Assembly: GCA_026419195.1 (NCBI GenBank)
Contig: JANZZV010000004.1
Span: 62,001-126,000, forward strand
Direction of reading: 5' to 3'
DNA from: Fervidobacterium sp.
Lineage (GTDB): Bacteria > Thermotogota > Thermotogae > Thermotogales > Fervidobacteriaceae
DNA: 64,000 nt
Shown piece by piece: positions 1 to 64,000 of the stretch (the first letter of the stretch is position 1; each line of letters begins with the position of its first letter). The translations under genes and the position numbers were made by a program. The notes beneath the pieces are model-generated. The model did no database searches. It had not been told where the DNA came from and saw only the letters and a program-made list of their open reading frames with translations.

Positions 1-357
1 AATTAGAACAAAGAGTGCTGCAACAGGAATAAGTACAGTTAATATTATCTTAAGCACGTTGGAAGAAAATAACAACGCAACTTTTGCTCCTAAGTACGAA
101 CCAAGTATTGCACCTATAACAGATGGTACTGCGACACTGTAAACAATCGCTTTATTTTTAGCATATCTGAGTGTGCTAAATATTGTACCAATAGTTGAGG
201 AAAGCTTGTTTGTTCCAAGGGCATAATGACTGGACACACCTATGAACAAATAAGCCGGGAGTGAGATTAAACCCCCACCACCAGCTATTGAATCAACTAA
301 TCCTGCAAGAAAAACAAGGGGAAAAAGTATTAATTTATCAACTGTTGAAAAAAACAA
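1..357 (-). CDS. TauE/SafE family membrane transporter, partial (C-terminus outside window)
   Basis: This is the N-terminal part of a TauE/SafE (former DUF81) permease, a family that moves sulfite, sulfonates or other small anions across the cytoplasmic membrane. The family signature is visible close to the start: a hydrophobic segment followed by AGLVDSIAGGGGLISLPAY and then ALGTNK. About 119 residues lie inside the window and the reading frame runs off the left edge. A TTG at 357 has GGGAG eight bases upstream; an in-frame GTG at 366 sits on top of that ribosome binding site and is less likely. Its substrate cannot be told from the sequence. A role in exporting a sulfonate product of the neighbouring cluster is possible, but it is on the other strand and separated by a metal transporter, so this is only a thought. 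Confidence 0.85.
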   Translation of the reverse strand, partial: MFFSTVDKLILFPLVFLAGLVDSIAGGGGLISLPAYLFIGVSSHYALGTNKLSSTIGTIFSTLRYAKNKAIVYSVAVPSVIGAILGSYLGAKVALLFSSNVLKIILTVLIPVAALFVLI

Positions 358-464
358 TTTACTCACTCCCACTTTTTCTGTTTAAAAAAATGTTATAAAA
401 AAAGTCTTTGCGCCAAGACTTCAAAAAAATAAGTTTTAAAAACTTGAAACATTAATAAGAGCCA

Positions 465-1286
465 TTAAACAACTATATTGAAAACCGTTTTGAGCAACCA
501 ACCGATGATGTACGCAACGAATGCTGATAGACCGCCTATCATTAGCATTTCAAAACCACCAACGAACCACTTCACACCTGTAACGATTTGTCTCAAAGCT
601 CCAACCACAAAAAGTGTTATCCCAGTAATGATACAAGAGATGAGAAATTGATTCTGAGCCAAAAAGTACCATTGTGAAGCAAATACATATGCAATCAAAG
701 GCATAAAGCCAGCAATTATAAAGGAAAAGAACGTAACTAGAGCACTCTTAAGAGGAGATGTATCATCTTCGAAAAGTCCGAGTTCTTCATGAAGCATTGT
801 TTCAATCCATAAGTCTTTGTTGCTCGTTATTGCATCAACTAAGTTGTTTAATTTCTCGCCACTTAATCCCTTTCTTTTGTATATCTCTCTAATTTCGTAC
901 CTTTCTGCCTCAGGCATATTTTCAATTTCCCATTGTTCTCTCTCTTTCTCTGCTTTTATGTAGTCCTTCTGTGATTTTTCAGAGAGGTAATCTCCTATGG
1001 CCATCGATATACCATCAGCAAAAAGATTCGCGAGTCCAACAATAAGGGCAACCTTCGGACTCAGATTTGCCCCAGCTACTCCAGAGATTGCTGCAAAAGT
1101 CGTAACTATACCATCACTTGCTCCATACACTGCTTGCCCAATGTATTTACCTTGCTCGGTCTTGTGCCAAGGTTCTTTTCCTATTTCTTCCGAAGAATGC
1201 AACATTTTGTGAGTTTCTAAGTCGCCGTTCAAATATGCCTCCCTCGCCCTTTGTACTCTTGTTTTGTCTCTTAGTAATCTAAGCAT
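465..1286 (-). CDS. VIT1/CCC1 family iron/manganese transporter
   Basis: A 273-residue membrane protein of the VIT/CCC1 family, which moves Fe2+ or Mn2+ out of the cytoplasm. The N-terminal hydrophobic stretch carries the family pattern YGASDGIVTTFAAISGVAGA and then GLANLFADGISMAIGDYLSEKS. It is followed by a charged, Glu-rich cytoplasmic segment (about residues 105-165), as in metal-binding domains of the family, and three more hydrophobic segments. The ATG at 1286 is chosen because AAAGGGGG lies seven bases upstream; an in-frame TTG at 1304 lies upstream of that site. A TGT-TATAAT extended -10 lies just upstream, so this gene is probably transcribed alone and divergently from the sugar cluster. 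Confidence 0.88.
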   Translation of the reverse strand: MLRLLRDKTRVQRAREAYLNGDLETHKMLHSSEEIGKEPWHKTEQGKYIGQAVYGASDGIVTTFAAISGVAGANLSPKVALIVGLANLFADGISMAIGDYLSEKSQKDYIKAEKEREQWEIENMPEAERYEIREIYKRKGLSGEKLNNLVDAITSNKDLWIETMLHEELGLFEDDTSPLKSALVTFFSFIIAGFMPLIAYVFASQWYFLAQNQFLISCIITGITLFVVGALRQIVTGVKWFVGGFEMLMIGGLSAFVAYIIGWLLKTVFNIVV

Positions 1287-1308
1287 AATAATGCCCCCTT
1301 TCAAATTT

Positions 1309-1317
1309 ATTATAACA
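1309..1317 (-). promoter_or_regulatory. Extended -10 promoter for the VIT-family gene
   Basis: On the minus strand the sequence TGTTATAAT (TGn plus TATAAT) lies 23 to 31 bases upstream of the ATG at 1286. No good -35 hexamer is seen at 17 bases, which is normal for extended -10 promoters. Confidence 0.5.
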
Positions 1318-1525
1318 CAATTAATTCGTCTTTCGTATTATTGTTATTAGTTTTTTTACGGTTTAAACGTTGCTTTTACACTGCAGAGTATACATTCCAT
1401 TCAAAAATTAAAGTAAAAGAACAATATCCTTAGAAAAATTAATCTAAAAGTTATTTGTTTATTGTTTTGATAGGTTTTCAGATTTTGGCAGATTTCATTA
1501 CAAGTTGCCTGATGTGTTTAAATTA

Positions 1526-1539
1526 TGATAACGTTACCA
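1526..1539. promoter_or_regulatory. Candidate LacI-family operator upstream of the sugar operon
   Basis: TGATAACGTTACCA is a nearly perfect palindrome with the central CG and TG...CA ends typical of LacI/PurR/CcpA operators. It overlaps a possible -10 (TATGAT, 1524-1529) about 50 bases upstream of the first gene of the operon, which ends with a LacI-family repressor gene. Autologous repression of the whole operon, relieved by the substrate or an intermediate, is the natural inference. Confidence 0.55.
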
Positions 1540-1578
1540 CATACTGTGGTGACGAGATCATTTTAAGGAGGGAGTATT

Positions 1579-2859
1579 ATGAAGAAATGGTTTTTTCTAC
1601 TGGCTCTGCTTTTAGTGGGAAGTATTCTGATAGGCGCGCCATACAATGCTACTATCAAAGTCCTTGCTTGGGATGATGCATTGACTCAAGCTTTGAAAGA
1701 GGGGCTGCCTGAATTTGAAAAAGCCACCGGAATAAAGGTTATATTGGAGCTTGTTCCATCTGGTACTTTGCTACAAAAAATAGGTGTAAGTGTATCTCCA
1801 AACAAAACCGATTATGATCTTGTCACAATCGATGAGCCTTTTATTCCTGCACTCGCACATCTTATGACTCCATTCAACGAATGGGGTAGTGGTAAAGTGT
1901 TTAAAAGGCCGAATTTGAATATCTTTGCTCCAAATGCCTTTGAAGCTGCACAATGGATGGGAGTTTTTGTTGGAATGCCTGTTAACGCAAATGTTTATAT
2001 ATGGATTACAAGAAAAGATTTGATAAATGATCCAAAAAACAGAAACGATTTCAAAGCAAAGTATGGTTACGAATTAGGTATACCAAAAACATTCAAAGAG
2101 TTAAGAGATATGGCAGAATTTTTTGCATCAAGAGGTGTCTACGGCTTTGCGCCTTTCACAAAGCAAACGGAAGGTTCAACAGCAGAAGCGATTTTTATGT
2201 TTGAATCTTTTGGTACAAAACCTCTTGACATAGTTAACAACAGAGTAATTGTTGCGCTCGATGATAAAAAGGCGATTGAAGCTATTAATTTTTATAAGGA
2301 ATTACTCAAGTTCGCACCTCCGGGTGCACTTGACATGGGACATTCAGAAAGAATTGCGGCGTTTAACCAAGGAAAAGTCTTTACAATGTTCCAATGGCCC
2401 GCACTCGTTCCACAACATGAAGACCCAAATTCTTCGCTGGTTGCCGGCAAAATTGCATATTCGGCCCCACCAGCTGGACCAGCAAAGGCTGCTGCAATAA
2501 GAGGGTGTTGGGTTTTAGCTATGCCGAATGCTTCTACGAACAAAGCAGCTGCCGTTGAATTTGCATATTGGTGGGCATCACTTGAAACAGGGCAAAAACT
2601 TATACCCAAAGGATTCATGCCAGCGAGAAGTGATTTGTTGTTGAATCCAAACCTTAACAAAGACAGACCATGGTTCAAAGCAATTTTCGATTCTATGAAA
2701 AGCGCAGTTGCAAGACCAAGGTTTGTCAAATATCCTGAAGCTTCTCAAATTATCAGGAATTATTGGCTTGCTGCTATATCTGACAAGATGAAACCAGAAG
2801 ATGCCGTAAAGAAAATGAAGGAGGAATTAAATGAACTTCTCAAAGCCAGCGGGTATTGA
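1579..2859 (+). CDS. Sugar ABC transporter, extracellular substrate-binding protein
   Basis: A 426-residue family 1 extracellular solute-binding protein. The first 20 or so residues (MKKWFFLLALLLVGSILIGA) form a signal peptide, so the mature protein works outside the inner membrane and hands sugars to the two permeases encoded next. The fold is indicated by the NATIKVLAWDDALTQALKEGLPEFEKATGIKV-type beginning, reported here only in part: a beta strand followed by the F-x-K-x-T-G-I-K-V motif. GGAGGGAGT lies just upstream of the ATG. It is the first gene of the long operon and lies directly behind the LacI-type operator. In known sulfoquinovose importers the equivalent protein binds sulfoquinovosyl glycerol; here the ligand is inferred only from context. 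Confidence 0.9.
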   Translation: MKKWFFLLALLLVGSILIGAPYNATIKVLAWDDALTQALKEGLPEFEKATGIKVILELVPSGTLLQKIGVSVSPNKTDYDLVTIDEPFIPALAHLMTPFNEWGSGKVFKRPNLNIFAPNAFEAAQWMGVFVGMPVNANVYIWITRKDLINDPKNRNDFKAKYGYELGIPKTFKELRDMAEFFASRGVYGFAPFTKQTEGSTAEAIFMFESFGTKPLDIVNNRVIVALDDKKAIEAINFYKELLKFAPPGALDMGHSERIAAFNQGKVFTMFQWPALVPQHEDPNSSLVAGKIAYSAPPAGPAKAAAIRGCWVLAMPNASTNKAAAVEFAYWWASLETGQKLIPKGFMPARSDLLLNPNLNKDRPWFKAIFDSMKSAVARPRFVKYPEASQIIRNYWLAAISDKMKPEDAVKKMKEELNELLKASGY

Positions 2860-3745
2860 TCGAAAAATAAGAACAAGGGGCGTCAGCCCCTTTTGGCTTT
2901 TTGTGTTTCCTGCTTTAATTGTTGTTTTGGCAGTACTTGTTTATCCTATGATGTATGCTGTTTACATGTCTGGTTACGAGTGGAATTTGTTCGATAAAGT
3001 AAACCGAAAGATAGTTTTTTTCAACAACTATTTAAAGCTTTTTAGCGATTACGAATTTCTTCATTCTCTCTGGCTTCAATTAGGATTTATTGTCATAGCA
3101 TTACCAATAGAGACCGTTATAGGTTTTTTCGTAGCATTATTGCTTAACAGAGAAGGAAAGTTTTATTCCATTGCTCGTTCTTTATTACTTCTACCAGTTT
3201 TTATCTTACCAGTTATCTCAGGACTAACGTGGCGTATGATGCTACAACCAGAATATGGAATGGTAAGTTTCATTTTAGAAAAGCTCGGCTTTGGTGTTAA
3301 AGCGTGGCTTGCAGAACCTAGATTTGCCTATGGAATGGTAATCATCCAGGATGTGTGGCGAATGTGGCCTTTTATGTTCATGTTCATATACGCTGGACTT
3401 TCTGGATTACCAAAAGAATACTTAGAAGCCGCTGAAATAGATGGAGCTGGCTTTTGGACAAAGGTATTCAAGATAATAATACCTTATTTGAGATCAACAA
3501 TTGCCACCGGTTTCTTATTAAGACTTATAGATGCTCTTAGGATATTTTCAGAAGTCTACGTAATGACAGGTGGTGGTCCTGGAAACGCGACTCTTTTGCT
3601 TTCACTATACATAAACAAACAAGCTTTTGAATTTTTCAATATTGGATACGCTGCTACAATGGGGGTATTTTTGTTAATAATTGCACTTGGTATAGCTTTC
3701 TTTGTGGTGCAAGGAAATATACAATTTGAGGGTGAAAGAGGATGA
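2831..3745 (+). CDS. Sugar ABC transporter permease (MalF-like)
   Basis: A 304-residue inner-membrane permease of the carbohydrate CUT1 type with about six transmembrane segments. The coupling motif for the ATPase, an EAA loop, is seen at EYLEAAEIDGAGFWTKVFKI around residue 200. The start at 2831 overlaps the end of the binding-protein gene by 29 bases and is supported by AAGGAGG six bases upstream. No ATPase gene is present in the operon, so the importer probably borrows a shared MsmX/UgpC-type ATPase encoded elsewhere, which is common for this transporter class. Confidence 0.92.
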   Translation: MNFSKPAGIDRKIRTRGVSPFWLFVFPALIVVLAVLVYPMMYAVYMSGYEWNLFDKVNRKIVFFNNYLKLFSDYEFLHSLWLQLGFIVIALPIETVIGFFVALLLNREGKFYSIARSLLLLPVFILPVISGLTWRMMLQPEYGMVSFILEKLGFGVKAWLAEPRFAYGMVIIQDVWRMWPFMFMFIYAGLSGLPKEYLEAAEIDGAGFWTKVFKIIIPYLRSTIATGFLLRLIDALRIFSEVYVMTGGGPGNATLLLSLYINKQAFEFFNIGYAATMGVFLLIIALGIAFFVVQGNIQFEGERG

Positions 3746-4563
3746 AAAAAAGGAAATTAATCTCCGTACTTGTAGTGATAACAACTTTGTTGATACTTGC
3801 CGCAGAGCTAATGCCTATAATCGTGGTTGTTACAAGTAGTTTTAAGAGAGATATCGATATATGGGCGCGTAGTCCTTTCTATTTCAAACCAACGATTGTT
3901 AGTTATAAGACAGTGCTTTCAAATAAAGATTTTATCATAAGTTTGAAAAATAGCTTACTTGTTGCAAGTCTTTCGACTTTTTTTTCAATTATCATTGGTT
4001 CAATGGCTTCTTACGGTATAACAAGATACTCTTCAAAATTTAAAGAGTTTATAGCTTATAGTTTTCTTGTTTTTAGAATGATTCCGCAAATTTCTCTTGT
4101 TATACCGTTATTTGTTATGTTCACAACCTTAGGCTTGAAAGACACAATAACTGGTGTGACGATTGCTCATATCAGCTTCAACTTGCCTTACGTAATATGG
4201 CTTTTGTTACCTTTCTTTGCAGCAATACCAAAAGATTACGAGGAGGCAGCAAGAATAGACGGTGCTACAGAGTCTGGTGTGTTTTGGAAAATTTTTCTCC
4301 CATTAGTGGCACCTGGGCTTGTAGTTGCTTCTATATTTGCATTCTTGATGTCGTGGAATGAATTTTTGTACGCCCTAATATTGTCATCTGTAAAGGCTCG
4401 AACAGCTCCGGTCGCAGTTAATGGCTTGCTTGGGCAGTATGCTCCAAAATGGGGACAATTGTCAGCAGCTGGTACTATAATGTTAATACCTGTCTTTATA
4501 ATCACTTTAACATTACAAAGGTACATAATCAAAGGGTTAGCTGCAGGGGGGATTAAGGGATGA
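3742..4563 (+). CDS. Sugar ABC transporter permease (MalG-like)
   Basis: A 273-residue partner permease of the MalG type. It has an N-terminal transmembrane segment, then PFYFKPT and Y-x-x-x-L, as in MalG proteins, and an EAA loop at DYEEAARIDGATESGVFWKI about residue 165. It overlaps the previous gene by an ATGA junction, showing translational coupling. Together with the preceding two genes it forms a carbohydrate importer whose ATPase is not encoded nearby. Confidence 0.92.
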   Translation: MKKRKLISVLVVITTLLILAAELMPIIVVVTSSFKRDIDIWARSPFYFKPTIVSYKTVLSNKDFIISLKNSLLVASLSTFFSIIIGSMASYGITRYSSKFKEFIAYSFLVFRMIPQISLVIPLFVMFTTLGLKDTITGVTIAHISFNLPYVIWLLLPFFAAIPKDYEEAARIDGATESGVFWKIFLPLVAPGLVVASIFAFLMSWNEFLYALILSSVKARTAPVAVNGLLGQYAPKWGQLSAAGTIMLIPVFIITLTLQRYIIKGLAAGGIKG

Positions 4564-5981
4564 AAGATTTTGAAAAGACATCAGAAAAGATACCGTTTAT
4601 TACGAAATTTTTCTTTGGTTTTGGTGATGTGTATGGTGGAGGAGTATTTAATATCATAAACTTCTTTTACGCAATCTTTTTGACAGATGTTGTTAAAATA
4701 CCACCTCAGTACGCTTCTATAATTTTTCTTGTTGGGAAAATATGGGATGCTGTAACAGACCCAATAATGGGCTATATTAGCGATAGAACAAAGACACGTT
4801 TCGGAAGAAGACGTCCGTATTTTTTGGCAGGTGTACCTTTTATATTTCTTTCGTTTGTGATGGTATGGTATCCTGTGAGCTTTGAAAGCATTTTCGCAAG
4901 GTTTTTATATGCATTTTTCGCTTACATCTTCTTAAATACCGTCGTTACGATGGTATTAATACCTTACACGGCTATGAGTGCCGAGATAACGTTGGATTAC
5001 AATGAAAGAACAGCCATAAATTCTATAAGATTAGTTTTCTCATTAATTTCTTCTTTACTTTGCGCAGTACTACCAATGATGATAGTGAAAGCGGTAGGAG
5101 ATGTTAAGAAAGGTTACTTGTTGATGTCTGTCATATTTGGTTTATTTTTTGCCTTACCATATCTTGGAGTTTTTGCATTTACAAAGGAACAAAACTTTAA
5201 GCCAGCCACCACAAAGTTGAGCTTTAAAGAGTTGATCTTGGAGCCTTTAAAAATACGTACCTTTAGACTATATCTTGCAATGTTTCTCTTTGCTTATCTT
5301 TCTATTGACACTGTCTCTGTAATATTTCCTTATTATATGAAATATTACATAGGTAAACCGTTTTTTGTATCAGCAGTACTCGGGGTTCTGCTGGTTACCG
5401 AAATAATATTTGTACCTGTTTATGCATACATTGCACAAAAGATAAGTAAGAATTTTGCATATATAGTAGGTGCCTTTATCTGGGCAATTGGTGGTATTCT
5501 AACACTTGTTATGAGACCAGAATGGTCTAACAACATATTGCTCATTTTTGCTGCTATTATAGGTGCTGGGGTTTCAGCAGTTGCCGTTATGCCCCACACA
5601 ATCCTTGGTGATGTAACTGATGTTGGTGAATTGAAATTTAACGAGCGAAGAGAAGGCACAATAAGTTCTATGGCTACTTTTCTTAGAAAGGTAGCCTCAG
5701 CTGTTGTCCAAGCATTGATACTGTTGATCTTAGGTGTGGTGGGGTACATAAATCCAAAAGGTAACGAGATCCCTGTACAACCAAACTCTGTTATTAATAC
5801 GATAAGATCAATCCTTGCTTTTGGTCCTATTGTTTTGTTAACATTTGGAGTTATTGCTGCCATACGCTACCCTTTGAAGCCAAAAATACATGAGGAACTT
5901 AAAAAACTGTTGAAACAAAAAAGAGAAATTGGGAAGACAGATGAAGAAAGATTAGAACAGCTAAGAAAGGAATTGATATAG
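4560..5981 (+). CDS. GPH-family sugar:cation symporter (MFS, YihO/YihP-like)
   Basis: A 473-residue, 12-helix transporter of the glycoside-pentoside-hexuronide:cation symporter family. The signature DPIMGYISDRTKTRFGRRRP is present around residue 73 and FGDVYGGGVFN near the N-terminus. It overlaps the MalG-like gene by ATGA. This family includes the E. coli sulfoquinovose-cluster transporters YihO and YihP, which fits the proposed role of importing sulfoquinovose or its glyceryl glycoside. Melibiose- or xyloside-type sugars are also possible substrates. Its presence beside an ABC importer means the cluster encodes two sugar uptake systems, or one importer and one exporter. Confidence 0.88.
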   Translation: MKDFEKTSEKIPFITKFFFGFGDVYGGGVFNIINFFYAIFLTDVVKIPPQYASIIFLVGKIWDAVTDPIMGYISDRTKTRFGRRRPYFLAGVPFIFLSFVMVWYPVSFESIFARFLYAFFAYIFLNTVVTMVLIPYTAMSAEITLDYNERTAINSIRLVFSLISSLLCAVLPMMIVKAVGDVKKGYLLMSVIFGLFFALPYLGVFAFTKEQNFKPATTKLSFKELILEPLKIRTFRLYLAMFLFAYLSIDTVSVIFPYYMKYYIGKPFFVSAVLGVLLVTEIIFVPVYAYIAQKISKNFAYIVGAFIWAIGGILTLVMRPEWSNNILLIFAAIIGAGVSAVAVMPHTILGDVTDVGELKFNERREGTISSMATFLRKVASAVVQALILLILGVVGYINPKGNEIPVQPNSVINTIRSILAFGPIVLLTFGVIAAIRYPLKPKIHEELKKLLKQKREIGKTDEERLEQLRKELI

Positions 5982-5984
5982 CTG

Positions 5985-6869
5985 ATGCATTTTAGCCTAT
6001 TAATTCTTGTAATCATTTGGGGAAGCTACTACATATCAAACAAAATCGCACTAAAAACATTCTCTGTTACTTTTGCTGGAATCTTTATACGCCTTGCTGT
6101 ATTTGTAATAATGTTAATTTATATGTATCTTAGAAAGGAATTAAAAAGTCTTTTTAAGCTTGAGTATGTTTTTCCAAGACTTGTCATAATTGGATTACTT
6201 GGTTTTTTACTTGACTACACAGCTTTTATGGGATTCAAATATTCTACAGCCTCTAAGGGTGCCATCTTACTCAGATCTGACGTGTTGTTTTCAACTCTCG
6301 TAAGCATTGCGTTTGGTCAAAAAGTTACTTTACTTGAATTGATAATAGTTATATTGATGCTTTTTGGTGTCTTTCTTGTTTCAGAGCAGTCTATTAATCA
6401 ATTGAGTTTTGTGTATAGTGATATTTTCTTTTTGCTTAGTGCGTTGTTTATATCACTTAATGCGTTTGTCATACGCAGTGTACAAACTGATAAGAAAAAT
6501 CCTACTTCAGATAATGTGATAGCATTTTACAACAACTTCTTTACATTTTTATTCTTTATACTATTCTTAGGTAAGAACTTTCAACTATCTGAATTCTTGG
6601 AAATTAAGCTTGACCCTTCGTTCCTTGGATTGTTATTTGCAAGTATATTCCAGTTTTTAATTTATGTTTTCTACTATCATTGCCTGAGAAGATATCCTGT
6701 TTGGCTTGTTAGAAGTATTTTATTGCTTATGCCTGTTTATGTTTCACTGTTTTCATTTCTCTTTTTGAAAGAGAAATTAACCTTTCTTCAAATTATTGGT
6801 ATGGTGATCATCCTTAGTTGTGCGTTTGTGCTTACAAACATTTTATATAAAGATGAGGTGAAAAAATGA
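5985..6869 (+). CDS. EamA/DMT family transporter
   Basis: A 294-residue membrane protein with about ten transmembrane helices in two EamA repeats, typical of drug/metabolite exporters. It follows the symporter gene by three bases and overlaps the alcohol dehydrogenase gene by ATGA, so it belongs to the operon. In sulfoglycolytic clusters an exporter must remove the terminal sulfonate; this gene is the best candidate in this operon for exporting isethionate. That assignment rests on context only. Confidence 0.8.
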   Translation: MHFSLLILVIIWGSYYISNKIALKTFSVTFAGIFIRLAVFVIMLIYMYLRKELKSLFKLEYVFPRLVIIGLLGFLLDYTAFMGFKYSTASKGAILLRSDVLFSTLVSIAFGQKVTLLELIIVILMLFGVFLVSEQSINQLSFVYSDIFFLLSALFISLNAFVIRSVQTDKKNPTSDNVIAFYNNFFTFLFFILFLGKNFQLSEFLEIKLDPSFLGLLFASIFQFLIYVFYYHCLRRYPVWLVRSILLLMPVYVSLFSFLFLKEKLTFLQIIGMVIILSCAFVLTNILYKDEVKK

Positions 6870-7966
6870 CAGAATATCCAGCTTTTCAAATTTTTAATCC
6901 TGTGAAAGTTATTTATGGAGTTGGAAAGATAAACGTTTTGGAAAGTATGGCTTACAAGAAACCACTTTTCATCTGTGACCCAGTTGTAGAAAAGCTGGGT
7001 GTTATTGAAAAGATCGAGAAAGCGTTCAGCAAATTTTTTGTGTTTAACGAGGTTGAACCTAATCCGTCATGCGAGCTTATTAACAAAATAGTCGGACTTT
7101 ACAAACACGAAAGCATCGACTGTGTGATTGGTATAGGTGGTGGTAGCTCACTAGACACAGCAAAAGCTGTGAGCTCACTTTTGAAAAGTGGTGGTGACAT
7201 AACAGACTATCTCTTGGGTTCGGATAAGTTTTCTTCACGTACAAATTTAGTGCTCATTCCGACAACAGCAGGTACTGGAAGCGAAGTTACTAACGTTGGA
7301 GTGTACACATACCAAGGTCTAAAAAAGCCCATGACAAGTGATACGTTTTGGGCGGATGTCTCAATTGTTGATCCCGAGTTAACGTATTCAATGCCGGTAA
7401 GGGTTACTGTCTCTACAGGTCTTGATGCCCTTACTCACGCGCTTGAAAGTTATTGGGCAAAAAGTTCCCAACCCTACACAGAAGGACTGGCTCTTGCATC
7501 ACTTAAGATGATCTTGGAAAATCTAAAAAACTCAATAAACAGTGACAAGACGGCCAGAAATAATATGGCTTTAGCTGCAACAATCGCAGGTATTGCCTTT
7601 AGTCAGACACGTACAACTGCCGCACACGCTATCAGTTTTCCTCTTACTAGCTTTTACGGGATAGAACATGGCGTTGCCGTTGCTCTCACGTTACCAAAGC
7701 TGATTCATTGGACTTATCCGTATATCAAGAGTAAAATGGATGCTTTGCTAAGATATTTACAATTGAATAGTATTGAAACTTTTTCTGAAACAATCGAAAA
7801 ACTGATGATAGTTGCAGGAATTTCAACAAGACTTAGAGACTATGGAGTCAGACAAGAAGATATCGAAAAAATAGCAAAGGTTTCTATGGAAGCAAATATT
7901 ATCAAATTGACCCCGGGTGATATTACCTACGAGGACGTAGTTATGATTTTGGAAGAAATATACTGA
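6866..7966 (+). CDS. Iron-dependent alcohol dehydrogenase; candidate sulfoacetaldehyde reductase
   Basis: A 366-residue type III (iron-containing) alcohol dehydrogenase. The NAD-binding motif GIGGGSSLDTAKA lies at residues 89-101 and TTAGTGSE at 133-140. The four metal ligands of the family are all present: Asp187, His191, His254 and His268. GAGGTG precedes the ATG. In the sulfo-transketolase pathway as described for a Clostridium strain, an NADH-dependent reductase (SqwF, as I recall) turns sulfoacetaldehyde into isethionate and reoxidises NADH; this gene is the obvious counterpart. A reductase for another short aldehyde released by transketolase would also fit the gene order. Confidence 0.87.
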   Translation: MTEYPAFQIFNPVKVIYGVGKINVLESMAYKKPLFICDPVVEKLGVIEKIEKAFSKFFVFNEVEPNPSCELINKIVGLYKHESIDCVIGIGGGSSLDTAKAVSSLLKSGGDITDYLLGSDKFSSRTNLVLIPTTAGTGSEVTNVGVYTYQGLKKPMTSDTFWADVSIVDPELTYSMPVRVTVSTGLDALTHALESYWAKSSQPYTEGLALASLKMILENLKNSINSDKTARNNMALAATIAGIAFSQTRTTAAHAISFPLTSFYGIEHGVAVALTLPKLIHWTYPYIKSKMDALLRYLQLNSIETFSETIEKLMIVAGISTRLRDYGVRQEDIEKIAKVSMEANIIKLTPGDITYEDVVMILEEIY

Positions 7967-8046
7967 CTAGTTGTTAAGTTGTGAACAAAATTTGGAAACT
8001 GAAATTGAAATCTGACAAACTTGGGAGTTGGAAAGGAGGATTCATC

Positions 8047-8889
8047 TTGAATCTTACACATGAAGAGATTAAATTTTTGAAAAAGAAAGCTACTCTTATT
8101 AGAATGATAACCATTGAAATGATCGGAAAACTCGGAGTTGGTCATATTGGCGGCTCACTGTCTATAGCAGAAGTACTTGCAGTCTTATATTATAAAGTCA
8201 TGAGAATCGATCCGAAAAATCCAAAGTGGGAGGATAGAGACAGGTTTGTTTTGTCAAAAGGACATGCTGGTCCTGCTTTATACAGTGTGCTTGCCGACCT
8301 TGGTTATTTTCCGTACGGATGGATAGACACTCTCAACAAGCCAAACACTAACTTACCGAGCCACTGCGATCGTTTAAAGACTCCGGGTATCGATATGACT
8401 GCCGGTTCACTTGGTCAAGGGCTTTCTGCCGCTGTCGGAATGGCACTTGGAGGAAAGATAATGAAAAAAGATTTTTATGTCTATGCAGTTATTGGTGACG
8501 GAGAGTCTCAGGAAGGTCAGATATGGGAGGCTGCAATGTTCGCAGCTCATAGTAAATTAAATAATTTAATAGCTTTTACAGATTACAATAAGATGCAAAT
8601 AGATGGTTATATACACGAAATAAATAACTTAGAACCGTTGGTTGATAAATGGCGTGCATTTAATTGGAATGTCATGGAAATAGATGGACACAATGTTGAG
8701 GAAATCTACAACGCAATAATGAACGGTAAAGAGCAAAAAGATAAACCAACGATGATAATACTTCACACGATAAAGGGACGAGGGGCATATTTTGCCGAAG
8801 GAAAGATCACATGTCATAATATGCCGATAAAAGAAGAGGAATGGAAAACAGCTGTTGAAATGTTAAGAAAGGAACGTGATGAAATATGA
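8047..8889 (+). CDS. Transketolase, N-terminal (TPP pyrophosphate-binding) subunit
   Basis: A 280-residue N-terminal subunit of a split transketolase. Motifs seen are GHIGGSLS near residue 33, SKGHAGPALYS, the GSLGQGLS loop, and the TPP/metal motif GDGESQEGQIWEA followed by N in DYNKMQIDG. The start is set at the TTG at 8047 because AAAGGAGG lies seven bases upstream; reading back to the GTG at 7981 would add 22 residues that overlie this ribosome binding site. It overlaps the C-terminal subunit gene by ATGA. The general pentose phosphate transketolase is probably encoded elsewhere, so this pair is likely dedicated to the cluster's substrate (SqwG-like in the proposed pathway). Confidence 0.92.
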   Translation: MNLTHEEIKFLKKKATLIRMITIEMIGKLGVGHIGGSLSIAEVLAVLYYKVMRIDPKNPKWEDRDRFVLSKGHAGPALYSVLADLGYFPYGWIDTLNKPNTNLPSHCDRLKTPGIDMTAGSLGQGLSAAVGMALGGKIMKKDFYVYAVIGDGESQEGQIWEAAMFAAHSKLNNLIAFTDYNKMQIDGYIHEINNLEPLVDKWRAFNWNVMEIDGHNVEEIYNAIMNGKEQKDKPTMIILHTIKGRGAYFAEGKITCHNMPIKEEEWKTAVEMLRKERDEI

Positions 8890-9839
8890 TCAATCTTACA
8901 CCATCAGTTTATGAAAAAGAACTCAGAGAAGTTTACGGAGAACTACTTTTCAAATATGCAACAGAGGATTCGCGTATAGTTGTTTTGAACGCAGACCTTG
9001 CAAGATCGGATGGTACACTGAAGTTTAAAGAGTCATTCCCTGACAGATTTATTGATGTAGGTGTTGCAGAGGCAAACATGATCGGCATTGCTGCGGGTCT
9101 TGCCAACGTTGGTTTGATTCCGATAACACATACATTTACCCCATTTTCAACACGTAGAGCATTTGATCAAATCACCATATCTGTTGCTTACGCTGATTTA
9201 CCGGTAAAGATGATGGGAACCGATCCTGGTGTTACAGCTGAGTTGAACGGTGGTACACACATGAGTTTTGAGGATGCTGGAATAATGAGAAGTTTACCAA
9301 ATATGACAATTGTTGAGCCTGCTGATGCTGTACAATTCAAAGCTATGTTTGAACAAATAATTTACTATCCAAAACCCATATATGTACGTATGTATAGAAG
9401 AAGGAAAGAAAAATTTTTTGAAGAAGGGATGGAGTTTAAAATTGGAAAGATTACAACACTGAAAGATGGTAAGGATATAACGATAATCTGCTCTGGTCTT
9501 ATGGTTGGTCAAGCGATGATCGCAACACAAATGCTTGAAAAAGAGGGTATAAGTGTAAAACTTTTAAACATGCACACATTAAAACCTGTAGATGAAGAAG
9601 CGATCATCGATGCGGCTAAACAAACTGGTCGTATAATTGTTGTTGAAAATCATAGTATTATTAATGGATGGGGAAGTGCTGTTGCGGAAGTTTTAGCTGA
9701 AAATTATCCGGTTGTTATGAAACGGATAGGTGTGAGAGACCATTTTGGGGAAGTTGGATTCACCGACTTTTTGTTAAGAAAATACAAAATGACGGCTGAG
9801 GATATTTACAAAACTGCCTTGGATCTTCTGAAAGGGTGA
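8886..9839 (+). CDS. Transketolase, C-terminal (pyrimidine-binding) subunit
   Basis: A 317-residue C-terminal subunit. The catalytic Glu that activates TPP is Glu62 in DVGVAEANM, and TFTPFSTRRAFDQ follows. The acceptor-binding stretch differs from ordinary transketolases: where those read roughly TH-x-G-I then GEDGxTHQ, this protein has GTDPGVTAELNGGTHMS. The usual His is therefore Asp113, and the Asp equivalent to E. coli TktA Asp469 is Asn121, while His125 is kept. These changes suggest an unusual sugar substrate and are consistent with a SqwH-like subunit. It is translationally coupled to both neighbours. Family assignment is firm; substrate is inference. Confidence 0.9.
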   Translation: MINLTPSVYEKELREVYGELLFKYATEDSRIVVLNADLARSDGTLKFKESFPDRFIDVGVAEANMIGIAAGLANVGLIPITHTFTPFSTRRAFDQITISVAYADLPVKMMGTDPGVTAELNGGTHMSFEDAGIMRSLPNMTIVEPADAVQFKAMFEQIIYYPKPIYVRMYRRRKEKFFEEGMEFKIGKITTLKDGKDITIICSGLMVGQAMIATQMLEKEGISVKLLNMHTLKPVDEEAIIDAAKQTGRIIVVENHSIINGWGSAVAEVLAENYPVVMKRIGVRDHFGEVGFTDFLLRKYKMTAEDIYKTALDLLKG

Positions 9840-11860
9840 GCGTCATGTATTTATCCAAAGATGGTTTTAAAATATCGATTAAAACACTTCAATTACATCA
9901 TAGCAATGCATTTCCAATGTTTTACGTAGGTGTTGGGAAAAACAAATACGAGATGTCCCACGGAAATTTCAACATAGAAAAATTCTACGAATCAAAAATA
10001 CCGTTGAGAAAATTCAATATACTCGAAAATAACGGGAATAGTTTAAAAATAAGATTTTACAGTGATGAATTATATTTGGAGTGCTTATTTGAGATTTTTG
10101 ATAGTAAAGTCAAGATAACTATCCTTGGTTTTTCTGATGGGTTAAATAGGCTTTGGATAAATATCCCTGCAGATCCAAAAGAAGAGGTATTTGGTTGTGG
10201 AGAACAATATTCTTTTTTAAATTTGCGTGGTAAAAGAGTCCCACTATGGGTTTCAGAACAAGGAGTTGGCAGAAATAAGAGAGATTTAATCACTCATTTT
10301 GCAAATTATAAAGATGATGCTGGAGGAGACTGGTACACAACGTATTTTCCACAGCAGACTTTCGTGTCCTCAAAAAATTATTACTGTGTAATTTACGACT
10401 ATTCTTACATGGAATTCGACTTCACGCATGAAATGTTCCACCAACTTGAAGTTCATAACATACCGAATGCAATATCATTTGGAATTGGTGACAACTTATT
10501 AACTGCTGTTGAAATGTTGACAAGAGAAATAGGTACACCACCTGCTTTGCCTGACTGGATATACGACGGGGTTATTGTTGGGTTGCAAGGTGGTACACAG
10601 ATAGTTATTCCAAAGGTGAGAAAAGCTCTTGATAAGGGATTAAAAATAACGGGGATGTGGATACAAGATTGGGAAGGTAAGAGAATTACGACGTTTGGTA
10701 AGCAACTCATGTGGAACTGGGTTTATGATAAGAATATGTATCCGGATTTACCACGGATTATAGATGAACTGAGAAATGAGGGTATAAGAACACTCGGATA
10801 TATAAACCCATTTTTAGCCCTCGAAGGCTCACTTTACAAAGAAGCTTCAGATAAAGGACTACTTGTTAAAAAGATTGATGGTTCGGAATACCATATTGTT
10901 GTCACTACATTTCCTGCTGCCCTCTTAGATCTTACGAATCCTGAGACACAAAGCTGGATTAAAGATGTGATAAAAAATAACATGATAGGAATAGGGCTTT
11001 CAGGTTGGATGGCGGATTTTGGAGAATACCTTCCAACAGATGCTGTACTATACGACGGCACGCCAGCTGAGCTTTATCATAACAGGTACCCAGTTGAGTG
11101 GGCAAGAGTAAATAGGGAAGCTGTCGAAGAATCTGGTAAGTTGGGTGAAATAGTTTTCTTTATGAGGGCTGGTAATCTTGGAAGTAGCAAGTATTCCACA
11201 CTTTTCTGGCACGGTGATCAAATGGTGAATTGGTCAAGGGATGATGGTTTGCCGTCTGTTGTTGTCGCTGCTCAGTCTATGAGTATGTCAGGATTGAGTT
11301 TGACGCATTCTGATATCGGTGGCTACACAACCCTTGCAAAGCATGTACCTGAAATAGTATGGACCAAAAGAACAAAAGAACTTTTCATGAGGTGGGCAGA
11401 ACAAGCAACTTTCACTCCTGTAATGAGAACTCACGAAGGAAACTGGCCTGATGAAAATTGGCAATTTGATTCTGATGACGAAACTTTGTTACATTTTTCA
11501 AGAATGTCTAAGATTCATGCTGCACTAAAACCTTACATTAAGGCTCTTGTGGACAACTATGTTAATCAATACAAACCTATATTCATTCCGCTAAATGTGT
11601 TGTATCCAACAAATGAAAGCGAAAGATTTAAGTATCAGTATTTATTTGGTGAAGACTTATTGATCGCTCCTGTCTTGCAACCAGATACGAAAGAATGGGA
11701 AGTGTATCTACCACCAGACAGATGGGTACACCTTTGGAGTGGCAAAGAATACAACGGTGGTACTTACAATATAAGTGCACCTTATGGTTATCCACCTGTA
11801 TTTTATAAAGCAAGTTCAAAATTTAAGTATGTGTTCGAAAAAGCGGGTGATGTGAGTTGA
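9836..11860 (+). CDS. GH31 glycosidase of the YihQ (sulfoquinovosidase) type, with altered sulfonate-site Arg
   Basis: A 674-residue GH31 alpha-glycosidase (three fewer if the ATG at 9845 is used). It follows E. coli YihQ, as I recall that sequence, without gaps and at a constant offset of 11 over about 250 residues. The nucleophile is Asp394 in WMADFGEYLP (YihQ Asp405), the acid/base is Asp461 in GDQ (Asp472), and Tyr497 in HSDIGGY matches Tyr508. Gln251, Gln277 and Trp293 match Gln262, Gln288 and Trp304 of the sulfoquinovose pocket. The exception is Gln290, which replaces YihQ Arg301, a direct sulfonate ligand. No signal peptide is seen, so it acts in the cytosol on imported glycosides. It is either a sulfoquinovosidase with a modified pocket or an enzyme for a related 6-modified glucoside. 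Confidence 0.88.
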   Translation: MSVMYLSKDGFKISIKTLQLHHSNAFPMFYVGVGKNKYEMSHGNFNIEKFYESKIPLRKFNILENNGNSLKIRFYSDELYLECLFEIFDSKVKITILGFSDGLNRLWINIPADPKEEVFGCGEQYSFLNLRGKRVPLWVSEQGVGRNKRDLITHFANYKDDAGGDWYTTYFPQQTFVSSKNYYCVIYDYSYMEFDFTHEMFHQLEVHNIPNAISFGIGDNLLTAVEMLTREIGTPPALPDWIYDGVIVGLQGGTQIVIPKVRKALDKGLKITGMWIQDWEGKRITTFGKQLMWNWVYDKNMYPDLPRIIDELRNEGIRTLGYINPFLALEGSLYKEASDKGLLVKKIDGSEYHIVVTTFPAALLDLTNPETQSWIKDVIKNNMIGIGLSGWMADFGEYLPTDAVLYDGTPAELYHNRYPVEWARVNREAVEESGKLGEIVFFMRAGNLGSSKYSTLFWHGDQMVNWSRDDGLPSVVVAAQSMSMSGLSLTHSDIGGYTTLAKHVPEIVWTKRTKELFMRWAEQATFTPVMRTHEGNWPDENWQFDSDDETLLHFSRMSKIHAALKPYIKALVDNYVNQYKPIFIPLNVLYPTNESERFKYQYLFGEDLLIAPVLQPDTKEWEVYLPPDRWVHLWSGKEYNGGTYNISAPYGYPPVFYKASSKFKYVFEKAGDVS

Positions 11861-13290
11861 AAAAAGTTAAGATCGGACTTGTGGGTTTGATACAACACAA
11901 CTTCAGAGGAGATAAAGAAAGTGTATATAAAAGATCAATTCAGGAGTTGCAAGAACTTGCACAAGAGATGGATTTTGAGTTTGTTTTTAGAAAAGATTTT
12001 GTCGTTACACAGCAAGATGCACAGGTTGCTAAAAGGCAAATGGAAGATGAAAGTGTTGATTTCTTGTTCATTCAGTCAACTTCGTTTTCTTCTGGTTACT
12101 TGATTCAGCAGCTTGCGCAAACAAACACTTTTCTTGGGCTGTGGGCAATCCCTGAATCATCAAAATATGGTCCTTTGCCGTTGAATTCGTTTTGTAATAT
12201 GAATTTGAACATGAGCCAACTCAACAGATTTTTGCCGTATTTAAACAAAGACGCCAAGTGGTTCTATGGATATCCCAAAGATGAAATATTCAAGAAAAGA
12301 TTCACGACGACTTTAAGAGCGCTTAGAGCAATCAAAAATATATTTGGTTCAAAATTTCTACTCATAGGCGGTCGGGCACCCGGGTTTGATAATTTATTTT
12401 ACGATCCACGAATGTTAAAAGCTAAACTTCGTGTTTCGGTAGACGAAATGGAATTTTGTGAATTGAAAACAAGGTTTTTGAGCTATTCGAGTGAACAATT
12501 AAGAGATTTAATTGCTCAGATAGAATCTAATTACACTATAAGAGACGAATACGCCAAAAATTCCTTAGAAAAAATGGCAAGGTTGATTCTAACAGTTAGA
12601 CAATTGAAGGAAGAAGGTAATTACAATGGCTTTGCGATCTCCTGCTGGCCAAAATTTAGACTTGAGCTGGGAATGGTACCTTGTGCATCGTATGCTTTTT
12701 TATCTGACGAAACGAGTACAACTGTTTGTGAAGGTGATGTGATAAGTCTTCTAAGTATGAAGATTTTAGAATACATTGCCGATTATCCGGCAATATTGAT
12801 GGATCTATCTGATGTAGACTTCAGCGATAATTCAATATTTTTGTGGCACTGTGGAATAGGTAGCAAGTTTTATGCTAAAGGTAAAATTGAACTTGAAAAG
12901 CACTTTAATCCAGGTCCAAAAGATCCTGAAAAAGGTTGGCTTACAATGGCCCCCGTTGCATCTATGAAATTCTTGGAAATACCAGTAACTATATCAAGGA
13001 TTACCAACAACTTGAACGAATACTTTGTTCTTACTGGAGAATTTTTCGATAGTCAGGACAAACCGGACTACGACGGCAGTAGAGGCTGGCTTGGAAAATT
13101 AAAATTCTTTGATGAAGATATAACAACCCTTGATCTGATTAATACTATTATGGTAAACAAAATAGAACACCATTTTCCACTTGTAAAAGGCAATTACACG
13201 AGCGAAGTTATCGAATTTATGAATTGGCTTGGCTTTGAAAAAATTCCAAAAATTCAGTATAAAGATTATTACCAAAGGAGGCATAGCTAA
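11857..13290 (+). CDS. L-fucose/L-arabinose isomerase-like protein; candidate sulfoquinovose isomerase
   Basis: A 477-residue cytosolic protein with the overall build of the fucose/arabinose isomerase fold. It has an N-terminal Rossmann-like part (KIGLVGLIQHN), a central domain with GGRAPGFD, and a C-terminal part with CWPKFRLELG, CEGDV, WHCG and GEFFD. The Cys-Glu-Gly-Asp and Trp-His-Cys-Gly positions correspond to where metal ligands lie in fucose isomerases. It overlaps the glycosidase gene by TTGA. In the proposed pathway it would turn sulfoquinovose into 6-deoxy-6-sulfofructose; that role is inferred from order and chemistry, since every sulfofructose-dependent route needs an aldose-ketose isomerase. 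Confidence 0.72.
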   Translation: MKKVKIGLVGLIQHNFRGDKESVYKRSIQELQELAQEMDFEFVFRKDFVVTQQDAQVAKRQMEDESVDFLFIQSTSFSSGYLIQQLAQTNTFLGLWAIPESSKYGPLPLNSFCNMNLNMSQLNRFLPYLNKDAKWFYGYPKDEIFKKRFTTTLRALRAIKNIFGSKFLLIGGRAPGFDNLFYDPRMLKAKLRVSVDEMEFCELKTRFLSYSSEQLRDLIAQIESNYTIRDEYAKNSLEKMARLILTVRQLKEEGNYNGFAISCWPKFRLELGMVPCASYAFLSDETSTTVCEGDVISLLSMKILEYIADYPAILMDLSDVDFSDNSIFLWHCGIGSKFYAKGKIELEKHFNPGPKDPEKGWLTMAPVASMKFLEIPVTISRITNNLNEYFVLTGEFFDSQDKPDYDGSRGWLGKLKFFDEDITTLDLINTIMVNKIEHHFPLVKGNYTSEVIEFMNWLGFEKIPKIQYKDYYQRRHS

Positions 13291-13293
13291 ATC

Positions 13294-13773
13294 ATGACCA
13301 AGAAGGTTGTTATAGGCTCCGATAAATCAGGCTTCTTTCTAAAAGAGGAGATAAAAAAATTCCTTGAAGATAAGGGTTATTATGTTGAGGACGTCGGCAC
13401 CAAAGACTTAGACAATTGGTTACCATTTTACGACGTTGCTCCAATATTGGCAAAGAAGATACAATCTGGTGAATTTGAGAAAGGCATTCTCATATGTGGA
13501 ACTGGTGCTGGGATGGCTATAGTAGCTAATAAATTTAAAGGAATATATGCAGTAGCAGTGGAAGGTAGTTACACAGCCAGAATGGCACAAGTAATAAATA
13601 ATGCTAACGTACTTACTATGGGCGGATGGGTAGTTGCACCTCAACAAGCCTGTGACATGGTTGAAAGATGGCTGAACGCTCAATTTACAGAAGGTTTGGA
13701 AGAATGGAGGCAAGTATTACTCAAAGGAGCACAAAACGAAATTAGAAGGATAGAGGAGGAAAATTTCAAATAA
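13294..13773 (+). CDS. RpiB/LacAB family isomerase with lost phosphate-binding residues; candidate sulfoerythrose isomerase
   Basis: A 159-residue RpiB-family isomerase. The catalytic Cys69 in ICGTGAGM and Asp10 are kept. Compared with the canonical copy at 59892, several substrate-phosphate and ring-opening residues differ. His9 is replaced by Lys11, the ARRHNNAN segment becomes MAQVINNAN so that His98 aligns with Ile101, the Arg of GIRA is Tyr, and the first C-terminal Arg aligns with Leu135. Loss of these residues fits a substrate without a phosphate. In the sulfo-transketolase pathway an RpiB-like enzyme (SqwI) isomerises 4-deoxy-4-sulfoerythrose, which would explain this divergence. The gene shares a TAATG junction with the regulator gene. 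Confidence 0.85.
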   Translation: MTKKVVIGSDKSGFFLKEEIKKFLEDKGYYVEDVGTKDLDNWLPFYDVAPILAKKIQSGEFEKGILICGTGAGMAIVANKFKGIYAVAVEGSYTARMAQVINNANVLTMGGWVVAPQQACDMVERWLNAQFTEGLEEWRQVLLKGAQNEIRRIEEENFK

Positions 13774-14789
13774 TGCACGAATTAAAAAAATTCATAACCA
13801 TAAAAGATATAGCACGCGCTGCTGGTGTTTCTATTAACACAGTATCGAGAGCACTTGGAAACAGAGGGTACGTAAAAAAAGATACAAAGGAAAAGATACT
13901 AAAAATAGCCCAAGAGCTTGGTTATACTCCTAACTGTGCTGCAACAGCCTTAAGGACAAGAAAATCTGGCATCATTGGTGTTATAGTGGTCGATAATTCG
14001 AATCCGTTTTATGCAGAGTTAGTTAAGGGTATAGAGAGTGAAGCAAGGATAAATGGTTACAATATAATATTAATAAATACAGATAGGAATTATGAGAACG
14101 AGGTAAAGGCTATCCAAACACTTTTAAAACGTAGAGTGGATGGCTTGATAATATGTGCTGTTCAGTCACAAGTAGAAGATATAAAGGAACTCGTTGATAA
14201 GAAAATACCAAATGTCATTGTGGGAAGTAAACTAAATGGAATTAAGACAAATTACGTTTGCAGCGACGATGAAATGGGTGGATACATTGCCGCAAAGCAT
14301 CTTATTGAAACTGGACATAGGAAGTTACTCTTCCTGAACGCCTTTGATTATAAATATGCAGCAAGGATGAGGGAAAAAGGCGCAAGAAAAGCAATAGCAG
14401 AGTCAGCAAAAGTTGTTGAATTAAGTGTAATCAATTCGCTTGAAGGATTTGAGAATGCTTACAAAAAGTTTAAAGAAGTAATCTCAAAAAGTATTTCATT
14501 CGATGGTGTATTGTGTTATAACGACATATATGCTTTTGCTGTAATAAAGGTTGCAAAAGAAAGTGGATTTAAAATACCTGAAGACTTTTCATTAATAGGC
14601 TTTGATGACATAGAATTTTCCTCAGTTTTAAATCCATCATTAACAACTATCAGAGTAGACAAGGTAATGCTTGGTTCGCAAGCATTCAAAGCGCTTATTA
14701 AAAGTATAAAAGAAGATGTTATCACCGAATTAACTTTACCTGTTCAGCTTGTTGAGCGCGAAACTGTTAAGAGAATTAAATTATTTTAA
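13773..14789 (+). CDS. LacI-family transcriptional regulator
   Basis: A 338-residue LacI/GalR repressor. The helix-turn-helix is at residues 7-27 (ITIKDIARAAGVSINTVSRAL), followed by the hinge region NCAATALRTRKS and a periplasmic-binding-protein-like sensor domain with DNSNPFYAELVKGIE and the C-terminal IGFDDIEFSSVLNPSLTTIR. It is the last gene of the operon, starting on the A of the preceding stop codon, and is followed by a strong terminator. It most likely binds the palindrome at 1526-1539 and releases it in the presence of a sugar of the cluster. Confidence 0.93.
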   Translation: MHELKKFITIKDIARAAGVSINTVSRALGNRGYVKKDTKEKILKIAQELGYTPNCAATALRTRKSGIIGVIVVDNSNPFYAELVKGIESEARINGYNIILINTDRNYENEVKAIQTLLKRRVDGLIICAVQSQVEDIKELVDKKIPNVIVGSKLNGIKTNYVCSDDEMGGYIAAKHLIETGHRKLLFLNAFDYKYAARMREKGARKAIAESAKVVELSVINSLEGFENAYKKFKEVISKSISFDGVLCYNDIYAFAVIKVAKESGFKIPEDFSLIGFDDIEFSSVLNPSLTTIRVDKVMLGSQAFKALIKSIKEDVITELTLPVQLVERETVKRIKLF

Positions 14790-14847
14790 ATGCTCATAAG
14801 TTAAGGCCAGCTCCATCACCGAATGATAGTACTTGAATACCAGATAC

Positions 14848-14880
14848 GTCCCTCGAAATTTTCGAGGGGCATTTTTATTT
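14848..14880 (+). terminator. Rho-independent terminator of the sugar operon
   Basis: CCCTCGAAA and TTTCGAGGG form a nine-pair stem around one central base at 14850-14868, followed by GC and a T-rich run. It closes the transcript that begins upstream of 1579. Confidence 0.85.
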
Positions 14881-14894
14881 TTAGCCTAATTCTA

Positions 14895-14923
14895 TTGAAA
14901 TTTATTCGAAAAAGAGATAAAAT
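14895..14923 (+). promoter_or_regulatory. Promoter for the glycosyltransferase gene
   Basis: TTGAAA (14895-14900) and TAAAAT (14918-14923) are separated by exactly 17 bases, 55 bases upstream of the chosen GTG start. Confidence 0.55.
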
Positions 14924-14977
14924 TAAGGCGCAAAAAGTCTCAAAATATTCGTGGATAAATCAGAAGGGAGTGTTAGC

Positions 14978-16033
14978 GTGATATTCGAGGTTAAATCCAA
15001 CAAAATAAGCAAATCACCAACTGTGTCGATAATTATACCGGCATACAATTTAGAAAGATACATCGGTAAAGCAATAAACAGCGTCTTTGAAGAACTAACC
15101 AGTAGTAGTGATTTGGAATTAATAATTGTGAATGATGGTTCCAAAGACAAAACAGAGGAAAAAATTTTAGAGGTGCTGAAGGGTAACAAAATTAATTGGA
15201 CATTAATAAGTCAATCGAATAGTGGCGTAAGTGCTGCACGAAATATTGGAATACAATACGCAAGAGGTCGGTACATACGATTTCTTGACGGTGACGATGA
15301 ATTTGTATCCGGTTCCGTTCAGAAACTGCTAAGTTTTGCGGAGCATTACAACGCCGACTTTGTGTTTGGTAAATTTGTCATGAAGACAGCCAAGGGTAAG
15401 ACGATAATGACTTCTGATGACCTCTCAAAACTAACAAGAGGCCTAAAAAACAAGAAAGACATTATTATAGATTTTCTCAACTATAAACCTTTTATCCACC
15501 TTGGTAACATCCTTTTTTGCAAGGAAACTTTAGTCAGGCATAACGTTAGATTTACTCAAGGTGTCAAAATTTCAGAAGATTTTGAGTTTATAGCCAAGCT
15601 TATGTACAATTCAAACCGTATAGTGTTTTTAGACGAATACGTTTATCAATGGCTTTACAGAAAAACTTCAACGACGAAAACAAAGAGTCTTGCAATGTTC
15701 CATCATGTTGGTGTCATGAAAAGATTAATTAAGTACTTTTTTTCCAAGGGAGAAAGTGATATTGCTAAAAAGATTCAAAATGAGGCTTTGGCACTTGCAT
15801 ACGGTCAAGTAATTGGTATACTTGCATACAATAGACTTGACTATCGTGTTTGGAGAATGTTAGCAAATAACAAAGAAATCAAGAAATACGTGAGTAAAAT
15901 TAAATTAGATAGAGAAAGAAGTAGATTTCACTCAAAAATGCATATAGCAAAAAACGTATATCATTTGTCCCCAACACTCTTGTATGTGATAATGAGAATG
16001 GCACGCAAATATCACGATGTGTGGGCGCGATAA
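14978..16033 (+). CDS. Family 2 glycosyltransferase
   Basis: A 351-residue GT-A fold glycosyltransferase of family 2. It shows VSIIIPAYNLERYIGKAI at the start of the domain, NDGSKDKTE, GVSAARNIGIQYARGRYIRFLDGDDE containing the metal-binding DGDD, and a C-terminal extension rich in Lys and Arg. It would add sugars to cell-surface polysaccharide or glycolipid at the cytoplasmic face of the membrane. The GTG at 14978 is preferred because GAAGGGAG lies seven bases upstream, whereas an in-frame GTG at 14951 has no such site. Donor and acceptor cannot be deduced. Confidence 0.88.
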   Translation: MIFEVKSNKISKSPTVSIIIPAYNLERYIGKAINSVFEELTSSSDLELIIVNDGSKDKTEEKILEVLKGNKINWTLISQSNSGVSAARNIGIQYARGRYIRFLDGDDEFVSGSVQKLLSFAEHYNADFVFGKFVMKTAKGKTIMTSDDLSKLTRGLKNKKDIIIDFLNYKPFIHLGNILFCKETLVRHNVRFTQGVKISEDFEFIAKLMYNSNRIVFLDEYVYQWLYRKTSTTKTKSLAMFHHVGVMKRLIKYFFSKGESDIAKKIQNEALALAYGQVIGILAYNRLDYRVWRMLANNKEIKKYVSKIKLDRERSRFHSKMHIAKNVYHLSPTLLYVIMRMARKYHDVWAR

Positions 16034-16084
16034 ATCTTTTTGATTAATTATTTGAAAGGAGGGAAAGGGCTTATCCCAATTTTT

Positions 16085-17473
16085 ATGGATATCGATTCAA
16101 AAATCAACGAGTTCGTCGATATGTGTTTTGATAGCATTTTAAAAGCGCTTGATAGAGTTATAAAAATTAGGTCTGTTATGGAGGAACCAAAAGAAGGTAT
16201 GCCGTTTGGTGAAGGACCTGCAAAAGCTCTTGAGGAAACTCTTAAAATAGCTAAAGAGCTTGGATTTGATCCAGTTAATGTAGATAACTACGCAGGTCAT
16301 GTTGAATATGGAAATGGTGGAAAGTTGTATGCCGTTCTCGGACATTTAGATGTTGTACCGGAAGGAGATATCGAAAGATGGGAGAGTAATCCATACGAGC
16401 TTTCAATTAGAGACGGAAAGATGTATGCGAGGGGAGTATCGGATGACAAAGGTCCAAGTATAGGTGCACTTTTTGCATTGAAAATCGCTTCTGAATTGGT
16501 AAAAGAACCAAAAAACAGGGTTAGAATTATATTCGGTACAAACGAAGAGAACGGTTCACAATGTTTAAAGTATTATTTTACAAAACAACCGTACCCGGAT
16601 GCTGCAGTAACACCTGATGGTGATTTTCCTCTCGTCTTTGCAGAAAAGGGAATAGTGACATATCGTATTTCTAAAGAGCTAAAAAGAGAGTATACAACTA
16701 CACTCCTAAACCTAAATGCAGGGACAGCCGCAAATGTTGTTCCGGAAGAGTGTACGGCAGAAATACTAACAAACAAAGTGAATGAAATTGCTTATCTGAT
16801 AGAAAATTATAGTGGTATGTGTAAGTACAAATATACTGTAGACAAAAATAGAATTGTTGTAAAGTCCTTAGGTAAATCGGCACACGGTGCACATCCAGAG
16901 GCAGGTATTAATGCTGCTGCTGGAATGTTGGAGTTGCTTTCAAGAATTGACTTTGGACCGGATAACATCACGATAAGAACACTTTACGAACGTCTTGGGA
17001 AAGAATACTATGGCATAGGGCTTGGAATATCAGGTCAAGACGATGTAAGCAAAAAATTAACATGCAATCTTGGTATATTAAGAATTGAGAATGGTAAGAT
17101 AAGTGCCATAATCAACATAAGACATCCCATATTCTATAACGTTGATGTGTTAACCTTGCAAATAAAACAAGCCATGAACAGTTTTGAAGTTGAACAGCAA
17201 AGTTATTCAAAACCCCTATATGTTTCAAAAGACAGCGACTTTGTAAAATTATTACTTGAAATCTACAGAAGTGAGACAAACGATGAATCAGAACCCATTT
17301 CAATTGGTGGAGGAACTTATGCAAGGAGTGTTCCCTATGGTGTTGCCTATGGTGCAGTCTTTCCAGGAGAAGAAACACATATGCATCAACCAAACGAAAG
17401 TTGGTCGCTTGAGTCGTACAGAAAATTCATAAAAATCTATACAAAATTAATATATCATTGGTTAACCAATTAA
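16085..17473 (+). CDS. pepV: PepV-like dipeptidase (peptidase M20)
   Basis: A 462-residue zinc peptidase of the M20 family, PepV/dipeptidase subfamily, which cleaves dipeptides in the cytosol. Metal and catalytic motifs seen are GHLDVVP (His87 and its Asp), GVSDDKGP, GTNEENGSQ, the TPDGDFP segment and a late His in ETHMHQPNE. A lid-domain stretch SLGKSAHGAHPEAGINAA is also present. The strong site AAAGGAGGG (16055-16063) lies too far (21 bases) from the ATG at 16085, and upstream TTG codons at 16040 and 16052 lie before it. A non-standard ATC or ATT start between them cannot be excluded, so the N-terminus is uncertain by up to about six residues. Confidence 0.88.
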   Translation: MDIDSKINEFVDMCFDSILKALDRVIKIRSVMEEPKEGMPFGEGPAKALEETLKIAKELGFDPVNVDNYAGHVEYGNGGKLYAVLGHLDVVPEGDIERWESNPYELSIRDGKMYARGVSDDKGPSIGALFALKIASELVKEPKNRVRIIFGTNEENGSQCLKYYFTKQPYPDAAVTPDGDFPLVFAEKGIVTYRISKELKREYTTTLLNLNAGTAANVVPEECTAEILTNKVNEIAYLIENYSGMCKYKYTVDKNRIVVKSLGKSAHGAHPEAGINAAAGMLELLSRIDFGPDNITIRTLYERLGKEYYGIGLGISGQDDVSKKLTCNLGILRIENGKISAIINIRHPIFYNVDVLTLQIKQAMNSFEVEQQSYSKPLYVSKDSDFVKLLLEIYRSETNDESEPISIGGGTYARSVPYGVAYGAVFPGEETHMHQPNESWSLESYRKFIKIYTKLIYHWLTN

Positions 17474-17553
17474 CAAAGGTACTTCTGGAAAAGATTTGAA
17501 AATGTGTGAGTTAATCTATCACTCATTATTTTATTGCAAATAATTTCCAAAAA

Positions 17554-17590
17554 GGGCGGGGAACAGCGTTATTTCCCCGCTTATTTTTTA
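17554..17590 (+). terminator. Rho-independent terminator
   Basis: GCGGGGAA (17556-17563) pairs with TTCCCCGC (17573-17580) around a nine-base loop and is followed by TTATTTTTTA. It separates the peptidase gene from the pilin operon. Confidence 0.85.
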
Positions 17591-17657
17591 GAAGCTTTGG
17601 TGGTAAAATATAATAGGGTAAGTATAATGAAAATATTTTTACCCAAGGAGTGATTTT

Positions 17658-19454
17658 ATGAGAAAATTTGTTCATGTTTTGATTTTTCTTTTGTTAACCA
17701 TTCAAGCCTTATCGCAAGAAATAGATTGGGCAAGACCAAGTTACACAAAAACATATCCTATTGCAAATTACAATCAATCTAAACCTGAGTCTGCGTGGGG
17801 ATGTGTATATGCAAGGGACATATCAACGAGAGTTGTAAATAATACGCTTGTAGCTGTAAATGCTTATAAAATTAACACTATAACCGCATCGCCTGGTGCT
17901 GGCCCGTTCAGTGATGTTTCACAAACATTTGCTGTTGATTACAATAGAGACGGATTTGCTGATATAATTAGTGTAACATATGGAGGAAGAGTTGTTATAA
18001 AGGAAAACAAAGGTTTGGTTAATAACGATTTGGTTATGAGCGATGTCTATGCTTATAATCTACCAATCGTTGGTGATGGTACTTTCGTTATTGATGATTT
18101 CGATAATGATCGAAAACTTGATCTTCTTCTTTACAATGCACGCCAACAAGCAGTTTTTATTCCAGATTGTGTTCGTAACGTGCCCTGGAATCAAATGTAT
18201 AGAAAAGATGTCCCTTACAACGATTCAGGATTTGTGACAAACTGGACTGTTACAGCAATGGCGAGTTATGATTTTGATAGTGATGGTTACAAAGACATTA
18301 TATACGCAGACATGAGAGGTAGAGTTTGGTTCTGGAAAAACACAAATTCGCAGGGTAATAGTAGATTTTTTAGTACACAGTTTGTTAAATTGATAGATGA
18401 TCCTGACATAGGAACCACAGCTTCCAATGGCGGAGCAGTCTTAGACGTAGCAGATGTAAATAAAGATGGAGTACCGGACATAATTGCTGGAAATACAGAT
18501 AAGAGAGGCATTTATATATACTTAGGTAGAACTGTTAATAATCAAATTGTATATAACGCAACACAAAAGATAGCCATTGTAAACAATAACGGCTCACTCG
18601 GTCAAGTAAGTTTTGTAGATCCAAATATACCAAACTCTAAGGATCCATCTTCACTACCATCTTTTGGCCCTACAGTAATAAAGGTTACTGATGTTGACAG
18701 AGATGGACTTCCTGATATTTTTGTTGGTACAGATGCTTGGCGACAAGGAAAGAATTTTGGCGGTTCAGTGTATCTTTTTAGAGGGAGGAATTTGAACGCA
18801 AACGGGGTACCTAATTTTGTTAGCCTTGAACTTGTACGTGGGAGTTATAGTACCGATAACAAACCACCATTTGATTTTGATGCGGGAACCATAGGTGACT
18901 TAGACAACGATGGTGTACCTGATTTCGTTGCTGCTGATGGTAATCATTCAGGAAATTACTATAAGATAATTACACAAACTGTAAGGGAATACAAGGTAGA
19001 AGACGGTATAATGGTGAGTGATTACTTGGTTAACGTAGTAGATTATAGGAACCCCGATGGTAAAATAGTGGTAGGCATTCCCAAAGCAGTGCTCCAAAAC
19101 AATTTTGTCAAGGCAATTGAAGTTGAAATAGAATTTCTTGAAAGCGATACGGGAACTTTTGAACTGCGGTATTCTGCGAAGAGCATAAAAGATCCTGCTT
19201 TGATTGATCATCGATTATTTGGACTGATGCTAGACAGTTCAACAATGCAACCGATGAGAGGAAACACGCCTGTTCCCGGGAATAGAAGATTTGCAGCAAG
19301 AGTAGTCCTCAACACACCATCCCCCGACCCACAAGTGATTATTGTTCTAAGACCAAAGAATAAGAATGAAGCACCCCATATAAAATCCTTAACGTACAAA
19401 ATATGGACTACACCAGCCGTGGTTGTTATAAGAGGTTTTAATTGGACCAAATAG
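17658..19454 (+). CDS. Secreted FG-GAP/VCBS repeat protein, first gene of the minor-pilin operon
   Basis: A 598-residue exported protein. A signal peptide covers about residues 1-19 (MRKFVHVLIFLLLTIQALS). At least six FG-GAP repeats with calcium-loop-like DxDxDGxxD motifs are visible, for example DYNRDGFADI, DFDSDGYKDI, DVNKDGVPDI, DVDRDGLPDI and DLDNDGVPDF, so a beta-propeller of integrin type is likely. The C-terminal 150 residues look like a separate beta-rich domain. AAGGAGTGA precedes the ATG and TATAAT hexamers occur at 17609 and 17623. Four prepilin-like genes follow directly, so the protein probably sits at or works with a pilus tip, as PilY1 does in type IV pilus systems. That parallel is inference from order and calcium-binding propeller form. 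Confidence 0.8.
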   Translation: MRKFVHVLIFLLLTIQALSQEIDWARPSYTKTYPIANYNQSKPESAWGCVYARDISTRVVNNTLVAVNAYKINTITASPGAGPFSDVSQTFAVDYNRDGFADIISVTYGGRVVIKENKGLVNNDLVMSDVYAYNLPIVGDGTFVIDDFDNDRKLDLLLYNARQQAVFIPDCVRNVPWNQMYRKDVPYNDSGFVTNWTVTAMASYDFDSDGYKDIIYADMRGRVWFWKNTNSQGNSRFFSTQFVKLIDDPDIGTTASNGGAVLDVADVNKDGVPDIIAGNTDKRGIYIYLGRTVNNQIVYNATQKIAIVNNNGSLGQVSFVDPNIPNSKDPSSLPSFGPTVIKVTDVDRDGLPDIFVGTDAWRQGKNFGGSVYLFRGRNLNANGVPNFVSLELVRGSYSTDNKPPFDFDAGTIGDLDNDGVPDFVAADGNHSGNYYKIITQTVREYKVEDGIMVSDYLVNVVDYRNPDGKIVVGIPKAVLQNNFVKAIEVEIEFLESDTGTFELRYSAKSIKDPALIDHRLFGLMLDSSTMQPMRGNTPVPGNRRFAARVVLNTPSPDPQVIIVLRPKNKNEAPHIKSLTYKIWTTPAVVVIRGFNWTK

Positions 19455-19479
19455 AAAATATCAAAATGGGGTGAATTCT

Positions 19480-19905
19480 TTGAATAGAGCGGGGGCATTG
19501 CTTGTTGAAGCGCTTATTTCGATAATAATTGTTTCTATGGCCATAGGCATCAGTTTGGTTTCATCATATAATTTAATCAGAAAGGCTTATGAAAATAGTA
19601 TGATCCTGACAATGTCAGAAATACTTTTAAACGAATGTGAACAACTACTTTCTTTAAAGCAATCTCAAATATATGAGGGAACCAGAACAGTATCATATAA
19701 CGGAAAGAATTACACTGTTTCAGTTACTAAAGAAACCAGACGTATTAGCCAAAATTTCAAATTTTACTACTACAGGAACAATTCTTACTCACCAGTTGCT
19801 AAACCTGGTCCAATTGTTATAAACAACATAGTTGTGCTAAGGGTGAGGGTGACCGACCGGGCGGGTAGGTATGTAGAAACTGAAATAATTCCTCAACAAT
19901 GGTGA
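19480..19905 (+). CDS. Type IV prepilin-like protein (GspI/PilV-like)
   Basis: A 141-residue prepilin-like protein. The N-terminus MNRAG is followed by ALLVEALISIIIVSMAIG, giving the Gly-1 processing site and Glu at +5 of class III signal peptides, then a hydrophobic helix. The TTG at 19480 is chosen because GGGGTGA lies five bases upstream. After processing by a prepilin peptidase it would enter a pilus or pseudopilus as a minor subunit. The short length and position suggest the GspI/PilV role, but assignment to a particular subunit is tentative. Confidence 0.75.
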   Translation: MNRAGALLVEALISIIIVSMAIGISLVSSYNLIRKAYENSMILTMSEILLNECEQLLSLKQSQIYEGTRTVSYNGKNYTVSVTKETRRISQNFKFYYYRNNSYSPVAKPGPIVINNIVVLRVRVTDRAGRYVETEIIPQQW

Positions 19906-19932
19906 TGAGAATATGAATCTGCGGAGGGTAAA

Positions 19933-20442
19933 ATGATGAGAAAAGGGTACACATTAACTGAAGTCATCATCTCAGTTATACTGATATCCTTAATTTTCGC
20001 GATATCAGTACCTGTATATTATAGAATGTCAACTATTCTTCCAAGCGAAGCACAACTCGTTTCAGTTGCACAAAAACTATTGTTTCTGCTATCGGATGCA
20101 AGAAAACTTGGATTCTTGGGGAACGATGTTATATGTATCAAATATTCTAATAGGATTTTTGAAACTTTCGTAGACAATGATCTTAACGCTCAACCAGATA
20201 ACAATAAACCTATATCAAAAATCGATTTAACGGTAAGAGATTATGAAAACATCACATTAACATTTAATGGTCAACAAGTCACTCAAATAAGCGACCTGTA
20301 TACTGTTGACGGGGTTTTTGCAAAGAAAGTTGGAAATACCTTGGATTTAACCTATTCAAACGCCACATTTCAATTTTTACTCCAAGGACAGTCTATAAGA
20401 GTAGTGATTGAAGATTCACTACCGAAAATAATTGAAAGGTAA
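19933..20442 (+). CDS. Type IV prepilin-like protein (GspH/FimT-like)
   Basis: A 169-residue prepilin-like protein with MMRKG then YTLTEVIISVILISLIFAISVP, giving a cleavable leader with Glu+5 and a 20-residue hydrophobic helix. The globular part has beta strands and a VAQKLLFLLSDARKLG helix as in GspH/FimT pseudopilins. GGAGGG lies just upstream; either ATG 19933 or 19936 may be used. It lies in the middle of the minor-pilin operon. Confidence 0.8.
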   Translation: MMRKGYTLTEVIISVILISLIFAISVPVYYRMSTILPSEAQLVSVAQKLLFLLSDARKLGFLGNDVICIKYSNRIFETFVDNDLNAQPDNNKPISKIDLTVRDYENITLTFNGQQVTQISDLYTVDGVFAKKVGNTLDLTYSNATFQFLLQGQSIRVVIEDSLPKIIER

Positions 20443-20456
20443 ACTTGGGTGATGTT

Positions 20457-21557
20457 ATGAGAAGAAAAGGGTACACGTTTGTTGAATTTCTGATTGTGCT
20501 GATATTGATTTCCATATTTTTCTCAATACTCATCATAATTACTGACTCAACTATGAAAGCTTACAATTTAACACGCTCGACTCTCCAAACACTGTACGCT
20601 CAAAGTCACATAGATTTTACCTTCGATATGTTGGAAGGTGAACTGAAATGGGTTGGAAGTGGCTCGAATTTATTACGAGGAGAAAGAAGTGGTTCTGAAT
20701 TGAGAAAACCAAATAAAACAGAGGTATACCAACAAATAAGCGATAAACTCTGGTTACAAGATAGTATAGACATAGAAAAAACAAGCACTGGTTTTATAAT
20801 ATACATAACTTATGTTGTAGCTTCACCCGTGAAATTTTTTTACGATAGTACAACAGGGACATGTAGAGCTATTTCTGAAGGTTACATAGATTCCCCTGAT
20901 TGGTCAATTGTAACACGTGCACTTGTTCCATCTTCTGAACATTATGTTCCGACCTTGGTTAAGTTGAAGTATTATTACAATGATTCTGGTGTTTACAGAC
21001 CAGTTACTGGAAGATTAAAAGTTACACCAGATCTCAGATTCTTAATTAGAGAAGTTGATCCATCAAATCCATCTGTTGAAAGAAATCTTGCACCAACGAC
21101 TTTTCCCACTACTTCTACTCAACCCGGTTCGGCACCAAATGAATTGTTTATAACGCCAATTTCTAAATTCAGTAATGTTTCTTTGAACACAGGGTATACT
21201 ACTCGATCATTCAGACAAGTTCAAATTGAATACAACTCCCAAACAAAGGAGATAACAGTGAGACGCTTAATACCAATATTTGAACCCTCACCCGTTATTT
21301 ATAATATAAAACTGTTAGATAATGTAGAGAGTTTACAGGGAAGTCTTGTATACTATTCTTCAAATGGTCTTAGTGAATTAAGATTTGACAATAGAAACGA
21401 TTGGAATACCTATAAGAATGGTCCTGAACTGCGAAATATAAAAGACTCCATTGTAGGAATGAAATTTACAATCACATGGCGACCTTCATGGAAGCTCGTA
21501 AACGATGAGTATCTCACCAAAACACGCCTTATAATAATTCCAAAAAGTATACAGTAA
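20457..21557 (+). CDS. Type IV prepilin-like protein (GspJ/PilW-like)
   Basis: A 366-residue protein with the leader MRRKG and helix YTFVEFLIVLILISIFFSILI, including Glu+5. The large beta-rich C-terminal part is longer than usual for GspJ and closer to PilW in size. The ATG at 20457 is chosen because GGTGATG lies just upstream; an in-frame TTG at 20445 lacks a site. It is expected to be part of the same tip complex as its neighbours. Confidence 0.78.
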   Translation: MRRKGYTFVEFLIVLILISIFFSILIIITDSTMKAYNLTRSTLQTLYAQSHIDFTFDMLEGELKWVGSGSNLLRGERSGSELRKPNKTEVYQQISDKLWLQDSIDIEKTSTGFIIYITYVVASPVKFFYDSTTGTCRAISEGYIDSPDWSIVTRALVPSSEHYVPTLVKLKYYYNDSGVYRPVTGRLKVTPDLRFLIREVDPSNPSVERNLAPTTFPTTSTQPGSAPNELFITPISKFSNVSLNTGYTTRSFRQVQIEYNSQTKEITVRRLIPIFEPSPVIYNIKLLDNVESLQGSLVYYSSNGLSELRFDNRNDWNTYKNGPELRNIKDSIVGMKFTITWRPSWKLVNDEYLTKTRLIIIPKSIQ

Positions 21558-21577
21558 AATACTTAGGAGGAAGTGAC

Positions 21578-22036
21578 ATGTATAAAAGAGGTGTAATAAG
21601 TATATCAGTAGCTCTGCTAATTTTCCTTCTTGCAAGTTTGTCTACTTTTTTAATTTCTGGTATTCTCAAGGAAGTGATTGAGGTTGAATCAAGAGTACAA
21701 TCTTCATTAAATAGTTCAAAAGCAAGGCTAATGATGATATCAAACGCAAACATATGGACAAAGTTTTTGACTGATAATGGCGGTTTCTGGGACGAGATCC
21801 AATATGATTTCCAAAATACAGAGGGGACTGTTACATGCATAGATTTTAGGAATAATAGCGATTACGTAAGGATAAATATTGGAAATTCAGAAAAAGTAAC
21901 CAACTATTCTGTTGTTGCGACAACGACACAGTTTTCTAAGATAGACAGATACATTAGAGTTAATATGGTGGTACTTATCAACGGTGAAAAAACACCATTT
22001 GGTGGCCAATTCGATTTTGGATGGCCTGGTTTTTAA
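21578..22036 (+). CDS. Pilin-like protein without Glu+5 (GspK/PilX-like), last gene of the pilin operon
   Basis: A 152-residue protein with MYKRG followed by VISISVALLIFLLASLSTFLISG. The Gly processing site and hydrophobic helix are present but position +5 is Ser, not Glu. Lack of Glu+5 is a hallmark of the GspK/PilX class that caps the pseudopilus tip. TAGGAGGAAG lies upstream of the ATG. The gene is much shorter than a full GspK and ends close to a convergent hydrolase gene. Confidence 0.68.
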   Translation: MYKRGVISISVALLIFLLASLSTFLISGILKEVIEVESRVQSSLNSSKARLMMISNANIWTKFLTDNGGFWDEIQYDFQNTEGTVTCIDFRNNSDYVRINIGNSEKVTNYSVVATTTQFSKIDRYIRVNMVVLINGEKTPFGGQFDFGWPGF

Positions 22037-22056
22037 TTTCACAAGCATGTTCAAAC

Positions 22057-23064
22057 TTATTTTTTCTCCTCAAACTCTACTTTCTTAAGTATTTCTATTT
22101 GTTTTTTGAATTCTTTTACCCCCATGTTTGAAAGTATAAACCTTGCTACAAAAAACTGGAATGGAAGCCATGTAACATGACCGCTGGGTATGATGTACCT
22201 TTTTGGTTTACCAAGTGCATACCATAAGAGTTTTCTACTCCTTAGCGGTAATGCTCTATCGAACAATGCTTCAACAAAAATTATCTTCCTTTTATCAACA
22301 AATTGTGCATAGGCTATTGGATCAAGTTTTAGATACGGATGTATATCACTTTTTTGCATTTCTTCAACACTTCTGAATTGCTTTAAAACTTCTAACTGCT
22401 CTTCAAATAGAGCCTTCATGCGTCTTTGATCTTCTATGAAGTGTTTTATTTTTCCTGTCGATCTAAGTCTTTCAACACTTCTTCTGAAAAATGCTAAGGT
22501 GGGCGAATGCCACATAAGTGTTGCCATTTCTCCTCCTACAGTCATCAGTATCGTTTTTTTGAAATCACTTCTTATTGCGTTTATCATAACAGAAATCATC
22601 CCACCAAGACAAAAACCAAATAAATGAGAGTTTTCTATCCATAACCCCTGGGTTTTCATATGCTCAACTATACTAATAACGTCAATAACTGATTGCTCCC
22701 AGAATTTTGTTGATCTCTCAACGTCAGTATCAAAAAAATCTTTTCCACTCACAGAACCATGCGCAACACGTGTAAAATTACCCGGCAAAATTGGAAAAAC
22801 TACTCTAACACCTGCATTGGCAAGGTGTGTTGCCATCCAAAGTAAAAACGGGATGTTTGATGTGCCAAGTCCGTGTAGTATAAAAAGTATCCCCACAGGG
22901 TTTTCCTTTGGATCGAAAAGGTAATATTCAACTATTTCTGTACCTTTTATTGGATCTGTATAAAGCGTTTTAAAGCGGACATACGAAACTCTAAATTTCT
23001 TTGCTTTCATTATGTAACCTTGTGTGTATTCTTCTATTCTTCCACTATACTGAAAACTTACCAT
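22057..23064 (-). CDS. Alpha/beta hydrolase with a cysteine nucleophile
   Basis: A 335-residue alpha/beta hydrolase. LFILHGLGTSN forms the oxyanion loop, the nucleophile elbow reads GFCLGG with Cys152 in place of the usual Ser, and EALFDRALP and SGHVTWLP hold the likely acid and the catalytic His. A Cys nucleophile in this elbow is known in dienelactone hydrolases; here the rest of the protein is longer and of another subfamily. It overlaps the upstream esterase gene by seven bases, so the two are co-transcribed. No signal peptide is seen. Substrate unknown. Confidence 0.75.
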   Translation of the reverse strand: MVSFQYSGRIEEYTQGYIMKAKKFRVSYVRFKTLYTDPIKGTEIVEYYLFDPKENPVGILFILHGLGTSNIPFLLWMATHLANAGVRVVFPILPGNFTRVAHGSVSGKDFFDTDVERSTKFWEQSVIDVISIVEHMKTQGLWIENSHLFGFCLGGMISVMINAIRSDFKKTILMTVGGEMATLMWHSPTLAFFRRSVERLRSTGKIKHFIEDQRRMKALFEEQLEVLKQFRSVEEMQKSDIHPYLKLDPIAYAQFVDKRKIIFVEALFDRALPLRSRKLLWYALGKPKRYIIPSGHVTWLPFQFFVARFILSNMGVKEFKKQIEILKKVEFEEKK

Positions 23065-23957
23065 TCCTTTCCCTCCAGAAAAAGCGAAGTTTTCTCAATT
23101 ATATCTACCGTCTTTTTATCTCTCAGCACAAATTCAAAACCATGGTCACCATAAGGATGAAGCAAAAGTTTACTTTTTATGTTGTGTTTTCGAAGTACTT
23201 TGTACATTTTAACCGAGGATGTATAAGGAACCACCGAATCTTTTAATCCATGTACGAGTAAAACTGAAGGGAATTTACTTGTAATATGGTTGACAGGAGA
23301 GTATTTTTCGTAAATACTTTTTGATTTGCTGGGAAGTCTTTTCAATGTTGCTGCTACTGCCAGTCTTGCAAAAAGCGAAGTTGAATTCCATATATCAAGC
23401 AAATCACAAGGAGAATAGTAAGCTACTACCCTTTTGACATCCTCCGGTATTCTGCTTGCTGTTAAAAGTGCTAAATGACCACCAGCGGATAATCCCATAA
23501 GTGATATTTCGTAATTCTCGTACTTAAATTTCTGCTTCAAAAACTCGACAGCTTTGATTAACTCATCAATTAACTTTTCTATACCAGCCTTATATCCTCT
23601 ACTATAATCGATAGCAGCAACCAAGAATCCTTTTCCAACAAGATATCTATACCAAGATACGTTATTAGGTTGCCTTCTGTAACCACTTATCCAGCCACCA
23701 CCATGAGCAAATAAAACTATCCCTTTTGGTTCGGTTAAACCAAGTTTTTGAACATCCGGATAAAGAATGTCAAGGTAGTTGTCGTGGTACTTTATAGAGT
23801 CTATTTTTGTCCACGTGGATTTCTTAGGGTCCAGAGCGATTCTTCCAAATACTGACTTACGTATTAGAGGTAAATTCAGTACGAAAAGAACCACCACAAA
23901 GACCAAAAAATTTGAAAAAAGTGCCAATAAAGAAAATAGATACAAAATAAGCTTCAA
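23058..23957 (-). CDS. Membrane-anchored alpha/beta hydrolase (esterase/lipase, HSL-like)
   Basis: A 299-residue esterase. A hydrophobic segment at about residues 3-28 anchors it to the membrane. The oxyanion motif HGGGWISGY is at residues 85-93, the nucleophile Ser157 lies in GLSAGGH, and the acid and His are in HGLKDSVVP and YGDHGFEF. The TTG at 23957 is the nearest usual start, but the strong ribosome binding site AGGAGGCGG is near 24000. The sequence between is open and has no ATG, GTG or TTG at a proper distance, so translation from an ATC codon there is conceivable and would add 14 residues. Confidence 0.83.
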   Translation of the reverse strand: MKLILYLFSLLALFSNFLVFVVVLFVLNLPLIRKSVFGRIALDPKKSTWTKIDSIKYHDNYLDILYPDVQKLGLTEPKGIVLFAHGGGWISGYRRQPNNVSWYRYLVGKGFLVAAIDYSRGYKAGIEKLIDELIKAVEFLKQKFKYENYEISLMGLSAGGHLALLTASRIPEDVKRVVAYYSPCDLLDIWNSTSLFARLAVAATLKRLPSKSKSIYEKYSPVNHITSKFPSVLLVHGLKDSVVPYTSSVKMYKVLRKHNIKSKLLLHPYGDHGFEFVLRDKKTVDIIEKTSLFLEGKEW

Positions 23958-24036
23958 AATAACTACTATTTTGCTGTTAAGATTACCAAAGATTTTACCG
24001 CCTCCTATAAGTATTTTTTACAAGATTCTTTTATTA

Positions 24037-24045
24037 ATTATACCA
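24037..24045 (-). promoter_or_regulatory. Extended -10 promoter for the two hydrolase genes
   Basis: On the minus strand TGGTATAAT (TGn plus TATAAT) lies about 80 bases upstream of the esterase start. It stands only 15 bases from the opposite promoter at 24060. Confidence 0.6.
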
Positions 24046-24059
24046 CTTCAACTAAAATA

Positions 24060-24068
24060 TGATACAAT
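24060..24068 (+). promoter_or_regulatory. Extended -10 promoter for the NlpC/P60 gene
   Basis: TGATACAAT (TGn plus TACAAT) is followed by a short leader to the ATG at 24124. It diverges from the hydrolase promoter. Confidence 0.45.
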
Positions 24069-24123
24069 CCAAATAACATCCAATTTTACAACTTAACCAA
24101 TGAAATTAAAGGAGGAAGATATT

Positions 24124-24858
24124 ATGCAGTTCGGAATAATAAAATATCCCGTGGTAGATGTGCGTGCGGAACCAAAATTTAGAAGCGAAAGGATACATCA
24201 GATGGTGTTTGGTGAAATTGTTGAAATCGAAAGTGAAAGTGAAAATGAATATATTTATGCTTGTGACGTTAGGTTGAATTACTGCGGATATTTGAACAAA
24301 AATTGTGTGTGGATCTTAAACCAAAATGAATTTGAAGAATTTACCCATCTTGAGCTCGCAAAAGTTACGAAACCTTTTTGCAAGACAGGTGGATGGATAA
24401 CTTACATGCTACCGATAGGCAGTAGAATATATACTGATACAAGGTTATGCTATCTACCAAACGGTAAGGTTTTTCAATTGGTGGATGACCCATCTTCAGA
24501 ATCAAATGATATAGTTGACTTGAGTGTTAATTTTATTGGAGTTCCGTATCTTTGGGGAGGAACATCCTCGTACGGTTTTGATTGCTCAGGATTTGTTAAT
24601 AGACTTTACGATGCATTTAATGTAGATATCCCAAGGGATGCCCATCAACAGGAAAGAACCTTGGAATACGTTAGACAACCAAATCCTGGTGATTTACTAT
24701 TCATGGAAGGGCACGTAATGCTTTATATAGGTGATAATAAGGTAATACACGCAAACGGACACGATATGTGCGTCAGTATTACAGATTTAGACAAGGAAGA
24801 TTATGGTCGCTATCTCAAAAACAAAATTAGAAAAGTTTGCACAGTGGGTAAAATATGA
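24124..24858 (+). CDS. NlpC/P60 family peptidase with SH3-like N-terminus
   Basis: A 244-residue protein. The C-terminal half is an NlpC/P60 domain with catalytic Cys in YGFDCSGF, His in EGHVMLYIG and a further His in IHANG, as in gamma-D-glutamyl-diamino-acid endopeptidases that cut cell-wall peptides. The N-terminal half looks like two SH3-like repeats (VVDVRAEPKFRSERIHQMVFGE). There is no signal peptide, which suggests that it acts on imported wall peptides in the cytosol, like YkfC-type enzymes. The ATG at 24124 has GGAGG eight bases upstream; an ATG at 24100 lies before it. Confidence 0.87.
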   Translation: MQFGIIKYPVVDVRAEPKFRSERIHQMVFGEIVEIESESENEYIYACDVRLNYCGYLNKNCVWILNQNEFEEFTHLELAKVTKPFCKTGGWITYMLPIGSRIYTDTRLCYLPNGKVFQLVDDPSSESNDIVDLSVNFIGVPYLWGGTSSYGFDCSGFVNRLYDAFNVDIPRDAHQQERTLEYVRQPNPGDLLFMEGHVMLYIGDNKVIHANGHDMCVSITDLDKEDYGRYLKNKIRKVCTVGKI

Positions 24859-24900
24859 TAAAATTACATGGATAAAGAACGAAAGCAGGAGGTGTTAGCT

Positions 24901-25128
24901 GTGGGAAAGTATGATCTTGATATTGAAAAATACAGAAAGACTTTGGAAAAAATTATTCAAAGATTTTCAGATAGAGGTTGGGAAGAAATAAAACTTGAAG
25001 AGATTTGGTTCGAGACTTCAATACCTATAGATATATTACTTGAAGCTTTTAATGCAGGAGTGAATATACCTGCTGAAGTAAAGCTTATTACACACAAGGG
25101 GAACATAATATGGAAAAGCGAAGAATAA
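24901..25128 (+). CDS. Small conserved-looking protein of unknown function
   Basis: A 75-residue acidic protein not recognised as a known family. It is mostly helical in appearance (KYRKTLEKIIQRFSDRG, IPIDILLEAFNAG) and ends in KLITHKGNIIWKSEE. The GTG at 24901 is chosen because GCAGGAGG lies eight bases upstream; an ATG at 24868 precedes that site. It lies between the P60 peptidase gene and the barrel-protein gene and overlaps the latter by 19 bases, so it is translated as part of that operon. Confidence 0.6.
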   Translation: MGKYDLDIEKYRKTLEKIIQRFSDRGWEEIKLEEIWFETSIPIDILLEAFNAGVNIPAEVKLITHKGNIIWKSEE

Positions 25129-26507
25129 GTACAATTATTATAGCTACCGCTTTTTTTACTATATTCTTTTCCATTGACTTCAATGCAACTGTAGGTTTCA
25201 ACTACGGAGATACACTCTTCAGTTTGTACAATAAGACAGAGCACAACGCATTTTTCAAAATTGATGCAGCCCTTCGGTATGTTTCAAACAATTTCACTTT
25301 TCTTTTTGATATTGCCATTTTAAACAACAAAATTTACAATGATCCTTTTTCCGAAAACTATTATGGTGGTTTTTACTTTGCTATGAATGATGCAAAGTTA
25401 AAGTTTAAAATGGAAAATTTTCAAATATCCTTTGGTAAAACAAATATGAAAGATGTAGTTTACACTCCATACTCTTTGTTTGTTTCATCCGTTGATTATC
25501 CAAGAAATACTATCGAATACAAATATGAAGATGGAAGCTTCACATACATAACAAAATGGTTGCAACTTAATAATTTGCAACACGTAGCAGATCCTAATGA
25601 AAAATATCGAAGTGCAAATTTTAAAGTTTATGCTGCCAAATTTGACAAAATTAGATTTGGTTACGAAGAAATTAATGTCTACGTTGGAAAGGAATTTGAT
25701 TTTGAATATTTCTTTAATCCCATTCCTGGGTTTTTTATCCAATACGTTAACGACGCGGGCAGACCTTTTTCAGAAGGTATTGGTGAAGCGAATTATATTA
25801 TGGGATTCTTTTTGGATTATTTGGATGATAGTAATTATTTTTATGCTCAAATTTTGATAGATGACATAAACATGAACAGGTTCTTTTATCCCACATCTTA
25901 CCAAAATCCAGATAAAATTGCTTGGTCCATCGGCGGGATTTTTAGCTTAAACAAAGGGAAGATTGGCTTGTATCATGCTGGAGCTACTAAATACACTTTC
26001 CAGCCTTCGGCAGAGTTTGGGAAGCAAAGATATTATGGTTACACATACTTTCCATATATAACCTACCAAGTCAGCAATGAAACTACGATTTTTCCCCTTG
26101 AGTTTCTATACGCTGGATACAAATACGGTGAGAACAACGTTGCTTTCTTAGTTGAATATGAACCAAAAGATATAAAAAACCTCAAATTAAGCTTAGAATA
26201 CGTTGTTTTAGGGGAACGCTCGCCAGTAAATCCATGGGGAGATAGAGTCACATATATAGAAGGCACTCACTTACTTGATGATCCAGTCTTGGAGTACAGA
26301 CTTTTCTTGGGAACTGACTTTAAATATAATTTATTAGATACACTAAGTCTTTGTTTAAACTCTACAGTTGGATACATATGGAACAGATCAGAGCTTGTTG
26401 ATGTTGACAGTGACAATGTGAGAAAACCATTAATGAGACCAAAAAGTGGAAACAATCAACTCTATTTCTCAACCTCATTTAGTTTGATTTTAAAGTTTTC
26501 TTTTTGA
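25110..26507 (+). CDS. Putative outer-membrane beta-barrel protein
   Basis: A 465-residue exported protein with an N-terminal signal peptide (RRISTIIIATAFFTIFFS). Many alternating aromatic and hydrophobic strands follow, such as NYYGGFYFAMNDAKLKF and YGYTYFPYITYQVSN. It ends in LILKFSF, and a terminal Phe is typical of proteins inserted by BamA. Size and pattern fit a 16- to 18-strand barrel in the outer toga layer. Family not recognised. It overlaps the preceding small gene. Confidence 0.65.
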   Translation: MEKRRISTIIIATAFFTIFFSIDFNATVGFNYGDTLFSLYNKTEHNAFFKIDAALRYVSNNFTFLFDIAILNNKIYNDPFSENYYGGFYFAMNDAKLKFKMENFQISFGKTNMKDVVYTPYSLFVSSVDYPRNTIEYKYEDGSFTYITKWLQLNNLQHVADPNEKYRSANFKVYAAKFDKIRFGYEEINVYVGKEFDFEYFFNPIPGFFIQYVNDAGRPFSEGIGEANYIMGFFLDYLDDSNYFYAQILIDDINMNRFFYPTSYQNPDKIAWSIGGIFSLNKGKIGLYHAGATKYTFQPSAEFGKQRYYGYTYFPYITYQVSNETTIFPLEFLYAGYKYGENNVAFLVEYEPKDIKNLKLSLEYVVLGERSPVNPWGDRVTYIEGTHLLDDPVLEYRLFLGTDFKYNLLDTLSLCLNSTVGYIWNRSELVDVDSDNVRKPLMRPKSGNNQLYFSTSFSLILKFSF

Positions 26508-26519
26508 GGTAGAGCAAAT

Positions 26520-27407
26520 ATGTTAAAAGATGGGTTCAATGCTGTTTTACCATCTTTTCTTATGATGTTCATTGGATTTTTGTACGGTAAGATATTTAAC
26601 AAAAGCGATGCTGATATAGTCAACAAAATTGCCACATGGCTCATGGCACCTGTTATAACCTTCACATTCATTAATGATTATACACCCAATGCTAACATAC
26701 TTTTAAAATTCACCGGAGGTTTTGCTTTAATGTTTGCTGTTTCTTATTTTGTTTCTGGTTTTCATAAGTCACACAGAGAAATCTTTTTTACAGGGAACGT
26801 GTACGTAAATTCTGGTTATCTCGGTTATCCTGTTTTAATGGCATTGTGGGGAGAAAAAGCCTTGGCTCTTGGAGTAGTTTACTCTTTTGTGAACGTACTT
26901 TTTGGAAGTACGTTTTTACCAAGTATGATACGAGGAAGTTTGGAGTTAAAAAATGCTCTAAAACTGCCATTTTTATACGCAATTTTAATTGGTTGGGTAT
27001 TGGGAGTTCTCGGAATATCTTATAAGCAAATGCCATACGGTGTACTAGCTGGGTTTAATTGGATTAGAGACATGGCTATACCATTTTTGCTTTTACAGGT
27101 GGGAATTTCAATTTCAAGGATCAAATTTGACTGGTCTGATATAAAAGATTATTTGTTACTTAGCTTTGAGAGGCTCGTACTCGTACCGGCTGTAATGTTG
27201 ATCTTCACATTTTTCTTGAACCCATTTGAAGCAAAGGTCTTTATACTTGAGTGTGCCATGCCAATTGGTGTAAACAGCGTGGTAGTGATAAACACATTTA
27301 AAAAAGAAGACACTTCCAAAGCGGGAGTAACAGTCGCTATAACAACTTTATTTTCGTTAATTACACTTCCATTGTGGGCAGTGATACTTGAAAAGATCTT
27401 CAAATGA
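26520..27407 (+). CDS. AEC family transporter (auxin efflux carrier-like)
   Basis: A 295-residue membrane protein of the AEC/bile-acid-related permease family with about ten transmembrane helices. It has FYGKIFNKSDADIVNKIATWLMAPVITF near the start, NVYVNSGYLGYPVLMALWGEKAL, and the C-terminal MPIGVNSVVVINTF. Bacterial members export organic acids such as malate or malonate. Twelve bases separate it from the barrel-protein gene, so it probably shares that transcript. Substrate unknown. Confidence 0.85.
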   Translation: MLKDGFNAVLPSFLMMFIGFLYGKIFNKSDADIVNKIATWLMAPVITFTFINDYTPNANILLKFTGGFALMFAVSYFVSGFHKSHREIFFTGNVYVNSGYLGYPVLMALWGEKALALGVVYSFVNVLFGSTFLPSMIRGSLELKNALKLPFLYAILIGWVLGVLGISYKQMPYGVLAGFNWIRDMAIPFLLLQVGISISRIKFDWSDIKDYLLLSFERLVLVPAVMLIFTFFLNPFEAKVFILECAMPIGVNSVVVINTFKKEDTSKAGVTVAITTLFSLITLPLWAVILEKIFK

Positions 27408-27436
27408 AAGTTTAATTTCCGAAAGGAGGAAGAAAA

Positions 27437-28300
27437 GTGTACTTACAAGATGTTATAAAAGTTCTTGATGAATTCTGGGCAAATCATGGATGTTTTATTG
27501 AACAACCATACGATATGGAAATGGGTGCCGGCACATTTCATACCTCAACCTTTTTTGGTGTACTTAGAAACAGACCTTGGAACGTTGCTTTTGTTCAACC
27601 AAGCAGAAGACCTACTGATGGAAGATACGCTGAAAATCCTAACAGAATGCAAAGATTTTATCAGTACCAAGTAATATTGAAACCGCATCCGGAAAATTCT
27701 CAGCAAGTTTATCTTGATTCGCTTCGAGCACTTGGCATAGAACCCAAGGAACATGATATAAGATTTGTTGAGGATAATTGGGAGTCACCAACGCTTGGTG
27801 CCTGGGGAATAGGCTGGGAAGTGTGGCTTGATGGAATGGAGATAACACAGTTTACTTATTTTCAGCAAGTTGGTGGTTTATCTTTGAAGGAGATACCTCT
27901 CGAGATAACTTACGGCATAGAGAGAATAGCGATGTATCTCCAAGGTGTAGACAATGTTTACGATGTCATGTGGAATAAAGATGTGAAGTACGGAGAATTG
28001 TTTAAAGAAAACGAACGACAATTCTCAATATACAACTTCGAACAAGCCAACGTGGAGATGTTATTCAAATTGTACGAAATACACAAAAGTGAATTTGAAA
28101 GACTTATTCAAAAAGAATTGATATTCCCTGCTTATGAACAATTACTCAAATGTTCTCACACATTTAATTTACTCGATGCAAGAAACGCAATTAGTGTGGC
28201 ACAAAGAAATACATACATACGTGATATCCGTGGTATGGCTAACAAATGTGCAAAGATGTTCGTTGAAACACAAGAAACGGGGGTTGAAAGTAATGAATGA
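27437..28300 (+). CDS. glyQ: Glycyl-tRNA synthetase alpha subunit
   Basis: A 287-residue alpha subunit of the bacterial alpha2beta2 glycyl-tRNA synthetase, which holds the class II catalytic core and forms Gly-AMP. The sequence shows [42 protein letters not shown] and [18 protein letters not shown], all characteristic of GlyQ. AAAGGAGG precedes the GTG start. No T-box leader is visible in the 29 bases upstream. Confidence 0.97.
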
Positions 28301-30296
28301 ATTTCTTTTTGAAATTGGTGTGGAAGAACTTCCAACAACAGAAATAGATGGATTATTGAACCAACTAAAAGAAAAGTTAGAAGAGCTACTAAATAGCGAA
28401 GGCTTAGGTTACGAAAAAATAGACATTTTCGTCGCACCAAGGAGATTTGGTTTTGGCTTAAAAGGTCTGCCCGATTCAACACCTGATAAAATTGTTGAAA
28501 AAAAAGGTCCAGCAGTAAGTGTGGCGTTTGACGAAAATAATCAACCAACAAAGGCATTACTTGGTTTTCTAAAGTCGAACAATTCAACACTTGAGGAAGT
28601 CAAAATAATAGATAATTACGTATACATAAATAAGACCCAGAAAGGTTTGAGTATTGAAGAATTCCTTAAAATTAGAGTTCCGCAAGTAATCTATTCTCTG
28701 AGGTTTAAAAAACCAATGAGGTGGGGTAATGGTCGGTATGAATTTGTCAGAATTCCACATCATGTTTTGGCGATATTGAACGACAAAATTGTAGACATGG
28801 AGATATTCGGTATTAAAGCGTCTAACAAAACACTAGGACACAGATTTATAATGGATGAATATTTCGAAGTTTGCTCGTTTCAAGATTATCTTGAAAAACT
28901 ATGGAGATACTACGTTATACCAAAGTTAGAAGATAGAATAAGCCATATAAAAAATCAGTTAATAGAGTTTGAAAAGAATGGGTACACTATCGATAAAGAT
29001 GAAGATTTGATAAGAGAAGTTGCCATTTTGACGGAGTATCCTAAGTTGATATCCGGAACTTTCAGTGAAAAATTTTTAAATCTTCCGAATGAGCTTATAA
29101 AAACCACAATTAAGCATCATCAAAGATCGTTCACTGTACAAAAAAATGGGAAAATAACAAATCTATTTGTTGCGTTCATAGATATGCCAAATGACGAATT
29201 CGGAAATGCTAAGAAGGGATACGAAAGAGTAATAAATGCAAGACTTGAAGATGCAAGATATTATTTTGAAAAAGACACACACATTAAGCTTGAACAGTTT
29301 AATGAAAAACTTAAAGAGATTGTTTTTCAGAAAGAACTCGGAACATTATACGACAAGGTCTTGCGCATTGAGCAGCTTTCGGACAAAATAGTTCAGGTTT
29401 TGGAATTGAGTAAAATCCGTTATAAAATATTACGTACAGCAAGATTATGTAAAGCAGATATAGGTTCATATGTTGTATACGAGTTTCCAGAATTGCAAGG
29501 TGTAATGGGAAGAATATATGCATTAAAAGATGGAGAAGACCAAGACGTTGCATATGGTATACAAGAACATTACTTGTCTGAGCCAAATACGATAGAGGGT
29601 GCAGTCGTAGGTATAGCAGATAGAATAGATACAATAGTTGGAAATTTCATTGTAGGTAACATCCCAAGCGGTTCTAAGGACCCGTACGGTCTACGAGGAA
29701 AGGTGGACGATATATTTACGATAATACAAAAGTTTGATTGGAATTTAGAATTAAAAGTTTTAATTGAAGAAGCTTGTAGATTACTGGGAAAATCAGTTAA
29801 TGAAAACATCGTAGAATTCTTTGAGACCAGATTTGAGTTATATAACTCGCAAGTCAGATATGATATAGCGCGTGCAACAAAGCACCTGTGGATCACACCA
29901 CTCAAAGGTATTTTGTCAGCTAAAGCGATTTCGAAAATTGTTGGAAAGAGTGAATTTTCAAGCTTGCTTATAGGATTTGAAAGGGTTCACAACATCTCAA
30001 AAAAACATCCATCAGACTATTTTGATCCAGCAAAATTCATAGAAAACGCAGAGAAGAGGTTATTTGAAAAATACATAGAAGTGAAACCAGTTGTTATGGA
30101 TGCCTTGTCCCATTTGAATTACGAAATGGCCCTTGAGAAATTAATAGAACTTCGCCCCTACATAGATAATTACTTTGATGAGGTATTTGTTATGTGCGAA
30201 GATGAAGATTTAAGAATGAACAGATTAGGATTTTTGAAGACACTCGACAATCTTTTCATGCAGATAGGAGATCTCAGCCAGGTTGAAAAAATTTGA
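28293..30296 (+). CDS. glyS: Glycyl-tRNA synthetase beta subunit
   Basis: A 667-residue beta subunit carrying the tRNA-binding and HD-like regions. It begins [19 protein letters not shown] and shows the usual [21 protein letters not shown] and NVYVAD-like beta-subunit blocks, plus [16 protein letters not shown] and PYGLRG. The ATG at 28293 overlaps the end of glyQ by eight bases; the same frame is open further upstream inside glyQ but this is incidental. Length is normal for the family. Confidence 0.96.
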
Positions 30297-30313
30297 GGAG
30301 AGAGGTGCGAGTT

Positions 30314-31090
30314 ATGGTCAAAAGGATGGTATTAGTGATTTTCTTGATTTTCTCAGTAAACTTGTTTTCATTCAGTCTTGGTAATTTAAAGGTATCATCC
30401 CCAGCGGGTGTTGTCAAACAACCTTTTGTTGTCAGAACAATTGTAATGCCGGGACTCTCGAATAGTACCTACACAGTTGGCTTGGAAGGTCATCTCGAAC
30501 TTTTTGCCCTGAATATTTCAGTAGGTACTTTTACAAGTTATCCAGGTCTCTCTTTCGATGGTGAGGTATACGTTGGATTTGGTTTCAACCTTGGCGGTTT
30601 ATATGCCGCTGTAAACGCTACAGTAGATAATTACATAAAAATATTTGACTTATCTTCTTTCAAAGATCCTAAGGTAGCGTTGGGATTAGCTGCTTCAAGA
30701 AAAACAAGCATATTGTTTGCTTCCTGGTCAAGATTTGAGCTTTCTTATCTTCCTGAATCTCTGATACTAAAAGACACAAATGGCAATTTCAAATTGAACG
30801 AAAATTTTGATTGGACTAATGCAAGTTTGAGATTAATTATCGAGTCACAAGACGTTGGCTATTTCTTGTTTGCTTTTTATACAAATAAGATTTCAGAATT
30901 CATGGATGGAAACTACAAGTATGCCTTTGAGTTGGCACTACCTTCTGATCCTGCTTACATATACATCTCTCAGAATTTTGACAGCTCATGGAAAGTTGGA
31001 CTTGGACTGGCAATATCTTTCTTGAATGCGATTGGTACTTATGAATTTTCAACTGGAAAGTTTAATTGGGTAGTAAGTGCGCAATTTTAA
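30314..31090 (+). CDS. Exported protein of unknown function, probably outer-membrane
   Basis: A 258-residue protein with a signal peptide (KRMVLVIFLIFSVNLFSFS) and a beta-rich body with many Tyr, Phe and Gly residues. It ends in FNWVVSAQF, whose final Phe suits outer-membrane insertion. The ATG at 30314 is used because GAGGAGAGAGG lies upstream; a TTG at 30293 precedes it and overlaps the end of glyS. No family recognised. It lies between glyS and an amino-acid ABC transporter with no obvious functional link. Confidence 0.6.
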   Translation: MVKRMVLVIFLIFSVNLFSFSLGNLKVSSPAGVVKQPFVVRTIVMPGLSNSTYTVGLEGHLELFALNISVGTFTSYPGLSFDGEVYVGFGFNLGGLYAAVNATVDNYIKIFDLSSFKDPKVALGLAASRKTSILFASWSRFELSYLPESLILKDTNGNFKLNENFDWTNASLRLIIESQDVGYFLFAFYTNKISEFMDGNYKYAFELALPSDPAYIYISQNFDSSWKVGLGLAISFLNAIGTYEFSTGKFNWVVSAQF

Positions 31091-31120
31091 ATTTCATTCT
31101 TACAAAGGGGGTAGGGACAT

Positions 31121-31879
31121 ATGAATAAGAAAAAACTTCTATGGATAGTTGCTTTAATTTTAACAACCGGGCTGGTAAGTACGGTTTTTTGTCAAACTTT
31201 AACACAGATCAAACAGCGAGGTAAACTTCTTGTCGGAACGGAACCGACATTTCCACCATTTGAATTTGTTGATGAGAAAAACCAGGTTGTTGGCTTTGAT
31301 ATTGATATTGCAAACGAACTTGCGAAAAGACTTGGCGTTAAGCTTGAAATAGTGAGTTTACCGTTTGATAGTCTTATTCCAGCGCTTTTACAAGGTAAAA
31401 TTGATTTAATAATAGCAGGAATGACTATCACGGAGGAAAGGGCAAAAGTTGTAGATTTTTCTAAACCTTATTTCGAAGCCAACCAAGCAATTGTTGTAAG
31501 GAAAGATGGGAAATTCGAACCGAAAAAGTTTGAAGAACTTGTTGGTAAAAAGGTTGCTGTTCAGCTTGGTACAACAGGTGATTTAGTTGTAAGTGATATA
31601 AACGGTATAAATGTGGTGAGATTCCAAAAGTTTACAGACGCTTTCTTAGAACTTCAAAATGGTAGAGTTGACGCAGTTGTGCTTGATGAAGCGCCAGCAA
31701 AAGCATACGTAAAGAAATTCCCAAAGTTTGTAATAAGTGCTGTTGTTGATACAGGTGAAACCTATGGAATAGCAGTAAAGAAAGGAAATAAGGAATTGCT
31801 AAATTTTGTAAATCAAACACTTGATATAATAAAGTCTGCAGGAATTTACAATAAATTGTTGCAAAAGTGGTTTGAGTAA
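31121..31879 (+). CDS. Polar amino-acid ABC transporter, substrate-binding protein
   Basis: A 252-residue family 3 extracellular solute-binding protein. The signal peptide is about residues 1-24. The mature start reads TLTQIKQRGKLLVGTEPTFPPFEFVD, followed by GFDIDIANELAKRLG, GMTITEERAKVVDFSKPY and GKKVAVQLGTTGD, the standard pattern of glutamine/arginine/lysine-type binding proteins. GGGGGTAGGGA precedes the ATG. Ligand cannot be assigned more narrowly. The permease and ATPase follow after a hairpin. Confidence 0.93.
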   Translation: MNKKKLLWIVALILTTGLVSTVFCQTLTQIKQRGKLLVGTEPTFPPFEFVDEKNQVVGFDIDIANELAKRLGVKLEIVSLPFDSLIPALLQGKIDLIIAGMTITEERAKVVDFSKPYFEANQAIVVRKDGKFEPKKFEELVGKKVAVQLGTTGDLVVSDINGINVVRFQKFTDAFLELQNGRVDAVVLDEAPAKAYVKKFPKFVISAVVDTGETYGIAVKKGNKELLNFVNQTLDIIKSAGIYNKLLQKWFE

Positions 31880-31888
31880 AACCTTTTG

Positions 31889-31918
31889 CGCCCCTTTTTG
31901 AAAAGGGGCGTTAATTTT
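31889..31918 (+). terminator. Intercistronic hairpin/partial terminator
   Basis: CGCCCCTTTT and AAAAGGGGCG form a ten-pair stem with a TG loop (31889-31910), followed by TTAATTTTCT. Located between the binding-protein gene and its permease, it probably lets most transcripts stop early so that the binding protein is made in excess. Confidence 0.75.
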
Positions 31919-31963
31919 CTATTGGTTTATGGTCTGTTAGAGTTTGAAATTGGAGGGAAGGTT

Positions 31964-32614
31964 GTGGAAGCAGTATTTGAATTACTCAAAAATTTTCAAT
32001 TTCTCCTAATTGGTGCGTGGGAAACATTGAAATTAACAGCGTTTTCTGTAGGTATTGGTCTTATTCTCGGTACGTTTATAGGTATGGGAAGACTTTCAAA
32101 AATAAAGCTTATAAACTACCCTTGCACCGCTTACGTAGAGTTTCTAAGAGGTACTCCTTTACTTGTTCAGATATCTATAATATATTTTGGGTTACCACAG
32201 CTCGGTATCCAACTTGCACCATACCCAGCTGCGATTACAGCGCTTGGTTTGAACAGCGGTGCTTACATAGCTGAAATAGTGAGAGCTGGTATACAATCCA
32301 TACCTAAGGGACAGTATGAAGCTGCGAGATCCCTGGGATTAACGCACTGGCAGTCAATGAGGTATATTATATTGCCCCAAGCGTTTAGGAATATATTACC
32401 TGCACTTGGTAACGAATTTATAACTCTAACAAAAGATAGTTCACTTGCCTCTGTTATAGGCGTCTCAGAACTTATGAGAGCCGGACAGTTTGTGATCTCA
32501 CGAACTTTTCAAACATTCTCGATATATTTTGGCATAGCTTTCATATATTTTGTAATGACATTTGTTATCTCCAGACTCGTAAGATATGTTGAGAGGAGGA
32601 TGGCAACAGCATGA
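31964..32614 (+). CDS. Polar amino-acid ABC transporter permease
   Basis: A 216-residue HisM/GlnP-type permease with about five transmembrane segments. It carries the family stretch [14 protein letters not shown] and the EAA loop [36 protein letters not shown] (reported here by its parts). The GTG at 31964 is preferred because TTGGAGGGA lies five bases upstream; an ATG at 31886 would place 26 extra residues across the terminator hairpin. Confidence 0.92.
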
Positions 32615-33354
32615 ACGATAAAGAGGGAAATGAAATAATTATTAAAATAGAAGACCTTGTTAAAAAATTTGGAAAGCTTGAGGTATTGAAAGGTGTCAAC
32701 ATGCAAGTGAAGCGTCAAGAAACTATAGTTATAATTGGTCCAAGCGGTGGTGGTAAGAGCACTTTACTAAGATGTATAAATAAGCTTGAACACTATCAAA
32801 GCGGGAAAATATACTTGGATGGTAAAGATATAGACGAATACGATATAAACCAATTAAGAACAAGGGTAGGTATGGTATTCCAACAATTTAACTTATTTCC
32901 TCACATGAATGTGTTACAAAATCTTATACTGGCACCAATGAAAGTGAAGAAAATCCAAGAAAAAGAGGCTGTCGAAAAGGCAAAATATCTTCTCAACAAA
33001 GTAGGGCTTATAGACAAAATAGATGCTTACCCTGAACAACTTTCAGGTGGTCAAAAACAACGTGTTGCAATCGCAAGGGCGTTAATGATGGATCCAGAGA
33101 TAATGCTGTTTGACGAACCAACTTCCGCACTCGACCCAGAACTCGTAGGAGAAGTTCTTGATGTTATGAAAGATCTTGCAAATAGTGGTATGACAATGTT
33201 AGTTGTAACCCATGAAATGGGTTTTGCAAAAGAAGTTGCAGACAGAATCGTTTTCATAAGCAATGGCGTAATTGAAGAAGAAGGAAAACCAGAAGAAATA
33301 CTAAAGAATCCTCAAAAACCAAGAACAAGAGAATTCTTAAGGAGAATACTTTGA
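32611..33354 (+). CDS. Polar amino-acid ABC transporter ATP-binding protein
   Basis: A 247-residue GlnQ/HisP-type ATPase. Walker A is GPSGGGKST, the Q-loop lies in [12 protein letters not shown], the signature is [15 protein letters not shown], Walker B is [14 protein letters not shown], and the H-loop His is in VVTHEMGFA. It overlaps the permease by ATGA and ends the operon before a bidirectional terminator. Confidence 0.96.
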
Positions 33355-33365
33355 GTTTAAAGTTC

Positions 33366-33398
33366 GAAAGAGTGCCAAAAAGGCACTCTTTTCTTTTT
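33366..33398. terminator. Bidirectional terminator between convergent operons
   Basis: AAAGAGTGCC and GGCACTCTTT form a ten-pair stem around AAAAA (33367-33391), followed by TCTTTTTT on the plus strand and preceded by A-rich sequence on the other side. It serves the ABC operon and may also serve nagA from the opposite side. Confidence 0.8.
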
Positions 33399-34453
33399 TA
33401 AAAGTTCCACGTTTTGACTATATTCAAATCGCCATCTAATTCAACAAGTTTAGCCGGATAGCCTTCTTTTATTCTTCCACCTTCTATTCCCAAATCAAGG
33501 GCTGAGTTGTAAGAAGATACTATAGCAAGTTCTCTAAGCCGACAACCAGTGAATTTTTGAAAATTCTTAACAGCTTCGGAAAAACGAAGTGTACTACCGG
33601 CTATAGTGCCATCCTCCAGTTGCGCTTTGCCGTCAACAACTTTTACAGGTAGTTCACCAAGTATATAGTATCCATCTTTCATGCCAGTTGCACTTATACT
33701 GTCAGTAATCAGTATTATTCTTTGAGCTCTTTTGATTCTGTATACAAAATCAACAAATTCTGGGCAAGTATGAATCCCATCTGCTATCAATTCCACAGTA
33801 AAGTCCAAATACAATCCTGCACCAACCATGCCGAGGTCTCTGTGATGAATTTGGCTCAATGCGTTTGGAAAATGAGTTATCCTTCGATAACCATAATCAA
33901 AAGATTTCTTAGCTGTTTCGAAATTTGCATTGGAATGTCCAAGGGAAACTCTAATTCCCTGGTGTGAGCAGCTTTTGGCAAACTCGGAAAATGTCTCAGT
34001 TTCAGGTGCCACAGTTATTATCTTTATCTTATCTAAAGATACATACCTTTCCATTTCAATTACATCCGCAGGAGGTGACACTATGTAACTTTCATCATGC
34101 GCGCCTTTTCTTTTTTTGGAAATGAAAGGACCTTCTATATGAAATTTTAAATCTTCTGGAATTTCGATCTTTGAAAGTTTTTCAAGCTGGCAAGTAACGG
34201 TAGTTGGAAGGAAATACCATACACCTTCAAGTGCTTCGTATTCTTTGAATTTCTCAAATTCCAATTTGCTTGCATGCATCGTATCGATGCCCATTACGCC
34301 ATGAATGTGTGGGTCTATAAAGCCAGGCATAAGTATACTTTTATAAGTACTTCTCTCTGTTCTTAACACTTTGTATATTCTTTCCTCAAACTCCACTGTA
34401 CCAACGTATTCACCATCTATTGGGTCAACAATTAACACATTTTCAAGAACCAT
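33398..34453 (-). CDS. nagA: N-acetylglucosamine-6-phosphate deacetylase
   Basis: A 351-residue amidohydrolase that removes the acetyl group from GlcNAc-6-phosphate. Metal and substrate motifs are MPGFIDPHIHGVMG, HIEGPFISKKRKGAHD, SLGHSNA, HFPNALSQIHHRDLG, ELIADGIHTCPEF and the catalytic Asp in ITDSISATGM. It is the last gene of a cell-wall sugar recycling operon and is followed by the shared terminator. In Thermotoga the same NagA and SIS-type deaminase pair is known for GlcNAc use. Confidence 0.95.
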   Translation of the reverse strand: MVLENVLIVDPIDGEYVGTVEFEERIYKVLRTERSTYKSILMPGFIDPHIHGVMGIDTMHASKLEFEKFKEYEALEGVWYFLPTTVTCQLEKLSKIEIPEDLKFHIEGPFISKKRKGAHDESYIVSPPADVIEMERYVSLDKIKIITVAPETETFSEFAKSCSHQGIRVSLGHSNANFETAKKSFDYGYRRITHFPNALSQIHHRDLGMVGAGLYLDFTVELIADGIHTCPEFVDFVYRIKRAQRIILITDSISATGMKDGYYILGELPVKVVDGKAQLEDGTIAGSTLRFSEAVKNFQKFTGCRLRELAIVSSYNSALDLGIEGGRIKEGYPAKLVELDGDLNIVKTWNF

Positions 34454-34470
34454 TTCGCACCACCCTTTTG

Positions 34471-35406
34471 TTATAAAATTACAGACTTTACCAAGCCTTT
34501 TGGCTTATCTGGATTCAATCCCTTACTTACGGCCTTCATAAAACCAAGTAGCTGACTGTACAAAACAAGAAATTGGACTTCAAACTCAGGAACGTCTGAA
34601 ACCGGTTCTAATAGATCAACTGACGCACCTTTTCTAATCAGTTCTTCGGCAAGCATTCTCTCAATTTCGCTTCCAGTTGAAAATATTGTAACATGTGTTT
34701 TTTCACCCAGTAAGGCTATAGGTCCGTGTCTGTACTCAAGAGGTTCGTAAAATTCTGTGTGAGATAAAGCCATCTCCTCAACTTTCAACGCGCTCTCTTT
34801 AGATACAAAGTACCGTTCTGAATAACCCAAAAAAACAAAATGATCTTTAATGCTTAACTTTTCGTAATTTAAAATACCCATGTACTTCTCCAAGAAGTCA
34901 TTAGCTCTAAGTTCTTGTTTTTCAATCCCATTTAACAATAATCGTACTATTGCTGAAAAACTACTTGTCATTACAATAGATTCTTCATGAGCAAAATCAA
35001 GATTGAATTTTACATCACACATATCTGTTAAAGGGCTTTGAGTTTCGCATGTAATGCCTACAGTTTTCATTCTTCCGGACAGTAATTTTGCTACTTCAAC
35101 AGTTTCTGTTGTTGTACCAGTTCTTGATATAAGAATAGCCGTATTGTATTTATTATTAACAATTTCTGCTAACGAACTTTTTGCAAGAAATTCTCCGGAT
35201 GTGATAGCTTTTGAACATATTCCCCTTTTCCGTAGAACTTCAGAGACTATTTGCCCAATATTAAAAGAACTGCCGCATCCAATAAACACATAAGTTTCAT
35301 CTTTTTCGAAAATGAAAGGTTCAATATTATCTACGTAGTCTAAAAGTTTATCTACTCTGAGAATTTCTCTGTAAGTGTAGAAACTATCGAAATTACCTTT
35401 AACCAC
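34471..35406 (-). CDS. SIS-domain protein; glucosamine-6-phosphate deaminase of the NagB-II type
   Basis: A 311-residue protein with two SIS domains and no glutaminase domain. FIGCGSSFNIGQIVSEVLRKRG and SRTGTTTETVEVAKLL match the sugar-phosphate sites of GlmS-related isomerases, and EYRHGPIALLGEKTHV matches the second domain. Proteins of this build next to nagA in Thermotoga are glucosamine-6-phosphate deaminases (NagB-II) giving fructose-6-phosphate. The GTG at 35406 is used because TTGGAGGT lies seven bases upstream; the TTG at 35421 is part of that site. The other possibility, a GlmS-like synthase, is unlikely without a glutaminase part. Confidence 0.85.
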   Translation of the reverse strand: MVKGNFDSFYTYREILRVDKLLDYVDNIEPFIFEKDETYVFIGCGSSFNIGQIVSEVLRKRGICSKAITSGEFLAKSSLAEIVNNKYNTAILISRTGTTTETVEVAKLLSGRMKTVGITCETQSPLTDMCDVKFNLDFAHEESIVMTSSFSAIVRLLLNGIEKQELRANDFLEKYMGILNYEKLSIKDHFVFLGYSERYFVSKESALKVEEMALSHTEFYEPLEYRHGPIALLGEKTHVTIFSTGSEIERMLAEELIRKGASVDLLEPVSDVPEFEVQFLVLYSQLLGFMKAVSKGLNPDKPKGLVKSVIL

Positions 35407-35437
35407 GTTTTCTACCTCCAAAACTGGTGTGATTATT

Positions 35438-36565
35438 TTACGACGGTAACGACAATTTACCGAGTAAAGAAGGCCTTCTCGAACCTGTAACTACTTTGCT
35501 GTATGCCTCACCTCTTAAGAACAACTCGCCAAGAAAAGCCATTGCTATAGCTTCTCTGAAATCTATCATTAAACTGGATGGTACGTCTACAGCGTATCCA
35601 AATTCGACTAAATCACTTAGTAATGTTTTGTTATAAGCACCACCACCAACTACTATGATTTTTTTCACATTTGGCAAATAGTAACTAATGTTAATGTGTA
35701 TCAACAAAGCAGTATACTTAACAACAGTTCTTAACAAATTCTCTCTTGAAGTGCAGTTTAAAAGTTCTTGAATGAAATATAAATTAAAAAACTCTCTGCC
35801 TGTTGTCTTGGGAGGTTTTTTCTTAATGTATTCTTTACTTTTATCAAAAAGTATTTTCAATACTTCATTTTCAATTACTCCCTTCGACGACAAACCACCG
35901 TCTTTATCGTATCGTTCACCGAAATAAATTTGACATATTTCATCAATAAGGCAGTTCCCAGGTCCAGTATCGAAAGCTATTAATTCTCCATCTGGATCAA
36001 TAGCCGTAATGTTAGAGATCCCTCCTATATTTAGTACCGCAGTTTCTTTATTCTTCAAAAGAAAATATGCATCGAAATAAGCACTAATAGGTGCACCTTG
36101 ACCGTTTAACGCCATGTCTTTCGTTCTGAATCCATATATTACTGGCTTTCCAAGTGCTACTGAAAGGATGTCAGGTTCTCCAATCTGGAACGTAGCTCCA
36201 AAGGTTGGTAAATGGTAAACAGTCTGACCATGGTAAGCAACAATGTCGTATTTCCAGTTGAGTTTACTTATCATTTGAGCATGATATTTGGCAAGTTCTA
36301 CATTCAATCTTGTTAGGTATTCCACGTTCGATGTGCTGTTTGAATAGGCCTTGATAATATTTTGCTGAAAATCCCTGGTGTAATCTATACTCAGAGTATT
36401 TAAAACCTCATACTCAATTTCTCCGTTTATCATTTTGAATTTCACATTAGCAACATCAAGTCCATCAGCGGATGTACCAGACATCACACCAAGAACTGTA
36501 TGCTCTTCTTGAACACAATATTTTGAAAAATCTACCCAATCCCAAATTTTTGTTAAAACTTTCAT
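35438..36565 (-). CDS. anmK: Anhydro-N-acetylmuramic acid kinase
   Basis: A 375-residue sugar kinase of the AnmK family. It opens the 1,6-anhydro ring of anhydroMurNAc and phosphorylates it to MurNAc-6-phosphate during cell-wall recycling. The P-loop-like VLGVMSGTSADGLDVA is near residue 25 and NIGGISNITAI, AFDTGPGNCLID and VVGGGAYNKTLL follow. The ATG at 36565 is chosen since AGGGTG lies eight bases upstream; a GTG at 36574 overlies it. A MurQ etherase to continue the pathway is not in the window. Confidence 0.95.
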   Translation of the reverse strand: MKVLTKIWDWVDFSKYCVQEEHTVLGVMSGTSADGLDVANVKFKMINGEIEYEVLNTLSIDYTRDFQQNIIKAYSNSTSNVEYLTRLNVELAKYHAQMISKLNWKYDIVAYHGQTVYHLPTFGATFQIGEPDILSVALGKPVIYGFRTKDMALNGQGAPISAYFDAYFLLKNKETAVLNIGGISNITAIDPDGELIAFDTGPGNCLIDEICQIYFGERYDKDGGLSSKGVIENEVLKILFDKSKEYIKKKPPKTTGREFFNLYFIQELLNCTSRENLLRTVVKYTALLIHINISYYLPNVKKIIVVGGGAYNKTLLSDLVEFGYAVDVPSSLMIDFREAIAMAFLGELFLRGEAYSKVVTGSRRPSLLGKLSLPS

Positions 36566-36577
36566 TTCTCTCACACC

Positions 36578-37600
36578 CTATTTTAGATCAAGCAATTGGG
36601 AAAAAATTACGTTGTGAATCAATCTTCTAATTCTTTGGATTTTATCTTCCCAACGTTGGTAAAAACCCTTATTTGTCAAAAATATTACATGCAATCCTTC
36701 TCTTGTACACCAGAGACTTGTACCAGTAAATCCTGTATGGCCAAACATGCTATCATTTCCAAAATCGCCACTGCTTCCACCTTTCACAGGCGCCATCCAT
36801 CCAATATGCCTTTTGTTGGACGGATCGGATGGATCGCAAACTATTGTTTGAGTAAACAAATTCATTACATTCTTTGAAACATAATACTCATTGTACAATC
36901 GAGCTACAAATTTATGAATCGCCCGAGCTGTTCCAAACAATCCTGCGTTACCACTAACACCTCTAAGGTAATAAGCAAGCTCGTCGTCCGGTAAACCTTT
37001 CAAACGTTTTCCGTCTCTCTCACTCGTTGGAGCACATCTTTCAACTTGAGGGTTAAAGCGTAAATCATCAATACCTATCAATTGGTGTATATATTCATCG
37101 AAAGATTTTCCTGTTATTTTTTCAACAATAGCCATGAGGGTGATAAAATTAAGGCAAGAGTATTGCATTTTACCCCTGCAAGTTGGCTGAATATTTAGAA
37201 GTTCCTTTTTTAATTCATCACCTCTAAAGATACGCCAAAGATTGCTGTATGGTTGAAGACCTGATGTATGTGTTAAGAGTTCGAAAATTGTTATCTGACC
37301 TTTTTCTTGGGTAACTTCCAAAAAGTCACCAACCATGTCGTTCAAAGAAATATTGCCTTCCTCGAAAAGTTTCATAATTGCTGTGGTTGTTGCTATGACT
37401 TTTGTTAAGCTCGCTAAATCGTAAAGTGTGTCTTGTTTTACTGGTTCCACCTCATCCAAAGTCCCATAATTCTTTTCATATAGAATATCTTCATTGAAAC
37501 CAACCAGTAACACAGCTCCAGGATAAATCTTCTGGCAAATTCCGCTTTCGATAATTCTGCTCACATTGCTTATTGAAGTTTCGCTCAATAGCCCCGGCAT
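36578..37600 (-). CDS. Serine beta-lactamase-like hydrolase (class C/esterase family)
   Basis: A 340-residue penicillin-recognising-type hydrolase. The S-x-x-K motif is SLTK in YDLASLTKVIATTTA, Y-x-N is replaced by YSCLN with Tyr kept, and HTGFTG near the C-terminus stands at the KTG position. No signal peptide is present, so a cytosolic role is likely, in line with the wall-recycling genes that follow. Related cytosolic proteins are amidases or esterases acting on muropeptides; beta-lactam resistance is not implied. AAGGTGAGAG precedes the ATG. Confidence 0.82.
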   Translation of the reverse strand: MPGLLSETSISNVSRIIESGICQKIYPGAVLLVGFNEDILYEKNYGTLDEVEPVKQDTLYDLASLTKVIATTTAIMKLFEEGNISLNDMVGDFLEVTQEKGQITIFELLTHTSGLQPYSNLWRIFRGDELKKELLNIQPTCRGKMQYSCLNFITLMAIVEKITGKSFDEYIHQLIGIDDLRFNPQVERCAPTSERDGKRLKGLPDDELAYYLRGVSGNAGLFGTARAIHKFVARLYNEYYVSKNVMNLFTQTIVCDPSDPSNKRHIGWMAPVKGGSSGDFGNDSMFGHTGFTGTSLWCTREGLHVIFLTNKGFYQRWEDKIQRIRRLIHNVIFSQLLDLK

Positions 37601-37630
37601 TCTCTCACCTTCAAATTTCTGTCTTATAAA

Positions 37631-38470
37631 CTACATCCTACCCTGAGGAAAGTGACATGCCACCTTGTGTTCTCCGTCTGATAGTACTGGCTTTTCAACC
37701 CTACATATATCTTGAGCAAAACGACATCTCGGATGAAAAGGACAACCTGGAGGTGGATTTATAGGACTTGGAGGTTCACCTTCAAGCCTTACGTGCTTAA
37801 GTTTTCTATTTTCGGGGTTCCAAGATGGAATAGAATCAATAAGTGATATTGTATAAGGATGCATTGGATTAGAAAAAAGTTCTTCAGATTGTGACTCTTC
37901 AACAACATTTCCAAGGTACATTACATATATTTTATCGCTTACATACTTTACAACATCTAAATTATGTGATATAAAGAGGTAACTCATTTTATACTCTTCT
38001 CTCAATTTCGCAAGCAGATTTACAATTTGATTCTGTACGGAAACATCGAGAGCAGAAGTTGGTTCATCACATATTATCAACTTGGGTTTCAATGCAATAG
38101 CACGTGCAATTGCAATACGCTGGCGCTGACCACCACTGAATTCATGAGGATATCTTTCCATCATGCCTGGATTTAAGCCTACTTTCAAAAGTAAGTTTTT
38201 AATGTACTCTCGTTGTTCCTTCTTGTTGCTGAATACACTATGAGCCTCCAAAGGTTCCTCAATGATCTGTTCTATATTCATTCTTGGATCAAGTGAATCA
38301 AATGGATTCTGATAAATCATTTGCACTTCTTTTCTAAACTGCATTCTATTTTTTCCAAGTCTCTTCGTAATATCGTATTCGATGCCCTCCTTATAATAAA
38401 ATATCTTACCCTGAGTAGGTTCGTGTATTTTTGCTATTATCTTAGCGAGCGTGGTCTTTCCGCTTCGATA
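37631..38470 (-). pseudogene. Truncated oligopeptide ABC transporter ATPase (oppF remnant)
   Basis: The frame encodes the C-terminal 280 or so residues of an OppF-type ATPase. It keeps QMIYQNPFDSLDPRMN, the signature FSGGQRQRIAIARAI, Walker [20 protein letters not shown] and the family C-terminus with PPGCPFHPRCRFAQ. The N-terminus is lost: the sequence enters in the middle of Walker A as RSGKTTL, so the first glycines of the P-loop and the preceding 50 or so residues are missing. The open frame upstream (to 38521) is oppC-derived sequence in a shifted frame. ATP binding should fail, so this is best read as a pseudogene. Confidence 0.82.
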
Positions 38471-38820
38471 ACAAATAAATGTATGTTGGTTTTTAAGCCA
38501 AAGAAATTGCACTCTTCTCACTTAACAAACAGTTTAAGCTTGTAAATTTTTGATTTGTCCTCAACGCAGTTCAGCAGGAATGTTACAGGATGTCTTTCTT
38601 TTTTTAATCCATATACAAACGGACCTATAAATTTACCTTCGTGCATAAATCGTATTTTTGTCGGTGGAGCGTAAACAAACTTCGAGTGCGTTGATTTATA
38701 ACTGTATGGTGCTATAAAATCACCAAAAATAGTTACTACGTAAAGTAAGATTATGAACCAAAAACCAAATATTCCCAATCTGTGCTTTTTGAATTGATTG
38801 ATAATTCTCTTAGAAATCAT
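38470..38820 (-). pseudogene. 5' remnant of an oligopeptide ABC transporter permease (oppC)
   Basis: The first 100 codons encode an OppC-type N-terminus: MISKRIINQFKKHRLGIFGFWF, one transmembrane helix, then GDFIAPYSYKSTHSKFVYAPPTKIRF and ERHPVTFLLN. The frame stops after KLFVK. Beyond the stop the same protein can still be followed in another frame as FLWLK then TNIHLF, with an extra A in an A-run, up to the junction with the oppF remnant near 38465. The remaining two thirds of oppC and all of oppD are missing. The start has GGTGGTG upstream. Confidence 0.8.
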
Positions 38821-38847
38821 TTGTAATTCACCACCTTTATCTTGTCT

Positions 38848-39390
38848 TTAACTTATTTTAATTCTTGGATCTAAGAACGTCAAGGCTATATCTGCAAGCA
38901 AATTACCAATTTGAGTTATTAAAGCTATGAGCATCAAAAAAGGCATTATAAGGTCTGATAATGGTTCAATAAAACATCGGAAAAGAAAGGACCTATTGTT
39001 GGTAAATTGAGAACTATGGATGCTATTATCATTCCACTAAAGACATTTGGTAGCTCCATCCCAGCAATACTCACCATCGGATTCATAACATTTTTCACAG
39101 CGTGCCTTCTGACAACATTCTCGTCAAGACCTCCTGCACGTAGAGCTGTTATAAAAGGAGCCCCCGCACGTCCAATAAATTTGCTCTCATGACTCTTAAA
39201 AGTTCACCTACCCCACTTAGACCTATAACTATCAATGGAATCCAGATGTGTTTGAGCAAGTCTATAAATCTATCCATAGACCATGGTGCTCCAATAAAAT
39301 CTGGCGAAAATGATCCACCTATTGCTGTATAATCAGTGTTTAATGCCAAAAACATGAACAGCGGTGCAAGAAAAGAAAAGGGGGTATGTC
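38848..39390 (-). pseudogene. 3' remnant of an oligopeptide ABC transporter permease (oppB)
   Basis: Reading the minus strand gives the C-terminal half of an OppB permease in three frames. First comes FSFLAPLFMFLAL to RVMRANLLDV. After a shift near 39160-39172 follow APFITALRAGGL, RRHAVKNVMNPMVSIAGMEL and LPTIGPFFSDVL, and after a second shift near 38960-38980 come LMLIALITQIGNLLADIAL and FLDPRIKIS. The N-terminal half is absent; the remnant stops exactly at the start of the ECF-S gene on the other strand. Frameshifts plus truncation show that it is not functional. Confidence 0.8.
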
Positions 39391-39392
39391 GG

Positions 39393-39953
39393 ATGAAAAA
39401 GTATTTCAGAGTAACTACTTCCACAGTTGTTGCTTCTGGACTTGGGGCAGCTATATTTACACTTTTGTTTATGTTTGTAAAAATTCCCTCGCCAGTTCCA
39501 CAGACAAGTTTCCAAACCGCATATGGATTTGCGGGATTTATAGCAGCTTTGTATGGACCAATTGCTGGTGCGCTTTCTTCGTTTATTGGTCATGCTATCA
39601 GTGACGCACTTCAATATGGTTCCCCTTGGTGGAGTTGGGTCATCTCAAGTGGATTAGCAGGTTTTATTTTTGGCTTTTCTTACAAAAAAATCCGGATTGA
39701 AGAGGGAGAATTCAAAGGAAAGGATATATTTATATTCAATTTATTTCAAATAATTGGCAATGCAATAGCATGGTTAGTCATTGCTCCGGTACTTGACATT
39801 ATAATTTACGCAGAACCTGCCGGTAAGGTCTTTGTTCAAGGTATTGCTGCGTCATTTATGAATATGATTAGTACGGGAGTTATAGGTACTGCACTGCTTA
39901 TCGTGTATGCAGCAACAAAACCTAAGAAAGGTAGTTTAAAAAAACAAGAATAA
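39393..39953 (+). CDS. ECF transporter S component, UPF0397-like
   Basis: A 186-residue, six-helix substrate-binding subunit of an energy-coupling factor importer. The pattern SFQTAYGFAGFIAALYGPIAGALSSFIGHAISDAL (seen in parts at about residues 42-75) and GSPWWSWVISSGLAGFIFGF match the UPF0397 group. The ATG at 39393 is chosen because AAAAGGGGG lies eight bases upstream. It is followed by its two-domain ATPase and a T component, so this is a dedicated (group I) ECF system. The vitamin or precursor it imports is not known, and no riboswitch-like leader is apparent. Its upstream DNA is the decayed oppB remnant on the opposite strand. Confidence 0.85.
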   Translation: MKKYFRVTTSTVVASGLGAAIFTLLFMFVKIPSPVPQTSFQTAYGFAGFIAALYGPIAGALSSFIGHAISDALQYGSPWWSWVISSGLAGFIFGFSYKKIRIEEGEFKGKDIFIFNLFQIIGNAIAWLVIAPVLDIIIYAEPAGKVFVQGIAASFMNMISTGVIGTALLIVYAATKPKKGSLKKQE

Positions 39954-39980
39954 AGTGTTTTGAAAGGAGATAAATCATAA

Positions 39981-41750
39981 GTGAAGCCACAAGCAGAAAG
40001 CAAACCTATCATAGAATTTAGTAATTTTACGTTTCAGTATTACACGCAAGCGGAACCAAGTCTTTACAATATCAATCTGCGGATTTATTCTGGTGAGAAG
40101 GTACTTATACTAGGACCAAGCGGGAGTGGGAAAAGCACACTTGTTCATTGTTTGAATGGCCTAATACCGTTTGCATACAAAGGCGAAATTACTGGTAGTT
40201 TGAAGATAAAAGGTTTCGAAACAAGAGAGTTGGATATATTCAAACTATCCAAATTTATTGGCACTGTATTACAAGACAGCGATGCACAATTTGTTGGTTT
40301 AACTGTTGCTGAGGATATTGCTTTTGCTTTGGAAAACGATAACATTCCTATTGAGGAAATGAGAATAAGAGTTGAAGAAGCAGCAAGACTAGTCGGTATG
40401 GAAAAATTTCTTGAGTCTTCTCCATTTGAACTATCAGGTGGACAGAAACAAAGAACGACAATTGCAGGTGTACTTGTGGATAATGTGGACATTCTTGTCT
40501 TTGATGAGCCACTTGCTAACCTTGATCCAGCGACAGCAAAAAAAACTATTGAAATTATAGACGATTTACATAAAAATCTACGAAAAACCATTATAATTGT
40601 AGAGCACAGACTCGAAGATGTTCTTCACAAACCTGTTGACAGAATCGTTGTACTAAACGATGGTAGAATAGTTGCCGATATGAACCCCCACGAACTTGTT
40701 TCTTCTAATGTGCTTGTCACATGTGGCTTGAGAGAACCATTATATGTAGCTGCACTCAAATATGCCGGAATAGACATTCACAACCAAAAAACACCTGGTT
40801 ACATACATACACTTAAAATGGACACAGAAGACAAGAATAAGGTTAAGAATTGGTATAAGCAAAATTTGATTGCTGACATAAGGAAAAATGTAGAAACAAA
40901 CCTTAGCCTCGATAAGCCTTTGCTAAAAATCGAAAACTTGTGCTTTTCCTATGAGAAAGGTAAGCAAGTTTTAAAAAATATAAACCTTGAAGTGTCTAAG
41001 GGAGAGATGATCTCCATTGTAGGAAAAAATGGCGCTGGGAAATCGACTTTTGCAAAGGTTTTGTGCGGTTTCGTTAAAGAAGACTCCGGAAATATATACT
41101 TTAAACAAAAGGAAATATCAAGTATGAGTATCAAGGAGCGAGCGCAAATTATAGGTTTTGTGATGCAAAACCCAAACCAAATGATAACAAAAAGTACAGT
41201 TTACGATGAATTGGCACTTGGATTAAGGTTACGGGGTATTGATGAAACCAATGTTGAGAGAAAGATAAGAGAAATATCAAAAGTGTGTGGACTGTACGGT
41301 GTGCTAAAGTGGCCTATTTCCGCTTTGAGTTATGGACAAAAAAAGAGAGTCACAATAGCATCTATACTCACTCTCGAGCCAGAGATATTAATACTTGATG
41401 AGCCAACAGCAGGACAAGACTTTAGCCATTATTCTGAGATAATGGATTTTCTGGATGAACTAAATTCTCTGGGCGTCACAATTTTAATGATCACGCACGA
41501 TATGCATTTAATCATGGAGTACACAGACCGAACAATTGTTTTTGCTGATGGGGAGATAATCGCCGATACAAAACCATCTGCTATTCTAACAAACATGCAC
41601 TTAGTAAATAGAGCAAACCTAAAAGAAACGACACTTTACACGCTTGCTCAGATGGTTGGTGTAAGTGATGAAACAAGTTTTGTACAACATTTCATAAATT
41701 ACGACAGGTTGGTGAGAAAGAGTAATGCAAGAAAAGTTAATTTCCTATGA
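39981..41750 (+). CDS. ECF transporter ATPase, two fused ABC domains
   Basis: A 589-residue protein with two ATPase domains, replacing separate EcfA1 and EcfA2. Domain one (about residues 10-240) has Walker A GPSGSGKST, signature LSGGQKQR and Walker B ILVFDEPLANLDP. Domain two (about 310-545) has GKNGAGKST, LSYGQKKR and ILILDEPTAGQD. The linker is about 70 residues. AAAGGAGAT lies upstream of the GTG start. It energises the S component encoded just before it, together with the T component after it, whose gene it overlaps by 26 bases. Confidence 0.94.
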   Translation: MKPQAESKPIIEFSNFTFQYYTQAEPSLYNINLRIYSGEKVLILGPSGSGKSTLVHCLNGLIPFAYKGEITGSLKIKGFETRELDIFKLSKFIGTVLQDSDAQFVGLTVAEDIAFALENDNIPIEEMRIRVEEAARLVGMEKFLESSPFELSGGQKQRTTIAGVLVDNVDILVFDEPLANLDPATAKKTIEIIDDLHKNLRKTIIIVEHRLEDVLHKPVDRIVVLNDGRIVADMNPHELVSSNVLVTCGLREPLYVAALKYAGIDIHNQKTPGYIHTLKMDTEDKNKVKNWYKQNLIADIRKNVETNLSLDKPLLKIENLCFSYEKGKQVLKNINLEVSKGEMISIVGKNGAGKSTFAKVLCGFVKEDSGNIYFKQKEISSMSIKERAQIIGFVMQNPNQMITKSTVYDELALGLRLRGIDETNVERKIREISKVCGLYGVLKWPISALSYGQKKRVTIASILTLEPEILILDEPTAGQDFSHYSEIMDFLDELNSLGVTILMITHDMHLIMEYTDRTIVFADGEIIADTKPSAILTNMHLVNRANLKETTLYTLAQMVGVSDETSFVQHFINYDRLVRKSNARKVNFL

Positions 41751-42561
41751 TTCAAAAACATCATTTATTCATGGTCTGTCGGGGCTGACTAAATTTCTTG
41801 GGTTTATTATCTTAACATCAGCAGTTATGTATACCTACGATATTAGAATAATCATTATAATGCTTGTTTTTTCTTTCACATTAATTTACTTAGCCAAGAT
41901 AAAATTTGCGAAAATAAAATTAATGTTAGTGTATGTCTTAATATTTTTATTGATAAACGAAATTATAACATTCATCTTTTCCCCAGAAGAAGGTGTAAGG
42001 CTTTATGGAACTAAACACGAACTATTGAGGTTTACGGAAACTTACACTCTTACACTCGAACAAATTTTTTACCAAGCCACAAAATTTTTCAAGTACATCT
42101 CTGTTATACCACTAGGTATGGTGTTTTTATTCACCACAAATCCAAGCGAGCTTGCATCATCTTTAAACAAAATAGGTGTGAATTACAAAATAGCCTATGC
42201 TGTTGCACTAACTTTAAGATATTTTCCAGATGTTCAAAAGTCTTACATTGACATAAGTCTTGCGCAACAAGCACGGGGTGTTGAACTTTCAAGAAAGGCT
42301 AAACTAAAAGAGAGATTTAAAAATGCTCTTTTGATACTGATTCCTTTAATATTTTCCACTATGGACAGGGTTGAGAAGATTAGTAACGCCATGGATTTGA
42401 GAGGGTTTGGTAAACACAAAAAACGTACGTGGTATACAAACAAAAAGTTTGAATTAAAAGATTACATTGCATTGTTGGTCTGTGTTTTAATATTGATCTC
42501 GATAATATTATTCTCTATCTTTGTAAATCATGGTAGGTTTTATAATCCTTTCAAAAATTAA
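41725..42561 (+). CDS. ECF transporter T component (EcfT-like)
   Basis: A 278-residue membrane coupling protein. It has about five transmembrane segments and the two Ala/Leu-Arg-Gly coupling motifs of EcfT: QQARGVE near residue 190 and MDLRGFG near residue 230. These bind the grooves of the two ATPase domains. It ends the ECF operon in front of a strong terminator. Confidence 0.9.
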   Translation: MQEKLISYDSKTSFIHGLSGLTKFLGFIILTSAVMYTYDIRIIIIMLVFSFTLIYLAKIKFAKIKLMLVYVLIFLLINEIITFIFSPEEGVRLYGTKHELLRFTETYTLTLEQIFYQATKFFKYISVIPLGMVFLFTTNPSELASSLNKIGVNYKIAYAVALTLRYFPDVQKSYIDISLAQQARGVELSRKAKLKERFKNALLILIPLIFSTMDRVEKISNAMDLRGFGKHKKRTWYTNKKFELKDYIALLVCVLILISIILFSIFVNHGRFYNPFKN

Positions 42562-42587
42562 TATCCCAATGATTTTGGTTATTTGAA

Positions 42588-42618
42588 AAACCGGGAGCTT
42601 CACGCTCCCGGTTTTTTT
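42588..42618. terminator. Bidirectional terminator between the ECF operon and the aldo/keto reductase gene
   Basis: AAACCGGGAGC and GCTCCCGGTTT form an eleven-pair stem around TTCAC, with T-runs on the plus strand and A-rich sequence before it, so it can act in both directions. Confidence 0.9.
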
Positions 42619-42631
42619 ATTTATTTTTTAT

Positions 42632-43585
42632 TTAAAAGAGAGAACTGAGTTCATTATAAATTTCTTCCGTAATTTTCTCTTTAACTTCTATAGCCTTGAT
42701 ATTTTCTTTCAATTGTTCTACAGAACTAACCCCCAGAATGACGCTACTAACGTGTGAATTTTTCAGGCACCATGCTATTGAAAGTTGAGACATTGTAACA
42801 CCAAGATTTTCTGCGATTTCTCTTAGTCTTCTAAGCTTTTCGGTTGTTTGCTGTTCAAATATTCCTCTTTCTTCTAAAGTTTTCCTAAGCCAAGGCCATC
42901 TGTCAAGCCGAGAACCCTGTGGTATTCCATCTAAATACTTACCGCTTAAAACGCCAGAAGCAAGTGGACTCCATATGGTTGTACCAATACCGTATTTTTC
43001 GTAAAGTGGTGCATATTCTTTCTCTACTCGTGTTTTGAATATCAAGTTGTACTGTGGTTGTTCAACGATAGGTGGTATACAGTTAAGTTCTTTCGCAACA
43101 CGCCAAGCATGTTCAATTTCTTCTGCACTCCATTCACTTGTACCCCAATAAAACGCAAGTCCACTTCTTAAGATTTGATCCATCGTCCAAACAATTTCCT
43201 CCATAGGTACCTCTGGATCCGGTCTGTGACAATAAAGTATGTCAACATAATCAAGCTGCAATCTTTTCAACGAATTCCAAGTACCTTCCAGCAAATGCTT
43301 TCTTGAAAGACCTCTTTGGTTTGGACCATCGCCACCCCAAAATATCTTAGTTGATATAACTAAATCTTCTCTACGATATTCTTTTAAAATCATTCCAAGC
43401 ATAGATTCAGCTATACCATTAGCGTAGGCCTCTGCTGTGTCAATAAAGTTGATGCCATTTTCAACTGCGTACCTTACAACCTGTTTGGTTGCATTCAAAT
43501 CAAGTTGGTTACCAAATGTGAGCCATGTACCAAGAGATAACTCACTTACCTTCAAACCCCATTTACCAACTTTTCTGTACTCCAT
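42632..43585 (-). CDS. Aldo/keto reductase
   Basis: A 317-residue NAD(P)H-dependent aldo/keto reductase of the potassium-channel-beta-like group. The tetrad is seen as Asp and Tyr in NFIDTAEAYANG, Lys in VISTKIFWG and His in ILYCHRPDPEVP. C-terminal cofactor residues lie in SSVILGVSSVEQLKEN. The ATG at 43585 is chosen because AGGAGG lies eight bases upstream; a GTG at 43594 lies within that region. It has its own promoter and probably reduces carbonyl compounds; substrate unknown. Confidence 0.92.
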   Translation of the reverse strand: MEYRKVGKWGLKVSELSLGTWLTFGNQLDLNATKQVVRYAVENGINFIDTAEAYANGIAESMLGMILKEYRREDLVISTKIFWGGDGPNQRGLSRKHLLEGTWNSLKRLQLDYVDILYCHRPDPEVPMEEIVWTMDQILRSGLAFYWGTSEWSAEEIEHAWRVAKELNCIPPIVEQPQYNLIFKTRVEKEYAPLYEKYGIGTTIWSPLASGVLSGKYLDGIPQGSRLDRWPWLRKTLEERGIFEQQTTEKLRRLREIAENLGVTMSQLSIAWCLKNSHVSSVILGVSSVEQLKENIKAIEVKEKITEEIYNELSSLF

Positions 43586-43661
43586 AAACCTCACCTCCTG
43601 AAAAATTTATTACAACACGTGAATATTTTCTTAGATGATCAATTGTTCGTGGTACGAACTA

Positions 43662-43690
43662 ATTATACCAAAAAAACAAAGGAGATGCAA
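43662..43690 (-). promoter_or_regulatory. Promoter for the aldo/keto reductase gene
   Basis: On the minus strand TTGCAT (43690-43685) and TATAAT (43667-43662) are 17 bases apart, and TGG directly before TATAAT makes it an extended -10. The -35 hexamer lies inside the ftcD terminator hairpin. Confidence 0.7.
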
Positions 43691-43706
43691 TAGCACCTCC
43701 TTATGT
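43672..43706 (-). terminator. Terminator of the ftcD operon overlapping the next promoter
   Basis: On the minus strand AAGGAGGTGC, loop TATT and GCATCTCCTT form a ten-position stem with one G-T pair, followed by TGTTTTTTT. The T-run and stem share bases with the promoter of the aldo/keto reductase gene. Confidence 0.75.
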
Positions 43707-43731
43707 AAATTATTACAGTGTATTTAGTCTT

Positions 43732-44643
43732 TTACTCACCTTTTGTTAACTGTTCGATCAATTTTTGCTCAATTATCCTGTTAGTTCCAAAATCATCAAT
43801 TTGCAAATACCAAGCAAACGTTTCAACAAGGGCTTGCAGAGGAACCATACCGATTATCTCTGAACCTACCACTGGTACACCATAACGTTGGGCTTCTCTT
43901 TTTATAGTTTCAAATACTCTAAATATAGGTGATTTTTTGTAATTTGTTAAATTCATAGAAACTTGAACAATTCCTTTTTCTTTTAATTCTACTCCCATTG
44001 CTTTTACATATCTGTAGCCTCCACTGATGTGTCTAACCGCTTTTGCTATTTTATCCGCTATTTCAATGTTGTTTGTTCCAAGGTTAACGTTGAATGCTAT
44101 TAAAAATTCTCTTGCACCCACCGCCGTAACTCCTGCCGTCTCGTGCACCCTATCTGGTCCAAAATCTGGTTTCCACTTTGGATCTTTTATCTTCTCAAAG
44201 AATCCTTCAAATTCACCTTTTCTTATTTCTGATAAGTTTTCTCTTTCCGGTGAGGTTGCACTTCTTTCGTAAAGATACACAGGTATGTTAAGTTCTCTGC
44301 CAATTCTCTCTCCAAGCTTTTTAGACCATTCAACACATTCTTGCATCGTTGTTCCAATTAAAGGAACTAGCGGAATAACATCAGTTGCTCCCATCCTTGG
44401 ATGCTCACCTTTATGATATCTCAAATCAATTAACATGGATGCCTTTTTTGTCATATCAAACAATGCATCAAGTATTTGTTCTGGGTCACCAACAAGTGTT
44501 ACAACTGATCTGTTGTGATCTTTGTCCATTGACCAATCAAGAATTTTTACTTTCGGATACTTGTTTGCTTCATCAATGATCTGTCTTACTATTTCTTCCC
44601 TACGTCCTTCGCTAAAATTCGGAACACTTTCGATAAGTTTCAT
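43732..44643 (-). CDS. ftcD: Glutamate formimidoyltransferase
   Basis: A 303-residue stand-alone formiminotransferase domain, which moves a formimino or formyl group between glutamate and tetrahydrofolate. MKLIESVPNFSEGRREEIVRQI, DWSMDKDHNRSVVTLVG, HPRMGATDVIPLVPL and RVHETAGVTAVGAREFLIAFN are diagnostic. There is no cyclodeaminase domain and no other histidine-degradation gene in the window. A folate-repair role (5-formyl-THF) is therefore as likely as histidine breakdown. Confidence 0.93.
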   Translation of the reverse strand: MKLIESVPNFSEGRREEIVRQIIDEANKYPKVKILDWSMDKDHNRSVVTLVGDPEQILDALFDMTKKASMLIDLRYHKGEHPRMGATDVIPLVPLIGTTMQECVEWSKKLGERIGRELNIPVYLYERSATSPERENLSEIRKGEFEGFFEKIKDPKWKPDFGPDRVHETAGVTAVGAREFLIAFNVNLGTNNIEIADKIAKAVRHISGGYRYVKAMGVELKEKGIVQVSMNLTNYKKSPIFRVFETIKREAQRYGVPVVGSEIIGMVPLQALVETFAWYLQIDDFGTNRIIEQKLIEQLTKGE

Positions 44644-44666
44644 GTCATGTCCCCCTTTGAAAGTTT

Positions 44667-45293
44667 TTACTTATCTACTGTACGTTTTATCATGTACCAT
44701 AAATAAAGGTCAAATTTACCTAAATGCTCTCCAAAGGCAACTGAAACTTTTCTAAGTCGTTCTTCGTAATCTAAGTATCTTTTTTTCGTCCATCCTTTCG
44801 GTATCTGCTGAATTATCCCGTAGCGCATCATAGTTCTTAACACATGCTTATCTAATATTGCATAATTTGTAAACGCTACGTTTCTCAAAAAATGAGAACT
44901 TTCTTTCCAACCCAATCCTTTTACATTCTTTACGAAGAATTCTCGAGGATCACTTTCCAACAAAAGTTTTCTCAATTGCCCCAGTATCCAACGATTTGAA
45001 GCTATGAACTTAGCTCTTGCTTCTGGATATCTGTGGCCTATCTCTCTTAATTTTTGTGCTAAGTCCTCTTCACTTAAGTATATAAACCCATCTCCTATGA
45101 GTTTTTGAGCTTTTATTCCACCTTGTGCACTCCAGTTTGCAGTTAAGATGCAAAAGCTTAGTTCAGAAAAAAGTTCTTCTTCAGACCCTCTTTCCCGCAA
45201 CATTTCAAATTCAGACCATCGCGCTTCTACCATACTTTCTGCCTGTTTTTTTATTGAGTTCAGCTCTTCAATAAGTTCAGTTAATTTATCCAT
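44667..45293 (-). CDS. ogg: 8-oxoguanine DNA glycosylase/AP lyase, Ogg2 family
   Basis: A 208-residue base-excision repair enzyme. The helix-hairpin-helix GLGWKESSHFLRNV ends in the catalytic pair Lys130 and Asp148 (ILDKHVLR), with the 18-residue spacing known for Ogg2. Length is normal. It removes 8-oxoguanine and nicks the abasic site. It lies between the BamA-like gene and ftcD in one minus-strand transcript. Confidence 0.93.
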   Translation of the reverse strand: MDKLTELIEELNSIKKQAESMVEARWSEFEMLRERGSEEELFSELSFCILTANWSAQGGIKAQKLIGDGFIYLSEEDLAQKLREIGHRYPEARAKFIASNRWILGQLRKLLLESDPREFFVKNVKGLGWKESSHFLRNVAFTNYAILDKHVLRTMMRYGIIQQIPKGWTKKRYLDYEERLRKVSVAFGEHLGKFDLYLWYMIKRTVDK

Positions 45294-45317
45294 AAGACTT
45301 TACCTCTTCTTAAAGGA

Positions 45318-47516
45318 TTAAAATGTTTTACCAAACATGAAGTAAAAATTGAGCTGAGTAGAAGGTATTGGTATACCCCAACCAGCTCGTATTAGACCAA
45401 ATATTGGTACTGTTAATCCAAACTCAATACCAGCTGAGCTAACGAGCTTATTAAATGAGAATATGTTATCAACAAATCCCAAATCGTAAAAGACAGAGAT
45501 GTAAAACATCTGGTCGGGTGCTTTGAATCTTATTTCGTTGTTACTTAGGCCTATGACCGTTCCCTTATCAGATGACTTCACACCTCTTACCTGGTTTAAC
45601 CCAGTCAATTCGTATGTAACAGGTTCGCCAGCAGTTTGAAAAACTTGACCCGAAAGCAATCTAAAAGCCAGCGAAATTGATTGATCCAAAGGAATATGGA
45701 ATGTAAGCTCACCGAGATAACTCAACGCATCAGATCCTTTTTCAGAAAGTGGTATATATTTTGTCCCAGTCAATGTGAACGAAAAACCCTTCATTGGTAC
45801 ATACAAGTTATCAAGAGTTTCATAGACATAATTCCCAGATATACTGACTGTTTTTGTATTAAGAGTTGTATCTGTAGCATATGTTGTGTCTTTGTACCCA
45901 ACACCTATTCCAAATTGTCCCAAAGGTGTTTTCAATGTGTTTAGCTCTACTGAATACGAAAGTTTACTCTCTGTGCCACCGTCTTTTGGATTATCTTGAT
46001 AAGAAAATGTGTTATTAAACAAGACTGGTAGACCAAAAGGTTTTCTTATACCGGCTGTCAACGATAGATTAGTAGTTGAAAGTGCTTTTTGTAAAGATAT
46101 TGATATATTCTCACCATATCCAAACGGATTTGTAGTAGAAAGTGATAATAGTCCAGCAATACCCTCCCACCATGGTCTATCTTTTACCGGTCCCCAAGTT
46201 ACCCCACCTTGAAAGTCAAATTTCTTGTCTTTCTCAGATATTTTAATCACAACATCAACTTTGCTGCTGTCACCTTCTACAGGTTCGATTCCAATGTCTA
46301 CGTTTTTGAAAAAGTTCAGCTTTGATAACTCTATATAAGTATTTTGTAGTTCACCCTTTTTGAGATAATCCCCCGGTTTAACACTTATCACATCATTAAA
46401 CACATAGTCCCTGGTAACATTGTTTCCAGATAGCTTTACATTTCTAACCTTTATCTCTGTGATTTTGATATTCAAATACCCTTCATCATCTAAGCTAAGA
46501 TTCAAATCTATGAAATACCCAGCTCTGTCGTATTTATCCTTTATTTGCTGGATTTTTGACAATATTGCATAGTTTGTATAGGTGTCTTCCTTTGTTTCAC
46601 CAATGAGTTCTTTCTGCATGAAAACGGTATTACCAACAGTTTTTATACCTTTGAGCTTTAGTGGTTGCCTTACCACGGTATTGTCAGTTAGTGTTATTGA
46701 AATACTTTTTGCAGGGATCTTGGAACCAGTTTGCTGCACAGACATATCAACTACCCTAAAATAAACATATTTAGATATACTCTGAAAAATTCCTTGAATT
46801 GTTTGGAGTGTTGGGACATAGTCTTTTTCGGAATCAAATATCTTTTCAAACCAATTCTTAGACTCGTAGTCTCTGTATTTTTTAACACCTATTTCCGACT
46901 TGATTTTCGCAAATTCTTTTTTTAAATCCTCATCTTCACTTACAACGTCGAACTCTAAGTCGTAAAGCACGTACTCTGTCACTAAGAAAGAAATTTCGCT
47001 TTCTTCTACCTTACCACCAACATACACAAATGCAAACGATTTATCTTGACTCTTTGGAGTTGCTACAAGATAACCTTTCGAAGAATAAAGCTTGGCTATA
47101 CTATCTATACTTTCCCAAAATTTCGCAAAGCTAAAAGGCTTTCCTTCTTTTAGCTTTAACTCTTTCTGGATACTTTCCTTATCTAAGACTCCAGGACCAA
47201 CGACTTCTAAGTTTACTTTTTTAACTGGCTCATTTTCAATTACCTTTATCTTTAATATCTTTTTCCCAGGTTCTTTTCCTTCAACAATTTGATAATCAAT
47301 CTCATCAAAATAGCCTGTGTCATCTAAATTACTTAAGATCTCGTAAACTGCATTTTCGTTTACGTCCCTACCAACATACATCTTGTAACACTCTTCAAGT
47401 TCAGAACTTGTAAGCATTTTCAATCCTTCAAACTGAACACTTTCTAAGATAAAACTAAAAGAAAACACGGTTAGTAATAAAACCAGCGTTAGTACGAATA
47501 TACCTTTTTTAATCAC
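45318..47516 (-). CDS. bamA: BamA/Omp85-family outer-membrane assembly protein
   Basis: A 732-residue exported protein. Signal peptide residues 1-24 are followed by POTRA domains starting FILESVQFEGLKMLTSSELEECYK and including later repeats such as LKGIKTVGNTVFMQKELIGE and VRNVKLSGNNVTRDYVFNDVISVKPGD (seen in parts). The C-terminal 330 residues form the beta-barrel with VRGV near residue 655 and the last strand ending FMFGKTF. A terminal Phe is typical. It inserts barrels into the outer toga. An unusual segment of about 150 residues between the second and third POTRA-like parts has no recognised motif. Confidence 0.9.
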   Translation of the reverse strand: MIKKGIFVLTLVLLLTVFSFSFILESVQFEGLKMLTSSELEECYKMYVGRDVNENAVYEILSNLDDTGYFDEIDYQIVEGKEPGKKILKIKVIENEPVKKVNLEVVGPGVLDKESIQKELKLKEGKPFSFAKFWESIDSIAKLYSSKGYLVATPKSQDKSFAFVYVGGKVEESEISFLVTEYVLYDLEFDVVSEDEDLKKEFAKIKSEIGVKKYRDYESKNWFEKIFDSEKDYVPTLQTIQGIFQSISKYVYFRVVDMSVQQTGSKIPAKSISITLTDNTVVRQPLKLKGIKTVGNTVFMQKELIGETKEDTYTNYAILSKIQQIKDKYDRAGYFIDLNLSLDDEGYLNIKITEIKVRNVKLSGNNVTRDYVFNDVISVKPGDYLKKGELQNTYIELSKLNFFKNVDIGIEPVEGDSSKVDVVIKISEKDKKFDFQGGVTWGPVKDRPWWEGIAGLLSLSTTNPFGYGENISISLQKALSTTNLSLTAGIRKPFGLPVLFNNTFSYQDNPKDGGTESKLSYSVELNTLKTPLGQFGIGVGYKDTTYATDTTLNTKTVSISGNYVYETLDNLYVPMKGFSFTLTGTKYIPLSEKGSDALSYLGELTFHIPLDQSISLAFRLLSGQVFQTAGEPVTYELTGLNQVRGVKSSDKGTVIGLSNNEIRFKAPDQMFYISVFYDLGFVDNIFSFNKLVSSAGIEFGLTVPIFGLIRAGWGIPIPSTQLNFYFMFGKTF

Positions 47517-47546
47517 TTGGTTTCCCTCCTTGTATCTATGGTTTAT

Positions 47547-48089
47547 TTATTTTGAATACAACGATTTTTCAAGTTCATCCAGGAATTCTTTTAAAATAGT
47601 TATTTTCATTGGTGAGTCTAGTTCACCAAAATAATTCTTAATTGATTCGCTATCAATTGTATAACAATCTTGCATCAAACATCTTTTTATCTTCCAGTTT
47701 ATGTGTATGTTCAAAATAAGCACTAAAAACGTGTCTACCAAATTCCCAACAGGTTGACAATCTATGTTCGATTTGTAAAAAAGTGCCTCTGTCTTCGTTC
47801 CAATTCCTAATTTGGTAGTTATTCTGGTATAGCCGCCTGTAAGCTCAGTCGCTTGCTTAAGGAACGGTAACCCAAGTCCTACTCTTCGAATTTCCTTTTT
47901 CCTTGTCGTTACGAATGGATCAAAAATACGGTCCAGGATTTCAGGTTTTATTCCACCAGCATCGTCCTCAACAGAAAAGTAAAACGTATCTTCTGTTTCC
48001 TTGACTGTAACAACGACATTCTTCGCTCCAGCATTTATAGAATTCTCAGCAATATCGTGGATATGATCTGCGATGGTAATTAATCCCAA
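47547..48089 (-). CDS. HATPase_c (anti-sigma-factor/histidine-kinase-like ATPase) protein
   Basis: A 180-residue GHKL ATPase. The N-box is IAENSINAGAKNVVV, the G1 box is VEDDAGGI, and DPFVTTRKK with GLGLPFLKQATE forms the ATP lid. There is no phospho-accepting His domain, so it is not a full histidine kinase. The C-terminal 50 residues are of unknown type and contain two Cys. The TTG start overlaps the PHP gene. The same trio of HATPase, PHP and DRTGG proteins is often seen beside [FeFe]-hydrogenase genes in Clostridia and Thermotogae, which suggests a regulatory or maturation role. Confidence 0.82.
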   Translation of the reverse strand: MGLITIADHIHDIAENSINAGAKNVVVTVKETEDTFYFSVEDDAGGIKPEILDRIFDPFVTTRKKEIRRVGLGLPFLKQATELTGGYTRITTKLGIGTKTEALFYKSNIDCQPVGNLVDTFLVLILNIHINWKIKRCLMQDCYTIDSESIKNYFGELDSPMKITILKEFLDELEKSLYSK

Positions 48090-48784
48090 ATAGTTTTAAA
48101 CCTCCTCTCACAAATAAAAGTCAGGACATCGGATACATTTACTAATTCATCATAAAAGTATATTTTCCGAGAACCTATCTCATCTGGCTGATGAGCATCC
48201 GACGATGTTAAGACTATGTATCCCTTTTTATTATATTCTAAAAATGTCTCTTTTTTTCTGACTTCTATTATTTCAGTACCCTTTGGAATTATACCCAACT
48301 GGTAAATTGCACCAAATCTTCTATCAACGTGTGCAAAAACTGCAAGTCCATTGTGCCTATATATGATTTCAAGAGTTTGCTGAATTGTAAGGTTCGTTGG
48401 AAAACCCAAGTAAAAGTCAACAGTTTCTATGAATTCCTCATTTTCGTTTATAACTATTTGATAACCAAATTTTTCAGGGTCGTATACAAAAGGAGTAACA
48501 TTTTCCCTTACATGATTTGAAACCTTTATGCAACTCTCAAAATCTTGAAAATATCCAAGTATATGAACATCTTCCACAGTATGTATTTCTATACCAGGAA
48601 CAACTATTTTATCTTTACAAAAATTAATAAAAGCCGCTACATTTTGAGCGGTGTTATGATCAGTTATAGAGAAGATATCTATCCTCTTTCCACACACAAC
48701 AGAAGGTAACATGCTTATGTCCGCACATGGAGATAAACAAGAATGTATATGCAAATCAGCAACTAGTAATTTATCTGATGCCAA
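48080..48784 (-). CDS. PHP-domain metal-dependent phosphoesterase
   Basis: A 234-residue PHP protein. Metal motifs are ADLHIHSCLSPCAD, ITDHNT, GIEIHTVEDVHILGYF, AVFAHVDR and TSSDAHQPDEIG, all with the expected His and Asp residues, so the enzyme should be active. It starts at a TTG within the last codons of the DRTGG gene and overlaps the HATPase gene. Substrate unknown; it may hydrolyse a nucleotide-like signal in the hydrogenase-associated module. Confidence 0.88.
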   Translation of the reverse strand: MASDKLLVADLHIHSCLSPCADISMLPSVVCGKRIDIFSITDHNTAQNVAAFINFCKDKIVVPGIEIHTVEDVHILGYFQDFESCIKVSNHVRENVTPFVYDPEKFGYQIVINENEEFIETVDFYLGFPTNLTIQQTLEIIYRHNGLAVFAHVDRRFGAIYQLGIIPKGTEIIEVRKKETFLEYNKKGYIVLTSSDAHQPDEIGSRKIYFYDELVNVSDVLTFICERRFKTIWD

Positions 48785-49100
48785 GTTCGTATATTCTCCC
48801 TGCTGTTATATATGAATTTTCATTCGATATTAGAAGATTTATATTCTCTTCCCTGGCTTTATGAATTGTCTCTTCTGGAAATTCAAGTCCCTCACAAAGA
48901 ATTATAGCTTTTGTTCCTGTAAGAGCCGCAACAGCAATAATATTCACATGACTTTGAACTGTCAACCACACGGAATTTTGCTGCGCTGAGCGCATCACAA
49001 TACTCAACAAGTCACCAACATATCCGTGTTCAATTTCGTAATCATAACAAAAATAAACAACCTTCAAACCAAGAGATTCGATTATCTTTGATAATGTCAC
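48771..49100 (-). CDS. DRTGG-domain protein
   Basis: A 109-residue protein consisting of one DRTGG-like domain, with VVYFCYDYEIEHGYVGDLLSIVMRSAQ (seen in parts) and AVAALTGTKAIILCEGLEFPEETIHKAREENINLL. Such domains bind nucleotides or serve as regulatory modules in other proteins. AGGAGGGATAGGGA lies upstream of the GTG start. It is the first gene of the three-gene module. Confidence 0.8.
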   Translation of the reverse strand: MTLSKIIESLGLKVVYFCYDYEIEHGYVGDLLSIVMRSAQQNSVWLTVQSHVNIIAVAALTGTKAIILCEGLEFPEETIHKAREENINLLISNENSYITAGRIYELGIR

Positions 49101-49157
49101 TCCCTATCCCTCCTAAATTTTGAATGCAGATTATTACCATAACGGGAAATTAAAATG

Positions 49158-49696
49158 TTACACAGTGGTATTCAAAAGCATTCCAACAAGAAACTCTGGA
49201 ATCTTCATACCGAAAGTAAGAGCGTTTATAGCCATGGTCAAAAGTAAGATCTGTTGTTGTAACTGTTCTCTTTCAAGAGGATCATTTGTAATGGATAGTT
49301 TTCTATATAACTCATCTATTTTTTGTTGTATTTTTGATTGCTTTATGTCCTTATCCATCTTACTTGGATCTAATTCGTCTCCAATTCTTCCATCTTGATT
49401 TTCTTTATCGCCAGGAATATACATCAAAACTTTTGTTTTACCTGCTACGGCTGCAAGGAAAGAGCCACGTTTTTCAAGGTCCAAATATATTCCACCAGCG
49501 ATGATAAATCCACCTTTTTCCATCGCTTGTTTTTTAAAGTCCATATAATTTGCAAGTTCTTGATTAAGAACGCGCAATATGCTTCTACTTGCTGGTGCAC
49601 CAGATGGAATACCTGGTTCCCCAGGGTCAAGTTTATATCCAAGTGTTGGATTTACTATAACCTGCGTAGGTGCATTTCCAACACTGTTTACCCCAT
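49158..49696 (-). pseudogene. Hypothetical protein gene with an apparent one-base frameshift just after the start codon
   Basis: A frame of about 178 codons encodes a protein of unknown family. Its body runs NQELANYMDFKKQAMEKGG, GGIYLDLEKRG, KVLMYIPGDKENQDGRIGDELDP and a C-terminal coiled-coil-like helix QQKIDELYRKLSITNDPLEREQLQQQ. The coding signal continues upstream as VNSVGNAPTQVIVNPTLG, KLDPGEPGIP and further, but there is no usual start codon in that frame. An ATG with GGGATGGGA upstream lies at 49696 one frame off: the sequence reads ATG GGG TAA, whereas one more G would give M-G-V-N-S-V-G-N. So this is either a real mutation, a sequencing error in a G-run, or initiation at the TTG at 49577. 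Confidence 0.6.
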
Positions 49697-49727
49697 AATC
49701 CCATCCCTTTTTCCACTATCTACAACT

Positions 49728-50294
49728 TTACATCTTTACCAATACCTTCAGTGCCTCCTTTATAACTTGGGATACATTCCTATTATCTCCAAATTCTTTA
49801 ATCACTTTATTAACCGCCATTCTTGCTTGAATTTTTGAATAACCAAGTGATACAAGAGCCTCTATTGCTTCTGAGAATTTTTCATCAACACCGATTGGTT
49901 CAAATTCATCTTTGAGTTCTGCAATTATTCTTTCTGCAGTTTTTTTGCCGATTCCTGGTATACTTGCAAGTTTTTCAACATCTCCAGATGATATAACGTT
50001 TGATAGATACTGAACATTTGTTGCAGAAAGTATTTTAACAGCGGTCTTAGGTCCGAGCTTGGATACTTTAATCAATTTTTCAAAAGCTTCCTTTTTAGCT
50101 TTCGAATCAAATCCGTAGAGCAATATATCATCTTGGCTAATTATCACCTTTGCAAAAACAGCTATCTTAACACCTTCCTGAACTTCCGAAAAACTCTCGG
50201 CATCTGTGTATATTCCAAGAACTATACCACCAACCGAAACTAAAATTTTACCTTCACTTCTACCAACGTATATACCCTCTATTATTTCAATCAT
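49728..50294 (-). CDS. ruvA: Holliday junction DNA helicase subunit RuvA
   Basis: A 188-residue RuvA, the tetrameric junction-binding partner of RuvB. The N-terminal OB domain (MIEIIEGIYVGRSEGKILVSVGGIV, seen in parts) is followed by two helix-hairpin-helix motifs, KLGPKTAVKIL and IPGIGKKTAERIIAELKD, and a short C-terminal helical domain. The ATG at 50294 fits the family start; an upstream TTG at 50306 is also in frame. It overlaps the TatD gene by a few bases. Confidence 0.95.
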   Translation of the reverse strand: MIEIIEGIYVGRSEGKILVSVGGIVLGIYTDAESFSEVQEGVKIAVFAKVIISQDDILLYGFDSKAKKEAFEKLIKVSKLGPKTAVKILSATNVQYLSNVISSGDVEKLASIPGIGKKTAERIIAELKDEFEPIGVDEKFSEAIEALVSLGYSKIQARMAVNKVIKEFGDNRNVSQVIKEALKVLVKM

Positions 50295-51105
50295 TTCTAC
50301 AACCAACCCCGTCGATAACTTGAAATTTCAAAATTTCTTTTACATTGTTCCAAATCACATCGCACAACTCATCGATTTCTAATCCAGACAGCAACTGCAA
50401 TTGATCGTAAACATGCTGTACATAAACCGGTTCATTCCTCTTCCCGCGATATTGTTGAGGTGGTAAATAAGGACTGTCTGTCTCAGTAACAATATTTTCC
50501 ACACCTATTATTTTGACCACATTCCTAAGTAAATCGTTCTTAGGATACGTAACAGGTCCACCTATCCCTATTTTAAATCCAATCTTAACAAATTCTTTTG
50601 CCCAATTTTCATCGCCACTGAATGCATGTACAATACCACCGCATTCGATGTTAATATCTTTGATGATCTTGTACGTATCTTCGTAAGCATTTCTGATATG
50701 CAAAATTACCGGTTTTTTCAGGCTCTTTGCAATTACAAGCTGCTCAATAAAAACCTTTTTTTGTATGTCAATGGGTGACAAATTTCTAAAATAGTCAAGA
50801 CCTATCTCTCCTACCGCAATAACTTTATTTCCACCCTTTACAAAATCTTCAATTTTATCAAGGTAATCTTTTGGAACCTTTGCAGAATTATGTGGATGTA
50901 TTCCAACAGCTGCATATACGTTTTCAAGCTCTCTGCAAACTACTAATGTATCGTGAAGATCATCCATACATGTGGAAACATTTAATACAAATCTTAACCT
51001 TCTAGTACGTTCATAAACATCCGTTCTATCGTTATCAAAGTCTTCCATATGCAGGTGAGCGTGAGTATCGACTAATTTGTCTTTTTGAAAGGTTGTTAAT
51101 TTCAT
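50287..51105 (-). CDS. tatD: TatD-family metal-dependent DNase
   Basis: A 272-residue TIM-barrel hydrolase of the TatD family (3'-5' DNase and related activities). Metal ligands are in VDTHAHLHMEDF, VGEIGLDYF, HIRNA, GIVHAFSG and TETDSPYLPPQQYRGKRN. It is the first gene of the long minus-strand operon that starts at the palindromic promoter; AAGGAGG precedes it. Confidence 0.95.
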   Translation of the reverse strand: MKLTTFQKDKLVDTHAHLHMEDFDNDRTDVYERTRRLRFVLNVSTCMDDLHDTLVVCRELENVYAAVGIHPHNSAKVPKDYLDKIEDFVKGGNKVIAVGEIGLDYFRNLSPIDIQKKVFIEQLVIAKSLKKPVILHIRNAYEDTYKIIKDINIECGGIVHAFSGDENWAKEFVKIGFKIGIGGPVTYPKNDLLRNVVKIIGVENIVTETDSPYLPPQQYRGKRNEPVYVQHVYDQLQLLSGLEIDELCDVIWNNVKEILKFQVIDGVGCRND

Positions 51106-51124
51106 CTGTACATAACCTCCTTTT

Positions 51125-51144
51125 TCTGGTATAATTATACCAGA
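51125..51144. promoter_or_regulatory. Perfectly symmetric divergent promoter (overlapping extended -10 elements)
   Basis: A 20-base perfect palindrome with half-site TCTGGTATAA contains TGGTATAAT on both strands. The plus-strand -10 is 51130-51135 and the minus-strand -10 is 51139-51134, sharing two base pairs. It lies between tatD (start 51105) and tdk (start 51194). The expected minus-strand leader is only about 22 bases. Confidence 0.75.
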
Positions 51145-51193
51145 TTTTTCAAAGTTTGGTCAGAAATTCAAACAATATTGGGGGTGTAGAGTT

Positions 51194-51769
51194 TTGAGAA
51201 ATTTTGGAAAACTTACAGTTATTACAGGTCCTATGTATTCAGGTAAAACTACAGAACTTCTTAATTTTGCCGAGATCTATGAGCTTGGCAAAAAGCGGAC
51301 AAAGATAATTAAGCCACAAATTGATGATAGGTACAGCCAAGACGATGTTGTCACACACAAACTATTTAAAATGCCTGCAAAAGCAGTAAAAGATGTTGCT
51401 GAAATGGATGAATTCTACAACAGCTTAAGCGATAAGCCAGAAGCTATCTTTATTGATGAGATTCATTTTTTCGATACTTCTATTGTGAAACTAGTCAAAA
51501 AAATCGTATCAGAAGGGGTAGATGTTTACTGCGCTGGTTTGGATATGAATTATCTTTGGGAACCTTTTGAAACAACTGCTTTGTTGTTGTCATTAGCAGA
51601 CGAGGTCATTAAGAAAAAGGCTGTATGTGAAGTTTGTGGAGAATACAGCGGTACCTTATCTTTTAAAACAAGAACAAACGGTGGAATATACGATGTTGGC
51701 GGAAAAGAAAAGTACATAGCTGTTTGCAAAGAATGTTATGAAAAACTCAGAGAGGAGGGAAAAAGATGA
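51194..51769 (+). CDS. tdk: Thymidine kinase, type II
   Basis: A 191-residue thymidine kinase. The P-loop is GPMYSGKTTELL, Walker B is AIFIDEIHFFD, the lid and thymidine-binding segments include TTALLLSLADEV, and four Cys zinc ligands are in CEVCGE and CKECYE. GGGGGTG lies upstream of the TTG start. It phosphorylates salvaged thymidine. It overlaps the following gene by four bases. Confidence 0.96.
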   Translation: MRNFGKLTVITGPMYSGKTTELLNFAEIYELGKKRTKIIKPQIDDRYSQDDVVTHKLFKMPAKAVKDVAEMDEFYNSLSDKPEAIFIDEIHFFDTSIVKLVKKIVSEGVDVYCAGLDMNYLWEPFETTALLLSLADEVIKKKAVCEVCGEYSGTLSFKTRTNGGIYDVGGKEKYIAVCKECYEKLREEGKR

Positions 51770-53508
51770 GAAAATGCGTCTTTTTATTGGTAGTGACTAA
51801 TCTTTTGATTACCCTCGCATTTTCCACGGAAATTATAATAATTCACACGTCAAACCTTCACGGAACAGTTTTTCCGTATAATTATTTTAGTGATACGTAT
51901 GAAGCAAAAGGTTTAGCAGTCATAGATTACTACATTAAAGAACTTAAAAGGTTAAACGAAGACGTATTGCTAATCGACACTGGGAACCTGCTTTATGGCT
52001 CACCATTTGGTGATTTTTCTCAAACTTTAAATAACGATCCTGTAGTAGAGGCTTTTAATTTAGTAGGTTATGACGTATTTATTCCAGGCAGTTTTGAATT
52101 GAGTACTGGAAAAAAGGAGTTAAGTAGAGTAATTCAAAATTTGAAAGCCACAACATTGGCTGGAAACTTGCGCAATGTCCCAGGAGTTAAGAGCTTCTTA
52201 GTTAGACAACTCAAAAATGGAATAAAAGTTGGAATTATAGGTGTTGCCGTACCTTACGGTAGCTATGAGTTTGACGATTTAGTCAGTAGTGTCAGGAAAG
52301 CTATAGCGTCTGCCAAAAGTCAAGGAGCAAATTTTTTGCTTATTGCTACCAGCGGAGGTATAACAACCGATCCTTTAAGTGGTAGAAGAATAGCACTGGA
52401 GAGTAATCTAAACATAGGAGACATACTCGTTAGAGAATTTTCAAAAGACGTTGATGGATTTCTTTTTGGAAATCAATCTTTTGTTTACGTTTCTCAGAAG
52501 TCAAACAAGTTTTATTCGTTAGCCGGAAATGATGGAGAAAGTGTGAATAAAATAACAATAAATGCAGAAAAAGTTGGTAATAACTGGAAAACAAGATCTG
52601 TAAAAGTAGAAAATTTACCCTTAACAAATTACACTCCGTCAGAAGATTTTTTAAGGAAGTTTGAAAGTTATGAGCAGGCATTTCAAAATTGGCTTAAAGA
52701 AGTATTGTTTAGTTCTTCAATAACAGTAGGTTTCAACAAGTACATGGCGTTTTTGGAAGATAGCTTAACTCTTGAAATTGTAAACAAGGCAATAATAGAA
52801 TATACAAAGTCTTCAATAGGAATCTGGAATATATTCAATCCAAATTACATAGGAATTGCTCAAGGTGATATTACAAGAAAAGATATATATGCACTCATCG
52901 GAAAAACAACCGGCGTTAAACTAATCAGAATGACAGGGAAAGATGTAAAAGATATCATTACAAAAACAATACAAAATATACACTATGAAGATGGAAAGGT
53001 CAAGTTTGATAAAAAACTCGTAATGTATCCATGGTTATTCGACATTTTTGAGAATATTACATATGAGGTTATTGTAAATGAAAGACAGGTTGGAAAAATA
53101 ACTTATGCTGGGAAAAACCTGGAAGATAATGATGTTGTTTACTTATCTGTTCCATCTATCAGAACTTACGGAAAAGAGCCAATTCTTTTCGGAAAAATAG
53201 TCAAAGATTTTGAAATACCAGTCCAAAAAATTGTTTTAAGCGTTATGGAAAAAGTGTTGAATGGAAAAGTGCTGAATTCTTACGAGGATGGGAATCGCAT
53301 AACTTCTGTAAAACTAGAGTATGTTGTAAACGCCGGAGATACATTGAAAAGGTTATCATATAGATTAGGAGTCAGCGAAGAAAAACTTCTTTCAGAAAAT
53401 AAGTTTATAAAAGATAAGAATCTTCTTAGACCCGGTTGGAAATTGATCTATTACAAAAAGTATCTTGATCTAATTCCTCCGCTAAAAGAATTTTTCGATG
53501 TAGAATAA
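51766..53508 (+). CDS. 5'-nucleotidase/UshA-like exported protein with degenerate active site and C-terminal LysM
   Basis: A 580-residue protein with a signal peptide (residues 1-20), an N-terminal metallophosphoesterase-like domain (about 22-290), a 5'-nucleotidase C-terminal domain (about 310-510) and a LysM domain at the end (AGDTLKRLSYRLGVSEEKLL). The metal site is degenerate: the usual NDxHG reads SNLHG (Asp to Asn30), DxGD reads DTGN, GNHEFD reads GSFELS with no Asn-His, and the later GHxH is GNQS. Catalysis therefore looks unlikely. LysM suggests binding to peptidoglycan in the periplasm. It overlaps tdk by ATGA. Confidence 0.8.
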   Translation: MRKCVFLLVVTNLLITLAFSTEIIIIHTSNLHGTVFPYNYFSDTYEAKGLAVIDYYIKELKRLNEDVLLIDTGNLLYGSPFGDFSQTLNNDPVVEAFNLVGYDVFIPGSFELSTGKKELSRVIQNLKATTLAGNLRNVPGVKSFLVRQLKNGIKVGIIGVAVPYGSYEFDDLVSSVRKAIASAKSQGANFLLIATSGGITTDPLSGRRIALESNLNIGDILVREFSKDVDGFLFGNQSFVYVSQKSNKFYSLAGNDGESVNKITINAEKVGNNWKTRSVKVENLPLTNYTPSEDFLRKFESYEQAFQNWLKEVLFSSSITVGFNKYMAFLEDSLTLEIVNKAIIEYTKSSIGIWNIFNPNYIGIAQGDITRKDIYALIGKTTGVKLIRMTGKDVKDIITKTIQNIHYEDGKVKFDKKLVMYPWLFDIFENITYEVIVNERQVGKITYAGKNLEDNDVVYLSVPSIRTYGKEPILFGKIVKDFEIPVQKIVLSVMEKVLNGKVLNSYEDGNRITSVKLEYVVNAGDTLKRLSYRLGVSEEKLLSENKFIKDKNLLRPGWKLIYYKKYLDLIPPLKEFFDVE

Positions 53509-53536
53509 CTTATAAGTTTGGTTTATTCTGATAGTC

Positions 53537-53568
53537 AAGGTGGCTTTTTAAGCCACCTTTTGTTTTGC
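53537..53568 (+). terminator. Rho-independent terminator of the tdk operon
   Basis: AAGGTGGCTT (53537-53546) and AAGCCACCTT (53550-53559) form a ten-pair stem around TTT, followed by TTGTTTTG. Confidence 0.88.
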
Positions 53569-53600
53569 TAATATGGATTCGTGCAAATATTGAAGAGTTA

Positions 53601-53609
53601 TGGTATAAT
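53601..53609 (+). promoter_or_regulatory. Extended -10 promoter for metG
   Basis: TGGTATAAT, the same TGn-TATAAT form as at 51127 and 43662, lies 38 bases upstream of the metG ATG. Confidence 0.6.
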
Positions 53610-53646
53610 TTTTCTGAAAAGTAAAAACAACTAAATTGGAGGTGTT

Positions 53647-55578
53647 ATGGTGAAAAAGTTTTATATTACGACACCAATTTATTATGTTAACGCTGAACCA
53701 CACATTGGAAGTTCATATACAACTATAATAGGTGACATACTGGCAAGGTACAAAAGACTAATGGGATATGAAGTATTTTATCTTACTGGAACAGATGAAC
53801 ACGGTCAAAAAATTGCGCAAGCTGCTCGAGAGAAAGGAGTTAGCCCAAAAGAGCTTTGCGATACTTTAGCAGAAAAGTTTAAAGAGCTTTGGAAAGATCT
53901 CGAAATAACAAACGATTATTTCATTCGAACAACAGATGAATCACATATAAAAACTGTCCAATATTTTGTAAATAAAATGAAGGAAAATGGTGACGTTTAC
54001 AAAGGAACTTACGAAGGTTGGTATTGCGTGCCTTGCGAAACTTACTGGAACGAGGAAGAACTTGAACATGACGAACATGGTCATAACCTATGTCCTTCAT
54101 GTAAAAGGGATGTACAACTTATAAAAGAGGAAAACTACTTTTTCAGACTTTCCAAATACAATGAACCATTGCTTAAACATTTCAAAGAAAATCCCGAGTT
54201 TGTTGAGCCAGAATTTAGAAAAAATGAGATGTTAAGAATCCTTGAGACTGGTCTGAAAGACCTCTCCATTACAAGAACGACACTGAAGTGGGGAATACCT
54301 ATGCCTGGAGATCCTGAGCATGTGGTATACGTCTGGGTTGATGCTTTAATAAACTACGTTTCAGCTATTGGTTATCCTGACGACAAAGAGAAATTTAACA
54401 AATGGTGGCCCGCAGATGTGCATTTAATTGGCAAGGAAATAAACAGATTTCACAGTCTTATATGGCCAGCAATGTTAATGTCTGTGGGATTGCCACTTCC
54501 AAAAAAAATCTTTGCACATGGGTGGCTCACAGTTAATGGTCAAAAAATTAGTAAGTCTCTTGGTAATGCTATTGACCCGAGAGAATATGTGAAGAAATAT
54601 GGAAATGATGTTGTTAGATATTATTTAGTTCGTGACATAGTTTTCGGTAAAGATGGTGACTTTTCAGAGGAAAACTTAATAAAACGGTTAAATTCTGACC
54701 TTGCAAACGATTACGGAAATCTACTGCATAGGACTCTTGCAATGATTCAGAAGCACTTCGATTCAAAAATTCCAGGAATTGGACAGCTCGATGATATTGA
54801 TAAATCACTGCTTGACGAGTATGAAAACGTAAAAAATAAATTTGTTGAACTGATGGATAGCTATAAAATAACGGAAGCCTTAGATGTCTTGTGGCAGTTT
54901 ATCTCATCGCTTAATAAATATTTTGACGATACAAAGCCTTGGATTCTTGCTAAGGAAGGAAAAAAGGAAAGGCTTGGTACGGTGTTAACGATAGTTACAG
55001 AGAACATATTAAAAGTGGCTACACTCTTATCTCCCGTAATGCCTGAATCGTCTAAAGAAGTATACAGGAGGTTGTCAGTGATCGAAGGTTTTAGCAAAGA
55101 TTTTCTCGAAGGATGGGATCTTCTAAAAGGCAAAACAATCCTTCATGGGGAACCTTTGTTCAAGAAATTTGAAGCGAAAGAAGAAAAGAACGTAAAACAG
55201 GAGGGCAAAAATATGGAAAAAAAGCAGATAGAAAATGTCGTAACAATGGAAGAGTTGATAGACATAGATACATTTAAGAAAATCGATTTAAGAGTAGCAA
55301 GAATAATACAGGCTGAAAAGGTAGAAAAATCTGAAAAATTATTGAAACTGCAAATAGATCTTGGTGAACTTGGGCAGAGACAAATTGTTGCTGGAATTGC
55401 TCAATATTATACACCAGAAGAACTTATAAATAGGTTAATAGTGGTTGTAGCAAATTTGAAGCCTGCAAAACTAATGGGACTTGAATCAAAAGGCATGTTA
55501 CTTGCGGCAAAAAAGGATAATAAACTCACACTTTTAACAGTTTCATCTAATATAGAACCAGGTGCAAGAATTTCCTAA
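53647..55578 (+). CDS. metG: Methionyl-tRNA synthetase with C-terminal tRNA-binding domain
   Basis: A 643-residue class I synthetase. The HIGH-type motif is AEPHIGSSYT, zinc knuckle Cys residues lie in CVPCETYW and CPSCKRD, and the KMSKS-type motif is KISKS in GQKISKSLGN near residue 300. After the anticodon-binding helical domain comes a Lys/Glu-rich linker and an OB-fold tRNA-binding domain from about residue 535 (FKKIDLRVARIIQAEKVEKS). TTGGAGGTGTT lies before the ATG. It charges tRNA-Met and initiator tRNA. Confidence 0.97.
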   Translation: MVKKFYITTPIYYVNAEPHIGSSYTTIIGDILARYKRLMGYEVFYLTGTDEHGQKIAQAAREKGVSPKELCDTLAEKFKELWKDLEITNDYFIRTTDESHIKTVQYFVNKMKENGDVYKGTYEGWYCVPCETYWNEEELEHDEHGHNLCPSCKRDVQLIKEENYFFRLSKYNEPLLKHFKENPEFVEPEFRKNEMLRILETGLKDLSITRTTLKWGIPMPGDPEHVVYVWVDALINYVSAIGYPDDKEKFNKWWPADVHLIGKEINRFHSLIWPAMLMSVGLPLPKKIFAHGWLTVNGQKISKSLGNAIDPREYVKKYGNDVVRYYLVRDIVFGKDGDFSEENLIKRLNSDLANDYGNLLHRTLAMIQKHFDSKIPGIGQLDDIDKSLLDEYENVKNKFVELMDSYKITEALDVLWQFISSLNKYFDDTKPWILAKEGKKERLGTVLTIVTENILKVATLLSPVMPESSKEVYRRLSVIEGFSKDFLEGWDLLKGKTILHGEPLFKKFEAKEEKNVKQEGKNMEKKQIENVVTMEELIDIDTFKKIDLRVARIIQAEKVEKSEKLLKLQIDLGELGQRQIVAGIAQYYTPEELINRLIVVVANLKPAKLMGLESKGMLLAAKKDNKLTLLTVSSNIEPGARIS

Positions 55579-55591
55579 ATTTTCAAATTGA

Positions 55592-55614
55592 TTCTTAAAT
55601 TTAAGAAATTTTCT
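55592..55614 (+). terminator. Possible weak terminator after metG (AT-rich perfect palindrome)
   Basis: TTCTTAAA and TTTAAGAA form a 16-base perfect palindrome followed by ATTTTCT. The stem is AT-only except two pairs, so it may be a weak terminator or a protein-binding site upstream of gyrA. Confidence 0.35.
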
Positions 55615-55699
55615 CATACGTAGTTGCTGAGTTTAATGTCGTATACAAAACGAAACTTTCTGTTTGAAATTTATTATCACTAGCGGGAGGTTTACAAAC

Positions 55700-58147
55700 G
55701 TGGAAGAAATAAAGCAGCAAGGTAATGAAAACAACATTCTTGAAAGAATCCTTGAAGAAGAGCTTGTAAAATCGTATTTGAGTTACTCAATGAGTGTTAT
55801 TATTGGGCGCGCAATCCCTGATGTGAGAGATGGTTTAAAACCTGTTCAAAGAAGAATAATATACTCAATGTACGAATTAGGACTTTCGCATAACAAACCA
55901 TTCAAAAAGTCTGCACGTATCGTCGGAGAAGTTATGGGTAAGTATCATCCACATGGTGATGCCTCAATATATGAATCTTTGGTGCGTATGGCACAGCCTT
56001 GGTCTATGAGGTACCCTCTTGTTGAGGGACAAGGGAACTTTGGTTCAATAGACAGAGATCCACCAGCAGCGATGCGATACACAGAAGCAAGGTTACACAA
56101 AATAGCCGAAGAAATGATAGAAGACATCGATAAGCAAACCGTTAGGATGCTTTATAATTTCGACGGTAGCTTGGAAGAACCTGAAGTACTTCCCGCAAAA
56201 GTTCCAAATTTGCTTTTAAACGGTGCAAATGGAATTGCTGTTGGAATGGCTACAAACATTCCAACTCATAACCTTTCCGATGTTGTTGATGCTACAATAG
56301 AATTTATTAAAGATAAAAATATATCAGTTGAAGCACTTATTGAATTGATAAAAGGTCCGGATTTTCCAACTGGTGGAATCATTATCGGAAAAGCTGGTTT
56401 AAGAGAAATGTACGCTACAGGAAAAGGTAGCTTTATTGTTCGTGGGAAAGTTGAAATTAAGCACGAAAAAAAGAAAAAAAGTATAGTAATTACAGAAATT
56501 CCCTATGGAGTTAGTAAGGCAGAGCTAATTCAACAGATAGCAGATTACTTACAAGAGGAAGAAATACCTGTCAAAGATCTTAGGGATGAAAGCGATAAAG
56601 AAGGTTTAAGAATAGTTATAGAATTAACAGAAGATGTAAATGAAGATGTTGTACTGAACAATCTTTATCAAAAAACTAACTTACAAATCAGATTTAATGC
56701 AAACTTTCTCGTCATTGATGCTGATAAACAACCAAGATTGATGAACCTCAAGCAGCTAATTGAAGCGTACGTAAAGCATAGATTTGAAGTTGTAAGAAAA
56801 AGAACACAGTATGAGTATCAACAAGATTCAAAAAGGGCACATATTGTTGAGGGATTAATAAAAGCATCAAAGGCAATAGATACGGTTGTTAACATAATAA
56901 GGAATTCCAAAGATCCTTCTGACGCCGCAGCTCAGCTTATTGAGATACTACAAATGAGCGAAGAACAAGCGAAAGCTGTGCTTGAAATGAGACTTGGCAG
57001 ATTAACAAATTTAGAAACACAAAATCTGCAACAGGAATATAGAGGGTTATTGATAAAGCTTGAAAAAGAAAAAGAATTGCTCATGAACGATGAAAAGGTT
57101 TACGAAACGATTATAGAAGAGCTACTTGATATGAAAAAACGATATGCAGATAAAAGAAGAACAGAGATAACTGAGCAAGAAGAAATAGTAACAAGATTTG
57201 AAAAGAAGGATCTTATACCAAACAAAGATGTTGTAATCACACTTACGAGAAAAGGTTTTTTAAAGTTGATGGATGTCAACGCTTTCAGAACCCAAAAGCG
57301 TAATGGCAAAGGTGTCATTGGTGCTAATCTAATGGAAGATGATATTATATCTCAAGTACTTTACACTCAACTCCACAGTAAGACATTATTCTTTACCTCA
57401 TTTGGAAAAGTCTATGAAATCGAAAATATAGAAATAGAAGAGAGCAACAGAAGTAACAAAGGTAAACCTGTTAATAAATACGTTAAATTGGAGAATGGAG
57501 AAAGAATTTTGACGATGGTTGATATTACTGATTACAGTGGAGATCTATTTTTTGTCACAAAAAATGGTATAGTTAAGCGCACTAGTCTCGAAGACTTTAA
57601 GAATATAACTTCGAAGGGAATTAGAGCAATAACATTTAAAGAAGGAGATGAACTTGTATCAGTTTTGAGAGTTAATTCTGAAGAAAACACTATTTTAATA
57701 TCTACAAAATACGGCATGAGTATTAGATTTGGCGTCGGAGATGTAAGAACAATGGGAAGGAATGCTGCAGGAGTTAGGGGAATCAGACTACGCGAAGGCG
57801 ATGAGGTTATATCTTCAACCATACTTGAAAATGACATAGGTTATATACTTACTGTTACTGAAAATGGTTATGGAAAATTAACAGAAGTCAGTGAATACAG
57901 AAAACAATCAAGAGATGGTATCGGTATAAAGAACATTGGGGAAATTGAAAAAACAGGACCAATAGTAGGAGTTTCGTATATCTTAGGTAACGAAGAAATT
58001 GTTTTATTCACAAAAGATGGTGCAAGTATTAAATTTAAGGTTTCTGATATACCAGTCAGAAGTAGAATTGCTCAAGGTGTCAAAGTCATGCACCTTGCTG
58101 ATGGTGATATAGTCGCAGACTTTGCCGTTATCGGTGGTGATGAATGA
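55700..58147 (+). CDS. gyrA: DNA gyrase subunit A
   Basis: An 815-residue type IIA topoisomerase subunit. The catalytic Tyr127 is in [10 protein letters not shown]; the tower and coiled-coil regions follow. The C-terminal six-bladed propeller includes the GyrA box QKRNGKG, close to the canonical QRRGGKG, which supports gyrase rather than topoisomerase IV. In the quinolone region [10 protein letters not shown], the residues at E. coli positions 83 and 87 are Ala and Glu. The GTG at 55700 is chosen because GCGGGAGG lies nine bases upstream; an ATG at 55664 precedes it. It is the first gene of an operon with archease-like and lexA genes. Confidence 0.96.
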
Positions 58148-58547
58148 TTTGTATAAAGAGCTAGAACATAAGGCAGACCTTTATTACGAATTGAGCGCAG
58201 AAAGTGTGGAGGAATTTTTAAGGGATGTTGTTGACATTTTGATAAAAAACAGCGAGACAAGAACTGATGAAAATGTATTAAGTAACTGTTTGGAAAATTT
58301 TACAAAAAAATGTTATAATATGCTTGCCAATGGATGTACAGAAATATACTCCGATGTGGTATTTGATGTGATTAATGATATAATATCTACTATGGACAGA
58401 GGACTTTATCCTTTCAAAGTTGAAAATTCTTGCATTTATTTTTGCAAGACAAAAGTAACACTCAGAATAAAGGCACTTACGTATCATATGTTCTTCGTAC
58501 AAAGATCTGGGGAAAAGATATACGCTAGGATGGTGTTTGATATATGA
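58140..58547 (+). CDS. Archease-like protein
   Basis: A 135-residue protein. The N-terminus [22 protein letters not shown] resembles the EHTAD start of archease, and the C-terminus [26 protein letters not shown] (in parts) matches the VKAVTYH...DV end of that family. Archease helps the RNA ligase RtcB through its catalytic cycle and binds a metal through acidic residues. The middle part here is divergent and no rtcB is in the window. The ATG at 58140 overlaps gyrA by eight bases and the gene overlaps lexA by ATGA. Confidence 0.7.
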
Positions 58548-59140
58548 AGAGTTTAACAGAAAAACAGCTACATATTTTTGAATTTATTAAAGACTACATA
58601 ATAATGAAAGGTTATGCTCCATCTATTAGAGATGTAGCTCGTCATTTCAAGATGACCCCAAGAGGAGCACAGCAACATTTGATAGCACTTGAGAAAAAAG
58701 GATACATAAAAAGGGGGAAAGGTCCACGAACTATATCACTTACAGAACGAAAGGAAAGCGTTATCGTACCGGTAAAAGGAAGAATAGCTGCCGGACAAGC
58801 AATAGAGATGTTTGAGCAGGTTGACGAGGAGATAGAAGTACCACTTTTAATGTTAAAAGGCTACGGTGAATACTTCGCCCTAAGGGTGCACGGTGACAGT
58901 ATGATAAATGCTCACATAATGGACGGGGATTACGTTGTTATGAAAAAGCAATATGCGGCAGAAAACAACGCCATAGTTGCAGCTGTAGTGGAGGACAAAA
59001 TCACACTTAAAAGGTTTGTACTCCGCAACGATCATGTTGAGTTGATACCGGAAAACGATGCATATCAAACGATAATTTGCGAACCAAAGAAAGTGCGAAT
59101 AATTGGTAAGATGGTAGGTTTGATAAGGATAATAAAGTAA
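58544..59140 (+). CDS. lexA: LexA repressor
   Basis: A 198-residue LexA. The winged helix-turn-helix covers residues 1-65 (APSIRDVARHFKMTPRGAQQHL). The self-cleavage bond is Ala83-Gly84 in GRIAAGQAIE, and the catalytic Ser119 (HGDSM) and Lys156 (TLKRF) sit at the same numbers as in E. coli LexA. It controls the DNA-damage response by RecA-stimulated self-cleavage. It is translationally coupled to the archease-like gene, and no SOS-type operator is recognised just upstream, so its own regulation may depend on the gyrA promoter. Confidence 0.95.
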   Translation: MKSLTEKQLHIFEFIKDYIIMKGYAPSIRDVARHFKMTPRGAQQHLIALEKKGYIKRGKGPRTISLTERKESVIVPVKGRIAAGQAIEMFEQVDEEIEVPLLMLKGYGEYFALRVHGDSMINAHIMDGDYVVMKKQYAAENNAIVAAVVEDKITLKRFVLRNDHVELIPENDAYQTIICEPKKVRIIGKMVGLIRIIK

Positions 59141-59165
59141 TGTAAAAAGGGGTGAATTCGTTATT

Positions 59166-59504
59166 ATGGAAATAATTATTATTGAACCAGATATAGTTAA
59201 GTTCGTCTTGCCAGAAGAGATTGAATTGACAAACTCACAGGAGATCAAAAGAAAAGTATATGAAAATACATTCGAAAAAGGATACAAAAAGATTCTACTT
59301 GACTTTTCTAAAACAAAATACATTGACAGTACAGGCTTGGGAGTGGTTATCATGATACATAAACAATCATTGATGAATGCAGGAACCACAGCAATTATAA
59401 ATATTGATAGTAACCTGAGAAACCTGTTTAAAATGACAGCCCTTGATAGAATTTTCAATATCTTTGATGATGAAAAAAGTGCGGTTAGTTTTTTGAAATT
59501 ATAA
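59166..59504 (+). CDS. STAS-domain anti-sigma factor antagonist (first copy)
   Basis: A 112-residue single STAS domain of the SpoIIAA/RsbV type. The phosphorylatable Ser55 lies in YIDSTGLGVVI. It would bind a partner-switching kinase when unphosphorylated. The cognate anti-sigma kinase is not next to it; the HATPase at 47547 is a distant candidate. It is followed after 32 bases by a second STAS gene. Confidence 0.9.
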   Translation: MEIIIIEPDIVKFVLPEEIELTNSQEIKRKVYENTFEKGYKKILLDFSKTKYIDSTGLGVVIMIHKQSLMNAGTTAIINIDSNLRNLFKMTALDRIFNIFDDEKSAVSFLKL

Positions 59505-59536
59505 ACTGCTATTCCGAGTGAAAGGAGGAAGAAGCT

Positions 59537-59872
59537 ATGTATACGTTTACAGAACAGTTTGGAGTCGCTATAGTTTCTTTGAACGGTGAGATAAGCATGC
59601 AAAATGCTATGAATTTAAGAAACTGGGTTGTTGAGAATCTTATTAAAAAAGGGAAAGCAAAAATTGTGTTCGATTTGAGTAACGTAAGTGCTGTGGATAG
59701 TTTTGGACTCGGTACTTTCGTAAGTTTGTATAAAACGGCACTTTCTTCAAATGGCATGATTGTATTTGCAAATGCGAATGAAAGTATAAAAAAGTTACTT
59801 GTAATGACTGCACTCGATAAAGTCATTAAAAACTATAGTTCGACTATGGAAGCTGTTAATAGTATAAAATGA
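59537..59872 (+). CDS. STAS-domain anti-sigma factor antagonist (second copy)
   Basis: A 111-residue STAS domain protein with Ser55 in AVDSFGLGTFV. It has moderate similarity to the preceding copy, mainly in the motif and in the MTALD stretch that both share near residue 90 (KMTALDRI and VMTALDKV). AAAGGAGGAAG precedes the ATG. The pair may serve two kinases or form a signalling relay. Confidence 0.9.
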   Translation: MYTFTEQFGVAIVSLNGEISMQNAMNLRNWVVENLIKKGKAKIVFDLSNVSAVDSFGLGTFVSLYKTALSSNGMIVFANANESIKKLLVMTALDKVIKNYSSTMEAVNSIK

Positions 59873-59891
59873 GTACTTGGATGTGAGATAA

Positions 59892-60329
59892 ATGAAAATA
59901 GCTATTGGAAGTGACCACGCAGCGTTCGAACTAAAAGAAAAGGTTAAAGAATACCTTATCAATAAAGGTTTTGAGATTGTGGATTGTGGTACATATTCCA
60001 TAGAAAGTGTAGACTATCCTGACTACGCTAAGAAAGTTTCGGAAAAAGTGGTTAACAAAGAATGTGTTTTCGGTATATTAATGTGTGGAACAGGTATAGG
60101 CATGTCAATAGCCGCAAATAAGATCAAAGGAATAAGGGCTGCATTATGTCTTTTTCCAGACATGGCGGCATATGCTAGAAGACACAACAACGCAAATGTA
60201 CTTGTACTTCCAGGCAGGCTCATGGGTATAGAGCTGGCAAAATGGACAGTTGATGCCTTTTTGAATTCTTCTTTTGAAGGTGGAAGGCACGAAAGAAGGG
60301 TAAAGAAGATTGAAGAACTTGAGGGATGA
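59892..60329 (+). CDS. rpiB: Ribose-5-phosphate isomerase B
   Basis: A 145-residue RpiB with all usual residues: Asp8-His9 in GSDHA, Tyr in DYPDYA, catalytic Cys65 in MCGTGIGM, ARRHNNANVL with His98, and the C-terminal Arg residues of GGRHERR. It converts ribose-5-phosphate to ribulose-5-phosphate. It serves as the canonical reference against which the altered copy at 13294 stands out. Confidence 0.95.
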   Translation: MKIAIGSDHAAFELKEKVKEYLINKGFEIVDCGTYSIESVDYPDYAKKVSEKVVNKECVFGILMCGTGIGMSIAANKIKGIRAALCLFPDMAAYARRHNNANVLVLPGRLMGIELAKWTVDAFLNSSFEGGRHERRVKKIEELEG

Positions 60330-61293
60330 TATTGCTTTTTGCTCTCAGTTAAACAGGTTTTTCTTACCAAAAAAGGAGATAGACAACGGAAAATTTGTTA
60401 GGAATCCTGAATGTCCTTCAAGACTTTCGTTAGTAGATAAGTTCTTAAGAGCGCATTTTCAGGAAGTAAGCTTATCCGCTTTTCCTGAAAGTGTGCTTTT
60501 GCTTGCACACGACGAAGGCTATGTATCATACATAAAGAACAAATCAAGCAAGATATTAGAGGGTGAATACCTACCAGAAGTCTTCTTTGTCGATCCAATA
60601 TTTGATACGGGTACACCGATAAAGAAAGAAACCTATCAAGCTGCATTTCTTTCGGTTGAAGCTACCTTAACGGCCGTAGAGTATTCATTGAAAAATTCTA
60701 AGGTTACTTACGTACTCACTAGACCTCCTGGACATCATGCAATGAAAAGATACGGTGGTGGTTATTGTTATTTCAATAACGCAGCAGTTGCCGCCCGCTA
60801 TCTTGAAGGCAAAGGTTTAAGAGTAGCTATACTGGATATAGATTTCCACCATGGAAATGGTACGCAAGATATATTTTACGACGATCCTGAAGTATTGTAT
60901 GTATCTATACATGGTGATCCAAAAGTCTTTTATCCATGGTACAGTGGTTATCCAAACGAAACGGGTATTGGAAAAGCAGAAAGTACGAATCTCAATATAC
61001 CATTACCAGAGGGTACCAACTTTTCAGAATACAAAATTGCCTTGAAAAAAGCGTACGATAAAATAAAAGATTTTGGCCCAGATTTTTTCATACTTTCATT
61101 TGGCACTGACACACATATAAACGATCCTGTCGGAAGATTTTCACTTGTTGATAAGGACTATATAGAAATCGGAAAGTTAATTTCTAAACTTGCAGAAAGA
61201 GTTAGCGGTTCAATAATAGTTCACGAAGGTGGATACAATTCAAAAGCAAATTTGAACGCAGTGAGAAACTTTATAACAGGTTTTTTGAGTTAA
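60310..61293 (+). CDS. Histone-deacetylase-family amidohydrolase (HDAC-like/acetylpolyamine amidohydrolase)
   Basis: A 327-residue zinc deacetylase. Active-site motifs are RPPGHHAM with the His-His pair, GGGYCYFNNAAVAA, the zinc site DIDFHHGNGTQDIFY, SIHGDPKVFYPWYSG and FGTDTHINDP, with GGYN near the C-terminus. Bacterial members act on acetylated polyamines or acetyl-lysine in the cytosol. The TTG at 60310 has AAGGG nine bases upstream and overlaps rpiB by 20 bases. Substrate is not fixed by sequence. Confidence 0.92.
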   Translation: MKNLRDDIAFCSQLNRFFLPKKEIDNGKFVRNPECPSRLSLVDKFLRAHFQEVSLSAFPESVLLLAHDEGYVSYIKNKSSKILEGEYLPEVFFVDPIFDTGTPIKKETYQAAFLSVEATLTAVEYSLKNSKVTYVLTRPPGHHAMKRYGGGYCYFNNAAVAARYLEGKGLRVAILDIDFHHGNGTQDIFYDDPEVLYVSIHGDPKVFYPWYSGYPNETGIGKAESTNLNIPLPEGTNFSEYKIALKKAYDKIKDFGPDFFILSFGTDTHINDPVGRFSLVDKDYIEIGKLISKLAERVSGSIIVHEGGYNSKANLNAVRNFITGFLS

Positions 61294-61315
61294 TTCCAAG
61301 CAAGGAGGATCAGGT

Positions 61316-61759
61316 ATGACCATGAAAGAAAAAATAATGTCAGATATGAAAGAAGCCATGAGGAATAAGGATGAACTGAAATTAAGAGTTTTAAGATCCA
61401 TAAAAACAGCTATCGGATATTTTGAGGTTGAAGGTGAGAAAAAAGAGGCCACGGATGATGACATAGCCAAGATAATACTCAAAGAAATTAAGAAAAGACA
61501 AGAGTCTGTAGAAGCTTACAGACAAGCAGGCAGAGAAGATTTAGCTCATTTAGAAGAAGAGGAACTAAAAATACTCCAACAATATGCACCTAAGATGCTT
61601 TCTCGTGAAGAAATACAAGCCATAGCTAATCAAGTAATAATTGAACTGAACGCAACCAAAAACGATTTTGGAAAGGTTATGAAAGAAGTAATGAGCAGAG
61701 TAAAGGGTTCAGCCGACGGAAAAATTGTAAACGAAGTAGTCAAGGAGTTGCTCTCTTGA
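61316..61759 (+). CDS. yqeY: GatB/YqeY domain protein
   Basis: A 147-residue YqeY-type protein, related to the tRNA-binding tail of GatB. Seen motifs are MKEKIMSDMKEAMRNKDELKLRVLRSI, the Lys-Arg-rich ILKEIKKRQESVEAYRQAGREDL and ALP-like QQYAPKMLSREEI (all in parts), ending VKGSADGKIVNEVVKELL. Biochemical role unknown; often near rpsU or dnaG elsewhere. CAAGGAGG lies upstream of the start. Confidence 0.92.
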   Translation: MTMKEKIMSDMKEAMRNKDELKLRVLRSIKTAIGYFEVEGEKKEATDDDIAKIILKEIKKRQESVEAYRQAGREDLAHLEEEELKILQQYAPKMLSREEIQAIANQVIIELNATKNDFGKVMKEVMSRVKGSADGKIVNEVVKELLS

Positions 61760-61760
61760 A

Positions 61761-62753
61761 GTGAGGAAAAACTTGAAGATCTATCCGATATTTTTGCCAA
61801 ATGCTGGTTGCAAAACACGTTGTGTGTTTTGTAATCAACGTATTATGACAGGAGAAGTATATCCAGATATTTATGTTCTCAAAGAAAAAGATATCAAATT
61901 TGTAGATGAAATAGCGTTCTATGGTGGCACTTTTACATCGTTACCGCTGGAAGTAATGGTCGAATTTCTTTCCTTATTCCCTGAAATTCCAAAAAGAATA
62001 TCGACACGACCTGATGCCGTTAATAAAGAAACACTAAGCTTTTTAAAAGCACATAATGTGAAAACTATTGAGATAGGTGTTGAAAGCCTTGATAACGAGG
62101 TCCTCACAGCGTCCAACAGAGGATACAATGCAGAAACAGTTATTGAAACACTAAAGCTAATCGAATCAGATTTTCAAGTAATTGTACATCTAATGGTTGG
62201 ACTGCCGAAAGACACTAAAGAAAAATCCATCGAAACAGTTAGAACTTTACTTAATCTAAACGTTAAACAGTACAGAATTCACCCTACTATTGTGTTTAAG
62301 GATACAGAATTGGAGAAGATGTTACAAAGTAATCTATATTCACCTTTGAGTATGGAGCAGGCCCTTGACACAGTAAGTGATATGGTCATTCTCATCGAAA
62401 GCAACGGTGGAAATGTTTTGAGAATAGGCTACCATATTCCCCAAAGTCAGTTGAGATTTGTCGTTGCTGGTCCGTATCATCCTGCATTTGGTGACATGCT
62501 CAGGGCATATTTAGTAAGGAAAATAATAAAAGGACTTGGCATAAAGAAAATCATCTATCCGGAAAAATTCGAACCGTGGTTTAATGCTTATGGCAACAAC
62601 AAGTTATTGATAGAAAGAGAGAAGGTAAATTTAAAAGAAGGTAAATTATTTTTAGATAATCTATCCTATGAAGAAGCACTGAAGATTTATGTGGTGAAAT
62701 ACGTTGATACAAAGCAGATAACAGTTGAACATTTAGACGAGGTGATAAAGTGA
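61761..62753 (+). CDS. Radical SAM protein, Elp3-like group
   Basis: A 330-residue radical SAM enzyme. The cluster-binding Cys residues are 17, 21 and 24 in GCKTRCVFCNQ; FYGGTFTSLP, ISTRPDAVN and IEIGVESLDNEVL are typical of the Elp3/coproporphyrinogen-oxidase-like group, and HLMVGLPKDTKE follows. No histone acetyltransferase domain is present. The GTG at 61761 has a poor ribosome binding site; the in-frame TTG at 61773 has GTGAGG six bases upstream and may be the true start. Substrate unknown, possibly a tRNA or a small molecule. Confidence 0.85.
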   Translation: MRKNLKIYPIFLPNAGCKTRCVFCNQRIMTGEVYPDIYVLKEKDIKFVDEIAFYGGTFTSLPLEVMVEFLSLFPEIPKRISTRPDAVNKETLSFLKAHNVKTIEIGVESLDNEVLTASNRGYNAETVIETLKLIESDFQVIVHLMVGLPKDTKEKSIETVRTLLNLNVKQYRIHPTIVFKDTELEKMLQSNLYSPLSMEQALDTVSDMVILIESNGGNVLRIGYHIPQSQLRFVVAGPYHPAFGDMLRAYLVRKIIKGLGIKKIIYPEKFEPWFNAYGNNKLLIEREKVNLKEGKLFLDNLSYEEALKIYVVKYVDTKQITVEHLDEVIK

Positions 62754-63403
62754 ACATACAAGAATTTGTCTTCTGGGGTATCTTTTTACTTATTGCTTCC
62801 GTTTTAATAATAGGTCAGCTTTTAACAACGAATACGCAAAAAATTACTCCTCTTCCACCCCAGGTTATGGAATATTTTCCAGATGTATCAAAAACAGACA
62901 AAGAAGCCTTGTTAATATACGAAAACACTGTTTATACTGAAAAACTTAAAGAAATGACTGATAAAAGGCCTATTTACGGACTTGGTGAGTACACAGGTCC
63001 TTCGTTCAACGAAGTTACGATCAAGGATGGGGCTTTTCAAATTGCTTTTCAAGCCATTATTAAAGAATTAAACAAAAAAAAGGATGAAATTAAGAAATCA
63101 CTCCTAACAGATAGTGTAAGCTCATCACAAGATTATGATGACTATATAAATTACGTAGATAAAATATTTTTAGTAATATATCAAAACCTTTCGACAGACA
63201 ACTCCCTCACCATCACGTACCGGATCTGGAAAAAAGAAAAAGGTCCGATCGTAACTTATTACATATTGAGCGTATTTCAAGATGATTATGCTCTAGCGTT
63301 AGTAAAATCAACACTTCCGGAAATATTTGTCGAGTTTTCTAAAAAATCTGTAAACTTTGAACAAATATGGCAGAATGTTTTCAACAAATCGCAGAAAAAA
63401 TAA
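62750..63403 (+). CDS. Membrane-anchored protein of unknown function
   Basis: A 217-residue protein with one N-terminal transmembrane helix (about residues 8-26) and a soluble domain outside. That domain has mixed helix and strand pattern, Lys-rich stretches and no recognised motif. It overlaps the radical SAM gene by GTGA. It ends four bases before the tRNA gene on the other strand. Confidence 0.6.
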   Translation: MNIQEFVFWGIFLLIASVLIIGQLLTTNTQKITPLPPQVMEYFPDVSKTDKEALLIYENTVYTEKLKEMTDKRPIYGLGEYTGPSFNEVTIKDGAFQIAFQAIIKELNKKKDEIKKSLLTDSVSSSQDYDDYINYVDKIFLVIYQNLSTDNSLTITYRIWKKEKGPIVTYYILSVFQDDYALALVKSTLPEIFVEFSKKSVNFEQIWQNVFNKSQKK

Positions 63404-63407
63404 AAAA

Positions 63408-63496
63408 TGGCGGAGGCGGTGGGACTCGAACCCACAAGGACCGTAAGGTCCACCGATTTTCGAGACCGGCTCCTTAGCCAGTTCGGACACGCCTCC
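63408..63496 (-). tRNA. tRNA-Ser (anticodon CGA)
   Basis: On the minus strand GGAGGCG pairs with CGCCTCC as acceptor stem. The anticodon stem CCGGT/ATCGG encloses loop CTCGAAA with anticodon CGA. A long variable arm GGACC-TTAC-GGTCC marks a class II tRNA, and GTGGG-TTCGAGT-CCCAC is the T arm. CCA is encoded (63410-63408). Confidence 0.97.
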
Positions 63497-63508
63497 GTCC
63501 GAGTTTAA

Positions 63509-63537
63509 ATTATAACATCACGCTCTTGCTTTTTCAA
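63509..63537 (-). promoter_or_regulatory. Promoter of the tRNA-Ser gene
   Basis: On the minus strand TTGAAA (63537-63532) and TATAAT (63514-63509) are exactly 17 bases apart, and the -10 ends 12 bases before the tRNA. Confidence 0.8.
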
Positions 63538-63618
63538 TATGCAAATTGACATTACTTACTTATATTAACAATTGAATAACCAAGAATGTCAAATTAGCTG
63601 CCCGAGGTGCCAAGGTTT

Positions 63619-64000
63619 ATGGAAGAAAACAAGAGAATCAAATTAATGATTATAGAAGATGACAAAAAACTGAGAAGGTTACTTGAAATGGAACTGGAGC
63701 ATGCTGGCTATGAAGTTATATCCTTTGAAAGCGGACTCGATGCCTTAGAAGAATTCAAAAACGAAGATCCAGAACTTGTAATATTGGACATCATGTTGCC
63801 TGATATAGATGGCTACGAAATTGCGGATAAGATGAGAAAACTTAATCCTGATGTAATTATATTGATGCTAACAGCACTTGGTATGAAAAAAGACAAACTT
63901 GCAGGTTTCGAAGCTGGTGCAGATGACTACATCACAAAACCATTTGACAATGAGGAATTATTGGCACGAATAAAAGCTCTTCTGAGGAGAAAAAATATAT
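63619..64000 (+). CDS. OmpR-family response regulator, partial (receiver domain)
   Basis: The first 127 codons of a response regulator. The receiver domain has the acidic pair in MIIEDDKKLRR, the phospho-acceptor Asp in LVILDIMLPDIDGYE, Thr in LMLTALG and Lys in DDYITKPF, followed by ELLARIKALLRR, which in the OmpR/PhoB group leads into a winged-helix domain. The frame runs off the right edge. GAGGTG lies upstream of the ATG and TTGACA occurs at 63546. Its sensor kinase would be expected next. Confidence 0.93.
   Translation, partial: MEENKRIKLMIIEDDKKLRRLLEMELEHAGYEVISFESGLDALEEFKNEDPELVILDIMLPDIDGYEIADKMRKLNPDVIILMLTALGMKKDKLAGFEAGADDYITKPFDNEELLARIKALLRRKNI

Follow-up and report, generated by a model that had tools for sequence, protein, structure and literature searches.

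An RpiB-fold gene within a sulfo-TK operon

The window analyzed here, a stretch of 64,000 nucleotides from Fervidobacterium sp., carries a canonical rpiB gene and a second gene of the RpiB/LacAB fold that lies within an operon (Table 1), which raises the question of which sugar the operon copy isomerizes. The initial annotation, whose two reading frames we recovered exactly where it had placed them, viewed the operon copy as an RpiB paralogue that had lost its phosphate contacts, as would be predicted for a non-phosphorylated substrate such as 4-deoxy-4-sulfoerythrose (SE). The two proteins are 40% identical in pairwise alignment. With the rpiB equivalog model TIGR01120 (cut-off 138.65), the canonical copy scores 197 bits and passes, but the operon copy, at 125.2 bits, does not; its PF02502 RpiB/LacAB domain scores 145.5 bits against a threshold of 24.7. 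The operon copy also stays below the cut-off of the EryI/DerI model NF051858 (94.8 vs 240) and below the lacA and lacB cut-off scores, and no partner subunit gene adjoins it.

Table 1. Features of the window discussed in the text. Residues are equated with E. coli RpiB unless indicated, and counts refer to the SqwI-type, RpiB and EryI sequences compared.
Feature	Position	Strand	Remarks
ABC sugar transporter at operon start (binding protein 1579-2859; permeases 2831-3745 and 3742-4563)	1579..4563	+	
GPH-family cation symporter	4560..5981	+	TIGR00792, slightly below cut-off
EamA/DMT permease	5985..6869	+	candidate C2-sulfonate exporter
Iron-containing alcohol dehydrogenase, putative SqwF-like sulfoacetaldehyde reductase	6866..7966	+	
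Transketolase N-terminal subunit (SqwG-like)	7981..8889	+	
Transketolase C-terminal subunit (SqwH-like)	8886..9839	+	
GH31 YihQ-type sulfoquinovosidase	9836..11860	+	871 bits vs cut-off 553; Gln at E. coli Arg301 position
Divergent FucI/SftI-like isomerase (SqvD role)	11857..13290	+	NF048012 126.6 bits, cut-off 700
sqwI-type gene, RpiB/LacAB fold (PF02502)	13294..13773	+	159 aa
Lys11 codon = His10 (phosphate contact)	13324..13326	+	SqwI K 88/91, RpiB H 26/26, EryI S 7/7
Cys68 codon = Cys66 (catalytic base)	13495..13497	+	kept in 91/91 SqwI
Ile101 codon = His99 (ring opening)	13594..13596	+	SqwI I/V 91/91, RpiB H 26/26, EryI S 7/7
Trp112 codon = Arg110 (M. tuberculosis Arg113)	13627..13629	+	SqwI W 90/91, RpiB R 24/26, EryI R 7/7
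Leu135 codon = Arg133 (phosphate contact)	13696..13698	+	SqwI L/F/V 91/91, RpiB R 26/26, EryI R 6/7
Arg139 codon = Arg137 (phosphate contact)	13708..13710	+	SqwI R/K 91/91, RpiB R 26/26, EryI N 7/7
LacI-family regulator, final gene of unbroken run	13773..14789	+	
Canonical rpiB, comparison sequence	59892..60329	+	145 aa

The operon comprises 12 plus-strand genes, from 1579 to 14789, that overlap or are separated by at most 14 bp, and it agrees with the gene set published for the sulfo-TK pathway (PMC9594981, PMC12890257) in having a sulfoquinovosidase, an SQ isomerase (divergent, with a score below its cut-off), the SF transketolase GH, SqwI and a SqwF-type reductase. The sulfo-transketolase (sulfo-TK) pathway degrades the plant sulfosugar sulfoquinovose (SQ) anaerobically. 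A search of the genome with PF16161 (SqvB) returned no match, and its positive control was likewise silent. The proposal of SqwI dates from the description of the sulfo-TK pathway itself (Liu et al. 2021, according to later papers that cite it), and Thermotogae are among the listed hosts of the pathway (2026 review; PMC12890257); a literature search on Fervidobacterium and sulfoquinovose found nothing. Operon context, conserved linkage and membership in a clade of its own strongly support a SqwI-type identity, and we consider it likely that 13294-13773 encodes SqwI, the sulfo-TK isomerase for SE. In this role, isomerization of SE to SEu would let transketolase take a second C2 unit, leaving sulfoacetaldehyde.

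The EamA/DMT permease gene of the operon shows linkage to SqwI in 50 of 80 relatives from named genomes and in most Thermotogota clusters, and its product may export isethionate or a different C2 sulfonate. An M20-family peptidase gene (16040-17473) follows the operon, and the same adjacency to the sqw genes recurs in four or more further members of the genus.

Atypical sulfoquinovosidase and SQ isomerase genes

The YihQ-type gene of the operon, the sole one in the genome, encodes Gln (codon 10703-10705) at the position of E. coli YihQ Arg301, which we take to be the sulfonate-binding arginine, while Trp304 is kept. This Gln is present in all six cluster-bearing genus members and in four other Thermotogota genomes, with Arg in three others, and a literature search on YihQ Arg301 found nothing relevant. 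Several clostridial or Acholeplasma-type sulfo-TK clusters (L066, L071, L072, L106) carry two YihQ homologues. The adjacent SqvD-like isomerase has no Pfam match. It is 64-73% identical within the genus and ~45% identical to proteins of four genomes from another family, and the genus proteins form a separate branch with 27-31% identity to SqvD from the sulfo-TK clusters of other Thermotogota.

Given that YihQ has no arginine of the Arg301 type and that the SqvD-like isomerase has diverged, the starting sugar is less certain in this genus than in Clostridium. Both features could be explained if the substrate of the operon were not sulfoquinovosyl glycerol but a related sulfosugar or glycoside, in which case the tetrose arriving at SqwI may differ from SE. 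However, the YihQ score exceeds the family cut-off by a wide margin, and SqwI and the transketolase subunits stay near those of canonical clusters, so we regard a different sulfosugar as unlikely.

The operon copy belongs to an old subfamily

Members of the operon-copy clade were found in 13 of 103 Thermotogota genomes at 58-100% identity, and in all 13 the gene is located inside a sulfo-TK cluster (some contigs end early). The next-best Thermotogota matches, at no more than 46% identity, behave as ordinary RpiBs, and three genus members without the operon copy have RpiB alone. We also compared 80 relatives from named genomes (47-61% identity), whose hosts include Clostridia, Halanaerobiales, Izimaplasma, Acholeplasma and Planctomycetota. 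The transketolase C-subunit gene adjoins in 77 of these 80 relatives and the N-subunit gene is near in 72.

In a tree of 77 proteins that included SqwI, LacA/LacB and RpiB, a comparison the initial annotation had proposed, the operon copy fell within a separate SqwI clade, the SqwI sequences lying to one side of a long-stemmed branch (stem 1.24, SH-aLRT 99). EryI, LacA and LacB each formed a group of their own apart from SqwI. A divergent, ungrouped Subdoligranulum sequence (L139) lies inside or beside the SqwI clade on a very long branch, and its placement is unsure. The distribution among the 103 genomes and the tree therefore identify the operon copy as a member of an old subfamily and not a recent stray duplicate. 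We reject a recent duplication of the canonical RpiB on the basis of the tree and of how the clade is distributed, and the term paralogue, insofar as it implies a local duplicate, does not apply.

Three annotated RpiBs (L136, L142 and L133; plasmid-borne; Alicyclobacillus, Paracoccus, Sphingobium) carry substitutions at ligand positions, such as H10E/H99S, or R110Q/W together with R133P/E, and their substrates probably differ from that of RpiB.

Catalytic residues are kept while ligand residues are replaced

Residues were counted in 91 SqwI-type, 26 RpiB and 7 EryI sequences and gave the same result under four alignment methods; the RpiB count excludes the outlying L136 and L142, since their substrates may differ. 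In E. coli numbering, C66, D9 and N100 are kept in SqwI, RpiB and EryI alike, and T68 is invariant in SqwI and EryI and present in 24 of the 26 RpiBs (Ser in two). The operon copy has Cys68, Thr70, Asp10 and Asn102 at these positions, including the Cys and Asp that the initial annotation had listed as retained. In contrast, R137 is the only member of the RpiB residue set H10, H99, R110, R133, H134 and R137 that the operon copy keeps. At H134, which is His in 26/26 RpiBs and Ser in 7/7 EryI sequences, SqwI mostly has Glu or Pro, while D42 is Pro in 86/91 SqwI, Asp in 24/26 RpiB and Phe in 7/7 EryI sequences.

Thirty-seven positions reach 90% conservation or more among the RpiBs, and eight of them are replaced in essentially all SqwI sequences. 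Five of these eight fall within the set of six ligand and ring residues (Fisher p=0.0007); D42, P44 and G131 make up the remainder and lie within the DYP and GGRH motifs. Taken together, the catalytic residues are kept and the ligand residues are replaced clade-wide, beyond chance. Since the clade arose once, this pattern reflects a maintained specialization with one history and not repeated evolution.

The initial annotation had correctly read Lys11 for His9, Tyr85 for the GIRA Arg, Ile101 for His98 and Leu135 for the GGRH Arg of the canonical copy. Its list of phosphate-contact losses was nonetheless incomplete, as it missed both the change from Arg110 to Trp112 and the retention of Arg137 (Arg139 in the operon copy), and it over-read the change in GIRA as diagnostic, since Tyr is also found there in 7 of the 26 genuine RpiBs. 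The Arg of the PGR motif (E. coli Arg110, M. tuberculosis Arg113) is also implicated in phosphate binding.

An AlphaFold model of the operon copy, built as a monomer without ligand from 39 aligned SqwI sequences, had a mean pLDDT of 97.3 and a pTM of 0.92; the RpiB active site sits between two subunits. Its best PDB matches were RpiBs (3he8 with TM 0.87, 2vvr and 1o1x; TM 0.79-0.87 for the closest RpiBs), followed by LacA/LacB and the non-phosphate RpiB-fold isomerase 4u8f, and a search of the PDB for a SqwI structure found none. For the canonical RpiB, modelling from its sequence alone gave a pLDDT of 66.6, too low for the model to be used.

Ribose-5-phosphate (R5P) as an unlikely alternative substrate

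In Leishmania RpiB, modelling places His11, Arg137 and Arg141 (E. coli 10, 133 and 137) at the phosphate and Arg113 as a further surface contact, and the H102N variant is inactive, with His102 cited as protonating the ring oxygen (PMC4783025). The operon copy might still be an extra R5P isomerase that feeds pentose phosphates onward, an activity that would help because transketolase makes xylulose-5-phosphate; the sulfo-TK pathway loads the pentose phosphate pool (PMC9594981), and the RpiB fold and the catalytic Cys, Thr and Asp are all kept. However, all 91 relatives carry replacements at the residues that R5P isomerization requires for opening the ring and holding the phosphate, and a canonical RpiB is already present in the genome. 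Moreover, since mutation of E. coli H99 or Leishmania His102 decreases the activity of genuine RpiBs 26-fold or abolishes it (PMC4783025), strong R5P activity of the operon copy is unlikely. We judge this role to be very unlikely.

Ring opening and anion recognition

SE and erythrose-4-phosphate are tetroses without a free C4 hydroxyl, for which a furanose is impossible. Because SE cannot close this ring, His99 and His134 would be dispensable to its isomerase, and the substitutions of His99 by Ile or Val and of His134 by Glu or Pro may mean that ring opening is no longer needed. The anion pocket, which in RpiB presents three Arg and one His to a phosphate dianion, would be reduced to Lys11 and Arg139, while Trp112 and Leu135 are predicted to fill the space left by a shorter substrate with a singly charged sulfonate. 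With these two basic residues remaining, the anion site looks rebuilt, which goes beyond mere loss, and the altered site is better suited to a short, sulfonated open-chain sugar than to R5P.

The proposal that lost phosphate contacts point to a non-phosphorylated substrate holds only in part. Most of the losses (H10, H99, H134 and R137) are also found in EryI, which interconverts D-erythrulose-4-phosphate and D-erythrose-4-phosphate (PMC5992420), a reaction analogous to that of SqwI but with phosphate in place of sulfonate. Because EryI lacks these residues yet acts on a phosphorylated tetrose, contact loss alone does not predict a non-phosphorylated substrate. Judged by the alignment, Arg110 and Arg133 are what distinguish the sulfonate enzyme from the enzyme for the tetrose phosphate. 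Our reading is that an acyclic tetrose goes along with loss of the ring-opening His, while a sulfonate goes along with loss of Arg110 and Arg133. By extension, it is a tentative possibility that the RpiB family writes ring-forming ability (His99 and His134) and anion type (Arg110 and Arg133 for phosphate; Lys11, Trp112 and Arg139 for sulfonate) in separate residues. We did not find a SqwI-EryI residue comparison in the literature searched, which did not extend to the original 2021 sulfo-TK paper.

The residues shared with EryI could also mean that the operon copy isomerizes another short sugar, such as erythrose-4-phosphate/erythrulose-4-phosphate, as an EryI equivalent, given that the loss of His10, His99 and His134 is common to both. 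We consider this slightly less probable still than R5P isomerization. EryI has Arg110 in 7/7 and Arg133 in 6/7 sequences where SqwI has Trp and Leu/Phe, mean SqwI-EryI identity is just 30%, the NF051858 score is 95 against 240, the two do not group together in the tree, and the operon has no tetritol genes. Least credible is a role as helper or non-catalytic partner of another RpiB, in the manner of LacA and LacB, each of which lacks part of the site, since the operon has no second RpiB-like gene and the catalytic residues are invariant in 91/91 sequences, whereas LacA has lost Cys and Thr.

SqwI as the SE isomerase remains our preferred reading. SqwI activity is reported not to be directly measurable because SE isomerizes spontaneously (PMC9594981), and a literature search found measured activity for no SqwI; given the spontaneous reaction, SqwI might be unnecessary or do something else. 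In SQ-degrading rumen bacteria, sqwG, sqwH and sqwI are among the top 15% of expressed genes (PMC13219744).

If the proposed division of residues is true, SqwI and EryI would form a natural matched pair for discrimination between sulfonate and phosphate. The comparison also names a few residues whose exchange against those of EryI would show the change from a sugar-phosphate to a sulfosugar enzyme. The fixed residue signature also sets SqwI apart from many proteins annotated as RpiB, which would help to correct genome annotation. A thermophilic SqwI may suit crystallography, although heat also speeds the spontaneous reaction.

Comparison with known systems

One of the systems compared is 4u8f, a 4-deoxy-L-threo-5-hexosulose-uronate ketol-isomerase, which is likewise an RpiB-fold enzyme for a non-phosphorylated acid sugar but is a larger protein from another pathway with 18-20% identity to the operon copy. 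LacA/LacB galactose-6-phosphate isomerase belongs to the same fold family, and each of its subunits lacks some RpiB ligand residues; unlike SqwI, it is a hetero-oligomer acting on a hexose phosphate, and the catalytic Cys is lost in LacA. RpiB (E. coli, T. maritima 1o1x and C. thermocellum 3he8) shares with the operon copy the fold and Cys66, Thr68, Asp9, Asn100 and Arg137, while the operon copy differs by H10K, D42P, H99I, R110W, R133L and H134E and by its separate clade. EryI/DerI (NF051858) resembles SqwI in having a non-cyclising tetrose substrate and in the loss of His10, His99 and His134. In contrast with SqwI, however, it keeps Arg110 and usually Arg133, loses Arg137, uses a phosphate substrate and is not its sister in the tree.

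The operon copy shares both the PF02502 fold and the operon partners with SqwI of known sulfo-TK clusters (MSTE9, Faecalicatena and Acholeplasma, with the pathway reported in Thermotogae), and SqwI relatives in like clusters are 47-80% identical to it. Among the SqwI relatives aligned, we found no feature that separates it from known SqwI. Membership in SqwI would thus place the operon copy in an enzyme group that is already known, to which the residue comparison with EryI makes a modest, testable addition.
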